This document shows, piece by piece, positions 1-64,000 of a stretch of 64,000 bases of DNA (position 1 is the stretch's first letter; each line of letters starts with the position of its first letter). Both the position numbers and the translations under genes were made by a program. The notes under the pieces were generated by a model. It was not told the DNA's origin. It searched no databases and saw only the letters and a list, made by a program, of their open reading frames with translations. Source of the DNA: Microcaldota archaeon (GTDB taxonomy: Archaea > Micrarchaeota > Micrarchaeia > Micrarchaeales > Micrarchaeaceae); the NCBI GenBank assembly GCA_021810105.1, contig JAJZJM010000003.1:1-64000 (forward strand). The letters run 5' to 3'.

Positions 1-132
1 GTGAGAAAAATGGAAACGTATACATGCCCGATGCACCCGAAGGTGCGTTCTAACAAGAAAGGAAAATGCCCGGAATGCGGGATGGATTTAGTGCCTCAGA
101 AAAAGTCGGGGAGTAGTTGTGGATGCTACTGA
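1..132 (+). CDS. small heavy-metal-binding domain protein (YTCPMHPKVRSNKKGKCPECGMDL); may be partial at the window edge
   Basis: Direct translation from GTG at 1 gives 43 aa with the CPMHP...CPxCGMxL motif of the metal-binding domain found next to metal ATPases. Confidence 0.7.
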   Translation: MRKMETYTCPMHPKVRSNKKGKCPECGMDLVPQKKSGSSCGCY

Positions 133-137
133 AATAG

Positions 138-935
138 TTGATGGATATGAAGAAAAAACTTATACGTTCGCAGAAGAGTGGTCGTGGGAATCAAAAGGCC
201 CTTACATACGTCCTGGTTGTCATAGCATTGCTGCTTTCTGTGATCGTCATTGAGCTTGCCGTTTCGCTTGCCGGCAGCAATGGCTATGGGAGTATATTTA
301 CAGGAATGATGGGAGGAAACAGCGGTAGCCTTATGGCCCAATACTCAGGCATGATGAGCATGATGACTGGAGGAGGAAGCAGTGGTATGATGGGAGGGGC
401 AGGCAATTTTAGTGCGCACATAGGCATAAGCGTAGCAGAATCATACGCAAATACGCCTCCTCCATACGCGCGTGCGTATTCCAATAACAATACCGTATCA
501 TTCAGCTCCGGCAACATTACGCTGATCGTGCTTGCAATGGGCGTGCAGCGGGCGATTAACCTTACACATGAACAGCCTCCCGCATTCGATTCCAACAGCT
601 CCGGCAACGCCTTCGTCATAGACGGGCTGATAGATCCCACCCTTATAATACCAAAAGGCGCAACAGTCCGTGTAGAATTCATAAACCTGGACTCAAGCGA
701 ATACCACAACGTGATAATGACCGCCACAGGGCCCCCGTATCAATACATGCCTATGTCTGCCATGAATGGCATAGTGTCCATGATGCCGATAATACCGCAT
801 GCAGATTATTCCAACGGCTCTGCTTCGGAATACAACTATACCGCAGTGTTTGACAACGCCGGAACATACTGGTATTTGTGTGTGTATCCAGGGCACGCGC
901 AGATGGGCATGTATGGAGAAATAATTGTAACGTAA
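138..935 (+). CDS. membrane-anchored sulfocyanin-like blue copper protein
   Basis: N-terminal TM anchor, Gly/Met-rich linker, then cupredoxin fold with ligands EYHNVIM and YLCVYPGHAQMGM (Cys-x4-Gly-His-x4-Met type). Confidence 0.8.
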   Translation: MMDMKKKLIRSQKSGRGNQKALTYVLVVIALLLSVIVIELAVSLAGSNGYGSIFTGMMGGNSGSLMAQYSGMMSMMTGGGSSGMMGGAGNFSAHIGISVAESYANTPPPYARAYSNNNTVSFSSGNITLIVLAMGVQRAINLTHEQPPAFDSNSSGNAFVIDGLIDPTLIIPKGATVRVEFINLDSSEYHNVIMTATGPPYQYMPMSAMNGIVSMMPIIPHADYSNGSASEYNYTAVFDNAGTYWYLCVYPGHAQMGMYGEIIVT

Positions 936-951
936 TGACAAGCGAGGTGTA

Positions 952-1344
952 ATTATAGATATAGAAGATTTTACATATGTCATCGAAACGGAGAATAGCT
1001 TTGATGAAGCTGTTGTTTCTGTCTTGAAAGCTGTAGAACAGAAAGGTTGGTCATTGTTCCAGATTTATGACATAAAAGAAAGGTTGGCTGCAAAAGGTTT
1101 CAGACAGGAACCATTGAAAATCATCGAAATCTGCTCTGGGAAGTACGCAAACCAATTCCTGGACAAGAATAGGCTAGTGTCGCTTTGCATGCCGTGCAAA
1201 ATCAATGTCCTTGAAGAAAACGGAAAGGTAAAGATAGTTGGTATGAAACCAACTATGATCTCCCAATTATTCCCGGAGGTCAGCCAAAAGGATGTTGAAG
1301 AAGTAGAAAAAGAGATAAAGGAAATTGTCGACAACTCAAGGTAA
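952..1344 (+). CDS. DUF302-like protein (start uncertain; ORF track gives TTG at 1024)
   Basis: Frame is open from 931; residues before 1024 (DIEDFTYVIETENSFDEAVVSVLKAVEQKGWSLFQIYDIKERL) fit the DUF302 N-terminus; followed by VSLCMPCKINVLEENGKVKI. Confidence 0.6.
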   Translation: MIDIEDFTYVIETENSFDEAVVSVLKAVEQKGWSLFQIYDIKERLAAKGFRQEPLKIIEICSGKYANQFLDKNRLVSLCMPCKINVLEENGKVKIVGMKPTMISQLFPEVSQKDVEEVEKEIKEIVDNSR

Positions 1345-1523
1345 TAGAGCAAATACTTTAGGCATTTGGTTATTCGGTATGGCAATATTTAATTTCTTCC
1401 GTTAACACGCACCACAAATCTGGCATTTCATACGCTTTGCACTATGCTGTCTAGATTGGTAGAGAGTGGAGAGCCTGATGCGGCTATCGTTCCGTTTGAA
1501 TTTATTATGTAATAAATCTCTAG

Positions 1524-1676
1524 ATGGCCTCTAGGTTCGCTAGGCACGCCAGTTCTTCGACTACGATGCGTTATATAGCGAAAGACAAGGATGAGCTTTA
1601 CAAGAAGATAGACTTCGCTTTCAGCGACAAGATAATGCCGTTGAAGGCACTTTCAAAATCTATTCAGGCAAATTAG
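1524..1676 (+). pseudogene. C-terminal fragment of a tyrosine recombinase/integrase
   Basis: Translation MASRFARHASSSTTMRYIAKDKDELYKKIDFAF... resembles the integrase C-terminus (GHxSxxTTxRY). Confidence 0.55.
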
Positions 1677-1780
1677 CATCGACATCCTCGACCCAGTCTG
1701 AAAGTTGATTTGGCTGCCCTATTTTGGTTATTCTCTTGAGGCTTGATTGATAGATAGAAACTCTGACAGGATTTGGATAG

Positions 1781-3208
1781 TCATATACAGCAACTTGTAT
1801 CTTTAACATTTCTAAAGAAGGATTGGGCGACTATTTTCAAAGCCTCAGACATAGTTGGAAATACGTGCACCGTGTCTATTACATCCTCTACTTTATACCC
1901 ATTTTTTACTATCATAACAGCTTCATGGATAATCTCTGCTGCCATTGGCGAAAGTATTTGGACTCCCAGGACAACATGCGTTTCTGGATGTGCAACCATC
2001 TTTATCATGCCTCTAGTATCGCCCATTATGATAGCCTTTGGCACATCGGTAAATCTAACTAGCCTACATGTGCAAGCTTTGAACTTTTCAAGCACTTCCC
2101 TTTCAGTTATACCAACACTTGCGAATTGTGGGTCTGTGAATATAGCTTTTGGTACAACATTTTTATCAATTTTCCTATGAGTACCACGTAATGCATTTTC
2201 AGCTGCATATGTGCCTTCCCTAGCTGCAAGCGATTCTAGCATGGGTTCTCCTGTTACATCGCCAGCAGCGAATATGTTGGGATTTTCTGTCCTCATTTCC
2301 GAATCTATTACTATCTCACCTTTAGTACCGATTTTAATTCTAGCTTTTTCAGCATTCAGTTCCTTTATGTTTGGGGTTCTTCCTGTAGCAAAGAGAATCG
2401 CAGCCGCTTCAAACCTGACTGATTTTCCATCAACCTCGGTATTTACAATAGCTTTATTGCTTGTAGTATTTCTCTCAAAGCCTTTGAGATTGACATTTGT
2501 ATGTATCTCCATTCCGTCTTCTTTTAAGTGCAATTCCATTGCTCTTGACATCTCCGGTTCTGCTTCAGGAATAAGCAATGGGCTTCTTTGCAGAAGAATT
2601 ACTTTTGTCCCGAACCTGTTGTACATCTGGGCAAATTCTAGGCCAAGAGCGCGACCCCCGACTACTATAAGCGATTCTGGGATTTTTTCCTGTTCAAGGC
2701 CTTCTATATTTGTCCAGTAGTTTACTTCGTTTAACCCTTGAAGCTTAGGTATCGACGGGCTAGCACCAGTAGCTATAATGAATTTTCCGCCTGAAATAAT
2801 TGTACTTTTATCGTTATGCCTGATTTCTATCTCTTTATCGGAGATGAAACCTGCAATGCCTTCATAAAGCTCTACGTTTGGCAGCTTGCTTAGCACCTTT
2901 TCGTATTTCTTGGATCTCAGGTCTTCTACAAGTTTTTTCTTGGATTCCATTATTTTAGCGAAATCGAACTCCTCATCATGTTGTACAATTGCGTTCTCTC
3001 CTAAATTGTGAATTTTTGTATTCCTGATAACCTCTCCACTAATAAGAAGTCTTTTGCTTGGAACGCAGCCGACATTAACGCATGTTCCGCCGATTGTACC
3101 TCCTTTTACCATGGCAGTCTTCTTGCCAAGCTCGTCGGCTTTTATTGCGGCGGCAAACGCGGCTGCGCCGGTGCCCAATATGACCAATTCGTATTCCTTG
3201 TTTGTCAA
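1781..3208 (-). CDS. merA: mercuric reductase (FAD/NAD-dependent, no N-terminal HMA domain)
   Basis: GGTCVNVGCVPSK redox motif, FAD/NAD domains and C-terminal vicinal Cys pair (DTSCCI) diagnostic of MerA. Confidence 0.85.
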   Translation of the reverse strand: MTNKEYELVILGTGAAAFAAAIKADELGKKTAMVKGGTIGGTCVNVGCVPSKRLLISGEVIRNTKIHNLGENAIVQHDEEFDFAKIMESKKKLVEDLRSKKYEKVLSKLPNVELYEGIAGFISDKEIEIRHNDKSTIISGGKFIIATGASPSIPKLQGLNEVNYWTNIEGLEQEKIPESLIVVGGRALGLEFAQMYNRFGTKVILLQRSPLLIPEAEPEMSRAMELHLKEDGMEIHTNVNLKGFERNTTSNKAIVNTEVDGKSVRFEAAAILFATGRTPNIKELNAEKARIKIGTKGEIVIDSEMRTENPNIFAAGDVTGEPMLESLAAREGTYAAENALRGTHRKIDKNVVPKAIFTDPQFASVGITEREVLEKFKACTCRLVRFTDVPKAIIMGDTRGMIKMVAHPETHVVLGVQILSPMAAEIIHEAVMIVKNGYKVEDVIDTVHVFPTMSEALKIVAQSFFRNVKDTSCCI

Positions 3209-3221
3209 ACTTACTACCTCT

Positions 3222-3560
3222 TCATTTAATAGTTACCTTTCTGATGTCGGAGAGTATTTCACAACCTCTCATTTTGTTTCCAAAAATCCGTGCATGTTTA
3301 TTTGCAGCCTCTATAATTGGCGTTATTGTATCTTTGTTGAGTTCGTATATTATTTTCTTCCCATCTCTTTTAGAGTAAACAAATCCACAAACCGCCAAGC
3401 AGCGTAGCTCGTGAGATATCCTAGACTGCGTTTCGTGTGTCTCTTCGCAGATTTCGCCTACATTCATAGGGGTCTTGAGGAGAGTCTCTATTATTGCCAG
3501 CCTAACCTCGTTTGAAAGCACCTTGAAAATGAATACGTTTATGTTATTCTCTCTTTGCAT
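3222..3560 (-). CDS. ArsR-family metal-responsive regulator (MerR-equivalent of archaeal mer loci)
   Basis: Winged HTH (LSNEVRLAIIETLLKTPMNVGEICEETHETQSRISHELRCLAVCGFV), directly upstream of merA on the same strand. Confidence 0.75.
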   Translation of the reverse strand: MQRENNINVFIFKVLSNEVRLAIIETLLKTPMNVGEICEETHETQSRISHELRCLAVCGFVYSKRDGKKIIYELNKDTITPIIEAANKHARIFGNKMRGCEILSDIRKVTIK

Positions 3561-3580
3561 GTAAAATCAACATTTAATGG

Positions 3581-3691
3581 TCAACAGTCGCAGTTGCATT
3601 TCATTTCTCCGCCCTTATAGGGCTGCTCTTCTTGCGATATTTCCTGTGCATGAGCCATGTCCTTCTTTGCTTTCCGCTTTTGTTTTGCCAT
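3581..3691 (-). CDS. 36-aa Cys-rich small protein MAKQKRKAKKDMAHAQEISQEEQPYKGGEMKCNCDC
   Basis: Read by hand; ATG to TGA ORF between the regulator and the divergent promoter; C-terminal CxCxC. Confidence 0.45.
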   Translation of the reverse strand: MAKQKRKAKKDMAHAQEISQEEQPYKGGEMKCNCDC

Positions 3692-3747
3692 AAAACCACA
3701 ATATAAATGTGTCAAATACATATTTATAACTTAACATATGATAGATT

Positions 3748-4296
3748 ATGGATATAATGCCGTTTCTTGAGTATGAAAGTAATGCAATTAGAATGATACT
3801 TAAGGATATCCGTTACGTTTTGCTACTGGTTTTTTTATCGATAGTATTTACGGCCCTTTACCTTGTTCTCTTGCCTTCTTTGCCTAACGGCACTGTGAGT
3901 CTAACGTTCGTAAGATTCATCACGCCAATTCAGATAGCCTTCTCGATAATTTTCAGTGTTTTGTTGGGTCTTATAATAACGCTTAACATATCTATTAGAG
4001 GAATCCGAAATTCATCAAAATCTAAGAACGCCGCCACTGAAGCATCCGCAGGGGCGGTCTTAAGCACATTCGTAAACCTGCTTTGCTGTACTCCGATAGT
4101 GCCTTCAATTATTGCACTATTCGGCGCGTCTACGCCCTTTCTTTTTGCTTACTCTGTGCCTGTAGACGCATTTTTTGAGAATAATTACATTTATTTTTAT
4201 TTCATATCTGCCATCCTATTCGTTGTTTCAATCCATTATATTTCAAAGAGTGCGTGCTGTCGCACCATGAAAAGAGATGAAAACCATGACGAGTAA
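3748..4296 (+). CDS. polytopic membrane protein with vicinal cysteines in a TM segment (candidate Hg(II) transporter)
   Basis: Several hydrophobic helices; NLLCCTPIVPSIIALFGAS and C-terminal KSACCRT; divergent from merA/arsR. Confidence 0.55.
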   Translation: MDIMPFLEYESNAIRMILKDIRYVLLLVFLSIVFTALYLVLLPSLPNGTVSLTFVRFITPIQIAFSIIFSVLLGLIITLNISIRGIRNSSKSKNAATEASAGAVLSTFVNLLCCTPIVPSIIALFGASTPFLFAYSVPVDAFFENNYIYFYFISAILFVVSIHYISKSACCRTMKRDENHDE

Positions 4297-5020
4297 ATGT
4301 AAATTTTGTAACAAGGAACTTGATTCTGATGCGGGCCTGATGGCACATTTCATTGACAAGCACAAGACGGATAAAGGCAACCTTGGCATTAACGAAGTAA
4401 AAAAGCGCAGCATAGGCGGCAGCACCATGCTTGTAATAGCAGCTATAGCGTGCTGTGGAATACTCATTTTATTAGTCTTGGGCGGCGGCATCGGATTCTT
4501 TAGTTTTTCGGCATTTCAGCATAGCCAAACCAGTGGTGTGCAGGCTGCAGGAAACCAGTCCGCGTACGGAATAGCCAACGCAACCGTTGGAGAGCTTGCA
4601 CCAAACATCCCGATTACATTGACAAACGGCACAAATATTACCTTAGGCGACCTGAGAGGCAAGCCAGTAGTATTGTGGTTGGTAACCACATGGTGCTCTT
4701 CGTGCCAAGAGGGAGAGCATATCCTGACATCTGGCGGCTATTACAGCGCAATACGCTCCAAAGGAGCGAATATAGTGATTATAGAGCTTTATAATGATTT
4801 AGGGCAGCCTGGTCCGTCCATACAGAGTTTCGCATACCAATATGGAAGCGGCACCCAAAATCCCGGATTGCTATATGGAATCTCTAATCTGAACGCAACC
4901 TATTCGTACGATCCGAAAGGCTACCTAGAGATTTATTACATAATAAATTCAAACGGAACGATAGCCGCATCAGGCTCTCCACTCTCTACCAATCTAGACA
5001 GCATAGTGCAAAGCGTATGA
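4277..5020 (+). CDS. C2H2-finger + TM helix + extracytoplasmic thioredoxin-like (TlpA-type, CSSC) fusion
   Basis: CKFCNKELDSDAGLMAHFIDKH at the N-terminus, one TM, then GDLRGKPVVLWLVTTWCSSCQEGEHIL. Confidence 0.7.
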   Translation: MKTMTSKCKFCNKELDSDAGLMAHFIDKHKTDKGNLGINEVKKRSIGGSTMLVIAAIACCGILILLVLGGGIGFFSFSAFQHSQTSGVQAAGNQSAYGIANATVGELAPNIPITLTNGTNITLGDLRGKPVVLWLVTTWCSSCQEGEHILTSGGYYSAIRSKGANIVIIELYNDLGQPGPSIQSFAYQYGSGTQNPGLLYGISNLNATYSYDPKGYLEIYYIINSNGTIAASGSPLSTNLDSIVQSV

Positions 5021-5203
5021 GCAAACATCTGTTCCATCAAAGCCCTAGTTTGCTGCGTAATGGCAAAATAAAATCAGACGCCATAACCATTTTTAATTTC
5101 CAAGGAAACCTGTAATCCTTAAAAACCACCACTCTATCGCCTAGCTACGCAAGGCTCACGAGGGGGTCGCTCCAACGTGCTTTAAACTGCCAACGCAGTA
5201 GTC

Positions 5204-5342
5204 GGCTGATTTTGCGGGGGGTCAAAATCAGCCTATGGCGTCCATGAAACCTTCTTTGGAAAAAGAAGGTTTCGCCGAGCAACCCGACCGCCAAAAGCGG
5301 GAGGGTTGCGAAGGCGTAGAGTTTCTCTACATGAAACTCTAC
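5204..5342. ncRNA. candidate structured RNA: four consecutive perfect or near-perfect hairpins
   Basis: Arms 5204-5214/5223-5233 (11 bp), 5246-5257/5262-5273 (12 bp, GGAA loop), 5279-5291/5297-5309 (7+4 bp with GA/GA internal loop), 5316-5324/5334-5342 (9 bp); no plausible CDS. Confidence 0.4.
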
Positions 5343-5469
5343 ATGAACGACTATAATATTGATGTGCAGTCATGTAGAGAGAAAAATACCTTGTTTTAAG
5401 AGCTTACGAGGGAGATTTTCTCTACATGGAATCTTCAAGTCATGTAGAGAACTTTGCCGCATGTAGAGA
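5324..5469. repeat. TCTCTACATG / CATGTAGAGA repeated motif in both orientations
   Basis: Exact copies at 5324-5333, 5371-5380 (inverted), 5419-5428, 5441-5450 (inverted), 5460-5469 (inverted), plus a near copy at 5336-5345. Confidence 0.7.
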
Positions 5470-5589
5470 AACCCAAAATTAGGCAGGAAAATGGCCAAAA
5501 CCCAAGATTAAGCCGTTCTTTGCCTTCGGCTAAGCTTATGGCTCAATCTGGGCCGGGTTCAATTTTAGTGCAAAACCGCACCCGGCGTC

Positions 5590-5597
5590 TATATAAA
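5590..5597 (+). promoter_or_regulatory. archaeal TATA box (TATATAAA) for the downstream tRNA-like locus
   Basis: TATA-like element roughly 25 nt upstream of the predicted transcript start near 5620. Confidence 0.45.
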
Positions 5598-5657
5598 TTT
5601 TGGGCGTAAAATAACTATGAATAATCGGGGTTCATTTGCAGGCAAATGTGCTTAATC

Positions 5658-5786
5658 GGGGTTGCTATGGCTAACAAAGATACACGGCGAAATTCGGCTA
5701 TTCTTTCGCCTAAAGTTGCGGGTTCAAATCCCGTCATGCCCGATACTGCAATGACGGATATCCGAGTTCGAATCTCGGCAGCCCCA
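5658..5786 (+). other. tRNA-like locus with two T-arm/acceptor 3' modules; gene structure unresolved (intron-bearing, split or decayed tRNA)
   Basis: T-arms GCGGG-TTCAAAT-CCCGT (5718-5734) and CCGAG-TTCGAAT-CTCGG (5762-5778); GGGGTTG 5658-5664 pairs with CAGCCCC 5779-5785. Confidence 0.45.
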
Positions 5787-5790
5787 TACA

Positions 5791-5952
5791 TTATTCTAAT
5801 AAGCAATCGTCACAAACGCAAGTATCTGTGATATTCTTTATTATCTCTCTTCTATATCTGGTCACCTTTTTACCAAAACACCAGCACAATTTTCCTCCTT
5901 CTCCTTCGCAGTCAAATTTTTTATTGCAAATAGGACATTTTCTTGCACTCAT
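5791..5952 (-). CDS. small cysteine-rich CWC-type protein (53 aa)
   Basis: Hand translation MSARKCPICNKKFDCEGEGGKLCWCFGKKVTRYRREIIKNITDTCVCDDCLLE; CPxC...CxxxxxxxCWC...CxCxxC pattern. Confidence 0.75.
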   Translation of the reverse strand: MSARKCPICNKKFDCEGEGGKLCWCFGKKVTRYRREIIKNITDTCVCDDCLLE

Positions 5953-6014
5953 GGCATCAATGAATTTACTATAATAATGATAAAAACCTTAACTTGCATA
6001 TACAATAAGATTGT

Positions 6015-7307
6015 ATGACGAATGATGTTACTGCAGAAGAGGCTCTTTTGCTGCACCATAAGCGCAAGGGAAAAATTGAGATTATAGGAAAAACCAGCAT
6101 ACTTAACCAGCGAGATCTTTCAATATGCTATACTCCTGGAGTGGCAGAGGTAAGCCGCGTAATAAGCCAGGATACGGCAAAATCCTATGATTATACAAAC
6201 CGCGCAAATACGATTGTGATAATAAGCGATGGTACAAGGGTGCTTGAGATGGGCCCTCTCGGCCCAGAAGCCGAAATGCCAATACTGGAAGGCAAATCTC
6301 TTCTATTCAAAAAATTTGGAGGGGTTGATGCAATACCTATAGTTGTTGCGTCAAAAGATAAAGATGATATAATAAAATTCGCAAAAATGTTCAAGCCATC
6401 CGTAGCTGCAATTGCCATAGAAGACATAGAATCGCCAAAAGTATTCAATATAACAAGAAAGCTTTCTGAAGAGGTAGGTATACCTGTATTCCATGATGAT
6501 AGAGAAGGAACTTCGATGGTTGTAAGGGCTGCACTGATAAATGCACTAAAATTAGTAGGAAAAGACCCCAAAAAGGTAAAAGTGGTTATAAATGGGGCTG
6601 GCGCCGCAGGTCATGGAATATCTGAGATCTTATCCGATTCGGGAATAAAGCACATCATAGTATGCGATAAGAAAGGTGCAATATACAAAGGAAGAGACCA
6701 GGATATGGGACAGTTCAAAAATGAGATTGCAAACATGACTAACCATTCCATGGCAAAAGGCACTCTCAAAGATATGGCAAAAGATGCAGACGTTCTGATA
6801 GGCGTATCAGCAAAAGGGCTTTTTAACAAGGAAATAATATCATCCATGGCACATAATCCAATAGTGTTTGCTTTGGCTAACCCTGGCCCTGAAATAGAAT
6901 ATGAAGAGGCATTGGCAGCTGGAGCTGCGATAGTCGCTACCGGAAGGAGCGATAGGCCCAATCAAGTGAATAATTATGTTGCATTCCCAGGCTTCTTCAG
7001 GGGGCTTCTTTCATGCCGTGCGTCAAAGATAACAAAAAGCATGATAATCGCCGCTAGTGATGCAATAGCGTCAAGCATAAATAAAACAGAGCTTTCCAAA
7101 GATCATATAATACCAAAATACGACCTTCAGAAAGATTATATAAACCTTGCATACAGAGTTGCAATGGCCGTATCAGAGACAGCAGTAAAAGAAGGAGTTG
7201 CCAAAATTAACGTGAGCAGAAAGGAGATGAAATCCGAAGTAAGAAAAATCTTGATAAGGTATAATAAAATAGAGAAGCAGGTGGAAAAGCTAAACAAGAA
7301 GGCATGA
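6015..7307 (+). CDS. NAD(P)-dependent malic enzyme
   Basis: LSICYTPGVAEVS, GAAGHGISEIL nucleotide-binding motif, FALANPGPEI. Confidence 0.85.
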   Translation: MTNDVTAEEALLLHHKRKGKIEIIGKTSILNQRDLSICYTPGVAEVSRVISQDTAKSYDYTNRANTIVIISDGTRVLEMGPLGPEAEMPILEGKSLLFKKFGGVDAIPIVVASKDKDDIIKFAKMFKPSVAAIAIEDIESPKVFNITRKLSEEVGIPVFHDDREGTSMVVRAALINALKLVGKDPKKVKVVINGAGAAGHGISEILSDSGIKHIIVCDKKGAIYKGRDQDMGQFKNEIANMTNHSMAKGTLKDMAKDADVLIGVSAKGLFNKEIISSMAHNPIVFALANPGPEIEYEEALAAGAAIVATGRSDRPNQVNNYVAFPGFFRGLLSCRASKITKSMIIAASDAIASSINKTELSKDHIIPKYDLQKDYINLAYRVAMAVSETAVKEGVAKINVSRKEMKSEVRKILIRYNKIEKQVEKLNKKA

Positions 7308-7320
7308 GCAACTGAGCTTT

Positions 7321-9063
7321 ATGGAAATACTTGACTATGATATCGTAATAATAGGAAGTGGCATTGCAGGCATGTCAGCCGCAATACACGCAAGCAAATC
7401 CTCCAAAAAAGGAACAAAAATCGCCATATTAAGTAAATTACATGCAATGCGCAGCCATTCAGTAGCGGCAGAGGGTGGCATATCTGGGGTGCTTTATCCT
7501 GGGCAGAATGATGACTCATATGACTTGCATGCATTTGATACTGTAAAGGGATCTGATTACCTTGCAGATCAGGACGCTGTAGAGCTTCTTGTAAAAAATG
7601 CGCCTAAGGAAATAAGGTTTTTTGAGCATATCGGAGTTCCGTGGACAAGAGAAGAAAACGGAGATATACTGTTTAGGGCATTCGGAGGAATGAGCGTAAA
7701 AAGGACTGCTTTTGCAGCGGATAAAACCGGATTTTTCATGATGCGGGCGTTATACGACTATTTAATAGGCACTGAAGGCATCAAAGTATTCCACGAATAC
7801 TATATAACTGAACTGCTACTTGATAAGACCAGAGTTGCAGGGCTCTATGGGTTTGATATGTCTACTGGAGAACGTATACTCTTCAGGACAAAGGCATGCA
7901 TAATAGCAACAGGCGGTTATGCGAGAGTTTTCGGTTTTACAACAACCTCTTATTCAAGCACCGGAGATGGCATTGCATTGGCATACAGGGCGGGATTACC
8001 CCTTAAAGATATGGAGTTTATACAGTTCCATCCTACAGCTCTTGCTCCAAGCGGCATACTAATAACTGAGGCTGCACGTGGAGAAGGCGGATATCTTAGA
8101 AACTCTAAAGGAGAAAGATTCATGAAAGATTATGCTAAGTCCAAGATGGAACTGGCACCCAGGGACATAGTATCAAGGGCAATAATAACAGAAATAAACA
8201 AAGGCAATGGTCTTGTCCAGAAAGGCTCTGAAATGGCATATGTTGACCTGGATCTAAGGCATCTCGGAAAGGAAAAACTCGACTTCAGGCTCCCCATGAT
8301 CCGAGAAATAACCATAAAAAGCATAGGATTAGACCCTGCAGAAGAGCCAATACCAGTAAGGCCAGCCGCACATTTTACAATGGGGGGAATACACACGGAT
8401 ATTAACGGAAGAATAATGCAGAATGGTCTCAGAGAGCATATGCATGGCCTTTTTGCTGCGGGAGAGTGTGCTTGCGTCAGTGTTCACGGATCAAACCGTT
8501 TAGGTAGCAATTCTTTGAGCCAGTGCGCCGTATGGGGTAGGTTAGTTGGAATGGAAGCAGCAAAAATTGCCTCTTCAAGCAATCACGTACCGCTAACTAA
8601 ACTAAAAGAGATGGGTTATGACGCAGACGAATGCCTGAACAAGTTCATAGGTAAAGATGGTGAATACAGCCCCTATCATATACGTGACAAGCTTCAAAAT
8701 GTAATGGAAGAGCACATGTACGTGTTCCGAACCCAAAAAGGAATGAAACAGGCTCTAAAAGAGATAAAAAACTTGAAGAAAGAAGCCTGCAATATGCGTA
8801 TCGAGGACAAGGGCAGATTATTCAATACGAATCTCAGGGACGCACTTGAGATACGGAACCTCATCGACCTTTCTGAGGTAGCTACATCCGGAGCAATAAA
8901 AAGGAAAGAAAGCAGAGGCGCTCATTCTGTAGTAGAGCATAAAGAGAGAAACGATAAAGAATGGATGAAGCATACTATTGCGGTTATATCTAGGCAGGGT
9001 CCAAAATTTGAATACATTCCTGTCAAAATAACTAAATGGAAACCACAGCCTAGGATGTACTAG
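7321..9063 (+). CDS. sdhA: succinate dehydrogenase flavoprotein subunit
   Basis: GSGIAGMSAAIHASK, HSVAAEGGISG, QFHPTAL, HGSNRLGSNSL. Confidence 0.92.
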   Translation: MEILDYDIVIIGSGIAGMSAAIHASKSSKKGTKIAILSKLHAMRSHSVAAEGGISGVLYPGQNDDSYDLHAFDTVKGSDYLADQDAVELLVKNAPKEIRFFEHIGVPWTREENGDILFRAFGGMSVKRTAFAADKTGFFMMRALYDYLIGTEGIKVFHEYYITELLLDKTRVAGLYGFDMSTGERILFRTKACIIATGGYARVFGFTTTSYSSTGDGIALAYRAGLPLKDMEFIQFHPTALAPSGILITEAARGEGGYLRNSKGERFMKDYAKSKMELAPRDIVSRAIITEINKGNGLVQKGSEMAYVDLDLRHLGKEKLDFRLPMIREITIKSIGLDPAEEPIPVRPAAHFTMGGIHTDINGRIMQNGLREHMHGLFAAGECACVSVHGSNRLGSNSLSQCAVWGRLVGMEAAKIASSSNHVPLTKLKEMGYDADECLNKFIGKDGEYSPYHIRDKLQNVMEEHMYVFRTQKGMKQALKEIKNLKKEACNMRIEDKGRLFNTNLRDALEIRNLIDLSEVATSGAIKRKESRGAHSVVEHKERNDKEWMKHTIAVISRQGPKFEYIPVKITKWKPQPRMY

Positions 9064-9070
9064 TGAAACA

Positions 9071-9493
9071 ATGGAAAAAGAAACATATGATATGAGGGGC
9101 GGGCAGTCCAGAATCGCCAGGTTATGGAGTTTCTACAAAGAGAGCTATATTCACATGCTTTTTTACAGGATCCTCATACCTGTGGCAATAATAACTGCAA
9201 TAATCTTTACCATTCAATACTTTTATCCGTCACAGCTTGTTGCCCTGCTCTCTAAAATAATGTTCTTATTGGTTTGGGTGCTCTTTATCCCACAGGTGTT
9301 TGAAACATCTAAAGGAATTTCAATAATCGCTACAAATGGTTTTGTTCATGGCAGGTTAAATAAAATGTATTTGGAGGCAGCAGCAAAATATGAGAGGCAT
9401 TCATTCGGTCTGCTATATGAAGCACTCCCTTATCTTGCAATAATAGTGTGGACAGCTGGATTGGTTGCAATATCAGCATTGTGGTTTATATGA
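9071..9493 (+). CDS. membrane protein, likely succinate dehydrogenase membrane anchor
   Basis: About three TM helices, sits between sdhA and sdhB with ATGA overlap into the next gene. Confidence 0.55.
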   Translation: MEKETYDMRGGQSRIARLWSFYKESYIHMLFYRILIPVAIITAIIFTIQYFYPSQLVALLSKIMFLLVWVLFIPQVFETSKGISIIATNGFVHGRLNKMYLEAAAKYERHSFGLLYEALPYLAIIVWTAGLVAISALWFI

Positions 9494-10479
9494 GAGCATC
9501 GTTTTTGGTAGCACCGATGTACGTTGCAATGATAGGCGTGCCAGTTTTAATGATTCTGTATGTCATTTCATATGCATTTGCGCCATTGATCTGTTATTAT
9601 GTGCTGCTTCCTCTTATTGTATTAGGTTTGTTTATATTCGGAGTAACAGGATTTTTTGAGGTATATGCAAGCACATCGACCAGAAGTCCCTTGTTAAAAA
9701 TGGAGTCCGATTCCATTTCAGAGTTTAAAGATGTAAAACTCGCAGAAAAGCACGAAATTCCAATAGATTTAGTTGTAACAAGGTTCAATAATCACACCAA
9801 AAAGTTGGAAAAGCAAACATACAAATCCGGAGCTAGCAGGTTTACAACAGTCCTTGATATGCTATTAAATGCAAAATCAGAAGGAGACCAGACGCTCTCA
9901 TTCAGATACAGCTGCAGAATGGGTATATGCGGCTCATGCGGGATGGTTATAAACGGCAAGCCTATGCTAGCGTGCGAAGCAAATTCCATAAATAATGTAA
10001 TAGAAGGGAAAATAGAAGTTGGACCTATGGAGGCGCATCCTCTTCTCAAAGACCTTGTTACCGATTTTGACGAATTCTTTAACAAACACATCTCAATAAA
10101 ACCAGAGCTTTACAGGAATGATAAAAAAGAGCAATATGCCGCTCAGCACGAGTACCAGCAAAAGCAATCCCAAATAGAGGAATTTCTTCCATACTCATAC
10201 TGCATAATGTGCGGCCTGTGCATGGATGCATGCCCTGTTGTCAATACAAATAAAGATTTCATAGGACCGCAGCCGCTATCACAAGCATACAGATACTATA
10301 AGGATTCAAGAGACGAGCTAGGTAAAAAAAGAATAGAAAGCATAGATACTCTGGACGGAATATGGGGCTGCGAGTTTGCTGGCGCATGCTCTAAGGTATG
10401 CCCAAAAGGGGTGGATCCTGCAACAGCAATACAGCTGCTAAAGAATGAAGCTATAAAAGGAGATATAAAGAAGGAATGA
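9490..10479 (+). CDS. sdhB: membrane anchor fused to succinate dehydrogenase iron-sulfur subunit
   Basis: Two N-terminal TM helices followed by SCRMGICGSCGMVINGKPMLAC, CIMCGLCMDACP and CEFAGACSKVCPKGV cluster motifs; start at ATG 9490 overlaps the upstream stop. Confidence 0.85.
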   Translation: MRASFLVAPMYVAMIGVPVLMILYVISYAFAPLICYYVLLPLIVLGLFIFGVTGFFEVYASTSTRSPLLKMESDSISEFKDVKLAEKHEIPIDLVVTRFNNHTKKLEKQTYKSGASRFTTVLDMLLNAKSEGDQTLSFRYSCRMGICGSCGMVINGKPMLACEANSINNVIEGKIEVGPMEAHPLLKDLVTDFDEFFNKHISIKPELYRNDKKEQYAAQHEYQQKQSQIEEFLPYSYCIMCGLCMDACPVVNTNKDFIGPQPLSQAYRYYKDSRDELGKKRIESIDTLDGIWGCEFAGACSKVCPKGVDPATAIQLLKNEAIKGDIKKE

Positions 10480-11861
10480 ACATGAAATTTAGAATAGAAA
10501 AGGATGTTTTGGGAAGCGTAAAGGTTCCTGAAGACGCATATTACGGGTCTGAGACACAAAGAGCTTTAGAAACTTTTGATGCATCCGGAATCAAGATAAG
10601 CAAAATAATGATCTATGTATATGCGGTTCTTAAATCAGCAGCAGCTCATGCAAATATCTCTCTAGGAAAGCTAAACCCCAAGATAGGAAAGGCCATAATT
10701 GATGCGTGCAAAGAGATAGAGGGCGGCAAGCTATCTGATCAATTCAACATAGATGTTTTTCAGGCAGGGGCGGGCACAAACCTTAATATGAACCTTAACG
10801 AAGTAATAGCAAATAGAGCAATAGAGCTTCTCCATGGAAAGAAGGGCGATTACAGGATAATCCACCCTAATGATCATGTTAACATGGGGCAATCAACAAA
10901 CGATACATATCATGCAGCAGTACATATCGCTTGCTATCTTGACATAGAAAAAAGGCTTCTCCCTGCATTAAATGAGCTTACATCTGCATTAAACCGCAAA
11001 GCGCGTGAGTTCGGAGATATAATAAAGGTGGGAAGAACTCATCTTCAGGACGCAGTGCCAATCAGGCTTGGCCAAGAATTCAAAGGATATTCAGGTGCGG
11101 TAGCAAAAGCTGCACAGAACCTCAGGCACGCTGCAGACTCGCTATTGGAAATACCTTTAGGCGGAACCGCAGTAGGTACTGGCATAAATGCTTCAAAAGG
11201 CTATGCCGAAGCTGCAGTATCCGAAATAAATAAAACGCTCAAAGCTCAATTCTTTATCACAGACAATCCCTTCAAAATGATGCCCAACCAGCAGGATGAA
11301 CTATGCTTGTCTGATTCGCTTAAAGAATGTGCAATAACAATAAACAAGATTGCAAATGATTTGCGCATTCTATCATCCGGTCCTGCAGGAGGTATAGGGG
11401 AACTCCATCTACCAGAGCTTCTTCCCGGTTCTTCAATAATGCCAGGAAAAATAAACCCCAGCGCAGCAGAGATGATGAATATGATATGTTTCCAGGTAAT
11501 GGGATATTCATACGCGATAGATAAGGCTGCAGATTCAGGCCAGCTCCAATTAAACGTATACATGCCCCTGATTGCCCACGACCTCCTTTTCTCTATAGAG
11601 CTTTTCTCGAATGGGGTAAAAATATTCACTAAAAAATGCATAGAAGGAATAAAGGCAAACAAAAGCAGGATAAAAGAGAATCTTGAGCATGATCTATCAG
11701 TAGTAACTGCACTGACACGCAGTATAGGATATGCCAAAGCGGCAGAGATAGCCAGGATATCGTATAAGAGCAACAAGACTGTGAAAGAGGTGTGCCTTGA
11801 GATGGGAGTCCTTGACAAAAAGACATTAGACAGGCTGCTAGATCCCAAAAACGAAACTTAA
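10476..11861 (+). CDS. fumC: class II fumarase (fumarase/aspartase superfamily)
   Basis: GSSIMPGKINP signature, GAGTNLNMNLNEVIANRA, location in TCA cluster. Confidence 0.85.
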   Translation: MNMKFRIEKDVLGSVKVPEDAYYGSETQRALETFDASGIKISKIMIYVYAVLKSAAAHANISLGKLNPKIGKAIIDACKEIEGGKLSDQFNIDVFQAGAGTNLNMNLNEVIANRAIELLHGKKGDYRIIHPNDHVNMGQSTNDTYHAAVHIACYLDIEKRLLPALNELTSALNRKAREFGDIIKVGRTHLQDAVPIRLGQEFKGYSGAVAKAAQNLRHAADSLLEIPLGGTAVGTGINASKGYAEAAVSEINKTLKAQFFITDNPFKMMPNQQDELCLSDSLKECAITINKIANDLRILSSGPAGGIGELHLPELLPGSSIMPGKINPSAAEMMNMICFQVMGYSYAIDKAADSGQLQLNVYMPLIAHDLLFSIELFSNGVKIFTKKCIEGIKANKSRIKENLEHDLSVVTALTRSIGYAKAAEIARISYKSNKTVKEVCLEMGVLDKKTLDRLLDPKNET

Positions 11862-11869
11862 ATTAAGGC

Positions 11870-12463
11870 TCATCTATAAAATTGGGACGGATCGACCTCT
11901 GGGATAAATAAATCCAAAGGTGCACGTTCGGCAGCAAGCCAAGAATCAATGCTAACAACCAAATTTTTTACAAAACTCTCATCACCCAACCTCCTCAGGT
12001 CGTTTTTCGCCTGATTTAATAATGACAAAACCATTTTCCTTCTCTGAGGCAGGCTTGAGCCTAAATCTCCATGACTAGAGTCATAAAACTCTCTAGATGC
12101 TACATAGATACCAGAGGTCTCAAGTATCAAAGTTTTGGTGCTATTTCCAAGTTCGTCAAGAAATTTTTGAGTATGCAATAAATCGTGATTGTTTCCTGTT
12201 CTCTTTATGTTATGTGATATCTCTTTTATCATCCCTACTATTTTCTTATTATCAAATTGGTCAGAATCCTCATCGCAAAAATCATCATCTTCTAATTCCA
12301 TTACCGAACTCGTACCTCCAGTCTTTTTTCCATTTGTATCTATGTAAGCACCGTTATCTCGGTGCATGTCTACAAGGCTTTCAGCATTTTCATAAGGGCT
12401 TTTCCTCAAATTGTTCCTTAACGACGCAACGTCGTTAGGTGCTTGTTTGGCATTTTTCTCCAC
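11870..12463 (-). CDS. hypothetical acidic protein
   Basis: 197-aa ORF between fumC and pcn. Confidence 0.5.
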   Translation of the reverse strand: MEKNAKQAPNDVASLRNNLRKSPYENAESLVDMHRDNGAYIDTNGKKTGGTSSVMELEDDDFCDEDSDQFDNKKIVGMIKEISHNIKRTGNNHDLLHTQKFLDELGNSTKTLILETSGIYVASREFYDSSHGDLGSSLPQRRKMVLSLLNQAKNDLRRLGDESFVKNLVVSIDSWLAAERAPLDLFIPEVDPSQFYR

Positions 12464-12559
12464 GCGAACACAAAATTCATTAAGAAATCAAATTAATAGG
12501 CTTTTCTATGTAATCCACCAAAAAACGTAATAAAAAATCTAATAAAAACCATACAAGTA

Positions 12560-13387
12560 ATGCCTTTAATATGCATGTGCGGAGTACAAATGTTTTTATT
12601 CCTTTATGAGAGAATAGATGTACTGCTACTGTGTGATTCTGTGTTCGAAATAAAAATAGATGATGCTAGATACTGGAGAGATTGCATAGGCTCAATAGCA
12701 ACATTAGTCGATGAAGGTACATTTAATATATCGAAGGAGGGGATCACCCTTAAAGCCATGGATCCGTCAGGCATAAGCATGGTCTCATTTTCTATACCTA
12801 ATAAAGCATTTTCCAAATATGAAGTCGATAAGCAGGCTGCAGTTGGGGTAAGTATAGAGAACTTTAACAAAATCCTATCCAGTGCAAGAAACAGCGAGCA
12901 GCTATCCATGAAGGATTCAGGCAACAAGCTTGCAATAGAGTTTATAGGCGAAAACAGCAGAAGGAGATACAAACTGCCTATGATAGAAGTCAAAAAAGAG
13001 GCGGATAAAGAGCCCAAGATAGAGTTTGAGTCTCAGGTAGAACTCAAAAGCGACCCTTTCAAGGAAGTGCTTAAAGATGCAACTTCATTATCCAATCTTA
13101 TAGGGTTTAAGACAGAGAAAGACAACTTTAAAATATCCGCTAAAGGAGATGCAGCTGAATTGGAAGAAGAGCATGCAGGTAACACAGATTTTGTAAAAAA
13201 AATGAGCGTTTCAAAACCTTCTGCAGCTACATTTAATCTTGAATATCTTGATAGAATAGTAAGGACATGCCCACAAGGCAATACGGTACAGTTATCCATA
13301 AAAACAGAGGAGCCAATAAAAATTGACTATAAAATAGGAGAAGCATCGCTTTCGTATTACCTGGCACCATATATGCTTGAAAATTAG
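12560..13387 (+). CDS. pcn: DNA polymerase sliding clamp PCNA (true start probably inside the ORF)
   Basis: GITLKAMDPSGISMVSFSIP, PKIEFESQVEL, LSYYLAPYMLEN. Confidence 0.88.
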   Translation: MPLICMCGVQMFLFLYERIDVLLLCDSVFEIKIDDARYWRDCIGSIATLVDEGTFNISKEGITLKAMDPSGISMVSFSIPNKAFSKYEVDKQAAVGVSIENFNKILSSARNSEQLSMKDSGNKLAIEFIGENSRRRYKLPMIEVKKEADKEPKIEFESQVELKSDPFKEVLKDATSLSNLIGFKTEKDNFKISAKGDAAELEEEHAGNTDFVKKMSVSKPSAATFNLEYLDRIVRTCPQGNTVQLSIKTEEPIKIDYKIGEASLSYYLAPYMLEN

Positions 13388-13445
13388 CAGATGTGCTACT
13401 TTTACCTGCAAAGGGTTTTTAAGCTTGTTATGAATACATATTACT

Positions 13446-13967
13446 ATGGAGTTTCTAATATTCATACCGCCTAATGATTTCAAGGACGAATCAGTAAGTA
13501 CCTTTAAAATGTTCTTTGAAAGATGGGGCATAAAGCCTACGATAACCAGTTATAGCACAAAGGAATGTTTAGGTGCGCACGGAGCAAGGTACATGCCAGA
13601 CATAAATACAAACAAGGTTGATCCCTCCAAATATGATGGAATAGTTCTTGTCGATGGTCCCGGTGTCGATACATACAAACTGCAAGATTTTAGGCCTTTT
13701 TTTGACATATTGGCAAAATTCAATTCCATGCACAAATACATAATTGCAATAGGGAATGCCCAGAAGATAGCTGCAAAATCAAACATAATTAGGGGGAAAA
13801 AAGTAGCAACGCCTGAAGACAAGGAAACTCAAAGAGTTGTGCAGCTCTTTCACGGGATCGTGAGCAATAAAGATGCAGAAATAGATGGAAACATAATCTC
13901 ATTTAAAAGCACAAATGCAATCGAAGAGAACATCCATTCTGTCCTCGAGCACATGGGTGTGAAATGA
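13446..13967 (+). CDS. DJ-1/PfpI-like protein lacking the nucleophile Cys
   Basis: KYDGIVLVDGPGVDTYKL..., IIAIGNAQKIAAKSNIIRGKKVATPED resembles the class I glutamine amidotransferase-like fold. Confidence 0.55.
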   Translation: MEFLIFIPPNDFKDESVSTFKMFFERWGIKPTITSYSTKECLGAHGARYMPDINTNKVDPSKYDGIVLVDGPGVDTYKLQDFRPFFDILAKFNSMHKYIIAIGNAQKIAAKSNIIRGKKVATPEDKETQRVVQLFHGIVSNKDAEIDGNIISFKSTNAIEENIHSVLEHMGVK

Positions 13968-13980
13968 TCCGGGCGCCAAA

Positions 13981-14673
13981 ATGAATGCACCTATGGTATA
14001 TGATGTATTCATACTCATATTGGAGATGATATACTCCTTATTCATAGTTGTGAGTATAGATTATTTTGTTAAAAATAACAAGATTAGCAGAGGTAGCGGA
14101 AGGAAGCTAGTGCACCTTCTGATGGGCGGCATCATACCTTTCTGGTTCCTTTACAAATCTGCATACGCCGAAATTTTCTTTTCAATAGTGCCGCTTATCT
14201 TCATTGCAATAATAGTTCTTGCGACTTTCGGCAAAGGTTCGCATAAGAAAAATGTTGCAAGGCTTACATGGACCGGCAACATACGAGAAGCAGTAAAAGG
14301 GCCTCTTTTCTTTTTCTTTATGTTTATTCTGATAACAGTTATAGGTTTCAAGTCCCTACCTGGAATCGCAGCACTTTGCGCTATGGTGTTCGGTGACGGC
14401 ATTGCTCCATTTTTAGGACATATGGCAAAACAGCACAAAAACCCTGGCCATAAGAGTCTAGAAGGTGCTTTTGGAGTATTTATAGGTACCCTCCTTAGCT
14501 CCTTTATTCTATATGCGATTTTCTTCCAGGGGATTTCTATATATCCGTATATTATGTTAATATTTGCAGGTGTATTTGCGGCCATAATTGAATTTTTTAC
14601 GCCAAGCAGTTACGACAACCTAACAGTTCCACTATTTGTTTTCATCCTACTGTTTATTCTCCAATTTATCTAA
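13981..14673 (+). CDS. dolichol/phytol kinase-like CTP-transferase family membrane protein
   Basis: GRKLVHLLMGGIIP, GDGIAPFLGHMAKQHKNPGHKSLEGAFGVF. Confidence 0.75.
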   Translation: MNAPMVYDVFILILEMIYSLFIVVSIDYFVKNNKISRGSGRKLVHLLMGGIIPFWFLYKSAYAEIFFSIVPLIFIAIIVLATFGKGSHKKNVARLTWTGNIREAVKGPLFFFFMFILITVIGFKSLPGIAALCAMVFGDGIAPFLGHMAKQHKNPGHKSLEGAFGVFIGTLLSSFILYAIFFQGISIYPYIMLIFAGVFAAIIEFFTPSSYDNLTVPLFVFILLFILQFI

Positions 14674-15316
14674 TTCTATTAAAATTGAAGAATCCCAACC
14701 AAAGCAGCAATATCCCTACGAATTCAGAATAATAAAGGAAAACCGGTATCTCTTCTATATACAATCCACCGGCAATCGAAACGACTATTACTCCCGCTAT
14801 TATTGAAAGCATCTTTATGTTTCTGGTGCGCTTATAGCTCAAAGCCGCAACAATGACAAGTATGGCTGCTGCTGGGAATGTTATTATGCTTGAAGCTATT
14901 GAAACGAGCAAAGATGTAACTGTAAAAGCTATCCTCGCATTATTAATTATAGGTATATTCGGTGATATCAATATTGAATAAACCAGAAAAATAGTTGATG
15001 CGATGCAGAATAGGTAATACGCCTTCTTTATTGATGAATTTTTTATCAGGTTGATAGATCCCAGCGCCAAGAACTCCACAATCAGGGCGACAGACAGCAT
15101 GTAGCCGTTCCCTAAAAACGCATTATATATTCCAAAAGCGAATAAAACCTCTATAAATACTCCCAACGAGAAAAACCACATCCCTATGCTCCAATACATA
15201 TAGCTTCGAATTTTGCTTTTGAAGAAAGATTGCGTTAAGAATGCGGCTAATGGAATTGTTAGCAAGAATATTATGATGGTTGAAAATTTTACAAGTACAA
15301 AACTTAATACCATCAA
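14666..15316 (-). CDS. polytopic membrane protein co-transcribed with cydAB
   Basis: Multiple TM helices; start overlaps the cydB-like stop (15313-15316). Confidence 0.6.
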   Translation of the reverse strand: MMVLSFVLVKFSTIIIFLLTIPLAAFLTQSFFKSKIRSYMYWSIGMWFFSLGVFIEVLFAFGIYNAFLGNGYMLSVALIVEFLALGSINLIKNSSIKKAYYLFCIASTIFLVYSILISPNIPIINNARIAFTVTSLLVSIASSIITFPAAAILVIVAALSYKRTRNIKMLSIIAGVIVVSIAGGLYIEEIPVFLYYSEFVGILLLWLGFFNFNRIR

Positions 15317-16239
15317 TACGCCTTTTTGGATTTAAAATAAGCAATATAAACAAAATATATAAGGCTAAGGGTCAATAGCAACCCACCAATAATGGTTATA
15401 TAAGATACGTATGTGCCAGTTGCTGTGGAAGATAAATATGAAGTTGCATTTATTTCCTTTCCGAACCAATACGGATACGCGGCTGAGCTGAATAGTACGA
15501 TCACCAAGAACATCCATACAAAAGGTACAACCACAGACACGGCATTCCTTTTCACAGCAGTCACTATCATTGCCGCAAGAAAGATTATGGCTAATAAAAG
15601 TAAAGTAATATTATGCAGCAGACCTACAAATGCATAATTAAGGTAATAATATAGGTCTAACAGTGCTATCAGTATCCCTACTATCCCAGCTAAAAAGTAC
15701 AACGGCTTCTTATTCATATCGAAGATTGCAGAGCTTAGCATTAGAGATATCAAAATTATTGAAACGAGCATGATAAGGAAGAATGGATTAGTAAACAGAA
15801 TAGGCATGTTTATGCTTGCAGTCTCTATACTAATCCCAAAACCGCTTATTGCAGAAGAAAGCACGCCGATTACAAGGAACCCAGTTATTACGGTGGCGAG
15901 CCCATAGACCCTCAAATAGCTTCTATTTGATGACCCTTTATAGTAAATTCCATACGCGAGGAACGCATTCCTAAAAATGAAAAACAAAGCGGCTATAAGC
16001 AGAGGCGCAACGTACGCAGTTCCGATAATCGATATTGCTGAAGGAAAAGTGGCAATAAAATTCATAACAAAAAACACTGCAAACGTTCCTGTTATCTCCC
16101 ATATCGGCGTTATATATCTTATCATTTCTGCAGTTTTTCCTCTTCCCAAGAGTATTTGGAAAGCGATCCCCACCTCCACCGCGAAGAGCGTAAAGAAAAC
16201 TGCAAATATTGAAATATTAAATTCATATAATATGTTCAT
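15313..16239 (-). CDS. cytochrome bd oxidase subunit II-like
   Basis: Polytopic, GRGKTAEMIRYITPIWEITGTFAVFFV; directly downstream of cydA with overlap. Confidence 0.7.
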   Translation of the reverse strand: MNILYEFNISIFAVFFTLFAVEVGIAFQILLGRGKTAEMIRYITPIWEITGTFAVFFVMNFIATFPSAISIIGTAYVAPLLIAALFFIFRNAFLAYGIYYKGSSNRSYLRVYGLATVITGFLVIGVLSSAISGFGISIETASINMPILFTNPFFLIMLVSIILISLMLSSAIFDMNKKPLYFLAGIVGILIALLDLYYYLNYAFVGLLHNITLLLLAIIFLAAMIVTAVKRNAVSVVVPFVWMFLVIVLFSSAAYPYWFGKEINATSYLSSTATGTYVSYITIIGGLLLTLSLIYFVYIAYFKSKKAY

Positions 16240-17573
16240 GGTATCCCCAACTCTTCAGATAATGCTCTATCACGGAAGAGCTTCTTTAGTATTATGGCAG
16301 TAACTGGTAATATTAACGCGTAAACCGCTATTAATGCAATCACAATAGGTATTACCGAAGCCGAGTAATTGGCAGCATCGCTTACAAGCATTACATTGTA
16401 TATTATCCATGGCTGGCGTCCTACTTCTGCTGTCATCCAACCAAGTTCAAGCAGAAGCACTGCAAACCCGCCAGCAATAACTATTAGATAAAGTATCCAT
16501 CTCCTTTCAAATGGTCTTTTTCTAATCAATTGTAATACCAATATGACAAATACGAACAGTCCAAACCCAAAACCTAAAAGCACCATCAAATCGAAAGTGT
16601 CATGAACTATTAACGGAGGCCAGGTGTTCTCTGGAAATTCATTCAATCCTGGGGCTATGGCATTTGGCGAACCAAGCAGAACGCTCTGCAAGCCTGGGAT
16701 GGAAAAATAATCCCTAAGCGTGCCATTAATTAAAATCCCTCCTATAATCTCAGAGGCGTTAGATCTTGTAAGGAAATTTGCTTCGAATGCAGCATATTTT
16801 TCAGGCTGTATCTGTGCCAATGAGTTTATGGATATTATGCCGGTAACAACAGAGAAAAATGTTGCGATTAATACCAAAGAAAATGTAATTTTTAATCCTT
16901 TCATGTAGTACTCTTTATGTTGAGGGTCGCACTTCAGCAACATATATGCCATGTAAGCACAGAATATGAATGCCCCTGCGAAATAGCTGGTGGCTAATAC
17001 ATGACTCACCTCAATGCCTGTTGCAGGTGTAGAGAATACAGCAAGTGGATTTACGTCTTTTATGATTCCAGTGCTCAAATACGCAGGAATGTTAAATCCA
17101 TTAGGCGTATTCATGAATGAATTTAGCATTGTTATAAGGACTGCAGATGCAGCCCCCCCTATTCCTACAAGCACTCCGAAAAGAACATGAATGTATTTTC
17201 CTTCAAACGATTCCCATGATAGCATGTATATGGCCAGGAAAATCGCTTCCAAAAAGAAAGCAAATACCTCTATGTATACCGGCAATATCGCGACCTGGCC
17301 TACCAAAGCCATAAACTTTGGCCATAATAGGAAAAGCTCAAGTGCTACAAGGGTGCCAGAAGCAGTGCCTACCGCAAAAAGTACAACAAGAACTAAAGAA
17401 AGCCTTTTTGCTAAAGTCGTGTATACTCTATCTTTTTTTCTTATCCCTAAAAATTCGGCTATAATTATTATTGCAGGGAGGGCAATTCCTATCGAAGCGA
17501 GTATTATGTGTACGGCAAGAGAAAAGCCCATCAGGAACCTATCAAAATCTAATATAGGAATCATATGAATCAA
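16236..17573 (-). CDS. cydA: cytochrome bd oxidase subunit I
   Basis: FDRFLMGFSLAVHIILASIGIALP, GWMTAEVGRQPWIIYNVM. Confidence 0.88.
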   Translation of the reverse strand: MIHMIPILDFDRFLMGFSLAVHIILASIGIALPAIIIIAEFLGIRKKDRVYTTLAKRLSLVLVVLFAVGTASGTLVALELFLLWPKFMALVGQVAILPVYIEVFAFFLEAIFLAIYMLSWESFEGKYIHVLFGVLVGIGGAASAVLITMLNSFMNTPNGFNIPAYLSTGIIKDVNPLAVFSTPATGIEVSHVLATSYFAGAFIFCAYMAYMLLKCDPQHKEYYMKGLKITFSLVLIATFFSVVTGIISINSLAQIQPEKYAAFEANFLTRSNASEIIGGILINGTLRDYFSIPGLQSVLLGSPNAIAPGLNEFPENTWPPLIVHDTFDLMVLLGFGFGLFVFVILVLQLIRKRPFERRWILYLIVIAGGFAVLLLELGWMTAEVGRQPWIIYNVMLVSDAANYSASVIPIVIALIAVYALILPVTAIILKKLFRDRALSEELGIP

Positions 17574-17629
17574 TCAGAAGGAAGTTATAAATATTATTAA
17601 TAGAGATAATCTATGCTATTAAGCGGGGT

Positions 17630-17968
17630 ATGTATATGAAAGAAACAAAAAAGATAAGACAAACGGCATTCAGCATCCGATCAGAGACGCTAATTTTATC
17701 TACGGCTCCTGATGTGATACCGATATCTCTAGAATTTAAAACAAGAAAAGAGGATGAAGAGCTTCTAAGGCGGCTGGAGTCAAAGCCTGTAGTTCCACGA
17801 ACTGCAGCAAAAATGACTGATTATCAGCTCAAAGTCCTATTAAAATCTGATAATGATCAAAACAAAGAAATTGCAGACCGGGAATTAAGAAAGAGAACTA
17901 AAAACGATATGAACGAAGAAAGTATCAGACTTAAAAGAGGAACACAAATTCAGTTGCACTGCTGCTGA
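17630..17968 (+). CDS. hypothetical protein
   Basis: 112-aa ORF upstream of aldo/keto reductase. Confidence 0.4.
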   Translation: MYMKETKKIRQTAFSIRSETLILSTAPDVIPISLEFKTRKEDEELLRRLESKPVVPRTAAKMTDYQLKVLLKSDNDQNKEIADRELRKRTKNDMNEESIRLKRGTQIQLHCC

Positions 17969-17969
17969 T

Positions 17970-18863
17970 TTGATGGATAAAATAAAATTAGGCAATACAA
18001 ACGAAATGCTGCCGGAAATAGGAATCGGCACATGGAAAATGCCTAATAATTCCATAGCCGCTGAAACTGCCATAAAATATGCCATAGATAACGGAGCATA
18101 TTTCGTAGATACTGCAGAAATGTACGGCAATGAGGAAATGGTAGGGAGGGCGATAAAAGGCAAACCTGTTTTTATTGCAACAAAAGTGTCCCCACACAAC
18201 TTCAGATATGAAGCTATTATCAATTCGTGTAATCTAAGCCTCAGAAAGCTAAACGTAAATAAAATAGATTTATATCAACTTCATTGGCCAAACCATAGCA
18301 TACCAATATCTGAAACTATGAAAGCTATGGAGCAACTTCAGAATGATGGAAAAATACAGCATATAGGCGTAAGCAACTTTGACATAGAAGAATTCGAAGA
18401 GGCCCAAAATTGCCTTAAAAATAGCAAGATAGTATCAAATCAAATCGAATATAGCGTTTTGGTAAGAGATATAGGAGATAACTTTATTGAATTCGCAAAG
18501 AAAAATGATATAACAATACTTGCATACAGCCCCCTGTCTAGAGGAGCATTATTTTCTGAAAAATATGCCGATCTGCTCAGCACATTATCTAATATTGGAG
18601 ATAAGTACGAGAAGACGCCTGCACAAGTCGCTCTAAACTGGCTCTTTAGAAATGGCAATGTTGTTGCAATACCAAAAGCAATAGACGAATCCCATATAAA
18701 TGAGAATATAGGCGCATCGGGATGGCATCTCTCAGAAAAGGATGCATCAGAAATATCTTCTGCGCTTTCTGGCGAAAGAAGAAGACCAATATCTTCTATA
18801 TTTACTAAAACATTAAAAAGAAATGGGGCATGGTCAAAATTCGGATCAAAATTCTTAAAATAA
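17970..18863 (+). CDS. aldo/keto reductase
   Basis: DTAEMYGNEE, ATKVSPHNF, YQLHWPN, GVSNFDIEE motifs. Confidence 0.9.
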   Translation: MMDKIKLGNTNEMLPEIGIGTWKMPNNSIAAETAIKYAIDNGAYFVDTAEMYGNEEMVGRAIKGKPVFIATKVSPHNFRYEAIINSCNLSLRKLNVNKIDLYQLHWPNHSIPISETMKAMEQLQNDGKIQHIGVSNFDIEEFEEAQNCLKNSKIVSNQIEYSVLVRDIGDNFIEFAKKNDITILAYSPLSRGALFSEKYADLLSTLSNIGDKYEKTPAQVALNWLFRNGNVVAIPKAIDESHINENIGASGWHLSEKDASEISSALSGERRRPISSIFTKTLKRNGAWSKFGSKFLK

Positions 18864-18866
18864 GAA

Positions 18867-19202
18867 GTGATAATTATGGAAAAGATTATGCCGATAGGTA
18901 AAATAAGTGATTTCGATGAGGGAAAAGGCAAATCAGTAAAAATAGATGATGACACTCAAGTTGCAGTATTCAAAATAGGCGGCAAGATATTCGTTATTGA
19001 AGAAAGCTGCCCTCATCAAGGCGGCCCGTTATCTGAAGGCGAGGTTGAAGGGCTAAATGTCATATGTCCATGGCACCAAATGAAGTATGAATTGGAATCT
19101 GGAAACTCTTCGTCAGATGCATGGGATAAAGAATACAAGGTAAAAGCATTTAAGGTAATTTTGGAAGGAGAAGACGTAAAAATAGAGATTCCAGATTTAT
19201 AG
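18867..19202 (+). CDS. Rieske [2Fe-2S] ferredoxin-like protein
   Basis: CPHQGGPLSEG and CPWHQMKYEL motifs. Confidence 0.88.
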   Translation: MIIMEKIMPIGKISDFDEGKGKSVKIDDDTQVAVFKIGGKIFVIEESCPHQGGPLSEGEVEGLNVICPWHQMKYELESGNSSSDAWDKEYKVKAFKVILEGEDVKIEIPDL

Positions 19203-19400
19203 TAACACATGTGAATATTCTAATAAACGGAGCGCCGCAATAAATAATAATATAAGGAACGAACTAGCAAGGTAATTTTTTACATGGCCCGGCAGTTTTC
19301 TAATTTCAGATATAATTATGACTACAAAAACCATAAAATTAATTATGATAAGGCTTCCGATTAAAACAAGATTCAATAAGTTTTCAAGTATTTGTAACAA
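19197..19400 (-). CDS. small two-helix membrane protein, last gene of T4SS/Ced-like operon
   Basis: 67-aa hydrophobic ORF overlapping the end of 19373-20065. Confidence 0.45.
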   Translation of the reverse strand: MLQILENLLNLVLIGSLIIINFMVFVVIIISEIRKLPGHVKNYLASSFLILLFIAALRLLEYSHVLL

Positions 19401-20065
19401 AGAAAATCACTTTCTGTTAAATTAATAATAAAATTCCTTCTCCTAAAAATCAATGTATCAAGATTGCTTATGCTCCATTGCCAAAGAAAGCCCTGCCATG
19501 CGGACATAGCAGCAAACACGCACGCTCCCTTCTTGCCTTTCCCCCCATAAAGCAGGTATTCTTTATTCGGCTCTTGATTAAAACCAGATTTGTTCTCTTC
19601 TTTCAACCATAAATTATACCTGAAGTAATCAAAAACCCTTTTTATGTTATCTCCTTTGCAAACGATGTCTCCATACAGAATTAACCCTTTTCCATTGTTA
19701 TTTTCCAGGTAGTATTCAAATTCTTCATTTAATGACCAGTAATCAAGCATTTCTGACTCTTTCCGAACATTTTTCAGCAAACTAAATGTGCTAATGCAGC
19801 CTCTCCATTTCGAAATTCGTAAAAATTCATTATCAACAACCTCTAAAGGATTTATTATATGGGTTTTAGGCGAATACCCGCCTTGTTTGATATCCAAAAT
19901 TATTTTATTCCCTGTAAATTCTGTTACTAACATTAGTGACAAGCACACGCTGCCTCCTAGAAATAAATAAGTAAAATTTAATGAAATAAAAACAAACACA
20001 AATGAAAGCAAAACTGTTAAGATAAGAAAAAAACCAATTAACCCAAATCCTAAACTACCGCTCAT
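19373..20065 (-). CDS. membrane-anchored protein of unknown function in T4SS/Ced-like operon
   Basis: N-terminal TM helices, soluble C-terminal domain, overlapping gene order. Confidence 0.55.
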   Translation of the reverse strand: MSGSLGFGLIGFFLILTVLLSFVFVFISLNFTYLFLGGSVCLSLMLVTEFTGNKIILDIKQGGYSPKTHIINPLEVVDNEFLRISKWRGCISTFSLLKNVRKESEMLDYWSLNEEFEYYLENNNGKGLILYGDIVCKGDNIKRVFDYFRYNLWLKEENKSGFNQEPNKEYLLYGGKGKKGACVFAAMSAWQGFLWQWSISNLDTLIFRRRNFIINLTESDFLCYKYLKTY

Positions 20066-20694
20066 CGTATCTCTTTGTTTAGTTTTTTAATAATCTCTAT
20101 ATCTACTCCCAACCATCTGGCAAAATCGTTTTCCGCAATCCCGCCTTTTTTGGTCAAATTATGGTAAATCTCCTTGTAAAATTCCCTATACGCCTTTAAT
20201 GACTCATTTAAAGAGGCAGCTTCTAGCTTTGCATCGTAAAGATTTTTGGATAATTTTACATTAGCCAAGTTCAATCTCTTTATAAGAGTAGACAATCTCT
20301 CTATAAGTAGATCATCGGCAGATTGCGTTGAAGATATATTGCAATTTTTAAGCAAATCTATTACATACGGAAGTAAATCTATGTAATTGAATTCATATTG
20401 ACTATGGATGGCTTGTACAAACGCCAAAAAATTTGTCATGTGAGAAATGTTTTTCATTATCGAATAACTATTGTAACTAAAATTATAAGCTACTTTATCT
20501 GTGCATAATTCCAGAATGATTGTACTCTCTAAATCATGGCAGTTTTTTACATCGTAACATAATTTAGAACCACTACTAATAATATTTAAACCTCCAAATG
20601 ACTCCATAAAGGAAGAAAGTTCCTTAAAACCAGATTTTAATGCCCCTTTTATTACAAAAGAAGATGTAAAAATTTTATTTGTATTGTCAATCAA
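20062..20694 (-). CDS. cytosolic protein of unknown function in T4SS/Ced-like operon
   Basis: 210-aa ORF overlapping both neighbours. Confidence 0.55.
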   Translation of the reverse strand: MIDNTNKIFTSSFVIKGALKSGFKELSSFMESFGGLNIISSGSKLCYDVKNCHDLESTIILELCTDKVAYNFSYNSYSIMKNISHMTNFLAFVQAIHSQYEFNYIDLLPYVIDLLKNCNISSTQSADDLLIERLSTLIKRLNLANVKLSKNLYDAKLEAASLNESLKAYREFYKEIYHNLTKKGGIAENDFARWLGVDIEIIKKLNKEIR

Positions 20695-21790
20695 AAGCCC
20701 TCACCCCCTTTATGGATTCTATAGAAAGCGCAACAGAAGCCTCGTCTACACCAAGCTCAGAGAAAAAAGATATTATATCAATTCTTTTTACTCCAAGCCC
20801 CATCATCATGCTGATTACCTGCACCAAATCTAGGGACTGCCCAGCATCTTCGAAGAACCGAAACAACTTTAATCTACCTTCTGTATCAATTCCCATATTG
20901 GATATTGCATTAGATATACTCTCTTTAGACATTTTCATTTTTTCACCACAGAATGATAAAGAATATGACTTAAAAGAAAAGCCCTCTACCTTAACAACAA
21001 AATTCTGTTCGAAGTTGCTCCTATTGCGCATAGAAACAACGCAACACCCTCTTTTAAGAGACTTTACCGTTTCAACATCATTGTACTTTAGCAAGCCAGA
21101 AGATGAAAGCGCATCAAAATTATCAGACCCCTGTAAACGAAAAACAAAGCTGCATGCAGCATTTGCCAATATCTCATTATTTACGTCTTTCATTAATTGT
21201 GTTGCTACTATTATAGAAAATCCAAACTTACGTCCCTCTCGAAATAGCCTCCCTAACACCTTTTCATAATCTGCCAATTTCCATGCCTCGTCTATTACAA
21301 TAACCCAAGATACTCTTTCATTTAGTTCAGAGCATGACATGGACTTGGACACTTCTATTAGTATATCTCTTGCAACACAACCTGCTATTGAAGGATCTTT
21401 TATAGTCGACAGGTCTATGGACGAAATACGATTGCATAAAAAATCAACAAGCCTTACATTTCTATCTATATCTCTCCTAACATTACCACCAAGCCCCATT
21501 ACCAGTTGTGAATACTCTGAAGACCAGTCAATTATCAAAACATTTACTTTTGAGCTAATTAGCATGCGCATTATCATGCTTTTTAGCAAGTAGCTCTTTC
21601 CAGACCCGGTCATTCCAACAATGGATATATGTGGGTTTATCAATTTGCTATTATTAAGGAAAAATGGCAAATTATATACCAAAGTTTTGCCTACGTATAT
21701 TCCATCAGTTATATCATCGTCTTCTGGAGCCGGCTCGCTTGCCATAAACACAGTCAATAGTTTGGCTGCATTAATGGAATTTGATATCAT
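20687..21790 (-). CDS. VirB4/HerA/CedB-like DNA-transport ATPase motor domain
   Basis: Walker A ISIVGMTGSGKSYLLKS, Walker B WVIVIDEAWKL, FSIIVATQLMKDVNNEILANAACSFVFRL. Confidence 0.85.
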   Translation of the reverse strand: MISNSINAAKLLTVFMASEPAPEDDDITDGIYVGKTLVYNLPFFLNNSKLINPHISIVGMTGSGKSYLLKSMIMRMLISSKVNVLIIDWSSEYSQLVMGLGGNVRRDIDRNVRLVDFLCNRISSIDLSTIKDPSIAGCVARDILIEVSKSMSCSELNERVSWVIVIDEAWKLADYEKVLGRLFREGRKFGFSIIVATQLMKDVNNEILANAACSFVFRLQGSDNFDALSSSGLLKYNDVETVKSLKRGCCVVSMRNRSNFEQNFVVKVEGFSFKSYSLSFCGEKMKMSKESISNAISNMGIDTEGRLKLFRFFEDAGQSLDLVQVISMMMGLGVKRIDIISFFSELGVDEASVALSIESIKGVRAFD

Positions 21791-22596
21791 CGCATCACGT
21801 AATCAAACTTTATCAATTTCATTAATTCCGTGCCGCTAAGTATTGATGATTCCGCGCCGAAAATCGAACTCAAGCCCGATAATACTTCTTTTAAGTTAGA
21901 AAGTGCCTCCTCATCGGCTTTATATTTTACGCTCGCAGTGGAAGCGGTTACAACATAATACCGCATTTCTAAAGGTATCCCACCATTCTGTATTTGTGAA
22001 AGTTCATGACTCAGGTAAGATATCTCCTCTTTGAGCCTTGACGCTTTAAGCATGCCTTTGCCTGACTTCTGATTATGTATTCTGGATAATTCAATCTCCT
22101 TCATTTTTCTTTTTACCTGCAGCTTTTCTATCATTTTATCCGCTTTAAACCTCTTTACATAAGTGCTAATTCTGAAAGGAAATCCAATAGTTCCAATTAA
22201 TTTCTCTAATTTGTCTCTATCAACTTCAGAATCTGAAGTTGGCCTAAGCTCCGCGGCAGATATTGAAGTATAAGCACTCCCATCCCTTATGGATGCGGTT
22301 TGCCTGCTACCGCTCAGTTCAAAACCATCAAGCATTTGGATTATATTTGTATGCTTAAATATCAAAACCTCAATCATATTCCAGCCCTTGAATAAGATCA
22401 AAAACATAACACTGAGCAAAGATGTAATCGCTATAAGATACGGGTTAAAGGTAATGAATCCGGCTACCGCGTTAGCACAGCACACCAATGCGATTATATA
22501 GATAGTAAGATTCTCCACAAAATCACTAAAATATGTCAAATTTTCCAAAAGATACTTCCGAGCCCAAAGCACTAGCAAGTTCTCTGATAGAAACAA
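21787..22596 (-). CDS. two-TM protein with VirB4 N-terminal-like domain (VirB3-VirB4N-like)
   Basis: Two TM helices then a domain with GGIPLEMRYYVVTASTASVKYKADEEALSNLKEVLSGLSSIFGAESSILSGTELMKLI; ATGA overlap with ATPase. Start probably inside ORF. Confidence 0.55.
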   Translation of the reverse strand: MFLSENLLVLWARKYLLENLTYFSDFVENLTIYIIALVCCANAVAGFITFNPYLIAITSLLSVMFLILFKGWNMIEVLIFKHTNIIQMLDGFELSGSRQTASIRDGSAYTSISAAELRPTSDSEVDRDKLEKLIGTIGFPFRISTYVKRFKADKMIEKLQVKRKMKEIELSRIHNQKSGKGMLKASRLKEEISYLSHELSQIQNGGIPLEMRYYVVTASTASVKYKADEEALSNLKEVLSGLSSIFGAESSILSGTELMKLIKFDYVMR

Positions 22597-23557
22597 TAGT
22601 TATAATGAGACTGAATAATGGGAAAAAGAACACCTCTATGATTAAAACAGATACGGCTGCCATAACCTGCCGAAAGACTCCAGTGAAAGAGCTTACCAGT
22701 TTTGTCAAACCCGAAAGCAGGCCATTTCCAATAGGAGTTATCGCGTTCGCTGAAATGCCACCGCTTCCTGCAGACAGAATTTGCTCTTGCATTGATTGAG
22801 AGTTTAAGTTAAAGGTAGTGAACGCCTGTGGCCCCAATCCTGCAGAGTAGTTTGCAGTTATCTGCGCATCTAATAAATAAGTTAGAGGATACACTGCAAA
22901 TAAGCCTATTGCGATTGCCATTATCATGCCCCCTACCTTCCTAGTCAAATAAAACGTGCGTAAAACTATCCCTATAGGGAGAAGAAATGGAATGGCAACA
23001 ATGGATACAACACTAAGCAGTGCAGATTGGGTATAAAGGTCAATTATCGCAAAAGTTAGCAGTTTTATTATAAAGCTCTCCTCAGACATTACTGGCGACA
23101 ATATGCTTGAAAAAGAGAAAGAGGCAAAACCAAGGTTCAAATCTGTAGCAGATATAACTCCCAAAAGCAAATAACTACCTGTTAATGGAACCAGCATTGT
23201 CAGAGATGCATCAAGCAATGAAGGATAACTCGCATTTCCGATCTTTATTGGTTGTAACCCCACCAGATAATTATCTGCAAAACAAATTGCATAGTTATCG
23301 TTCATAAACCCTGAACAATAGGCCTGAACGTTGGATGACTGCACAATGCTATTTACTAAAGATACACCCATCCCGCTAGGGCTGAAAAAAGTAAACAGCG
23401 CGCCAAGTATTAGCGCATTGATAAACGATTGAAAAAGCTCATCTTTGCCGAAAGATTTCAAGCGCCTGTAATCTATTCCGTACCCTATACCAAGCGCTAT
23501 GCCTCCTATGCTTATCATAATAGCTACTATGCTTACCGCAATCTCGTAGCCTATCAA
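22526..23557 (-). CDS. polytopic VirB6/CedA-like channel protein
   Basis: About seven TM helices, IPFLLPIGIVLRTFYLTRKVGGMIMAIAIGLFAVYPLTYLL; gene context. Confidence 0.6.
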   Translation of the reverse strand: MIGYEIAVSIVAIMISIGGIALGIGYGIDYRRLKSFGKDELFQSFINALILGALFTFFSPSGMGVSLVNSIVQSSNVQAYCSGFMNDNYAICFADNYLVGLQPIKIGNASYPSLLDASLTMLVPLTGSYLLLGVISATDLNLGFASFSFSSILSPVMSEESFIIKLLTFAIIDLYTQSALLSVVSIVAIPFLLPIGIVLRTFYLTRKVGGMIMAIAIGLFAVYPLTYLLDAQITANYSAGLGPQAFTTFNLNSQSMQEQILSAGSGGISANAITPIGNGLLSGLTKLVSSFTGVFRQVMAAVSVLIIEVFFFPLFSLIITIVSIRELASALGSEVSFGKFDIF

Positions 23558-23564
23558 TCAATCA

Positions 23565-23927
23565 CTACTGAGATGAATTTAAAGTCATATTGCTAAGCAA
23601 ATGCGTAGATGCCGTTGCAAACGATGTTGCCGCAACACTCAACACACCAACAACGATCGCGCCAATTATGATGTTTACTGCAGTACTGTGAAAGTTAGCC
23701 TTCTTGTCAGGTGGCATTATCTGGCCTAATGCGTAGAATACTCCTGCAATTATAAACATCACCGCACTAAGAATTGGCCCCACTTGGCCTAAAATATTCT
23801 TTATATTGGCTAGTTCAGTAACAATCTGAAAGCTATAGCCCACGCTTGCGCCTCTCACAAGTCCTACAAAAGATAACACCAGCAATGCGGGTATCAATAT
23901 GCATCTTCCCCGTAGAAAACCGCCCAT
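23565..23927 (-). CDS. VirB2/CedA1/TedC-like conjugative pilin
   Basis: Signal-like N-terminus, then two TM helices joined by a short polar loop (MPPDKKANFH); first gene of the operon. Confidence 0.65.
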   Translation of the reverse strand: MGGFLRGRCILIPALLVLSFVGLVRGASVGYSFQIVTELANIKNILGQVGPILSAVMFIIAGVFYALGQIMPPDKKANFHSTAVNIIIGAIVVGVLSVAATSFATASTHLLSNMTLNSSQ

Positions 23928-24039
23928 GCATCCACCATTTACTTTAATAAATATATTTTATACAAATATATATTTAAATACTTAGATAAATGATATTAGC
24001 GGAAGTGAGCACTAAATCGCTAATCATCTGATGAAAGCA

Positions 24040-25041
24040 TCAGGAGGTCTTGCCTATTGTGCTGAAATCTATAATCCTCTTTTTTTTAGACTCTTCGTCA
24101 CGTGAAAGCAGCACAACCCTGCTTGGCGAATGCTCTGCTGTGATTATATAACCGGTAAGCCTAGAAAGCTCCGAGGCAAATGCCTTTATCTCCTGGTGGT
24201 CAGGCATGCTTGATAAGTTTAGCCCCCGTGTATCCTCTCTAGCTCCCCCGACAAAAGAGAAACCCTTAACTTCAACATAATTCGGCATTGCTATCTTTAT
24301 CAAATTTGAATATCCTTCAGGATCGCACATATTCAACCCTTTTACAAGCGTCATACGCAATACAGTGCGGGTGTTTAGCCTTCTCATTACCGCAAGCGCA
24401 TCATTGAACCTCTGCCAGGCATTAGGTATCTTTGCGCGCACCGTTTTCTCATAGATCTCTGCATTTGGAGCCTGTAATGACACATAAAGCTGGGTTGGAA
24501 GGGGGTTAAGCCTCTCTAACGCTTCCGGCAATGTGCCATTGTGTACAAGGAATGTGCTAATGCCTCTTTTATGGAATTCAGAAAGCAGAGCACCCATTTT
24601 TGGATAAAACATTGGTTCTCCGGTAAGGCTTAACGCTACATGCTTTGGGCTATTTGCCTCCTCCCATCTCTTAAGCAGCAATTTATCCTCAAGACCTCCT
24701 TTATACCCACTTATAATCTTTCGCTGCTCGTTTATCATATTCTCTACTATCAAAACCGGATCATCCCACTTGCTTACGGCATTTAGCTCATTCCATTTGA
24801 AACCATGCTCTTCAGGTATCAGCCTCCAGCAGAAAGAACAACCCAGATCGCACCCAATGGCAGGTGTGCCTTGTATACACTGCCAGCTCCTTATCCCATA
24901 GAAAGTGTATTTATAGCACAAAGTTTTGCCACGTATGCCATTTGCAGTGTATTCGCATATTTTCACTGCAGAGTGCTCACCTACAAAGTGGTATCCCTGC
25001 TTTTGCATCCTTTGCTTAAGTTCTACAGGCATAGCTCCCAT
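24040..25041 (-). CDS. taw1: 4-demethylwyosine synthase, radical SAM TYW1
   Basis: CDLGCSFCWR radical SAM motif, AGLSLTGEPMFYPKM-type region, wybutosine synthase pattern. Confidence 0.88.
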   Translation of the reverse strand: MGAMPVELKQRMQKQGYHFVGEHSAVKICEYTANGIRGKTLCYKYTFYGIRSWQCIQGTPAIGCDLGCSFCWRLIPEEHGFKWNELNAVSKWDDPVLIVENMINEQRKIISGYKGGLEDKLLLKRWEEANSPKHVALSLTGEPMFYPKMGALLSEFHKRGISTFLVHNGTLPEALERLNPLPTQLYVSLQAPNAEIYEKTVRAKIPNAWQRFNDALAVMRRLNTRTVLRMTLVKGLNMCDPEGYSNLIKIAMPNYVEVKGFSFVGGAREDTRGLNLSSMPDHQEIKAFASELSRLTGYIITAEHSPSRVVLLSRDEESKKKRIIDFSTIGKTS

Positions 25042-25183
25042 AAAATCATCAAAACTCTATTATCATTCACATTTATATTCTGTATTATTGGATAGCATGC
25101 AAATGATTTAGGAGCATTGAACTCAAGTAATCATCAATGTACATCACAAATATATTATTTAAGTGCATGTTTAAAGTGATTAC

Positions 25184-26332
25184 ATGGGTGAATTGCCAGA
25201 GATACATAAAGGGTTGGATGGGGTATATGTAAGCGAAAGTACAATCTGCAAGGTTGATGGCACAGCAGGAAGGCTTTATTACAGGGGTTACCCGATTGAT
25301 GATATTGCTAAAAACTCTAACTATGAAGAAGCCGCATACCTATTGTTGAACGGGAAACTGCCAAATGGCGCAGAGCTTGAGGATTTCTCATCAAAGTTAA
25401 AAGCGGAAAGGGAGCTTCCTGATAAGATAATAAACATAATAACGGAATCTGCAGGCAAATCCGATCCTATGGACATACTGCGCACTGCAGTCTCATATCT
25501 TTCCATATATGACAACGATACAAAAACGCAAACAAAAGAGGCGAATCTCAAGAAAGCCATAAAGCTAATAGCGAAAACCTCTAGCATAGTTGCAACTATA
25601 GGTGCAGCAATGGAGGGAAGAAGCTACACAAAACCAGACTCATCCCTCGGGCACTCGGAAAACTTTATTTATATGCTTAAAGGAAAAAAACCTACGCCAG
25701 ATGAAGTAAAACCGGTTGAAATGATGTTTATTCTTCAGGCCGAGCATAGCACAAATGCCTCCACATTTGCAACTCTGGTTGCAGGTTCCACTCTTGCAGA
25801 TTTATATTCCGCAGTAACCGCAGGCATTTCTGCATTAAAAGGGCCTTTACATGGAGGTGCGGATGAAGAGGCCCTCAGGATGATGGAAGCCATAGGCGAT
25901 CCTAGCAACACAGAAGCATACATAAATGATGCTTTAGCTGGGAAGAAGAAGATAATGGGTTTTGGACATAGGGTCTATAAGGCGTACGATCCCAGAGCCA
26001 AGATAATAAAAGGATATTTGCTTACTCTACAGCAAAATCCCTCCGCCGAGGTTAAAAGACTTACAGAAATCGCATTAAGAGGGGAGAAGCTTATGATTGA
26101 TAAACTCGGCCAGACGCATGGCATTTGGCCTAATGTAGACTTCTTCGCAGGCCCTGTATATGTAAGCGCAGGCATAAAAGTGGACCTATTCACTCCTCTT
26201 TTTGCAGCTAGCAGGATGGCAGGATGGTGCGCACATATGATTGAATACTGGGAAGACAACAAGCTTATACGCCCTCTTGAACTATACAAAGGCGAAATTG
26301 ACAAAAAATACGTTCCAATAAATGACCGTTGA
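25184..26332 (+). CDS. gltA: citrate synthase
   Basis: LYYRGYPIDDIA, GPLHGGADEEAL, MGFGHRVYKAYDPRA. Confidence 0.93.
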   Translation: MGELPEIHKGLDGVYVSESTICKVDGTAGRLYYRGYPIDDIAKNSNYEEAAYLLLNGKLPNGAELEDFSSKLKAERELPDKIINIITESAGKSDPMDILRTAVSYLSIYDNDTKTQTKEANLKKAIKLIAKTSSIVATIGAAMEGRSYTKPDSSLGHSENFIYMLKGKKPTPDEVKPVEMMFILQAEHSTNASTFATLVAGSTLADLYSAVTAGISALKGPLHGGADEEALRMMEAIGDPSNTEAYINDALAGKKKIMGFGHRVYKAYDPRAKIIKGYLLTLQQNPSAEVKRLTEIALRGEKLMIDKLGQTHGIWPNVDFFAGPVYVSAGIKVDLFTPLFAASRMAGWCAHMIEYWEDNKLIRPLELYKGEIDKKYVPINDR

Positions 26333-27272
26333 TTTTATGAGAAAGAAAGTAGCAATATTGGGTGCTGGAAAGGTTGGTGCGACCACGGCCCAGAGGCTTG
26401 CTTATACGGAATCATGCGATATACTTCTATGGGACAGAACGGAAGGAGTTGCAAAAGGTATAGCACTTGATATAAAAGAAAGCTCTCCATTAGATGGATT
26501 TGACTCGGAAGTAGAAGGCACTTCTGACATTAAAGAAATTAAAAAAAGCGAAATAATAATAATGACTGCAGGGGCCCCTCGCAAGGAAGGGCAATCAAGG
26601 GATGACCTGCTTAAGACAAATGCTGCGATAGTCAAAGATCTATCTGTACAGATAAAGAGGTACTCTCCTGACAGCAAACTTATAGTTTTGACAAACCCCC
26701 TCGACGCAATGGTGTATCTTGCAAAGCAGACTACCGGATTTCCTAGGGAAAGGATCATGGGAATGGCAGGAATCCTTGATTCAGCAAGGTTCAGAACTTT
26801 TATATCTGATGCATTAAAAGTCAGCGTAAGCAGCGTTAACGGAATGGTGCTTGGCGGACACGGCGATTTCATGGTGCCTTTGCCAAAGCACTCAAGTGTG
26901 AATGGCATACCTATAACCGATTTGCTCACTGGCGACGAAATAAAAAAAATAGTTCAAAGAACAAGGGATGGTGGTGCTGAAATAATAAATCTAGAAAAAA
27001 AATCCAGCGCATATTATGCACCAGCATCCTCACTTGCGCTAATGGCAGAATCTATCTTAAAAGACAAAAAGATGGTTTTGCCATGCGCAGCGTATCTTAA
27101 TGGGGAATACGGTATAAAAGGAATATTCATGGGCGTCCCTGTAATAATTGGGGAAAAAGGGGTAGAGAAAATAATAGAACTTGACCTAACAAAACAGGAA
27201 TCCCAGCAGCTAAAAGAGTCTTCAGCCAAGATACATGAGTTGATCAAGCAGTTTGACAGAATTTATAAATGA
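26322..27272 (+). CDS. mdh: malate dehydrogenase
   Basis: GAGKVGATTAQRLAY, TAGAPRKEGQSRDDLLKTN, GGHGDFMVPL. Confidence 0.92.
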   Translation: MTVDFMRKKVAILGAGKVGATTAQRLAYTESCDILLWDRTEGVAKGIALDIKESSPLDGFDSEVEGTSDIKEIKKSEIIIMTAGAPRKEGQSRDDLLKTNAAIVKDLSVQIKRYSPDSKLIVLTNPLDAMVYLAKQTTGFPRERIMGMAGILDSARFRTFISDALKVSVSSVNGMVLGGHGDFMVPLPKHSSVNGIPITDLLTGDEIKKIVQRTRDGGAEIINLEKKSSAYYAPASSLALMAESILKDKKMVLPCAAYLNGEYGIKGIFMGVPVIIGEKGVEKIIELDLTKQESQQLKESSAKIHELIKQFDRIYK

Positions 27273-27287
27273 GATGCCAGGGATGAT

Positions 27288-30083
27288 ATGGAAGGCAAAA
27301 ATGCGTATGATGAAGAACAGATAAAGCAAAAGCTTATCAGAAAATTAAATCTTGATAAAAAAGAGATATCATACTACTCCCTCCCCGCATTGAAAGAAAT
27401 AGGAATGGGAGATCCTTCGAGATTGCCTTTCTCTTTAAGAATCGTGCTTGAGTCTCTTGTAAGAAATATGGATGGACAAAGCATAACAAAGCAAGACGTA
27501 ATCAATCTTCTGGAATGGGAACATCGCAATCCTAAAGACCAAGACATACCCTTCAAAGTTTCAAGAGTCTTGATGCAGGACTTTACAGGTGTCCCTGCGG
27601 TTGTAGATATGGCTGCTATAAGGGATTTTATAATAAAGAAGGGAGGAAAGCCTGATGATGTCCAGCCGATAATACCTACGGACCTTATTATAGACCATTC
27701 TGTGCAAGTAGACTCTTTCAATGTGGTACAGGCTTTGGAAATAAACCAAGAGAAAGAGATAGAAAGAAATTCTGAAAGATACAAACTCCTAAAATGGGCG
27801 AGCCAGGGCTTTAACAATTTTAAGGTTTTTCCTCCATCTGCAGGAATATGCCATCAAGTTAACCTAGAATTCCTTGCAACATGTGTGGCAACAAAAGCCT
27901 CTGAAATTGGGGAAGAGGCATTTCCAGATACTCTTGTAGGAACCGATTCTCACACAACAATGGTAGACTCATTGGGAATAGTTGGATTTGGCGTAGGCGG
28001 GATAGAAGCTGAAGCTGCATTGCTTGGACAACCAGTTTCAATAACAATGCCTAAAGTGCTTGGGGTGCATCTCAAAAACAGACTTCCAGAGGGGGCAACG
28101 GCAACCGATTTTGCATTGACACTTACCAAACTTCTTAGGGAGAAAGGAGTAGTAAATATGTTTGTAGAATTTTTTGGGGAAGGGCTAAAATCTCTTTCCT
28201 TGCCTGATAGGGCAACTCTATCAAATATGTGCCCAGAGTATGGTGCTACTGTGGCGATTTTCCCTGTTGACGACGAGACATTAAAGTATTTGGAGATGAC
28301 AGGAAGGCCGAAAAGCAGAATAGAATTGATAAAAGAGTACTACAAAGCCCAAGGAATGCTAAATCTGGATTACAAAAATATAGACTATAGCGATATACTC
28401 GAAGTGGATCTATCTGCAATATCCCCAAGCGTATCCGGTCCATCACAGCCTAAGCAGCAAATACCTCTAAGTAAAGTCAAGGAGGAATTCATATCACTCT
28501 TCCTTGACGGGATGGATCCAAAAGAAATAGAGCCCAGCGGCAAAGAACTTGCAAGATGGTCTTCAGAAAGCATAAATTCGGCTAATAATGATGGTAATGT
28601 AAATCCTCACGAAAAGAAGAAATCAGCAACTATAAAGTATCATGACGGAACAGAGACTATCTTATCGGATGGCGATATAGTAATATCATCCATAACCAGC
28701 TGCACAAATACCAGCAATCCTTCAGTTATGATCGCAGCCGGCTTATTGGCAAAAAAAGCGCTAGAGAAAGGCCTGAAGATAAATACAAGGAAAGTAAAGA
28801 CAAGTATGGGTCCTGGTTCAAGGGTAGTGACCAGATACCTGCAAAAAGCAGGCCTTATAGAACCATTAGAGAAGCTTGGATATGAAATAGTCGGGTATGG
28901 ATGTATAACCTGCATAGGCAACAGCGGTCCGCTTATAGATAAGCAAAGCGAGGCAATAAACAGCAATGACCTGAACGTTGTTGCGGTATTATCGGGAAAC
29001 AGGAACTACGAAGCCAGAATACATACCGATGTCAAAGCCAATTATCTCATGTCTCCCCCATTGCTAATAGCATTTGCCATTGCTGGAACTATACTTATAG
29101 ACCTTACAAAAGAGCCTCTTGGCAAAAACGAGAAAGGAGAGCCTGTATACCTTAAGGACATCTGGCCAACCAACCAAGAGATAAATGAAATAATGGGCAG
29201 AGTAATAAGCGAAGACATGTTCGAAAAAGAATATGGAAAGAATATCTACGATGTAAACCCTTATTGGAATAGCCTCCAAAGTCCATCAGGAAAAGCATAC
29301 GTTTGGGAGAAGGACAGCACATATGTCAGATTACCTCCCTTCTTTGATTCAGAAGGAAAAATTTCACAGATAGCCCCTATAGAGAATGCGAGAGTGCTCG
29401 CAATTTTTGGAGATTCAATATCAACAGACCACATATCTCCTGCAGGCGCGATATCTTCTGCAAGTCCTGCTGGAAAATACCTAATTGAGCAAGGGGTTAA
29501 GCCAGCAGATTTTAATACATACGGATCAAGGAGAGGTAATCATGAAGTTATGATGCGTGGAACTTTTGCAAATTCAAGAATAGTCAACCTCATGCTAGAT
29601 GGTGGTGCTGGCGGAAATACAATACATTATCCATCTGGAGAAAAGACCACCATATATGACGCAGCAATGAGATACAAGAAAGAAAACGTGCCGGAAATTG
29701 TAATTGCCGGATTAGAATATGGATCTGGAAGTTCAAGAGATTGGGCTGCAAAAGGGACTGCCCTGCTAGGAGTAAAAGCAATAATTGCAAAAAGTTTTGA
29801 GCGAATCCACAGAAGCAACCTGATAGGAATGGGCGTGGTCCCTCTGCAATTCCGAGAGGGAGAAAGCGCAGAGAGCCTAATGATAGACTACTCGAAGACG
29901 ATCAGCATAAATATAAATGAAAACATGAAGCCTCGCGACAATATAAAAATGTCATACTATAAGCGCGGCAGTGATTCACGTTCAGAAACAGAATTGGAAT
30001 TGCGCATAGATACGGGAATCGAAATGGAGTATTACCGCGCAGGAGGCATACTCAACTATGTAGTAAAAAAACTCCAAAAATAG
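27288..30083 (+). CDS. acnA: aconitate hydratase
   Basis: VGTDSHTTMVD, SSITSCTNTSNPSVM, ITCIGNSGPL, YGSGSSRDWAAKG. Confidence 0.95.
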   Translation: MEGKNAYDEEQIKQKLIRKLNLDKKEISYYSLPALKEIGMGDPSRLPFSLRIVLESLVRNMDGQSITKQDVINLLEWEHRNPKDQDIPFKVSRVLMQDFTGVPAVVDMAAIRDFIIKKGGKPDDVQPIIPTDLIIDHSVQVDSFNVVQALEINQEKEIERNSERYKLLKWASQGFNNFKVFPPSAGICHQVNLEFLATCVATKASEIGEEAFPDTLVGTDSHTTMVDSLGIVGFGVGGIEAEAALLGQPVSITMPKVLGVHLKNRLPEGATATDFALTLTKLLREKGVVNMFVEFFGEGLKSLSLPDRATLSNMCPEYGATVAIFPVDDETLKYLEMTGRPKSRIELIKEYYKAQGMLNLDYKNIDYSDILEVDLSAISPSVSGPSQPKQQIPLSKVKEEFISLFLDGMDPKEIEPSGKELARWSSESINSANNDGNVNPHEKKKSATIKYHDGTETILSDGDIVISSITSCTNTSNPSVMIAAGLLAKKALEKGLKINTRKVKTSMGPGSRVVTRYLQKAGLIEPLEKLGYEIVGYGCITCIGNSGPLIDKQSEAINSNDLNVVAVLSGNRNYEARIHTDVKANYLMSPPLLIAFAIAGTILIDLTKEPLGKNEKGEPVYLKDIWPTNQEINEIMGRVISEDMFEKEYGKNIYDVNPYWNSLQSPSGKAYVWEKDSTYVRLPPFFDSEGKISQIAPIENARVLAIFGDSISTDHISPAGAISSASPAGKYLIEQGVKPADFNTYGSRRGNHEVMMRGTFANSRIVNLMLDGGAGGNTIHYPSGEKTTIYDAAMRYKKENVPEIVIAGLEYGSGSSRDWAAKGTALLGVKAIIAKSFERIHRSNLIGMGVVPLQFREGESAESLMIDYSKTISININENMKPRDNIKMSYYKRGSDSRSETELELRIDTGIEMEYYRAGGILNYVVKKLQK

Positions 30084-31142
30084 GTGCAGATTGTGGAGTA
30101 CTCCCTTATATGTATGGCTTGCGGTTTAAAATACCAAATGGGCTATAAGAGCCAGATATGCAAATGTGGAGGTATACTGGAAGTTAATTACAAAAGCCGG
30201 ATTAAAATACCAAAATCAGAAAGTTTTTGGGATTATCAGGATTGCCTTCCCACATCGAAGTACAAAAGGCTGATGCTTGGAGGCACACGGATGCTTGAAG
30301 CTGATGAAAAAAATCTAATACTTAAACTCGAACTGTATAATCCTACTAGATCCTTTAAAGACAGAGGATCTGTAATAGAAGCTGCAAAAGCTAGGGAATA
30401 CGGATACAAAACATTGGCCGTAGCATCTACTGGGAACATGGCATACTCTCTTTCGTACTATTCAAAAATCTACGAAATAAAAGCGCATGTTTTCATAAGC
30501 AAGTCGGCAAGTAGAGATAAAATATATAACATAATGAAGACACATGATGCTGTCCTCCACAAGGTAAATGGTGATTTTTCAAATGCCCAAGCCGAAGCGA
30601 TTTTATATGCGCGCAAGAACAGTGCATTTCTTGCCGGAGACTACTGTTATAGAAAGGAGGGCCAAAAAACCCTTGCATATGAAATCATCACACAATGTGA
30701 AAATGTCAGGCAAATAATCGTTCCTGTTGGCAACGCCACTTTAATAAGCGGAATATACAAAGGGCTTTGTGAAATGAAAGCTTCTGGAAACATCTCCAGT
30801 CTGCCAAGATTGATTGCCGTGCAAGCTGAAAAATGCGCCCCCTTGGCAAAAGCGTTCAATAACAACAGTAGGATTGTGTATGAAAAGCCTCGCACTGCTG
30901 CGGATGCTATAGCTGTGGGGATGCCCACTTTCGGCAACCAGGCTATAGAAGCTATACGCAATACAAAAGGCATGGCTTTGACAATCACAGAAAAGGAAAT
31001 GGTGAAAAGGCAGCAGCAGCTTTATGAAAAATATGGAATTTTGGCAGAGCTGGCAAGCTCTGCAGTATTAGCTGCCTATTATAAAATGCAAAATACAGAA
31101 AAAGGTAAAACTGTAGCTATAATAAGCGGCGGAAACGTATGA
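30084..31142 (+). CDS. thrC: threonine synthase
   Basis: N-terminal Zn-ribbon-like CGLKY...CKCGG, NPTRSFKDRGS PLP motif, ASTGNMAYSLSYY. Confidence 0.85.
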   Translation: MQIVEYSLICMACGLKYQMGYKSQICKCGGILEVNYKSRIKIPKSESFWDYQDCLPTSKYKRLMLGGTRMLEADEKNLILKLELYNPTRSFKDRGSVIEAAKAREYGYKTLAVASTGNMAYSLSYYSKIYEIKAHVFISKSASRDKIYNIMKTHDAVLHKVNGDFSNAQAEAILYARKNSAFLAGDYCYRKEGQKTLAYEIITQCENVRQIIVPVGNATLISGIYKGLCEMKASGNISSLPRLIAVQAEKCAPLAKAFNNNSRIVYEKPRTAADAIAVGMPTFGNQAIEAIRNTKGMALTITEKEMVKRQQQLYEKYGILAELASSAVLAAYYKMQNTEKGKTVAIISGGNV

Positions 31143-31149
31143 TGATAAT

Positions 31150-31734
31150 ATGGAATTTGAAAAAGGAATACCTGCATGGATATTATGTGAAGACCTGCTT
31201 GTAAAAGTAAAGACGGAGCTGGCTAATGAGGCAATAATAACATTGCAGAATGAGGTAAAAGCCGGACGTATGAAAGTGGACGGCAACCTGGTTACCGCAA
31301 ATGAAATGACTAGCGAAGCCGAACGGGACCTTTTTGTGGTCACCCACATAGCTTCAGAAAGCGAAGCTATGCTCAAAGCCTATTCTGATTATATAATTAA
31401 AAAAGAAACATCTCCAGAACGGCTTAATTCTGATGATGTCCAAAAAATAGAGAACTCGAAAAGGCTGATGCTGGCTGTACAGGAAATATCTTTGCTTGTA
31501 AGATATCGGCAGGTTGCCGAGGAATGGATACTAGAGATAGAAGGGATTCCTACGATAAAAGACCCTGTAAAACTGCTTGGGTCTACAATAAGAGGGGTTA
31601 ATGATGACAGGTTCGAAGTACTGGATTTCATTCTTAAAAGAAAAAGCATAAAAGAGGCAAAAATATTTTCGGATGCCGAATATGGTATGATAGATGAAGC
31701 GCTCAGAATCGCAGAGAAGCATCAAACTCCTTGA
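31150..31734 (+). CDS. hypothetical protein
   Basis: 194-aa ORF directly downstream of thrC. Confidence 0.55.
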   Translation: MEFEKGIPAWILCEDLLVKVKTELANEAIITLQNEVKAGRMKVDGNLVTANEMTSEAERDLFVVTHIASESEAMLKAYSDYIIKKETSPERLNSDDVQKIENSKRLMLAVQEISLLVRYRQVAEEWILEIEGIPTIKDPVKLLGSTIRGVNDDRFEVLDFILKRKSIKEAKIFSDAEYGMIDEALRIAEKHQTP

Positions 31735-32897
31735 TCTATCTTTTTTATTAAATTCTCAGTAAATTCGGATGTCCCTAGCGGTTTAGACCCAAGGTATCTG
31801 GCAATGTCTTTTGTCACCCTTTTCTCTTTTATCGAATAGTCTATTGCTTTTGATATCAATTCAGATGCCTTGCCCAATCCTATATGGTCAAGCATCATCT
31901 GCCCTGCTTTTATTATGCCCATTGGGTTAGCTACGTTTAGTCCAGCATATTTATCTGCGGTCCCATGTACTGCCTCAAAAACTCCGCCATTGTCTCCTAT
32001 GTTTGCCCCTCCCAGAATTCCAATATCTCCTATCAGCGCCCCTGCAGCATCTGATATATAGTCGCCATTCAGATTCGGTGCCAGTATAATGTCATAGCTC
32101 TCTGGTCTTGTTATTATCTGTTGGAACATGTTATCTGCAATCCTGTCATTTATCAATATTTTACCCTTAGGTAATACCTTACTGCCGTTCAATTCATTTT
32201 CTTTAATAAATTTTCCCCCGTATTCATTCTCAGCAACAGAGTAAGCCCATTCGCGGAAAGCCCCTTCCGTATATTTCATTATATTCCCTTTATGCATTAT
32301 CGTTACAGATCTTCTGCGATTCTTTATTGCATAATTCAAAGCCATTCTGGTTATTCTTTCAGTTTTTGATTTGCTCATAGGTTTTATTCCTATCCCTGCA
32401 TCCGAATCCAGTTTTATTTTAAATTCTTTTTTAAGGAATTTTCTCAAGGAATTCGCCTCCGAGCTATTGTAAGGCCACTCTATTCCAGTATAAAGGTCAT
32501 CAGTATTCTCCCTGAATATTACCATATCTATGCGTTCTGGATTTTTTATCGGGCTTTCTAATCCATTCATGTATTTAACAGGTCGTATATTTGCGTAAAG
32601 ATCCAGCAGAAGCCTCAGTTGGACGTTTAGCGATCTTATTCCTTTACCTACTGGAGTTTCAAGCGGGCCTTTGAGCAGAAGCCTATACCTCTTCAACGCA
32701 TCAATTGTTTTCTTGGGAAGGCTGCTTCCAAACTCCTTCTGGGCGACTTTTCCTGCAGGAACTGTAAGCCAATTTATCTTTTTTGTAGATTTATATGCTC
32801 TTCGAACTGCGGAGTCAATAACGGTCACTGCCGAGTTGGTTATCTCCGGCCCGATTCCATCACCGTCAATTTTCAATATTGTAATGGGGCTTGCCAT
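31722..32897 (-). CDS. icd: isocitrate dehydrogenase (NADP type)
   Basis: DGDGIGPEITNSAV, RENTDDLYTGIEWP, NLNGDYISDAAGALIGDIGILGGANIGD. Confidence 0.88.
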   Translation of the reverse strand: MASPITILKIDGDGIGPEITNSAVTVIDSAVRRAYKSTKKINWLTVPAGKVAQKEFGSSLPKKTIDALKRYRLLLKGPLETPVGKGIRSLNVQLRLLLDLYANIRPVKYMNGLESPIKNPERIDMVIFRENTDDLYTGIEWPYNSSEANSLRKFLKKEFKIKLDSDAGIGIKPMSKSKTERITRMALNYAIKNRRRSVTIMHKGNIMKYTEGAFREWAYSVAENEYGGKFIKENELNGSKVLPKGKILINDRIADNMFQQIITRPESYDIILAPNLNGDYISDAAGALIGDIGILGGANIGDNGGVFEAVHGTADKYAGLNVANPMGIIKAGQMMLDHIGLGKASELISKAIDYSIKEKRVTKDIARYLGSKPLGTSEFTENLIKKIDQGV

Positions 32898-33017
32898 CTG
32901 AGCACAGTATATTTAGTAAGTGCAAATCTAAAAAACCACAGTCATGTATTATAAATCCACAAAACCAGGCACATAAACTGCACAGTCGACTTAATAAATA
33001 TTAATACTAACAATATT

Positions 33018-34484
33018 GTGATTATGATGGCAGACGAAAGGAAAAAGGAAGACGGCATTACTGCCAAGAAGGAAGAGAACTTTTCAGAATGGTATATCCA
33101 GATAATAAGCAAATCCGAATTTGTAGATTATACTTCTGTTTCGGGATGCCTTGCATTTAGGCCTGATGGATATTTCGCCTGGGAAATAATACAAAAGGCA
33201 ACAAATGCCCTTTTAAGCGAAACAGGAATAAACAACGTTTATTTTCCTCTTCTAATACCTGAAAAACTTCTAAACAAGGAAAAAGAGCACATAAAGGGTT
33301 TTAATCCTGAAGTTGCGTGGGTGACTCAAACAGGCAATTCAAAACTTGATGAGAGGCTTGCAGTTAGGCCTACGTCTGAGACAATAATGTATGAAAGCTA
33401 TTCGAAATGGATAAGATCTTGGAGAGATCTTCCATTGCGATATAATCAATGGAATAGCGTTGTAAGGTGGGAGTTCAAACACCCGACTCCATTATTGAGA
33501 GGTAGGGAATTCCTATGGAACGAAGGTCATACAGCATTCGCAACAAAGGAGGAGGCAGAAAATGAAAAAGACACTATATTAAAAATATACCTTTCTGTAC
33601 TGAAAGATTATCTCGCCCTTCCTGGCATAATGGGGAGGAAAACCGATTCAGAAAAATTTGCAGGCGCAGAAGCATCATATAGCATAGAACATATACTTCC
33701 GGACGGTGCGGCTATACAGGGCCCCATTTTTCATCTAGACGGCCAGAACTTCTCAAAGTCATTTGGGATTAAATTCCTGAATAAGGAAGGCAAAACCGAA
33801 TACGTATATCAAAATACGTTTGCAATAAGTACAAGGGAACTGGGCGTAATGCTCTCTGTCCATGGGGATAATAAAGGGCTTGTAATACCGCCAAAATTAG
33901 CAAGGATACAGGTTATCATAATCCCAATATACAATAATGACGCCAAAGAGCTAGTGATAAAATCCGCTAACGATTTATCAAAAAAACTCTCCGCAAAGGC
34001 AAGAGTTTTTGTAGATGACAATGATTCTTACTCGCCAGGGTGGAAGTTCCACGAATGGGAATTAAGAGGCGTCCCAATACGAATAGAGATAGGGGAGCGT
34101 GACATAAAGGCTGATAAAGTGGTTGTTTACAGAAGGGACACTGGTAAAAAACAAGATGTAAAAATCGGAGATCTGACAAAAGAGATAGAATCTCTTCTTG
34201 AAGAAATACATCAAAACCTTTATAACAATGCATTAAAGCAGCTAAAATCCAATATCCATCAGGTTCACGATTATTCTGAATTGAAGAAAATTATAACTGG
34301 CACAGGAGGTTTTGCAGAGGCTCCGTGGTGTGGTTCTTCCAAATGCGAAGAGAAAGTAAAGAGTGACACAAAAGGGAAGATAAGCAACATGCCCTTGGAC
34401 ATCCAGGAAAAAGCCAAGGGGAAAAAGTGCATAGTGTGTGGAGAGGAAGCGAAGCACATGGCTAATTTTGCGAAATCCTATTAA
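33018..34484 (+). CDS. proS: prolyl-tRNA synthetase (archaeal type)
   Basis: RPTSETIMYESYSKWI, RWEFKHPTPLLRGREFLWNEGHTAF, C-terminal Cys-rich zinc site. Confidence 0.94.
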   Translation: MIMMADERKKEDGITAKKEENFSEWYIQIISKSEFVDYTSVSGCLAFRPDGYFAWEIIQKATNALLSETGINNVYFPLLIPEKLLNKEKEHIKGFNPEVAWVTQTGNSKLDERLAVRPTSETIMYESYSKWIRSWRDLPLRYNQWNSVVRWEFKHPTPLLRGREFLWNEGHTAFATKEEAENEKDTILKIYLSVLKDYLALPGIMGRKTDSEKFAGAEASYSIEHILPDGAAIQGPIFHLDGQNFSKSFGIKFLNKEGKTEYVYQNTFAISTRELGVMLSVHGDNKGLVIPPKLARIQVIIIPIYNNDAKELVIKSANDLSKKLSAKARVFVDDNDSYSPGWKFHEWELRGVPIRIEIGERDIKADKVVVYRRDTGKKQDVKIGDLTKEIESLLEEIHQNLYNNALKQLKSNIHQVHDYSELKKIITGTGGFAEAPWCGSSKCEEKVKSDTKGKISNMPLDIQEKAKGKKCIVCGEEAKHMANFAKSY

Positions 34485-34509
34485 ACCTGGATTCTAACTA
34501 ATCATTGCA

Positions 34510-34580
34510 GCCCCTTCGTCTAGTGGCCAAGGACCGCGGGCTTTGGACCCGTGTACATCGGTTCGAATCCGATAGGGGCT
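34510..34580 (+). tRNA. tRNA-Gln (TTG)
   Basis: GCCCCTT acceptor, CTTTGGA anticodon loop, ATCGG-TTCGAAT-CCGAT T-arm, AGGGGC 3' acceptor. Confidence 0.88.
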
Positions 34581-34720
34581 ATCCGAATATCGTGGTTGGT
34601 GCAAAGATAAGAATATTCGGAGATTCGTATAGATGAATGCACCTCACCGAATACTGCTCCTTTTCAAATAAATGCCAGATGAAACGAAACAGCTAAATTT
34701 ACAACAATGTAAATGAGACT

Positions 34721-34768
34721 GTGATGATACGAGGTATTTCTGATTTGTGATGAAAAGAGAGTCTCTGA
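34721..34768 (+). ncRNA. C/D box sRNA (2'-O-methylation guide)
   Basis: C box GTGATGA 34721-34727, D' CTGA 34740-34743, C' GTGATGA 34747-34753, D CTGA 34765-34768, guides of 12 and 11 nt. Confidence 0.8.
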
Positions 34769-34780
34769 AAAGGGAGTTCA

Positions 34781-35641
34781 ATGATACAATGGTATTACCT
34801 TACACTCATATCATCATCTCTGGTAGGTGTTGCATCAATCCTTGAAAAAAAGGTTTTAAGAAGAGCGCATGCCCTTTCCTATAGCTCCATAACTACGATA
34901 TTTATAGCGCTATTATCTCTCTCATTTATACCATTTCTTGACTTCAATATAAAACCCATATACTGGGTTGTGCTTTATGCAATGGGAATCACATCAGCAA
35001 TAAGCTACTGGTTAACAGCAAGGGTCTACAAGCATGCGAACATATCTGTATCCACTCCCATACTGAGCACAGCTCCGCAGATGCTTACCGTGATATTCGG
35101 GTATCTGCTGCTCGGCGAAGTGCTGAGCTTTATACAATACGCAGGTATAGCGATACTTCTATCAGCAACATTTCTTCTGGTTAGCCATACAGCAAAGCCT
35201 TCTACGAAAAGGTATGCAAAAAAATATCCAGTAATGCTTGCTGCAATAGTCTTTCTTATAGCTATAGGCGCAATAATGCTGAAATTTGTACTTTCTGGAG
35301 TTACGATATATACTGCATTATTCATAATAGAGATGTTCGTTGCGTTCAACCTGTTTGTAATATTGAGGCATAATCATGGCAACAAAAAAGAAATCAAAAG
35401 AAATGTTAAAAAATTCTGGAAGCCAATTTTGATTATAGCAATTATTGCAATATTATATAGAATAACCTATTATGCAGCTGCAGCCGAAGCTCCTATAAGC
35501 CTTGTATCTCCCTTAAGAAACGTGGTCAATATCATGATAATTGTATCAGTAAGCGGAGTAATTTTCCATGAAAAAAACATAAAAAGGAAAATTGCACTAT
35601 CAGCGGTTATGATTGCCGCAGCCTTTATGATCATACTCTAG
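34781..35641 (+). CDS. EamA/DMT-family transporter
   Basis: Ten-helix-like hydrophobic pattern with VSTPILSTAPQMLTVIFGYLLLGEVLSFIQYAGIAIL. Confidence 0.8.
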   Translation: MIQWYYLTLISSSLVGVASILEKKVLRRAHALSYSSITTIFIALLSLSFIPFLDFNIKPIYWVVLYAMGITSAISYWLTARVYKHANISVSTPILSTAPQMLTVIFGYLLLGEVLSFIQYAGIAILLSATFLLVSHTAKPSTKRYAKKYPVMLAAIVFLIAIGAIMLKFVLSGVTIYTALFIIEMFVAFNLFVILRHNHGNKKEIKRNVKKFWKPILIIAIIAILYRITYYAAAAEAPISLVSPLRNVVNIMIIVSVSGVIFHEKNIKRKIALSAVMIAAAFMIIL

Positions 35642-35666
35642 AAAGCGATTACGTTGCTAGCCTAAC

Positions 35667-36050
35667 TTATTTATGCGCCTTCATATATGATTCAAGAGCC
35701 CCGGCAAGCGCCTTTGCGGAAAGAACTGCACAGTGCATTCTTGCAGGGCCTGGATCTAATCCCAGTATCTCTTTCACTTTTTCATAATCTATCTTCTTCG
35801 CATCAGAAATCGACATTCCCTTTACGAAATCTGTTAGCATGCTTGCACCAGCCTGGCTTATTGCGCAGCCCTGCCCTTCGAATGAAACCTGGGCAATCTT
35901 CTCTTTTTCAATCTTTACATAAATTGTTATATCATCTCCGCATATCGGATTTTCATCGTGAAATTCGACATCATATTTGGTTAGCTTTCCTTTATTGTGC
36001 GGATGTTCGTACTGTGAGATTATCTCTTCTGCATATATATCCAAAGGCAT
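35667..36050 (-). CDS. sufU: SufU/IscU-type Fe-S scaffold
   Basis: NPICGDDITIYVK, GQGCAISQAGASMLTD, MHCAVLSAKAL. Confidence 0.9.
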   Translation of the reverse strand: MPLDIYAEEIISQYEHPHNKGKLTKYDVEFHDENPICGDDITIYVKIEKEKIAQVSFEGQGCAISQAGASMLTDFVKGMSISDAKKIDYEKVKEILGLDPGPARMHCAVLSAKALAGALESYMKAHK

Positions 36051-37328
36051 TTATTTCACTTTGAAAACTTTTTTTACAGAACCTATCGCATCTATAGCAG
36101 AGTCAATATCGCTCTTATCATTATAAAGGTAGAAGCTCATCCTAGAAAGTGCTCCCACCTTGAATATCCCTCTGACCAAAGGCATAGCGCAATGATGCCC
36201 TGCACGTATCGCTATCCCAAAGCTATCAAAAACAGCAGAAACATCGTGCGGATGTATCTTGTCCAAAGAAAATGACACTACGCCTCCGCGCTTTTCAATA
36301 TCCGCCCTTCCATATCCGAAAACCTTCAACCCGTTTATTTTAGCAAGTCTTTCCAGGGCATATGCAGTTAGCTCCTTCTCATGCCCTCTTATGTTTTCCA
36401 TTCCAATTCTTTCTAAATAATCTACCGCAGTCCCAAGAGCTATGCCTCCTTCTATGTTAGATGTGCCCGCCTCGAATTTCCAAGGCAAATCATTCGGAGT
36501 ATAAGAGTCAAAGGCTACGCTCTTTATCATATCTCCGCCTCCAAAAAGCGGTTCCATCGATTCCAGTAGCTCTGTTTTTCCATACAAAGCCCCTATTCCT
36601 GTAGGGCCAAGCATCTTATGTCCTGAAAGTGCAAAAAAATCACACCCAATGGCTCTTACATCTACTGGCATATGTGGTGCTGATTGGGCTCCGTCTATAA
36701 GCACGGTAGTGCCCTCTTTTTTTGCGAGTTTAGTTATCCTCTTAACATCATTTATACTTCCAAGAACATTTGAAACGTGTGTAATTGCGAGCATCTTCGG
36801 TCCCTTCTCAATCTGCTCCCTAAGGCTCTGTTCAGAAAGGCCTTCCATATTGTTATCCATTTTTATATAATCCAGCACCGCGCCTTTTCTTTTTGCTAGC
36901 ATCTGCCACGGAACAATATTACTATGATGCTCCATTTCGGATATGAGTATCCTGTCCCCTTTTTTAATATTTGACATTCCCCAAGTCAATGCAACAAGGT
37001 TTATTGCCTCTGTAGTATTCCTTACATATATTATCTCTTCAAACTTTCCAGCACCTATAAACCGTGCAAGCTTTCTTTTGGATTCAATATACTTTTCCGT
37101 AGCTGTCTCTGCAATTTTGTATATGCCCCTGTGTATGTTTGCATTATAATTCTCATAGTATTCGGTAATGGCGTCTATGACTTCTTTGGGTTTCTGAGAA
37201 GTTGCAGCACTGTCCAGATAAATCAAAGGTTTTCCATTCATTTTCTTTTTTAAAATAGGAAAATCTTTTTTTATCATAGTCGGATCTATTCCGGATTTCA
37301 TATCAGTTTCCCTTGATGAATGATTCAT
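36051..37328 (-). CDS. sufS: cysteine desulfurase SufS
   Basis: YLDSAATSQKP, EMEHHSNIVPWQ, SGHKMLGPTGIGALYG, RAGHHCAMP. Confidence 0.93.
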   Translation of the reverse strand: MNHSSRETDMKSGIDPTMIKKDFPILKKKMNGKPLIYLDSAATSQKPKEVIDAITEYYENYNANIHRGIYKIAETATEKYIESKRKLARFIGAGKFEEIIYVRNTTEAINLVALTWGMSNIKKGDRILISEMEHHSNIVPWQMLAKRKGAVLDYIKMDNNMEGLSEQSLREQIEKGPKMLAITHVSNVLGSINDVKRITKLAKKEGTTVLIDGAQSAPHMPVDVRAIGCDFFALSGHKMLGPTGIGALYGKTELLESMEPLFGGGDMIKSVAFDSYTPNDLPWKFEAGTSNIEGGIALGTAVDYLERIGMENIRGHEKELTAYALERLAKINGLKVFGYGRADIEKRGGVVSFSLDKIHPHDVSAVFDSFGIAIRAGHHCAMPLVRGIFKVGALSRMSFYLYNDKSDIDSAIDAIGSVKKVFKVK

Positions 37329-38049
37329 ATCCCTCCTTCTCTAGCTTCTCTATAAGTTCTTTTCCCCCTTCTGCTACAATCTTTCCATTTGTCATCACGT
37401 GGACAAATTGCGGGTTCATATAGGATAAGATCCTGCTATAATGAGTTATTATTACCAACCCCATATTATATTTTTTACCGAATTCGTTTATATTCTCCGC
37501 CACTACCTTGACCGCATCTATGTCGAGTCCTGAGTCTGGTTCGTCCAGTATTGCGATTTTTGGCTGCAGCACTCCCATTTGCAATACCTCTGCCTTCTTC
37601 TTCTCTCCTCCGGAGAACCCTTGATTCAATGATCTTCCTATTAGGTTATCCACCATTTTTAGATTTACTGCGCTTGTCCTTATATCTGCCATGAGCTCCT
37701 TCGTGTTTACTGTAGACGCAACAGCTTCCTTGGCGCTATGCAAGAAGTTTATGAATCCTACACCCTCAACTTCAACAGGGTTTTGGAATCCCAGAAATAG
37801 CCCTAACTTTGCGCGTTTATCAGTAGTCAGGCCAATAATGCTCTGCCCATCTACGAGTATATCTCCGCTAGTTGGCTTTAATTTAGGATAACCCAGTATC
37901 GTTTTTGCCAAAGTGGTTTTACCAGACCCGTTGTGCCCCATTATTACATGAACCTCCCCCTGCCCTATCTTGAGATTTATCCCATTTACTACTTCTTTCC
38001 CTTCTATAGAGACATGCAAATCTTTTATTTCCAATATCATCCGATTCAC
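37303..38049 (-). CDS. sufC: Fe-S assembly ATPase SufC
   Basis: MGHNGSGKTTLAKTILGYP, NQGFSGGEKKKAEVLQM, ILDEPDSGLDIDAVKVV. Confidence 0.94.
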   Translation of the reverse strand: MNRMILEIKDLHVSIEGKEVVNGINLKIGQGEVHVIMGHNGSGKTTLAKTILGYPKLKPTSGDILVDGQSIIGLTTDKRAKLGLFLGFQNPVEVEGVGFINFLHSAKEAVASTVNTKELMADIRTSAVNLKMVDNLIGRSLNQGFSGGEKKKAEVLQMGVLQPKIAILDEPDSGLDIDAVKVVAENINEFGKKYNMGLVIITHYSRILSYMNPQFVHVMTNGKIVAEGGKELIEKLEKEGYESFIKGN

Positions 38050-38415
38050 CTATTTTATCATTATTGCACAATTAAATCTGTTGTAATTCTGGCATGCTTT
38101 GCACATGGCGCGTTGTGCAGCAACGCTGTTATCTTTTGAAATGTTATGCACAAACCTCTCCACAGCGCTAGCATCAAGTCTGCCCATGCTCCCCTCTACA
38201 GATTTTGAATAAATTCCGTTTATGTACTTGCTTATAGCTGCCTGCGATAATCCAAGCAAAGTTGCTGCTTCTTGCTGGCTAATGTTATTCCTTGTAACTA
38301 ATATAGACGCAGCCTTGGCTTTGAATGCTGGCATAAACTTGTTCAATGCAATCTCGTAATCTGTTGGCATGGTCTCATCTATATTTATAGTGCCCTTTGA
38401 AAATGTCTTCTTCAT
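38050..38415 (-). CDS. XRE-type HTH regulator with C-terminal Cys cluster
   Basis: ISQQEAATLLGLSQAAISKYINGIY HTH and CKACQNYNRFNCAI; internal ATG at 38415 chosen because the longer ORF overlaps sufD. Confidence 0.75.
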   Translation of the reverse strand: MKKTFSKGTINIDETMPTDYEIALNKFMPAFKAKAASILVTRNNISQQEAATLLGLSQAAISKYINGIYSKSVEGSMGRLDASAVERFVHNISKDNSVAAQRAMCKACQNYNRFNCAIMIK

Positions 38416-39670
38416 TTTCCTTTCCGACCCATATGTTCTCAGCTGAGAGCTTGACAGGGGCTCCAAAAGTTCCATTCTCTATCTTTTCTGCAACCAAATT
38501 GGCACCAGCCAGTTTTGCAGTTGCATTTCTGAATTTGCCTATGCTGCTAGACAGGAAGCCCTCAACAATTAATCTCTTTGCGCTTTGTTCTGGTAGCCCT
38601 TTCGACATAAGGTAAAATATGAGTTCGTCGTCTATCGGACCTGTGGCCGAAGAATGGGTTGCTTTCACCTCATTCTCATCTATAGACATTGCAGGTATTG
38701 ATTCCAGATAAGCGTCTTTGTTTAAGAGCATGCCAGATTCGTATACAAAAGAGCGCGCATTCTTCGAGCCAAAAGGTATCTTTGCAAATCCTTTCAGTAT
38801 GCAAAGAGACTGATCTGCAAGCACTGCTCTCGAGTGCAGTTCCGCTATAGTCGCCTGCGAAGAATTCTCAAGATAGCTGCTCACATCAAATTTCTGCTTT
38901 GATGACCCAAATACCAGTTCATTTACGTGTATCGATGCCTCGTATCCTGATGCGGAAAAATAGTTCTTGGCCCTGGAGTGCGAGCCACCATTATACAGAT
39001 AATTGAGCTTAAGAGTTGCATTATTGAAAGCATTGTATTTAGACAGCCCCACCACGGTGGTCCTATAATCCTCATTATGCACCGCGTCTATGTATATGCT
39101 GGAATACTCTCCTGCTATGCATTCATGCATTACTGCACTTGCAGAATCGCCTTTGGATGATGAAGCATACCATTCAAAAACCTCAAGTTCCGCTCCCTTC
39201 CCTGTATTAACTATAACTTGTGTGGCAAGAGGATGGGCAGCATTTATAAATAGGAGATTTATTTGCGCTTTCTGCCCTTCAGGAACATCCAAAATTACAA
39301 TCTCTTTTGTAAAAGCATGCACCAAAGAGGCAAGTTTGTCATCTGCGCTTTTGTAAAGTTTTCTATCCAACACATCCATGCTTATATCCGAAACTGGAAC
39401 TATCCTGATGTTTTTCTGGGATTGATTAACAATATGACCGCTCCCCCAGATTATTGCATCAAATTTTACAGAACTATCAACAAAAATAGACTTAGATAGG
39501 GCTTCAATCTCCTCTTTGGTATCAGGATTATCCTGTTTGACCTGAAATATTCCGAAAAGCTGCTCCGGGCTTAAACTTACATATTTCCTCTTGTATAATT
39601 CATTCTGCTCTTCCGGAAGTTCCTTATACTTCTGAATGGCATCTTCAACAAACAATCTATAAGAATTCAA
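38375..39670 (-). CDS. sufD: SufD-like Fe-S assembly protein
   Basis: SufBD core (ATHSSATGPIDDELIFYLMSKGLPEQSAKRLIVEGF). Confidence 0.85.
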   Translation of the reverse strand: MNSYRLFVEDAIQKYKELPEEQNELYKRKYVSLSPEQLFGIFQVKQDNPDTKEEIEALSKSIFVDSSVKFDAIIWGSGHIVNQSQKNIRIVPVSDISMDVLDRKLYKSADDKLASLVHAFTKEIVILDVPEGQKAQINLLFINAAHPLATQVIVNTGKGAELEVFEWYASSSKGDSASAVMHECIAGEYSSIYIDAVHNEDYRTTVVGLSKYNAFNNATLKLNYLYNGGSHSRAKNYFSASGYEASIHVNELVFGSSKQKFDVSSYLENSSQATIAELHSRAVLADQSLCILKGFAKIPFGSKNARSFVYESGMLLNKDAYLESIPAMSIDENEVKATHSSATGPIDDELIFYLMSKGLPEQSAKRLIVEGFLSSSIGKFRNATAKLAGANLVAEKIENGTFGAPVKLSAENIWVGKENEEDIFKGHYKYR

Positions 39671-39678
39671 TAAATCAC

Positions 39679-41106
39679 TTAGGCAACGGATCCGCTTGTA
39701 TCCAGTTTTATCAGCCTTCTCAATTCTACAGAGTACTCAAGCGGAAGCGCTTTAGTCAAAGGGTCTATGAAACCAAGCACTATAGTCGTAAGGGCTTCTT
39801 CTTCGCTTAAGCCGCGAGACATTAGATAAAAGAGTTGCTCTTCTCCTATCTTTCCTACAGCTGCCTCATGCGTTATGGTTGCATCCTCTCTCTGAATGTC
39901 CATGTATGGATAAGTGTTGGTCTTTGACTCTTTGTTAAGTAGGAGAGCATCGCATCGTACTGTAGATTTCACATTATCGGCATTCCTTGCAACATAAAGC
40001 TGCCCTCTATACGAAGAAACGCCGTTTTTCTTTGATACACTTTTTGATATTATCTTAGAAGTAGTATCTGGGGCGAGGTGCAGCATCTTTCCTCCTGAAT
40101 CTTGCACCTGATTCTCTCCGGCTACTGCAACTGACAGTATCTCTCCTTTCGCACCTCTGCCTTTCAGGTATACCGAAGGGTACTTCATATTCACCTTACT
40201 GCCTATATTTGCATCAACCCACTCCATATGAGCATTCTCATATGCGAATGCACGCTGGGTAACAAGATTATACACGTTTCTAGACCAGTTCTGTATTGTA
40301 ACGTACCTGACATGCGCATCCTTGTGTACTATTATCTCAACAACCGCAGAATGAAGCGAAGAGCTCATGTAGATAGGAGCTGTGCATCCTTCTATATATG
40401 TTACATCTGCACCTTCATCAGCTATTATCAAGGTTCTTTCGAATTGGCCAGCTTTCTCGGCATTTATCCTGAAGTATGCCTGAAGCGGCATTGCAACCTT
40501 CACCCCTTTTGGTACGTATATGAAGCTGCCTCCAGAGAAGACCGCTGTGTTCAATGCGGCAAACTTGTTGTCCGTAGGTGGTATCACAGTTCCAAAGTAT
40601 TTTTTCACAAGTTCCGGGTATTTTTTTACAGCAGAGTCTGTATCTGTAAATATTACTCCCTGCTTCTCAAGCTCTTTTTTAACGTGGCCGTACACTACTT
40701 CAGAATCGTACTGGATCTCTGCTCCCGAAAAGAACTTGCGTTCCGCTTCTGGTATCCCTAACTTATCGAATGTCCTCTTTATATCTTCAGGAACTTTTTC
40801 CCACGTATCCTCCTTCTTGCCTCCGGGTCTGATATAGTAATAAACATCATCAAAATCTATTCCGCTTAGGTCTGCTCCCCATGTTGGCAAGGGTTTATTC
40901 TTAAATACTTTATACGCGGTAAGCCTTTTCTCAAGCATCCAATCTGGCTCATTCTTTATCTTTGAAATCTCTTTGACAATTTCCTCAGACAACCCTTTCT
41001 CGGTCTTATAAGAGTATTCTGTCTTATCGCTAAATCCATAGCGCTCCTTGTACTCTTCATCAGCATATCCTAAAAGTTCTTGTTCATTCTCTTGCATATT
41101 ATCCAC
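39679..41106 (-). CDS. sufB: SufB Fe-S assembly protein
   Basis: [69 protein letters not shown]. Confidence 0.94.
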
Positions 41107-41129
41107 TAATTATAACTGAGTTATAATTA
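41107..41129. promoter_or_regulatory. perfect inverted repeat TAATTATAAC-TGA-GTTATAATTA at the sufB promoter (putative operator)
   Basis: 10-bp arms immediately upstream of the sufB start; TATA-like TTTAAATA (minus strand) about 25 nt further upstream. Confidence 0.55.
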
Positions 41130-41295
41130 TAGTGCTGCCCATTGTATTTAAAAGCTATCTTCTCAAACGGGTAACGCCTTTACAAATTCTGCACATTAAA
41201 AAAACGGTTAACTAAAAGTTTTATGTAATACATTGCGAACAAACTTAACCAATAATAACCTTATTGCCACAATATAGATTATTAAAGCGATTTTT

Positions 41296-42918
41296 ATGCC
41301 GAGCTTCTCAAATGAATCAACATATAAGAGATTCTGTGAATCAGGACGCGAGGCGGAATTCGATGCTCTTTTTGAATCTGCGATAAAATCAGTCGGTTTG
41401 CAATTCGGTAAGAGATACCCTATGTATATAAACGGAAAAGAGGTTTTCTCGAGCGAAAGCATAGTGGAAAGGACTCCAATAGATAATACCACCATAATCG
41501 GCCATTTTCAAAAAGGGACGAGGGAAGATGCAAGGGCTGCAATAGAAGCTGCACATAATGCGTTCGATGCATGGAGTAAGGTTCAGTATAAGGAAAGGGC
41601 ATCTATATTCAGGAAAGCAGCCGAGATATTTTCTAAAAATAAATTTGATCTTGCCGCTATATTAAGTTATGAGAATGGCAAATCCAGATATGAGTCGATA
41701 GGTGAAGTGGATGAGGCAATAGACTTCATGAAATACTATGCAAATGAGTTGGAAATAAACAAAGGATACCTGAGAAAAACTAAAATGGAAGCAAGCAAAA
41801 CAAAAGTAAACGCGGGTTTCCAAGGAGCGCCATCCGTAAACGAAGAGAGGGTAAACATAAGGATGATGCCATACGGAGTATTCGGAGTGATAGCACCTTT
41901 CAATTTTCCTGTCTCTATAAGCACCGGCATGAGCGTTGGCGCAATGATAACTGGAAATACGGTTGTATTCAAGCCATCATCTTCAGACAGCATGACTATG
42001 CTTACAGGCATAAAAATATATCAATATTTTAAAGAGGCTGGAGTTCCTGATGGTGTCTTTAATTATGTATCAGGTCCCGGATCTGTGGTTGGAGAGGAGT
42101 TGGTGGTAAATCCCAATGTTTCTGGAATTGTCTTCACAGGCTCAAGAGATGTTGGAACAGGAATGATTACAAAAGCGTATTCTATGGGGCTACAGAAAGC
42201 TTTCATAGTTGAAATGGGCGGTAAAAATCCTGTAATAGTATCGAAATACGCGGATTTAGATCAGTCAGCATCTGGAATTGCAAGTGCAGCCTTCGGCTTC
42301 GATGGCCAAAAATGCAGCGCAACTTCAAGAGTATATGTACATGAGTCAATCAAAGAACAATTCATAAGCAAACTCATAGAAAAAGCAAGAGGGTTCAAGA
42401 TAGGCGATCCCATCAGTAAGGATAATTACATGGGTCCGCTAATAAGCAAAAATGCGTATAACACGTATATCGAAGCCATAAATAAAGCAAAAGCCGACGG
42501 CAGGGTCTTATATGGTGGCAACAAGGTAAGCGTGAATCCCTACGGCTATTATGTTGAACCGGCGATAATAGAGGTAAAGCACTCTAGCGATTTGGTACAT
42601 AAGGAACTATTCGTTCCAATATTGACAGTAGAAAGCTACAAGGACTTCAACGAGGCAATAAAACTTGCAAATGACACAAAATATGGTCTTACCGCAGCAC
42701 TATACAGCAAGAAAAAAAAGGAGATCCAGGAATTCTCAGATCGTATAGAGGCAGGTACTATTTATGTAAACAGGCAGACCAGTGCAACTACGGGTGCAAT
42801 AGTCGGGCTGCATACTTTTGTAGGATGGAAGGGAAGCAGCATAAACGGAAAAGGCTCCGGAAGCAAGTTCTACCTGCAGCAATTTATGAGAGAGCAAAGC
42901 ATCTCAATTACAAAATGA
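41296..42918 (+). CDS. aldehyde dehydrogenase, probable 1-pyrroline-5-carboxylate dehydrogenase
   Basis: FVIEMGGKNP-type motif, FGFDGQKCSATSR, NRQTSATTGAIVGLHTFVGWKGSSINGKGSGSKFYLQQFMREQS typical of P5CDH. Confidence 0.82.
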   Translation: MPSFSNESTYKRFCESGREAEFDALFESAIKSVGLQFGKRYPMYINGKEVFSSESIVERTPIDNTTIIGHFQKGTREDARAAIEAAHNAFDAWSKVQYKERASIFRKAAEIFSKNKFDLAAILSYENGKSRYESIGEVDEAIDFMKYYANELEINKGYLRKTKMEASKTKVNAGFQGAPSVNEERVNIRMMPYGVFGVIAPFNFPVSISTGMSVGAMITGNTVVFKPSSSDSMTMLTGIKIYQYFKEAGVPDGVFNYVSGPGSVVGEELVVNPNVSGIVFTGSRDVGTGMITKAYSMGLQKAFIVEMGGKNPVIVSKYADLDQSASGIASAAFGFDGQKCSATSRVYVHESIKEQFISKLIEKARGFKIGDPISKDNYMGPLISKNAYNTYIEAINKAKADGRVLYGGNKVSVNPYGYYVEPAIIEVKHSSDLVHKELFVPILTVESYKDFNEAIKLANDTKYGLTAALYSKKKKEIQEFSDRIEAGTIYVNRQTSATTGAIVGLHTFVGWKGSSINGKGSGSKFYLQQFMREQSISITK

Positions 42919-42922
42919 TTTA

Positions 42923-43327
42923 ATGTGCATCTTATTGCTCCTGTCAAAAGGGGTTGATTTCAAGAAGGAAAAGATAGTCGTCGGCAATAAAAAAATGGAT
43001 TCTTTCATCGCAGATACGCCACGCAAGATGACAGTAGGCTTGATGTTCAGGAATGGCCTGAAATCAAACGAATGCATGACCTTTTTCTTCCCTAATGACG
43101 GCACCCATCCAATTTGGATGAGGAACATGAAGTTTCCTATAGATATTGTATGGTATGACAGCAACAAAAGAGTAGTTGATTTTGTTGAGAATGCGATGCC
43201 TTCAGGACGTTTTGACTTTTCTTCCTTCAGACCTAAAAAACCAGCCAGATATGTTATAGAATTTAATGCGGGATTTGTAAAGAAAAATAAAATAAAAATA
43301 AAAGATGTTGCAAAGTTTGGTATTTAG
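42923..43327 (+). CDS. DUF192 family protein
   Basis: TPRKMTVGLMFRNGL..MTFFFPNDGTHPIWMRNMKFPIDIVW. Confidence 0.85.
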   Translation: MCILLLLSKGVDFKKEKIVVGNKKMDSFIADTPRKMTVGLMFRNGLKSNECMTFFFPNDGTHPIWMRNMKFPIDIVWYDSNKRVVDFVENAMPSGRFDFSSFRPKKPARYVIEFNAGFVKKNKIKIKDVAKFGI

Positions 43328-43358
43328 CCTACTTTGCAACACTAAAAAGTTGAAAGGA

Positions 43359-43583
43359 TTATCTTCTTCCTTTCCTGTTCATCTTTGCTCTTGCCACATA
43401 TCCTCCTTTGTCTATAAAGTAGAGATACCCTTCCTCTCTCCTTACGACTTCGTCTGTGACCTTTGCCTTTCTTCCCCTCTTATTTGTCCTCATAGGGGTC
43501 TTCCATACATGCCCGTCCTTTCCTAGGTAGTAAAGATAACCGTCCTCTCTACTTACCTTTTCGCTTCCTACTCTTTGTGCCAT
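43359..43583 (-). CDS. small basic twin-repeat protein
   Basis: Internal repeat VSREDGYLYYLGKDGHVWKTPM / VRREEGYLYFIDKGGYVARAKM. Confidence 0.75.
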   Translation of the reverse strand: MAQRVGSEKVSREDGYLYYLGKDGHVWKTPMRTNKRGRKAKVTDEVVRREEGYLYFIDKGGYVARAKMNRKGRR

Positions 43584-43697
43584 AATTTCACCGTTATAAT
43601 ATCCGTCATTAAATTTAAATAGGTATCGTCGAGAAAAACGCTACCCCGCCGAAATCGACTGGTTTATTAATTTTGTCTGAGATTAAGATGAGATTAA

Positions 43698-44441
43698 ATG
43701 ATAGAGATAAAATTAATCAAAGAGGTAGATATGAAAGGTGCAACGCTAATTGAAGGCTTTCCAGGAATAGGTTTAGTGGGGCCTATGGCTGTCAGTTACA
43801 TAATAGATAAACTCGATATGGACTATGTTGGATACATAGAAAGTGAAGAGTTCCCGCCCCTCGTATCTATCCACAATAGCCAACCTCTCCCACCGGTAAG
43901 GGTGTACTATTCTAATAAAAAGAAGATAGCTGCAGTGTTTGCAGAATTTTCAATGCCTGTAAGCCTTGCATCTCCTTTAGCAGAAAAGATATATGCGATG
44001 TTTAAATCAAACGAGATGAAAGACATAATCTCTATAGGCGGGATGCCTTCGAAAGGCGTGCCCGACAGCAGCGTTGTATATGCGATTGCATCAACCAAAG
44101 AGGGTATGAAAAATGCAGAAAATGAAGGAATCAAGCCAGTCATAGAAGGAGTTTCAACAGGCGTAAGTGCAAGGCTCCTACTGCTCTCCTCATTCGATTC
44201 AATCCCTGACACAACCATACTGGTTCCTGTAGACCCGAGCATAATAGATCCCAAATGCGCAGAGTTTGCAATAGACAGTATAAATAAGATTCTAAAACTA
44301 AACATAGACGTTACAGAGCTCGAAAACGAAGCCAAGGAGGTAGATGCAAAAATAAGAGAGCTACTAAAAAAGAGCAAAGAAACTCAAGACGCGCACAAAA
44401 CCTCACTGGGCAGTTCTGGCACACAATCAATGTACGCGTGA
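43698..44441 (+). CDS. PAC2 (proteasome assembly chaperone) family protein
   Basis: LIEGFPGIGLVGPMAVSYIIDKL, GGMPSKGVPDSS, GVSARLLLLSS. Confidence 0.85.
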   Translation: MIEIKLIKEVDMKGATLIEGFPGIGLVGPMAVSYIIDKLDMDYVGYIESEEFPPLVSIHNSQPLPPVRVYYSNKKKIAAVFAEFSMPVSLASPLAEKIYAMFKSNEMKDIISIGGMPSKGVPDSSVVYAIASTKEGMKNAENEGIKPVIEGVSTGVSARLLLLSSFDSIPDTTILVPVDPSIIDPKCAEFAIDSINKILKLNIDVTELENEAKEVDAKIRELLKKSKETQDAHKTSLGSSGTQSMYA

Positions 44442-44491
44442 CATACCTGCTCGAATAGCTATTAATATCCTATATACAATAGCCTATAAAT

Positions 44492-44594
44492 GCAGGGGTT
44501 CCAGAGTCTGGTCTGGCGAAAGCCACAGAAAAATGGGCAGGACTTAAGATCCTGTGGCCTAGTGCCTTCGAGAGTTCGAATCTCTCCCCCTGCA
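44492..44594 (+). tRNA. tRNA-Leu (TAA) with about 18-nt insertion in the D-loop
   Basis: GCAGGGG/CCCCTGC acceptor, CAGGA-CTTAAGA-TCCTG anticodon arm, long variable arm, GAGAG-TTCGAAT-CTCTC T-arm; 103 nt long; extra hairpin TCTGGC-GAAA-GCCACAGA at 44512-44529. Confidence 0.85.
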
Positions 44595-44604
44595 AATTCA
44601 ATTT

Positions 44605-45336
44605 ACGGTGACAAGCCAGGGTTCGGAAATCCGAAACGGAAATCTTCAAGGAAGGAAGATTTCAATAGGCTTTTCGACAATCTCAAGCACGTGTCCATGA
44701 ATCTTTCATGGCACCAATTACAGCAGCCACAATCGGTATTGCACAAGACGCAAACCAAGAGGTTTGCGGGAAAGAGGAAGACGCCCAAATACGGCACTCT
44801 ATCAAAGGCGTTCAGTAACGGACAGCTTTCGCAGTTCTTACATGCGATAGAAAGCGACAAGTTTCGCCTATTATTTTTCGTATCAAGTGCAGCTTGGACT
44901 ACGTATAGGTGAAGCAGTCAGGGTAAACATAAAGGACATCAATTTTGAGATACGGGAACTTACCTCGAAGACCGAGAAGGCGAGAACCTTAGACACCTTG
45001 ATCATACCTGTGCTGCTGTTTAAGGATACCATAGCCTTCATCTCGAAGCACAAGACCGAGATTGAGAAATCGTAGGGATACTTATTCTTTGCAGATAAAC
45101 TGCGAACCAAACGGCCATAGCCGTTCCTTGAGTAGAACTACATCCGCAACAGGTCCAGGTGTTATATCAGGTTGGCTGGCTTGGATGAGGTCTATGATAC
45201 TTCAGACGAAACAAACCCAGATAGAAGCGTAAGACATCTTCATAGGCTGGCTACACATAGCCTGAGGCACTATGCGATAAACAAGGAAATAGCGCATTTT
45301 CATCCGAGCAAATTCGAAGATTTTTAGAATATTACG
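44605..45336 (+). pseudogene. decayed tyrosine recombinase/integrase
   Basis: Fragments LLFF..YQVQLGLRIGEAVRVNIKDINFEIRELTSKTEKART and RSVRHLHRLATHSLRHYAINKEIAHF in different frames, with stops between. Confidence 0.7.
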
Positions 45337-45569
45337 ATAGGCACAAACTGCCTGGAAAGGAAAATGAGGCAGGCGTTTACAGGGAATCTGGTTTTGTCAT
45401 AGAGCTCCTAGTGAAAAACTATGGAAAGGAAAAACTGCTTCGCTTGATTAGATCTATAAAAGATGCGGGAAACGAAGCGGCATTCGCCAAGAAGTTCAAG
45501 AATATTTACGGATTTGAGCTAAATTACAATAACTTCAACAGGTAACTTGCCCTTTCTTTCAAGAAAGTG

Positions 45570-45641
45570 AAAATAGCCGGTATTTGAACCCGGGTTACTG
45601 CCTTGGCAAGGCAATGTCCTACCAGGCTAGACTACTATCGC
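45570..45641 (-). tRNA. tRNA-Gly (GCC)-like; acceptor and T-arm degenerate, possible pseudo-tRNA
   Basis: Anticodon arm TTGCC-TTGCCAA-GGCAG and D-arm intact; T-stem has G-A mismatch; acceptor GCGATAG versus CTATTTT poorly paired. Confidence 0.6.
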
Positions 45642-45724
45642 ACAGAGCTATAATTGCACACAACCATATAAAAAAGATAGATTACCTAACTATAGAATAA
45701 GTCTGCCAAATATGGTGCATATCA

Positions 45725-46888
45725 ATGGCTTCGCCCAACGCTTCGGAAGAGGCAAGAGAGACCGAGAACGAGCTCAAGAAACTCGAAGAGGACAAGGAGA
45801 AGCTCATAGTCTCTTTCGGCGCATCGAGGATAGAGGAACTGAAGGAAACCCCTAAAAACAGGAGCTTCCACAACGGTCTACTGACATCTCACAGGGATTT
45901 TGATAAGTTCTACAAGAAGCTTCTTGCGCACGAGAAGAGCGCCATAGTTTCCGGGCTGAACCCAAGCGGCACATTCCACCTCGGCCACATAGGCGTCTTC
46001 GACATAAATCTCTTCTTCCAGAAGGAATATAATACAGACCTTTATGCCCCAATATCGGATGACGAGAGTTACGTTGCCGGCAAGATCCCAGACCAAGAGA
46101 CTGGGCTAAAGAACGCCTTCAGGCTCATTGCCGAATTCCTTGCCTATGGCTACGAGCCCCAAAAAACGCACTTCATAATAGACCAGATATACACGAACAT
46201 CTACAACCTCGCAATAAAGCTGTCAAGGGGAATAAACATCACAACGGTAAAGGCGATCTACGGATACCAGGACTCGGACAACATAGGGCTTAATTTTTAT
46301 CCTTCGGTGCAATCGGCCCATATAATACTCCCGCAGACGCTTGGTATAAAGAACGTGCTCGTGCCGATAGGACTTGATGAGGATACTCATCTCAGGGCAT
46401 CAAGGGACGTAGCAGACAAGTTTGGATATCAGAAAGCCTCTGTGCTACATGGCCGATTCCTTCCAGGCATAGATGGCAGGAAAATGTCAAAATCAAAGGG
46501 CAACGCAATATACCTAATGGATGATCAGGAAACGATAAAGCACAAGATATCAAGGGCGTTTAGCGGCGGGAGGACAACTGCAGAGGAGCATAGGAAGCTC
46601 GGCGGTATACCAGAGATAGACATCGCTTACCTTTATCTCAAATATCTATTCTACGACAAGACGCAGACGGAGCAGCTCTATAAAGACTACAAGAGCGGCA
46701 AGATACTAACCGGGGAAATAAAGAAAATGCTACTGGAGGAGGTCCTGAAAAGGACGATAGAATTACAGGAAAGGAGGAAAAAAGTCACTGCAAAGCAGAT
46801 GGCAGGAGCGATAATGTGCAATGAAGACATAGATGTGGAAGCAATGATAGACAAGTCGGGAGTGCTCTCCGAAGAGAGGAAAAGCTAG
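45725..46888 (+). CDS. trpS: tryptophanyl-tRNA synthetase
   Basis: GLNPSGTFHLGHIG, LPGIDGRKMSKSKGNAIYLMDDQETIKHKI. Confidence 0.88.
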   Translation: MASPNASEEARETENELKKLEEDKEKLIVSFGASRIEELKETPKNRSFHNGLLTSHRDFDKFYKKLLAHEKSAIVSGLNPSGTFHLGHIGVFDINLFFQKEYNTDLYAPISDDESYVAGKIPDQETGLKNAFRLIAEFLAYGYEPQKTHFIIDQIYTNIYNLAIKLSRGINITTVKAIYGYQDSDNIGLNFYPSVQSAHIILPQTLGIKNVLVPIGLDEDTHLRASRDVADKFGYQKASVLHGRFLPGIDGRKMSKSKGNAIYLMDDQETIKHKISRAFSGGRTTAEEHRKLGGIPEIDIAYLYLKYLFYDKTQTEQLYKDYKSGKILTGEIKKMLLEEVLKRTIELQERRKKVTAKQMAGAIMCNEDIDVEAMIDKSGVLSEERKS

Positions 46889-46908
46889 CCCGGGTCTGGG
46901 ACATAAGT

Positions 46909-47076
46909 CTACTCTTTTAGGATGACCACATATACGCGACGTCCAATGTATGATTTCGGTGCATCCACTTTTGCAGAGTTTCCGAATTTAGTTATTATCT
47001 TTTCGTAGAATGTTTCGACATCTTTACCTAAAGATAATGCGTCTTTCATAATTTTAACGTCGTTTTTTCGAGACAT
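46909..47076 (-). CDS. DUF2080-like putative transposon-encoded protein (55 aa)
   Basis: Hand translation ...FYEKIITKFGNSAKVDAPKSYIGRRVYVVILKE; FGNSAKVxxPKxxxGxxVxVxxL pattern. Confidence 0.65.
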   Translation of the reverse strand: MSRKNDVKIMKDALSLGKDVETFYEKIITKFGNSAKVDAPKSYIGRRVYVVILKE

Positions 47077-47212
47077 ATATTCATCATTATTGATGGTTTT
47101 AGCAACAATTTACGTCTTATTATGTATATCCTTTGGATATCCTTATATATCTTTCTATTTAATAGTATAATGCCCGTTTCTTAGTTTCTTTTGCTCCTTT
47201 CCCCACCTTCCT

Positions 47213-47308
47213 TGGTGTCTCCCAACACCATATAATCCTACGCTTCGAGTTCTCTCCATAGATGTCGCCAAAAACATCTATACTCACAGGTTTTAAGAAA
47301 CCTGTGAG
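47213..47308. repeat. three consecutive hairpins (possible element end or structured RNA)
   Basis: 47213-47218/47225-47230 (6 bp), 47258-47265/47274-47281 (8 bp), 47283-47293/47298-47308 (11 bp perfect, TAAG loop). Confidence 0.6.
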
Positions 47309-47442
47309 ATTGTTATAATAGCGGAACTCTCAGAAAACGGTATAATTATTCAACACAGCATTAAAATGCAAAATTTTAAATATGGCTGTTTACTAATATG
47401 AATGACTAATTATTCTATAAGTCATTGCAGAGGTGTTTATCT

Positions 47443-48882
47443 ATGAAAGAAAAATATGATGTAATAGTTGCAGGAGCAGGAATGGCAGGCTCTCTGGCTG
47501 CAGCTGTAGCTGCGAAAAAGGGTCTAAATGTATTGCTTCTTGATAGAAACAAAGAACAAGAGGTAGGCAAGAAGACAAATTGGGGCTGGGTATGCGGAGA
47601 TGCTGTTGCGGATGCACACCTTCAATTCATAAAGTCAAAAATAGGACTGAATTTCGATTATCCGGAACTTGATGTGAAGGTAGATGGCGTACTTGTACTA
47701 TCGCCAGACCTTGAGTACAAAATACCATTTGAAGGAGCGGGATACGTTCTCAATAGGCCTGCGTTTGAGCAAAAACTTATGAAGGAAGCAAGGAAAAACG
47801 GAGCAGAGTACGTTTCCGAATTCGAAGTAGAAGGCCCAGTAGTAGAAAATAACTACATGGTTGGCATATTTGGCAAAGACAAAGACAAGCAGCATAAGGA
47901 GATAAGGGCAAAAATCGTAATAGACGCACTAGGAGTCGCTACTACTTTGAGAAGAAAGTTGCCTGACAACCCCTACATAGACAAAGTTGTTGATGTGTCT
48001 GACCTGGAATCTACAGGCAGATACATATATGATTTCGAAGCGGATCACGTAGACGAAAGGTTCTATGACCCTAAGAATGCCCTGATACACCTTAATCAGG
48101 AATGGGCGCCAGGAGGATATGGTTGGGTATTTCCCAAGAAAGGCACGCGAGTAAACATAGGTATAGGTGTACAGAAAGAGAGTCTAGAAATAAGAAACAA
48201 GAAGCTAGGAAAGAACGATACGCTGCATACGCTCATGGATGAATATGTAAAACACAACCCTGTAATAAAAGAGCCAAGGCTTTATAACGAAAACAACAAC
48301 GGTAAAGGCTATTGGTCTGTTGCTGTAAGGAGGCAATTGGATTGCTTGGTTTTCAATGGTTATATAGGCGCGGGAGACAGTATGGCAATGCCCAACCCAA
48401 TAAGTGCAGGAGGCATAGGCCCTGCGCTAGTTTCGGGAATCCTCGCAGGCGAGGCTGCCGCAAGGGCGCTAAGCAGCGGCGATGTAAGCCTGGAATCGTT
48501 ATGGCAGTACAACCTAGATTTCAATGAGGCTTACGGAAAGAAAACCGCAGGGCTTGAAGTATTCAGGACGTACTTGCAATCCTTGAATAACAATACGATA
48601 AATTACGGAATGAGGATGTTTTTGACGGCGAAGGAGGCAGAGGACTTAAGCTATGGTGTTGTTCCTGACCTCAGCCTTGCATCGAAAGCAAAGCTCATAC
48701 TCAAAGGCGCATCCAATATCAAAGCTTTCCAAAATCTTTTATACGTAGTAAAGAAGATGAAGGAACTTAATAATATCTACGAGCACTACCCCAAAAATAT
48801 AAGGGAATTTGCTGGGTGGAAAGAAAAGGTATCAGCAAGCATGGAAGAGGCAAAGGAGAAATTCAAACCAAATCCAATATGA
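47443..48882 (+). CDS. geranylgeranyl reductase family flavoprotein (archaeal lipid biosynthesis)
   Basis: YDVIVAGAGMAGSLAAAVAAKKGLNVLLLDR, GAGDSMAMPNPISAGGIGPAL. Confidence 0.88.
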   Translation: MKEKYDVIVAGAGMAGSLAAAVAAKKGLNVLLLDRNKEQEVGKKTNWGWVCGDAVADAHLQFIKSKIGLNFDYPELDVKVDGVLVLSPDLEYKIPFEGAGYVLNRPAFEQKLMKEARKNGAEYVSEFEVEGPVVENNYMVGIFGKDKDKQHKEIRAKIVIDALGVATTLRRKLPDNPYIDKVVDVSDLESTGRYIYDFEADHVDERFYDPKNALIHLNQEWAPGGYGWVFPKKGTRVNIGIGVQKESLEIRNKKLGKNDTLHTLMDEYVKHNPVIKEPRLYNENNNGKGYWSVAVRRQLDCLVFNGYIGAGDSMAMPNPISAGGIGPALVSGILAGEAAARALSSGDVSLESLWQYNLDFNEAYGKKTAGLEVFRTYLQSLNNNTINYGMRMFLTAKEAEDLSYGVVPDLSLASKAKLILKGASNIKAFQNLLYVVKKMKELNNIYEHYPKNIREFAGWKEKVSASMEEAKEKFKPNPI

Positions 48883-49073
48883 TTGGTGACGATATGGCAG
48901 AAAAATATTCAAAATATGAAAAAGCAAGAATAATAGGAGCAAGAGCATTGCAGCTCGCGTATGGTGCCCCTCCTCTTATTAAAGTGCCGGAAGGAACAAT
49001 AAATCCAATAGACCTGGCAGAGCTGGAATTTAAGGAAGACGTAATACCAATCACAATATTGAGAGAAGAATGA
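48879..49073 (+). CDS. rpoK: RNA polymerase subunit K (Rpb6/omega homolog)
   Basis: KYEKARIIGARALQLAYGAPPLIKV. Confidence 0.88.
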   Translation: MIGDDMAEKYSKYEKARIIGARALQLAYGAPPLIKVPEGTINPIDLAELEFKEDVIPITILREE

Positions 49074-49091
49074 CGGCATACGTCTGGAAAG

Positions 49092-49874
49092 CTATCTGTA
49101 TTTTCTTATTGAGTCAGGAGTTCCCACTAGTGTGCCCTCCATAGAGTAAATCGCAGAATTGTCATAGTCGAATATATGGTTTCTGAAGAGTGGGCTTATA
49201 TTTTTCTCGCGCACCTCATTTACTGGCATGCCTGTTATTAGGTCATTAAATGCTGGCATGACTATCAGCTTAATGTTCTTATTTACCTTGTCAAACACTT
49301 CCGATGCATTCTTGTAGTTCAAGTTTGCCACTAGCCACGCTTTGTGGCTTTCACGATCTGCGCCAAACGACATTGCAATATGGTTGTGTGCGGCTATGAG
49401 GTACTCTTTTTGCATAGCTTCCACAGATGGCCATGCATGCCCATGCAAGAGCCCCACATTGTCTAGCAGCATCTCATCCCGCATATCTGCTTTAACTACC
49501 TCTTCGAGCCTGGAATCGTGGTTTCCCAGGGTTATCGTTATCTCAAATCCTGACAGCCTTTTGAAGAAATCGTTAACCAACGCGCGTTCAACAGAGTCAG
49601 GGTTCAATATGCTCTCTTTAACATCTCCCAGGATTATTATTTTATGTGCACCGTTCTCTTCTGCTATTTTTGCCAGGTTTGAGGCCATGTTCTCAGTTGC
49701 AGTATTCAGCATTATTCCTTTGTCCCTGAGCTTCCTTTCCATCCCTATGTGCAGGTCACCTACAACAATGTATGAATCGCCTTTCCCCCTAAGCAATATT
49801 GCTGCCCTATTGTATAGCACCCTTACCTCATATTTTCCCATAAGCATTAAATTGAAAGCCAAATATATTAACAT
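49092..49874 (-). CDS. calcineurin-like metallophosphoesterase
   Basis: VVGDLHIGMERKL, IILGDVKE, TLGNHDSRLEE, GLLHGHAWP, AHNH. Confidence 0.88.
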   Translation of the reverse strand: MLIYLAFNLMLMGKYEVRVLYNRAAILLRGKGDSYIVVGDLHIGMERKLRDKGIMLNTATENMASNLAKIAEENGAHKIIILGDVKESILNPDSVERALVNDFFKRLSGFEITITLGNHDSRLEEVVKADMRDEMLLDNVGLLHGHAWPSVEAMQKEYLIAAHNHIAMSFGADRESHKAWLVANLNYKNASEVFDKVNKNIKLIVMPAFNDLITGMPVNEVREKNISPLFRNHIFDYDNSAIYSMEGTLVGTPDSIRKYR

Positions 49875-49892
49875 ATAGAGTTTGATGCTTGC

Positions 49893-50993
49893 ATGGTCTC
49901 TCTTTCACCAACAATAGGCAGGGTATTCGGCATACCTGTGCAGCTTCACTGGACATTCCTGGGCTTAATGCTGCTCGCATTTGTCCTTTTAATCACTGCG
50001 TCCGGAGGGGCATTTCTTTTCTCCCTGATCATCCTCCTATTCATATGCGTTCTCATACACGAATTTGCACACTCCCTCACTGCTCTTAGGAACGGCATAA
50101 AGGTAAAGAAAATAATACTATTGCCTATAGGTGGCGCATCCGTAATCGATTTGAACAAAGTAAAGCCAAGACTGGAATTCAAGATAGCAATAGCAGGCCC
50201 TATAATGAGCATAATCCTGGGCATTATATTCCTTCCATTATATCTTCTCTTTCCAGGAGGGCTAATCGGGCAGGCCCTACAGTTCCTTTTTGAGATAAAC
50301 CTGCTTCTGGGAGTCTTTAACCTTCTACCAGGATTTCCTTTAGACGGCGGAAGGGTTCTAAGAAGCTATCTTCAGATAAAACGCAGCTTCATCGACGCTA
50401 CAAGGGTTACAGTAAAGGCAAGCAATGCTGTTATTGTCTTATTCATAATAGGAACCGTAATATACGCAGCAGCAATAAAAAACGTCACTTTCTCTTACAG
50501 GGAGTTCATAGTTTTATGGGACATAATAATCGCACTCTTCCTATACGAAGGCGCAAGGGCGGAGTTGCAGAGCGCTGAATTCAAAAACAGTGCAGCCGAC
50601 CTCAGGGCGCGGGACATGATGACAAGGAACTTCATTTTCGTAAGCCGCAACACAGGCATAAATGCATTATACAGGGAAATGGTGAGCAGAGGCACTACGC
50701 TGTTACTCACAAGAAAAGGGGGTAAGATCTATGCGATGTTTGGGGATGTCCAAAAGTTTAAGAATTACAGCAATTTAAGCGAAAGGGGGATAATGAGCCT
50801 TTTCAAGACCGAAGTCCCTCAAATAAAAGAGAGCCTTAAGCTTTCTAAAGCTCTGGACATCATGCAAATCGATGAGGTAAACGTGCTAGCTGTAACTAAA
50901 GGGACAAAAGTGACAGGGGTTCTTTATGCGCCAAACATATACGCTGCAATGCAAATATATCTGTCCAAATCTAAAGACCAAAAGAATCGTTAG
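49893..50993 (+). CDS. site-2 protease-like M50 metallopeptidase
   Basis: HEFAHSLTALRNGIKVKKIILLPIGG and LLPGFPLDGGRVL. Confidence 0.9.
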   Translation: MVSLSPTIGRVFGIPVQLHWTFLGLMLLAFVLLITASGGAFLFSLIILLFICVLIHEFAHSLTALRNGIKVKKIILLPIGGASVIDLNKVKPRLEFKIAIAGPIMSIILGIIFLPLYLLFPGGLIGQALQFLFEINLLLGVFNLLPGFPLDGGRVLRSYLQIKRSFIDATRVTVKASNAVIVLFIIGTVIYAAAIKNVTFSYREFIVLWDIIIALFLYEGARAELQSAEFKNSAADLRARDMMTRNFIFVSRNTGINALYREMVSRGTTLLLTRKGGKIYAMFGDVQKFKNYSNLSERGIMSLFKTEVPQIKESLKLSKALDIMQIDEVNVLAVTKGTKVTGVLYAPNIYAAMQIYLSKSKDQKNR

Positions 50994-51002
50994 GGCATGC
51001 GG

Positions 51003-51506
51003 CTATTTGAATTGATAAATCTTTTTAATAACGAACTCAGCCCTCGCCTCATCTGGCTGCATACCAAGCGATTTTATTACATTTAGCAACTTATCCGACG
51101 TAGGACGTATTCCATTCACAAGAAGGAAATAAGATGCATACACATAGATGAGGTGGCTTTTTATTCCACTATCCAATATTATAGATAGCAAATTATTATC
51201 AACATGCATCCCAGCAGATGTTATGCAATCTATCAGGTTTTTCCTGTCTATCTCTCTCCCTGCGAAACTAAGGAAACCTGCAGCATAGAAGTATGGCATG
51301 ATTTTGTTATGATCTCTGTCGGTTGCTACATCTTTTTTCAAAGCGTTTCCAAGTTGATCAAGAAGTATATCTGTGCATGTGGCTGTTATGGCGTTCAAAA
51401 TCGCTTTAAGGGTCTGATAGCCGCTTAGCTCTTCAAACCCATCCGGGCCAATCCTGTTTATCGACTCAGAATGCTCTTCCATAAAATCCCCAGTGTTTTC
51501 CCCCAT
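51003..51506 (-). CDS. tandem P1/L12 N-terminal-domain-like protein
   Basis: Two P1-like repeats: PYFYAAGFLSFAGREIDRKNLIDCITSAGMHVDN.. and IYVYASYFLLVNGIRPTSDKLLNVIKSLGMQPDEARAEFVIKKI. Confidence 0.5.
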   Translation of the reverse strand: MGENTGDFMEEHSESINRIGPDGFEELSGYQTLKAILNAITATCTDILLDQLGNALKKDVATDRDHNKIMPYFYAAGFLSFAGREIDRKNLIDCITSAGMHVDNNLLSIILDSGIKSHLIYVYASYFLLVNGIRPTSDKLLNVIKSLGMQPDEARAEFVIKKIYQFK

Positions 51507-51615
51507 CCAATCATAAATTTATGATCGATTCACATACTTACGTTTTTTGGGGAGCTATGACAAATTATTTATATGCGGATTCCATAATCAAATTGTATAG
51601 GATTAGGGGCATGCG

Positions 51616-52938
51616 ATGGAGAGATCTAGGGGTATGCAGCAGAATATAGAAGCAAAGATCATTCCAATAGTGCATCATTTAGACAAGCACATATACCCGA
51701 GCGGATACATGCCAGCATCACTCACATACGAACCCTACAGGCCCTGCTGGTTTAGGGACTCCGCAATGGTCTCGTTATCTTTAATAGAGGCCAGTTCTAG
51801 CCTGACAACGCGCAAGATGCCCAAAGAAGAGAACTATTCGGTTGCAAGTCTTGCATCTGAAAGCTCTGCCCGCCAACTCAATTTCCTTTGGTGTGCGATT
51901 AGTAATTTTATCAGAAATATGGAAGTGGGAATCTCGATTCCGTATGAGGACCCCTCTTTTTTTAAGCTATCCTCGCATCTTCCCGCAAGGGTAGGGAAAG
52001 ATGGAATGCTATTTTTTATAGCATCAAATGGAGAAATAATCAGAGATACGGTTGAAAGCAGCGAATGGCTTAGACAGTATGATTCTCTGCCATTGACTCT
52101 AATGGCTACGCATTCCTACATGAGCAACATTGGGGCTGAAAAAATAGAAGTTCCGCTAAGGATATTCAGCGAAAATATAAGCACAATCTTAAATTACATG
52201 GTTAAAGTGTACAAAGCACCTTCATTCAATGCATGGGAGGTAGACGGGCACCAACTGCATTCGTATACCCTCGCCTCCCTATATAGGGGTTTTATATCCG
52301 CACTCCAGATTGCAGAAAAGCTTGGATTACACATTCCAAACGAAATGAAGGACAAACCAAAATGGATGGACAACTTCCTAAGCAATTTTTTTATCAGGGA
52401 TGGCATACTCTACAAGGCAAAAAACGTCTTAAGGCAAGATGGGCGCGGTTTTGAAAGCGAACCTGTTAAACAGGTAGACGCATCTGAAATATTTGTATTT
52501 ACGCGTTTTAAACCGGAAAGCATAACTCATGATATAAAAGCAAACACTATGGAATCTATAGAGAAAAAGAGGTTCGGGGCAAACATCCTCCCGACAAGGT
52601 TTGACGGAGATTCCTATTTCTTTGGAGGCAGGTGGATACTTTTAGGTATGGAGGCGGCACGTCATTATATCGAAACTCAAGAAATTGAGAAAGCGGCAAA
52701 GATAATCTCATATGTAGAAAAAAAATATTTACGCCAAGGAAATGTGATGATTCCTGAACAGGAAATAATAGACCCAGAATCAATGGAAAAAGATTCAGGT
52801 AACTACTATATAAAAAATGGATACAGCGCAATAAACGATCTTGCATGGTCGGAAGCCGCATACGTTTCCGCATGTACCTCGCTATTAAGGGCAACCGATA
52901 ATGCTGCTGAATCGAGCAGGCTTAAAATAAGGGCGTAA
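51616..52938 (+). CDS. GH15/six-hairpin glycosidase-like protein
   Basis: Y-R-x-CWFRDSAM, AWEVDGHQLHSYTLASLYRG, LPTRFDGDSYFFGGRWILLG, NDLAWSEAAYVSA. Confidence 0.6.
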   Translation: MERSRGMQQNIEAKIIPIVHHLDKHIYPSGYMPASLTYEPYRPCWFRDSAMVSLSLIEASSSLTTRKMPKEENYSVASLASESSARQLNFLWCAISNFIRNMEVGISIPYEDPSFFKLSSHLPARVGKDGMLFFIASNGEIIRDTVESSEWLRQYDSLPLTLMATHSYMSNIGAEKIEVPLRIFSENISTILNYMVKVYKAPSFNAWEVDGHQLHSYTLASLYRGFISALQIAEKLGLHIPNEMKDKPKWMDNFLSNFFIRDGILYKAKNVLRQDGRGFESEPVKQVDASEIFVFTRFKPESITHDIKANTMESIEKKRFGANILPTRFDGDSYFFGGRWILLGMEAARHYIETQEIEKAAKIISYVEKKYLRQGNVMIPEQEIIDPESMEKDSGNYYIKNGYSAINDLAWSEAAYVSACTSLLRATDNAAESSRLKIRA

Positions 52939-53019
52939 AACGTCTAAATCAAAAGGAATAAATAACCCAACAGCAATGCTAAATTATAGTTACCAGCGTG
53001 CGACCGGTCTGGTGTAAGA

Positions 53020-56000
53020 ATGCTCCACTTGGATAGGATAACCCTGCATAATTTCAAGTCTTTCAGGCATGCTACAATAAATTTTAGCAAAGGCTTCAAC
53101 TGTGTAGTGGGACCTAACGGTTCAGGCAAATCAAACATATGTGATGCTCTTCTGTTCGCATTGGGTGAGACGTCGCTTAGAAGAATGAGAGTTTCTTCTG
53201 CGAAGGCGCTGATAAACGCATCAGCCAAGTCGGTTAAAGAGGATGGAGTTAGGCGCGCTTATACTACCGTGTCATTCTCCGGAGATGAAAATTTAGAGAT
53301 ATCCAGAATAATAAAGTCAAATAATAAAATATCATACAGGATAAACGGCAAAAAGTCAACAAGGCAGCAAGTTCTTGACGTGCTAAGGGCAAACAGGGCC
53401 GACATAAATGAAACAAACACCATAATCCAAGGGGAAATAACAAAAATACTCAACATGAGTCCTAAAGAAAGACGGGTGCTGATTGACATTGCCGCAGGCA
53501 TAAAAGAATTTGACGACAAGAAAGATGTAGCCACAAAAGAATTGGACAAGGTTGAAGGAAAAATAAACGAAGCAAACATAATGTTAAGCGAGAGGGGGGC
53601 TTTCCTAAGCGAATTAGAAAAAGAAAAGATAGATGCAGAACGCTACATAGATTTGCAATCAAAAGTCAAAAGGATAACATATACTACATTAAAAGCAAGG
53701 GAAAGCGAGATAAATCAAGAATACACCAAACATGTAACCCAGTATGAAAAATTAGCTACACGAAAAAAAACTCTTGAGGCAGAATTAAACAAATTAGAGG
53801 ATGAGCTTTCAAGCGCAATCTCTTACAAAGACAAAATATCAAAGAAGATGAATGAAGGCTCTATAGAAGTCGGCACAGCAAACCGGATGCTAGACGAGAT
53901 AAATGCAAATATTAAAATAAAAGAAGCACTGATAAAACAGTTAGAAGAGTCGATAATCAAAAGCAAGGATAAAGAGAAAGGGCTTGCTTACGAAATTACA
54001 AAAATAAAAGAGCAGATCGATTCAAACTCCCAGAATCTTGCTATTCTGAAGTCAGACCTTTCAATAATCCAAAAAAAGTTAGAAAAGCATCCTGTTGTTG
54101 AAGGAGGAAATAGAGAAGTGATGATGAAATACTCACAATTGCAGAAAAGCCTCCTGGAAATTGACTCTACAACTTCTGAATTGAATGCCGGACATATATC
54201 TTCGAATGCAGAGCTTCATATGCTTGAAAGCGCCAAAGCAGAAGCAGAATCACAATCAAAAGAATTGGCCAAAAAGCTTAATGAAAGTTCAGATACCGCA
54301 GTTTTGCTTCAAGAGAAGATAAAAAAACTTTATGCCGAGGCGGAATTAAAATCAAATAAAGTAAAAACGCTCGAAAAAATGCAGTTAGAACTGAAAACAG
54401 CATATGATAAGGCCGAGTCCGACACAATAAACATAAGGGAGCAGCTAGCTTTATCGGGCAGAAGCCAAGACAGAATAACTCCTGTGCTTAATTCTTTGAT
54501 AAAGAAGGGATTCTACGGCAAGGCATCTGAACTTTTTTCATGCGACGAAGACCACTCAATAGCGGTATACGCCGCATCTGGTGGCAGATTAAATTACTAT
54601 GTAGTTGACTCTATAGCCGTTGCAACACATGCAATAGACATAATCAAGCAGAAGAATCTTGGCAGGGCCTCATTCATACCTCTTAATGAGATAAAAGCAT
54701 CGCAAACCGCAAAGGAAGGCAATAGCATTCCGTTAATAAATTACGTTACTTTCGATGAAAAATACAGGAGGGCTTTCGAATTTATATTCGCAAATACCTA
54801 TCTTACGGATAACATAAACTCCCTCTCCAAAAATGATATAAACAAGCATAGGTTTGTTACAATCGGGGGAGAAGTGCTGGAGCAGTCTGGCTTGATAACG
54901 GGCGGAAAGTTTACTATGCAACAACTGCCAGCGGCATTGGAATCCAGACTTGCAAAACTATCAAATGAAAAAAGTGAACTAAGCAAAAAAATTGCAGATC
55001 TGGATAAAGAGCTGCAATCTTGCAAAAAAGAGGCATATATATTAGAACAAGAGGCTTTCCAGGCAACATCAGAACTTAAACACATAAACAACGATAAAGA
55101 AAGGATAAATGCTGAAATAATAGAGAAAAAAGAGGCATCTAAATCTTTTGACAAAAGGCTCAGCGAGCTAAGTAAACTGCAATCCGAAGTGGCAGACAAA
55201 AAGATAGAGCTTGAAAAGAAAAAAGAGGCAATCAAAACCGAATTAGACAGGCTTTATCATTCCATAAACGATCATACTGCATCAAAGTCAAAAAAAGAGA
55301 TAGAGGAATCTGCAGATGAAATAAAAGAGATGAGGCAGTCTGCAGAAAAAATAAAAATCAAAATGGCAGAGCTAGAGAAAGAAAATGAGATGAATTCCCA
55401 TAGGAATGCCTCAATAATGTCTGAAATTAAAGAGGAAGAGGCGTTAATAAAAGAATCGCAAGCAAAGGTTGCAGAAGCCGAAAAATCGATACTTGAATAC
55501 GGAAAGCATAAGGCAGAAATCCAATCAAAGATAAATGCGCATGGCACGGCGTCCGAAAAACTATTGAAAGAGGTTCAAACTGCAGATGAGAAGATCTCGA
55601 AATTGGGCTTTGATAAAGGAAAAATATCAAGCGACCTGGACAAAATAGAAAGAGAGACTATGGAAACCGAGGGTAAAAGGGCACAATTGCAGACTAGACT
55701 AAGCGACATAAAGGCCGAACTGATTTCCTACCAGGGGGTTCAGGAGGTGGAGTACAAGAGTGTAGAAGAGTTGGAGCGCCAATCAACAGAATGCAAGCAT
55801 GAAATAGACCTTCTTGGTAATGTCAATCTTAAGGCTCCGGAGGCGTATGAGCAGAGGAAGAAAGACTTAGATGAGGCAAAAATAAAAATGGACATACTTG
55901 ATAGAGAAAAGGCAGCGATATTGAGCATGATATCCGAAATAGAGTCAAAGAAACTCAGTGTATTCAACCAAACATTAGAGGAAGTTAACGAGACATTCAA

Positions 56001-56430
56001 GAGGCTTTATAGCACCGTGTTCGATATAGACGCATACATTTACCTCGATGGAGAAAAAGATGACCCATTTAATTCAAAACTTATGTTCAGCATCAAAAAG
56101 GGCGCAAAAAAGAAGAATGATGAAAGCATGTCTGGCGGTGAAAAATCGATACTGATGCTATCCCTTATATTCTCTGTTCAGATGAGGAAGCCTATGTCAT
56201 TGTACATATTTGATGAGATAGACGTAGCGTTGGACAAGGAAAATTCAAAGAAATTATCAAAGCTCATAAGGGAGCTTTCCAAAGCATCCCAATTCATAGT
56301 TGTGAGCCACAACGATTCGCTGATAACTATGGCTGAAGCTGCGATAGGGGTGGCCATGCAGGATTCTTATTCCAGGGCGGTCGGTATAGAGATGATAAAC
56401 CAAAACGGTGTAGCTGTTGGCAAGAAGTAA
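53020..56430 (+). CDS. smc: chromosome segregation protein SMC
   Basis: GPNGSGKSNICDALLFALGE, long coiled coil with hinge, MSGGEKSILMLSLIFSVQ, YIFDEIDVALDKENS. Confidence 0.94.
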   Translation: MLHLDRITLHNFKSFRHATINFSKGFNCVVGPNGSGKSNICDALLFALGETSLRRMRVSSAKALINASAKSVKEDGVRRAYTTVSFSGDENLEISRIIKSNNKISYRINGKKSTRQQVLDVLRANRADINETNTIIQGEITKILNMSPKERRVLIDIAAGIKEFDDKKDVATKELDKVEGKINEANIMLSERGAFLSELEKEKIDAERYIDLQSKVKRITYTTLKARESEINQEYTKHVTQYEKLATRKKTLEAELNKLEDELSSAISYKDKISKKMNEGSIEVGTANRMLDEINANIKIKEALIKQLEESIIKSKDKEKGLAYEITKIKEQIDSNSQNLAILKSDLSIIQKKLEKHPVVEGGNREVMMKYSQLQKSLLEIDSTTSELNAGHISSNAELHMLESAKAEAESQSKELAKKLNESSDTAVLLQEKIKKLYAEAELKSNKVKTLEKMQLELKTAYDKAESDTINIREQLALSGRSQDRITPVLNSLIKKGFYGKASELFSCDEDHSIAVYAASGGRLNYYVVDSIAVATHAIDIIKQKNLGRASFIPLNEIKASQTAKEGNSIPLINYVTFDEKYRRAFEFIFANTYLTDNINSLSKNDINKHRFVTIGGEVLEQSGLITGGKFTMQQLPAALESRLAKLSNEKSELSKKIADLDKELQSCKKEAYILEQEAFQATSELKHINNDKERINAEIIEKKEASKSFDKRLSELSKLQSEVADKKIELEKKKEAIKTELDRLYHSINDHTASKSKKEIEESADEIKEMRQSAEKIKIKMAELEKENEMNSHRNASIMSEIKEEEALIKESQAKVAEAEKSILEYGKHKAEIQSKINAHGTASEKLLKEVQTADEKISKLGFDKGKISSDLDKIERETMETEGKRAQLQTRLSDIKAELISYQGVQEVEYKSVEELERQSTECKHEIDLLGNVNLKAPEAYEQRKKDLDEAKIKMDILDREKAAILSMISEIESKKLSVFNQTLEEVNETFKRLYSTVFDIDAYIYLDGEKDDPFNSKLMFSIKKGAKKKNDESMSGGEKSILMLSLIFSVQMRKPMSLYIFDEIDVALDKENSKKLSKLIRELSKASQFIVVSHNDSLITMAEAAIGVAMQDSYSRAVGIEMINQNGVAVGKK

Positions 56431-57406
56431 GGCCCAAAACAAAGACAGGGTAAATATAGTCACATGGCCCCTTTACATGGTTCTCGCGATTGCGTTCATA
56501 CTCTACATAATTTACCAGAGAGTTCAGATCCTCGCAATACTGTTCGGGGCCCTGACATTTATCATGATCGTGGTTCTGATAGGATTGGAGCTAGTAATAT
56601 CCTCCAAAGAGGAGGGGAAGCTGAGGAATGCGATTGAGATAATAGCAGCGATAGTAATTGTTGTGGCTATATGGTTTGCGCTAAGGCTCATACTAAATAC
56701 CTCCTACCCTATAGACGCTGTGCCTAGCTGCAGCATGCTTCCTGTCCTCCAGAGGGGAGATATGATAGTTCTTCAAGGTGTCAACCCTTCCAACATAAAA
56801 GCACCCATTGTAAAAGTCACCGGCAGTGAAATGCAGAAAATGCTGAATAACATCAATCAAGAATCGTTAGAGTGCATAGCATACCAGTTAAACGGGAACA
56901 AGATAAATCTTTCACAGGAAGTCTTTCCTGGTTATTCTGTAGGATTGGCGTCTGTAAACAGCGGAGATCTTGTATCTAACTCAAGCCAGTCCGGTAACCT
57001 CGTTAAATACATATGCGGAATAGCAAACGTTACATACTCAAACGGAGCAAAAGTCAAAGAGGCATATACAAAAGCAATAGTCATAGGGAATACCACCATA
57101 AATGGAGATCTTAACAACAGCATAATCGTGTACAAGACTCTACCGCAAGACCTCTTCTACCAGGAAGGCGATACATATATAGTGCACAGAGTGTACGCCA
57201 TAATAAACGCAAGCGGCACATATTACTATCTGACAAAAGGCGATAATAATCCCGGCTTGGACATGCAATACCAGAATTATCCCGCATCCCAGAATAACAC
57301 TGAGGGTAAGGTGATAGGGGTTATACCATACATAGGCTATCTTAAGCTAATATTAAGTGGGGAGCTAAGCCAGCCTGCAGGATGCAACTACACGTTCGGG
57401 AAATGA
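56417..57406 (+). CDS. signal peptidase I (Sec11-type, S26B-like)
   Basis: AVPSCSMLPVLQRGDMIVLQG and DTYIVHRVYAI...YLTKGDNNPG with TM helices. Confidence 0.82.
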   Translation: MARSKAQNKDRVNIVTWPLYMVLAIAFILYIIYQRVQILAILFGALTFIMIVVLIGLELVISSKEEGKLRNAIEIIAAIVIVVAIWFALRLILNTSYPIDAVPSCSMLPVLQRGDMIVLQGVNPSNIKAPIVKVTGSEMQKMLNNINQESLECIAYQLNGNKINLSQEVFPGYSVGLASVNSGDLVSNSSQSGNLVKYICGIANVTYSNGAKVKEAYTKAIVIGNTTINGDLNNSIIVYKTLPQDLFYQEGDTYIVHRVYAIINASGTYYYLTKGDNNPGLDMQYQNYPASQNNTEGKVIGVIPYIGYLKLILSGELSQPAGCNYTFGK

Positions 57407-57496
57407 ATAAAAACAGGTAGTTCAATACCTATATATATTTTTCTGAATCATAATTAGTCGTCTGCTCGCAGTAAGTTCTACTTATGCGGTGCTTTT

Positions 57497-57790
57497 ATGG
57501 CAGATTTATCGAATGATATACGTTTAGCTGTGGACAGCGGCAAGACAGCCTTAGGGCTGAATAGCGTAATGGATTCTATAAAAGAAAACGATGCAAAGCT
57601 TATAATCATTGCAAGTAAGAATAAAAAACAGAACATGGGAGATATACAGCATATGGCTGACATCGCTGGAATAAAGATAATAAAGTTCGAGGGAAACCCT
57701 GTAGAGCTTGGAGCTGTTTGCGGTAAGCCATTTTCCGTATCCACCCTCTCGATAATAGAGCCGGGTAACTCAAGCATATTAAAAGAATAA
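57497..57790 (+). CDS. rpl30e: ribosomal protein L30e
   Basis: NDIRLAVDSGKTALGLNSVMDSIKENDAKLIIIASK; followed by S12. Confidence 0.9.
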   Translation: MADLSNDIRLAVDSGKTALGLNSVMDSIKENDAKLIIIASKNKKQNMGDIQHMADIAGIKIIKFEGNPVELGAVCGKPFSVSTLSIIEPGNSSILKE

Positions 57791-57800
57791 AGGTATTATA

Positions 57801-58229
57801 ATGCCAAATGGAGAGTTTGCAGCAAGGAAGCTTGTAAGACAGAGAAAGCATCAGCGAATGCTTAAGAAATGGCTAAAGAGAAAGATGCTAAAGCTTAAGG
57901 ATAAATACGATCCTATGGGCACTGTCCCAAGAGCAAGGGCACTTGTTCTTGGCAAATTCATACTGGAGCAGAAGCAGCCTCACTCTGGCCAACTTAAATG
58001 CGTAAGGGTCCAGCTTATAAAGAACGGAAAGGTAGTTGGCGCTTTCGTCCCTGGAGATGGTTCTATCGGATTCATAGATGAACACGATGAGGTAACCATA
58101 GAGGGTTTGGGAGGGTCTCAGAGGGGCCAGCTAGGATGCATACCAGGCCTGAAATACAAGGTTGTCGAAATAAATGATACCAACCTATATCAAATAATAA
58201 AGGGCAAAAAAGAGAAGCCAAAGAGATGA
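57801..58229 (+). CDS. rps12: ribosomal protein S12
   Basis: PNSARRKCVRVQL-like QPHSGQLKCVRVQLIKNGKVVGAFVPGDG. Confidence 0.95.
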   Translation: MPNGEFAARKLVRQRKHQRMLKKWLKRKMLKLKDKYDPMGTVPRARALVLGKFILEQKQPHSGQLKCVRVQLIKNGKVVGAFVPGDGSIGFIDEHDEVTIEGLGGSQRGQLGCIPGLKYKVVEINDTNLYQIIKGKKEKPKR

Positions 58230-58338
58230 TTTAACGGAGGAAGTAAAACAAATAGAGCAATCCGCAGCACTTGAAAAGCAAAGCGAGCAGATCAACTCCG
58301 ATACCCAGCAGCAACCAGAGCTTAAGTCAAAAAGGAAA

Positions 58339-58995
58339 GTGGCTAGGAAAAAGACTGATGCAAGTGCAGATGCAAAAGATATTTTCATATCAAAAACAAC
58401 TATGCTGTTTGATAAGTACAGCTACGATGTTGAGATATACGATCCCAGCCTGAAAAATTATGTCAATTTGAAGCCCATATCCTACCCGAATTCTTTTGGA
58501 AGGAAGAGCCAATCGCAATCCCATAAGGCTAACCTGAACATAATAGAGAGGCTTGAAAACTCGCTTATGAGAGGCGGAACAGGAGGCAAGATAGGTGGCC
58601 GCGTTATACGTACAAAGGGAAGGCTGCAAGGCAAGAAGCTCAAAGTAATGAAAGCGATAATGGAGGCTTTTGAAATAATAAGCAAGCAAACTGGCAAAAA
58701 CCCAATACAGGTCTATGTGGAAGCATTGGAAAACAGCTCGCCTATAGAAGATACTACAAGGGTGCGATACGGAGGCATAATATCTAATGTTGCTGTTGAT
58801 GTAAGCGCAAGCAGAAGACTTGACATAGCGCTCAGAAACATAGGCATGGGCACTGTCACATCAGCATTCCACAACAAAAGGACATTGGCGCAATCTTTAG
58901 CCAACGAGCTCATGCTTGCCTCGAATAATGATATAAACAGCTATGCAATAAAAAGGAAGAACGAGACTGAAAGGATGGCCAGAAGCGCCAAGTAG
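58339..58995 (+). CDS. rps7: ribosomal protein S7 (start may lie upstream)
   Basis: LMRGGTGGKIGGRVIRTKG..., ENSSPIEDTTRVRYGGI..AVDVSASRRLD; frame remains open upstream. Confidence 0.93.
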   Translation: MARKKTDASADAKDIFISKTTMLFDKYSYDVEIYDPSLKNYVNLKPISYPNSFGRKSQSQSHKANLNIIERLENSLMRGGTGGKIGGRVIRTKGRLQGKKLKVMKAIMEAFEIISKQTGKNPIQVYVEALENSSPIEDTTRVRYGGIISNVAVDVSASRRLDIALRNIGMGTVTSAFHNKRTLAQSLANELMLASNNDINSYAIKRKNETERMARSAK

Positions 58996-59004
58996 TGATT
59001 TTAC

Positions 59005-61197
59005 ATGGCAAGAAAAGAATACGTTGTTGAAGAAGTAGCGAAAATGATGCGCGACCACAAGCACATAAGGAACGTGGGAATAATAGCGCACGTACATCAC
59101 GGCAAGACCTCTTTAACAGACTCTCTTCTCGCCAGGGCAGGTCTCATATCAAAGAGCGTAGCCGGAGATGTTCTATATACTAATTATGAAGAGATAGAAA
59201 AGGACAGAAGGATGACCATAAAATCTGCATATATCTCCTTCGGGTTCAATTACAATAACGAAGACTACATAATAAACCTGATAGATACTCCTGGCCACGT
59301 GGATTTCGGAGGGCACGTGACAAGGGCGATGCGCGCCATAGATGGCGTAATTCTTGTAGTTGACCCTACTGAGGGAATAATGCCGCAAACAGAGACTGTA
59401 CTCAGGCAGGCCATGAAGGAGAAGGCAAAACCTGTGCTTTTTTTCAACAAGGTAGATAGGCTGATTACAGAGTTGAGGCTTACCCCAGAGCAGACGCAAG
59501 AAAGGCTTCTGAAGCTGATAAACGAAATAAATCAGATGATAGAGACATACGCACCGGAAGGCTACGGCAGCAAGTGGAAGGTTAGCGTAGAGAAGGGCAG
59601 CGTTGCTTTCGGCTCCGCATTGAGGAGATGGGCGATATCAAAAAAGATAATGGAGAAGAACAAGGTTACATTCAAGCATATATTCGAATTGACAGCAAAT
59701 AACGATCTCGCAAAACTGCAAGAGATATGCCCTATAGACGAGGCCACTCTCGCAATGGTGGTGGAGCATCTCCCGAACCCTGCAGAGGCGCAGCCGTATA
59801 GGATACCACAGATATGGCACGGAGACCTGAATTCTCCTGATGGCAAAGATATGGTAACTACGAACATAACCGGCAAGACCAACGGAGTTATATTCGGAAT
59901 AAAATATGACCAGCAAGCAGGAGAGATTGCAGTAGGTAGAATATTCTCAGGAACTGCAAAGAAGGGGCTGGAGCTGCACATATCCGGAAGGTCCCAGACC
60001 CAGAAGCTTCAGCAGGTCGGCATATACATGGGGCCTGACAAGGTCATAGTTGATGAGATACCTGCTGGCAACATTGCAGCACTTATAGGAATGAAAGACC
60101 TATCTATAGGCGACACAATAAGCGAGGAGCTGATAGAGCCGTTCGAGCAGATAAAACACTACTCACAGCATGTGGTAACGAAGGCCATAGAGGCAAAAGA
60201 CTCGAGGGATACAACGAAACTGATAGAGGCATTAAGGATGCTTACAAAAGAGGATCTAACACTAAAAGCTGAGATTAACCAAGATACAGGAGAGCACCTG
60301 ATAAGCGGAATGGGAGAGCTGCATCTAGAGACGATAGAGACAAAGCTAAAGAATGATTTCAAAGTACCCATAACAACCAGCGAGCCTATAGTGGTATACC
60401 ACGAGACTATCGCAAAGAAAGTAGGTCCGGTAGAGGGAAAATCTCCAAATAGGCACTCCAGGTTCTACGTAACAGTAGAGCCTCTTCCAGAAGGCGTGCA
60501 GAAAGCCATAGATGAAGGACAGATAAGGGATGGCAAGCCAAAAGGGCAGAATGCCATAGAGGCAATGGTGGCAGCGGGCTTAGACAGGGCAATAGCGAAG
60601 GAGGTTGAGCAAGTCACCAACAAATGCATGCTTGCAGACGTTACAAAAGGAGTCCAATACATGAATGAGGTCATGGAGCTTCTTATAGACGGATTCAACG
60701 AAGCTGTAAAGGACGGCCCTCTGGCAAGGGAAAAATGCTCCGGCATACTAGTAAGCATAGTAGACGCAACAATACACGAAGATCCTGTGCATAGAGGACC
60801 CGCCCAGATAATTCCTGCGATAAAGAGGGCCATATACGCTGGATTGTTGACATCTGGCGTTATGCTTGAAGAGCCAAAGCAGAATTTCACCATAAATATA
60901 CCTCTTGATTTCATGTCTGATGTAATATCCTTCCTGCAGGGCAGGAGAGGGCAGATACTTAACATAGAGCAGGAGAGCGGCCAAGCGTCTATACTCGCCA
61001 AGCTTCCTGTATCTGAAGTGATAAAGGACTTCTCAAACGACTTGAGGGGAATGACCCAGGGCAAGGCAATATGGAGCATGGAATTCTCTGGATATGAAAG
61101 ACTTCCAACAGAGCTTCAAAACAGGATAGTCAGAGAAATAAGGAAAAGGAAAGGCCAACCAGAAGAGCCTCCTACAGCGCAGCAATTCATGGATTAG
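59005..61197 (+). CDS. aef2: elongation factor 2
   Basis: GIIAHVHHGKTSLTDSLL, DTPGHVDFGGHV, FNKVDR, DATIHEDPVHRGPAQIIPA. Confidence 0.96.
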   Translation: MARKEYVVEEVAKMMRDHKHIRNVGIIAHVHHGKTSLTDSLLARAGLISKSVAGDVLYTNYEEIEKDRRMTIKSAYISFGFNYNNEDYIINLIDTPGHVDFGGHVTRAMRAIDGVILVVDPTEGIMPQTETVLRQAMKEKAKPVLFFNKVDRLITELRLTPEQTQERLLKLINEINQMIETYAPEGYGSKWKVSVEKGSVAFGSALRRWAISKKIMEKNKVTFKHIFELTANNDLAKLQEICPIDEATLAMVVEHLPNPAEAQPYRIPQIWHGDLNSPDGKDMVTTNITGKTNGVIFGIKYDQQAGEIAVGRIFSGTAKKGLELHISGRSQTQKLQQVGIYMGPDKVIVDEIPAGNIAALIGMKDLSIGDTISEELIEPFEQIKHYSQHVVTKAIEAKDSRDTTKLIEALRMLTKEDLTLKAEINQDTGEHLISGMGELHLETIETKLKNDFKVPITTSEPIVVYHETIAKKVGPVEGKSPNRHSRFYVTVEPLPEGVQKAIDEGQIRDGKPKGQNAIEAMVAAGLDRAIAKEVEQVTNKCMLADVTKGVQYMNEVMELLIDGFNEAVKDGPLAREKCSGILVSIVDATIHEDPVHRGPAQIIPAIKRAIYAGLLTSGVMLEEPKQNFTINIPLDFMSDVISFLQGRRGQILNIEQESGQASILAKLPVSEVIKDFSNDLRGMTQGKAIWSMEFSGYERLPTELQNRIVREIRKRKGQPEEPPTAQQFMD

Positions 61198-61260
61198 CCT
61201 AGAACGTCTCGTTCTTAACGCAACATATAAATAAATCTGCGAACATAGTTATACGATTCC

Positions 61261-61437
61261 ATGTCTGAATTGGTAATAAAATCCGCAAAAGACGGCCCAA
61301 ATCTGGTGGTAATAGACGGACAGGTAAAATTCGCATTCTGCAGGTGCGGCCATTCTGAACACAAGCCAATGTGTGATGGAACGCATAAGAAAGTGGGTTT
61401 CTCTGCGGACGAGAAAGAGACAAAAATACTTGGTTAG
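61261..61437 (+). CDS. CDGSH iron-sulfur domain protein
   Basis: Hand translation: FCRCGHSEHKPMCDGTHKKVGF. Confidence 0.9.
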   Translation: MSELVIKSAKDGPNLVVIDGQVKFAFCRCGHSEHKPMCDGTHKKVGFSADEKETKILG

Positions 61438-62094
61438 ATGGATGGCTACAATTTGCCAACAATCCGAAGGCCAAAGGTCGCATTAGATGTCGATGGGACA
61501 ATTGCAAATCCCCACGCCGTTATAGTTGAGGAATGGAATAGGATTACTGGCAAAGACTTCAGAGTTTCTGATATAGATAATTACGATTGGAGCATATCAA
61601 AACTTCAAATGCCGATGGAAGAGTTCTTTCGCATATACGAAAACTCATGGAACGAAAGAACTGCTGAGATACGCGCTGCTGTAACAGAGCAGGAATTGGT
61701 TTGTTTTGCAAAGTATTTTGATGTAGACATAGTTACGCAGAGGTCATCAAATACAAAAACCGCACTCCAGAAATGGTTAAAGCACAACTTTCCCTCATTG
61801 GACCTCAAAACCATACTCGTAGAGCAAACCAGTGACAAGCTCAAAGCGGATTATGACATAATTATAGACGATGCCCCTAAAATATGGAGGGCTTTCCATC
61901 AAAATGATCCATTGACCTACGGGAAATGGCTATACGCTCCAAAACAGCCCTGGAATAGCAAAGTAATCTCTTCAATGTTCCCATCTCCAAAGATGGCTTC
62001 TGTAAATGCAGTTTCGAATGCCTTTGAGATGGCGCTATCTGAGCACACATATTCTGCAAAAACAGGCAGAAAAAAAGAGTGCAGCATCCGCTAA
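61438..62094 (+). CDS. HAD-superfamily 5'-nucleotidase-like protein
   Basis: ALDVDGTIANPH, IVTQRSSNTKTALQKWL, DIIIDDAPKIW. Confidence 0.7.
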   Translation: MDGYNLPTIRRPKVALDVDGTIANPHAVIVEEWNRITGKDFRVSDIDNYDWSISKLQMPMEEFFRIYENSWNERTAEIRAAVTEQELVCFAKYFDVDIVTQRSSNTKTALQKWLKHNFPSLDLKTILVEQTSDKLKADYDIIIDDAPKIWRAFHQNDPLTYGKWLYAPKQPWNSKVISSMFPSPKMASVNAVSNAFEMALSEHTYSAKTGRKKECSIR

Positions 62095-62207
62095 TCAGGG
62101 CCAATCATAAAGTATAAATAGCTTTAGCTCAGAATAGATATGTCTTTTTGTTCAGGTCCAAAGTACATACCAGACTGGATGAAGTTAAAAGACCGACGGT
62201 GTTATGT

Positions 62208-62690
62208 ATGGCAAAATCTTATGTAAAGTTCGAAGTATCGAATGAAGTTGCAAGCAAGACGTACGAAGCTCTGCAGATGGCAAGACAGTCAGGCCCTATA
62301 AGAAAGGGTGCCAATGAAGTCACAAAGAGCGTAGAGAGGGGCTTAGCCTCTTTCGTAGTTATAGCTACCGATGTAGAGCCGGAAGAGGTAGTTATGCACA
62401 TACCTACACTATGCGAGCAGAAAAAGGTCGCTTTTACATACGTGCCAAGCAAGCTAGAACTTGGCAAAGCAATAGGCATGTCTGTACCTTGTGCAGCAAT
62501 CGCTGTAGAGAACCAGGGTAACGCATCTACTGCTATAAAAGAGATAATAAGCAAAGTTACAGGAACTTCGAGCGGAAGCTCCAAAGCACAGCCTGCAAAG
62601 GCGGAACAGCCAAGCGAAAAGAAGCCCGCAAAGGCGAGCGCAAAGCCAAAAGCAGAGCAGAAGCCTGCAGAGCCAGTGCAGCAGGAATAA
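62208..62690 (+). CDS. rpl7ae: ribosomal protein L7Ae with Ala/Lys-rich C-terminal tail
   Basis: GANEVTKSVERGLASFVVIATDVEPEEVVMHIPTLCEQKKVAFTYVPSKLELG. Confidence 0.94.
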   Translation: MAKSYVKFEVSNEVASKTYEALQMARQSGPIRKGANEVTKSVERGLASFVVIATDVEPEEVVMHIPTLCEQKKVAFTYVPSKLELGKAIGMSVPCAAIAVENQGNASTAIKEIISKVTGTSSGSSKAQPAKAEQPSEKKPAKASAKPKAEQKPAEPVQQE

Positions 62691-62715
62691 AAATAAAAGA
62701 ACTACAAATGATTAA

Positions 62716-62961
62716 ATGGCAGAGAATAAGGAAGGCGCTCCAACCAGACAACTATCAGGATACCTTGCAGAGATAGTTGACATAAATACGAAAGCCAAAA
62801 CCGGAATCTATGGTGAGATATACTCTGTAAGCTGCAGGATAATGGAAGGAAAGGACAAAGGCAGGATAATAAGGAGAAACATGCTTGGCCCGGTAAAGAT
62901 CGGCGATATAGTTAGATTGCCAGACACAAGCAGAGAGGCAAGAGAGATAAGGGTTAAGTGA
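62716..62961 (+). CDS. rps28e: ribosomal protein S28e
   Basis: RIMEGKDKGRIIRRNMLGPVKIGDIVRLPDTSREAREI. Confidence 0.94.
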   Translation: MAENKEGAPTRQLSGYLAEIVDINTKAKTGIYGEIYSVSCRIMEGKDKGRIIRRNMLGPVKIGDIVRLPDTSREAREIRVK

Positions 62962-62973
62962 TAGGGTGTACAA

Positions 62974-63147
62974 ATGAAATGCTCATACTGCTTAGCAGAA
63001 ATCAAAGCGGGCACTGGAACTATGTATGTATACAAGACCGGAGCGATAAATTATTTCTGCTCAAGCAAATGCTATAAGAACGCAATACTTGTCGGAAGAA
63101 AAATAAACAAGAAAAATACAGTAAGGGAAAGAAAAGCAAAGGCTTGA
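62974..63147 (+). CDS. rpl24e: ribosomal protein L24e
   Basis: Hand translation [57 protein letters not shown]. Confidence 0.9.
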
Positions 63148-63153
63148 TTAAAC

Positions 63154-64000
63154 TTAAACCCCACCATCCTTATCGAACAGCTCATCAAGGTCTAGCTCTT
63201 CATTCTGCTTTATCATTTTATTTAATCCCTCATCGCTGTAGTCAGGAAAGTCCACCCCGCTAACTACGAGCATGATTTTAAGCACATCTTTCTGCATATC
63301 AGGATCTATTCTAGCTCCCCATTTGAGCAGAGCATCGCTCCTTATTCTGCTTGATACTTCCTGGAAGATGCTTTCGGCCTCCCTAAGTGTAAGGCTTTCC
63401 CCTCCTATTATATTTATCAGAGCACGGCTAGCTGAACTAAGATCCGCATCAAGCAGCGGGCTTTTTATTGCATTTTCCAGTGCAACAGTTGATCTCGGAG
63501 TGCCATCATTTCCTGCCATTCCTTCGCCTGTTCCTATGACCGCATAGCCGGAATCTTTAAGCACGCTTCTTAGGTCTGCAAAGTCTATGTTTACCATTCC
63601 CGGCTTTGTAACCATCTCGACAATGCCTTTTGTCGCGCTTGCAAGAACCTCATCCGATACCCTGAACGCCATATTCAACGGAAGATCCGGCGCAACTGAT
63701 AGAAGTTTATTGTTGTGTATTATTATTGTAGTATCGGTTATTTTCTTTAGCTTAGCAAGCCCTTCAAGGGCATTCTTCATTCGTGTCTTTCCCTCGCTGG
63801 AAAACGGAAGTGTAACTATCGCTACCGTAAGAGCCCCTGCCTCTTTTGCCTCGTGGGCTATTGTGGCTATTGATCCAGTTCCTGTGCCTCCTCCAAGCCC
63901 GCAGGTAACAAATACCAACTGTGCATCGCCGAACATATGGCGAATCTCCTCCTTGCTCTCTACTGCCGCCTGTTCTCCAACCTTTATATCGCTTCCGGCT
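63154..64000 (-). CDS. ftsZ: cell division protein FtsZ, 5' end outside window
   Basis: VTCGLGGGTGTGSIATIAHEAKEAGALTVAIVTLPFSSEG; frame continues to the window end. Confidence 0.93.
   Translation of the reverse strand, partial: AGSDIKVGEQAAVESKEEIRHMFGDAQLVFVTCGLGGGTGTGSIATIAHEAKEAGALTVAIVTLPFSSEGKTRMKNALEGLAKLKKITDTTIIIHNNKLLSVAPDLPLNMAFRVSDEVLASATKGIVEMVTKPGMVNIDFADLRSVLKDSGYAVIGTGEGMAGNDGTPRSTVALENAIKSPLLDADLSSASRALINIIGGESLTLREAESIFQEVSSRIRSDALLKWGARIDPDMQKDVLKIMLVVSGVDFPDYSDEGLNKMIKQNEELDLDELFDKDGGV

Follow-up and report, generated by a model that had tools for sequence, protein, structure and literature searches.

Within the 64,000-nt stretch of a Micrarchaeota contig analyzed here (the window), we identify a seven-gene operon whose assignment to the type IV secretion system (T4SS)/Ced-like machines is well supported. 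With moderate confidence, we read it as a chromosomal, domesticated machine of the same kind as Ced and Ted that probably imports DNA. The archaeon that carries it, a tiny member of Candidatus Micrarchaeota, is probably symbiotic, and the functional unit extends to genes beyond the window.

Organization and conservation of the operon

As proposed by a first-pass annotation of this DNA, the operon is composed of seven minus-strand ORFs (g1 to g7, each at the coordinates given below) within positions 19197..23927. With the start of g3 set at a conserved GTG at 22518, the successive gene junctions from g1 to g7 measure +7, +7, -4, -8, -4, and -28 bp. The single AT-rich stretch previously placed upstream of the operon at about 23940-23990 is also present: the AT content is 86% over 23930-23995, compared with 59% in the whole window. 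On the basis of this composition, a TATA-like TTTAAATATAT, and a GGTGG ahead of the g1 ATG, we assign a putative promoter region to 23928..23995 on the minus strand. Transmembrane (TM) segments are distributed unevenly among the products, with a signal segment and two TM segments in g1, seven in g2, two each in g3, g6, and g7, and none in g4 or g5.

Synteny across related genomes, suggested earlier as a check, is retained for g1 to g4: of 88 non-redundant Micrarchaeota loci, 85 have the pilin, g2, g3, and g4 genes in the same order and on the same strand, while the remaining three are interrupted by contig ends, and this order holds down to ~25% identity. The recurrence of the same four genes at so many loci places the operon well beyond chance. 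The last three genes had been listed as unknowns, a description that needs revision for g5 (20062..20694, minus strand, 210 aa), a conserved soluble accessory protein whose family is found in 72 of the 80 loci having a downstream ORF and which is therefore a core component; its matches in the PDB are weak and mostly coiled-coil. The first five genes thus form a conserved unit. The description fits better for g6 (19373..20065, minus strand, 230 aa), with two N-terminal TM helices followed by a soluble domain, and g7 (19197..19400, minus strand, 67 aa), a small protein with two TM segments, neither of which has recognizable sequence relatives outside one sister genome, G008, where the sole relative of g6 is 54% identical. 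In place, size, and topology, both agree with fast-diverging genes at the same spot in relatives: g6 corresponds by position to a variable membrane gene, and g7 to a gene for a 60-80 aa product, mostly with two TM segments.

The operon is common to most genomes of the order; judged with the g2 profile, 37 of 131 genomes in two families lack it, some of these absences being MAG gaps. Its presence is patchy even inside genera, and in one genome of the same genus, the gene that neighbors the operon in the window has no operon beside it. Both observations would fit outgoing conjugation, with the operon as a remnant of an integrated conjugative element or as its transfer module, an explanation to which we give little credence. 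Pilin and g2 relatives are absent from viral contigs and plasmids, which speaks against a mobile element, and identity decreases smoothly with relatedness, as in vertical descent with loss. Genome-wide searches, each made with one single family, also recovered neither a relaxase of PF03432, in line for this one family with the earlier statement that no relaxase is seen, nor the VirD4 coupling protein family (PF02534), and no ComEC (PF03772) or NurA (PF09376) was found in the same way. We noticed no VirB1 or VirB8 in the genome.

The pilin and a VirB4 motor split over two genes

The first gene, g1 (23565..23927, minus strand), encodes a VirB2/TedC-like pilin of 120 aa with a signal segment, two TM helices, and a short charged loop. 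It scores above the cut-off of the Pfam family PF18895, T4SS_pilin (27.3 versus 26.6 bits), and 32 of its 39 orthologues match the same family, while 26 match TrbC/VirB2; a search of PDB sequences with the g1 profile gave no match. The VirB2-like pilin called in the first-pass annotation is thus upheld, and with it, judging from sequence, a trait of the type IV secretion superfamily is present in the operon.

The product of g3 (21787..22518, minus strand; ~243 aa from GTG 22518, the mechanical ORF beginning at 22596) was previously described as a two-TM protein with a soluble domain. The topology stands, and the soluble part can now be specified. In an AlphaFold model (pLDDT of 89.6), it adopts the fold of the VirB4 N-terminal domain: the top 14 PDB matches are all R388 T4SS complexes with VirB4 (E of 3.4e-4, probability of 1.00), at a low TM-score of 0.38 and an identity of ~11%. 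The g3 profile retrieved nothing useful from PDB sequences.

Adjacent to it, g4 (20687..21790, minus strand, 367 aa) encodes a CedB/VirB4-type ATPase domain with a Walker A motif (GMTGSGKS), a Walker B motif (VIVIDEA), and a C-terminal small domain. CedB is its best-scoring NCBIfam model by E-value (2e-23), with an alignment that begins at CedB residue 236 and a score of 82.9 bits, where the equivalog cut-off is 700, and all 39 g4 orthologues tested match this model, in agreement with the earlier call of a HerA/VirB4-like ATPase in a Ced-like machine. Since g3 supplies the N-terminal domain and g4 the ATPase domain alone, VirB4 is split over two genes, and a VirB4-type ATPase with its N-terminal domain is present here as two polypeptides.

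The g4 protein also carries a HerA central domain, and HerA-type ATPases lead its PDB sequence matches, as would be expected if this were a HerA operon for DNA repair in which the membrane proteins are unrelated. This explanation is largely refuted, and we regard it as very improbable. Like the HerA-NurA repair helicase, g4 belongs to the HerA/FtsK ATPase superfamily, but the genome yielded no NurA, the partners of g4 are membrane proteins and a pilin, synteny with the pilin and the VirB4 N-terminal domain is fixed, and the CedB model scores best. The grouping with repair HerA that had been named as a possible refutation therefore did not occur. Compared to the conjugative T4SS of R388 (TrwK/VirB4), the operon has the same pilin family and, in the soluble domain of g3, the same fold. 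It differs in its low sequence identity, its split motor, and the lack of an outer-membrane complex, a PF03432 relaxase, and a PF02534 coupling protein.

The candidate pore and the function of the machine

The second gene, g2 (22526..23557, minus strand), encodes a 343-aa protein that is kept across the order. Its seven TM segments and its position fit a VirB6-like pore, and it is CedA/VirB6-like in these two respects only: we find no relative in Pfam, NCBIfam, or the PDB by sequence searches and structure, nothing useful is obtained with its profile against PDB sequences, and the best Foldseek E is 0.07, with matches to unrelated proteins rather than VirB6. A pilin-like N-terminus, as reported for CedA and CedA1, was likewise considered for g2, and the hhalign comparison was not significant. 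The proposal of a minimal Ced-like machine with a polytopic channel-like protein therefore holds for the pilin, the ATPase, and the topology of g2, whereas homology of g2 to VirB6/CedA is not supported by these searches.

The domesticated archaeal conjugation machines that we found described in the literature, Ced and Ted, are both crenarchaeal. Ced imports DNA and is induced by DNA damage. Like Ced of the Sulfolobales (CedA, CedA1, CedA2, CedB, CedD), the Micrarchaeota system is chromosomal, combines a VirB2-like pilin with a channel-like protein of 6-7 TM segments, an ATPase whose best model is CedB, and a second VirB4-like ATPase, and yields no PF03432 relaxase. Unlike Ced, it occurs in the phylum Micrarchaeota, has the VirB4 N-terminal domain and ATPase on separate genes of one compact operon, encodes a pilin that appears to be signal-processed, is accompanied by a larger paralogous locus, and contains no CedA recognizable by Pfam, NCBIfam, or PDB searches, CedA being compared by description. 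With Ted of the Thermoproteales (TedA, TedB, TedC), it shares a signal-peptide pilin adjoining a 7-TM gene and a VirB4-like ATPase close by; it differs in its split VirB4, and no Rad50 or ParA neighbors are seen (TedA and TedC being compared by description).

In the mechanism we propose, the signal-bearing pilin g1 would be inserted in the membrane and polymerized into a thin pilus, with g2 as a likely membrane pore beneath it. The two TM helices of g3 would serve as an anchor that displays the VirB4 N-terminal domain, on which the separate ATPase g4 could dock to form a ring motor for pilin extraction and substrate movement, while g5, g6, and g7 may act as accessories of the motor or of the envelope. 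Most likely, the machine moves DNA, either from one Micrarchaeota cell to another or out of an archaeal host, and import seems likelier than export. Micrarchaeota have been reported without nucleotide synthesis (PMC5864196), which we count in favor of this reading, along with the failure of the family searches to recover NurA, VirD4, a PF03432 relaxase, or ComEC. T4SS-like machines can also carry proteins, and this counts against it, as do the low TM-score of g3 against VirB4 and the lack of a VirB6 or CedA match for g2.

The same machine could have another job, namely host contact, in which proteins, metabolites, or signals are traded with an archaeal host; we hold this to be a possible, though distinctly less likely, function. 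Patescibacteria, which are also ultrasmall symbionts, have a chromosomal T4SS with several VirB2-like pilins that is essential for epibiotic growth (PMC12857230), and PF18895 is among the profiles applied to it (PMC12102498). This T4SS is a monoderm-type MPF-FATA system for which homologues of VirB1, VirB8, and VirD4 have been reported (PMC12857230), unlike our genome, in which VirB1 and VirB8 were not noticed and VirD4 was not found. VirB4-like proteins of nanohaloarchaea have been proposed to act in host subjugation (PMC10266531), ARMAN-type cells touch hosts via pili-like structures (PMC5498576), and the lack of a PF03432 relaxase and VirD4 is also in keeping with host contact. Against it, the g4 sequence is closest to the DNA-import protein CedB, we recognized no effector or coupling protein candidates linked to the operon, and the absences among the 131 genomes indicate that the operon is not essential to the lifestyle.

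A second ATPase and a larger paralogous locus

A second HerA/FtsK-type ATPase, g8, closes the operon in 45 relatives and is encoded elsewhere in the present genome. Across 131 genomes, g8 is gained or lost together with the operon: both are present in 84 and neither in 32, while the operon alone is found in 10 and g8 alone in 5 (Fisher p of 1e-16). Both VirB4-like ATPases of Ced, CedB and CedD, are required for import (PMC11868833), and by analogy g8 may serve as an additional motor dedicated to this machine, in the way that CedD stands beside CedB. The N-terminal region of g8 did not match g3, and thus a g3-type domain in g8 is not supported.

We found no description of such a machine in Micrarchaeota in the literature. 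The first-pass suggestion of an undescribed system therefore applies to the Micrarchaeota variant, although the machine is of a known kind, is present in most genomes of the order, and is accompanied by a larger paralogue in this genome. More tentatively, the Micrarchaeota system may represent a third class of T4SS domesticated in archaea, besides Ced and Ted. One cell would then have two paralogous machines, a compact one and a large one in which several subunits are pore-like and each ATPase is paired with two VirB4 N-terminal subunits. VirB4 would be split in both, and they could provide the symbiont with a route for host DNA or nucleotides. A few-gene DPANN version with a split VirB4 and a larger paralogue would broaden the T4SS superfamily, and the physical split would offer a natural test of the role of the VirB4 N-terminal domain. 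The operon would also supply gene targets for studying the acquisition of DNA or nucleotides by ultrasmall archaea and their contact with hosts. In the larger locus, which also has a pilin, six proteins are homologous to g2, a 245-aa protein is matched by the g5 profile (E of 5e-10 in the same genome), and the C-terminal small domain of g4 occurs as a stand-alone protein of 104 aa.

A pilin, a putative pore and a divided VirB4-type motor

The genome of the window spans 821 kb in 5 contigs (completeness 93.6%), and in it the seven-gene operon reported by the first-pass annotation is confirmed: seven ORFs are tightly packed on the minus strand (19197-23927), downstream of a 66-base stretch (23930-23995) with an AT content of 86%. 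The start of the third gene, g3, is most likely the GTG at 22518 rather than the mechanically called TTG at 22596, since several relatives start there and only a 7 bp gap then follows g2. The first gene, g1 (23565-23927), proves to encode a VirB2-like pilin as proposed, scoring 27.3 bits against PF18895 (T4SS_pilin; cut-off 26.6); of 39 orthologues, 32 match this family and 26 match TrbC/VirB2. In the g1 alignment, a variable, signal-like N-terminus precedes two TM helices with a short charged loop between them (window sequence PPDKKANFH). In the crenarchaeal systems, TedC is processed, whereas CedA1 is not (PMC9905601); should its signal-like N-terminus be cleavable, g1 would in this respect be closer to TedC than to CedA1.

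The ATPase g4 (20687-21790) carries Walker A (GMTGSGKS) and Walker B (VIVIDEA) motifs and consists of the motor part alone. Among NCBIfam models, CedB fits it best (2e-23), and the alignment begins at CedB residue 236, so g4 has no counterpart of the CedB N-terminal part. The preceding gene, g3, is a two-TM protein with a soluble domain, as first described, and its AlphaFold model (pLDDT 89.6) places after the TM helices an alpha/beta domain bearing a long helical hairpin. The top 14 PDB matches to this model are all R388 T4SS entries with TrwK/VirB4 (best E 3.4e-4, probability 1.00); as TM-scores normalised to query length are low (0.38), the weight lies in the specificity of the match list rather than in close superposition. 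Taken together, the VirB4 matches of g3 and the stand-alone motor of g4 indicate one CedB/VirB4 split over two genes.

The alternative that g4 is a HerA-type repair ATPase acting with NurA draws on PDB sequence searches, in which HerA-type ATPases rank first; the PDB listing contains no CedB. Against it, all 39 g4 orthologues match the CedB model (best E 2e-25, versus 4e-18 or weaker for HerA models), in line with the CedB/VirB4-like assignment made initially. NurA, a VirD4-family coupling protein and a relaxase of PF03432 were not found in the window's genome, the last as already noted, and both HerA-NurA repair and classical conjugation are thus unlikely.

The second gene, g2 (22526-23557), encodes a strongly conserved protein with seven TM segments and two near-invariant cysteines. 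The polytopic topology and place of the proposed CedA/VirB6-like component hold, while a VirB6 match was obtained neither by sequence nor by structure. Because g2 has no convincing family in Pfam, NCBIfam or PDB, and its AlphaFold model (pLDDT 82.5) no significant PDB match, we infer a VirB6/CedA-like role from topology and position only.

Conservation of the operon and its association with a second ATPase

We collected 88 non-redundant loci, each found via g2 or g4, such that the presence of these two genes is conditional on the search, while that of the other genes and the gene order are not. The order pilin-g2-g3-g4 on a single strand occurs in 85/88 loci, the remaining three being truncated by contig ends. 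A downstream ORF is present in 80 loci, and in 72 of them g4 is followed by a member of the g5 family. The relatives that g2 retrieves are MAGs, nearly all labelled Candidatus Micrarchaeota and a few Marsarchaeota. In a draw of 245 genomes from the phylum (g2 scored present at E < 1e-40), the compact-operon g2 occurs in 44/69 genomes of the window's family and 50/62 of its sister family. As g4 identity declines smoothly from genus to order, these sequences suggest a history of descent with repeated loss. In one genome of the same genus (G001:C13) the operon is absent: the Rieske-type gene found at its border in the window leads straight into other genes, with g8 retained elsewhere. In the genome G032 (C1:375-392 kb), the compact g2 and g4 matches hold in-frame stops and g8 is missing, which suggests a system decaying as a unit. 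G197 carries g2 and g8 in two copies each (C2, C3).

This g8, a second ATPase (about 725-860 aa where complete), lies downstream on the same strand in 45/88 loci. Its core is homologous to g4 (hhalign 98.8%), and its members weakly match CedD, CD1110-type VirB4 and HerA models. Between g5 and g8, most of these 45 loci encode a protein of ~130-340 aa with usually one or two TM helices, and further proteins of ~60-80 and ~90-110 aa with mostly two and three TM segments, respectively. The window's g6 and g7 correspond to the first two in place, size and topology, with undetectable sequence likeness. In the window's genus, g8 and a small 3-TM gene are apart from the operon; in the window's genome they lie on another contig (G000:C3:291.5-294.0 kb; g8 E 1e-247), the 3-TM ORF immediately upstream of g8. 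A 617-aa CedB/CedD-like ATPase occurs nearby on the opposite strand (288.7-290.5 kb), with neither a pilin nor a membrane protein encoded beside it.

Of 131 genomes in the two families, 84 have both operon and g8, 10 the operon only, 5 g8 only and 32 neither (Fisher p 1e-16, a value to be read with the non-independence of related genomes, the incompleteness of MAGs and, where the loci are adjacent, joint absence through one missing contig). Six genera of the window's family (3, 5, 10, 18, 21 and 26) show joint absence alongside joint presence. In the genus of the window itself, with operon and g8 apart, most genomes retain both.

A larger paralogous locus

The same genome contains a second, larger T4SS-like locus (L182; G000:C3:93916-107012). 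It encodes a pilin-like ORF (E 4e-6 with the g1 family profile), a 6-TM protein, six tandem polytopic g2-like proteins, two g3-like proteins, a 511-aa ATPase with CedD as best match (1.3e-22), a 104-aa protein like the g4 C-terminal domain, a 2-TM protein and a g5-like protein. By hhalign, g2 matches the six polytopic groups at 95.5-99.6% and g3 the two g3-like groups at 99.2 and 99.7%, with controls below 1%. ATPases of ~500 aa were found in most of 60 relatives searched, some without the compact operon. Among the eight genomes inspected (L182, L185-L188, L190, L191 and G063, the last for the polytopic array only), L188 has the ATPase and its downstream genes with the polytopic genes not adjacent. 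Other families of the class again show tandem polytopic arrays (L170, L172, L173, L176), as well as compact loci in which single g2 and g3 genes accompany a 500-aa ATPase (L167, L168, L178, L179). In most inspected genomes the large locus is followed by a protein of 780-810 aa (e.g., L182:3398-5749, L186:14938-17328, L190:16902-19337), which has 2-3 TM segments and no Pfam family and is possibly a large surface or secreted component.

Possible roles in DNA transfer and host contact

The sequences and models point to a T4SS/Ced-like machine, with ATPase and pilin recognized by family models and g2 as a putative pore proposed from topology and position only. Searches of open-licence papers for VirB4, CedA or type IV secretion in Micrarchaeota and DPANN yielded no account of a comparable machine; the Mia14 paper reports a pair of type IV pili systems together with likely conjugative elements of unspecified type (PMC5498576). 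The window's genome also has three T2SSE-type ATPases, so type IV pili have to be considered separately.

In Saccharolobus, import requires both CedB and CedD, and the two differ in which parts of the VirB4 N-terminal domain are covered by their own N-terminal domains (PMC11868833). By analogy with Ced, the combination of a pilus, a putative pore and two VirB4-like motors suggests that the machine would move DNA. Import as the direction fits the nucleotide synthesis reported lacking in Micrarchaeota (PMC5864196) and ComEC not being found in the window's genome. The machine may instead serve host contact, a role suggested for Patescibacteria (PMC12857230) and nanohaloarchaea (PMC10266531). In strain ARM-1, of a Micrarchaeota lineage, a barrel of unidentified nature receives host nanotubes (PMC11329633), and it is tempting to regard the compact or the large locus as a candidate match for it.
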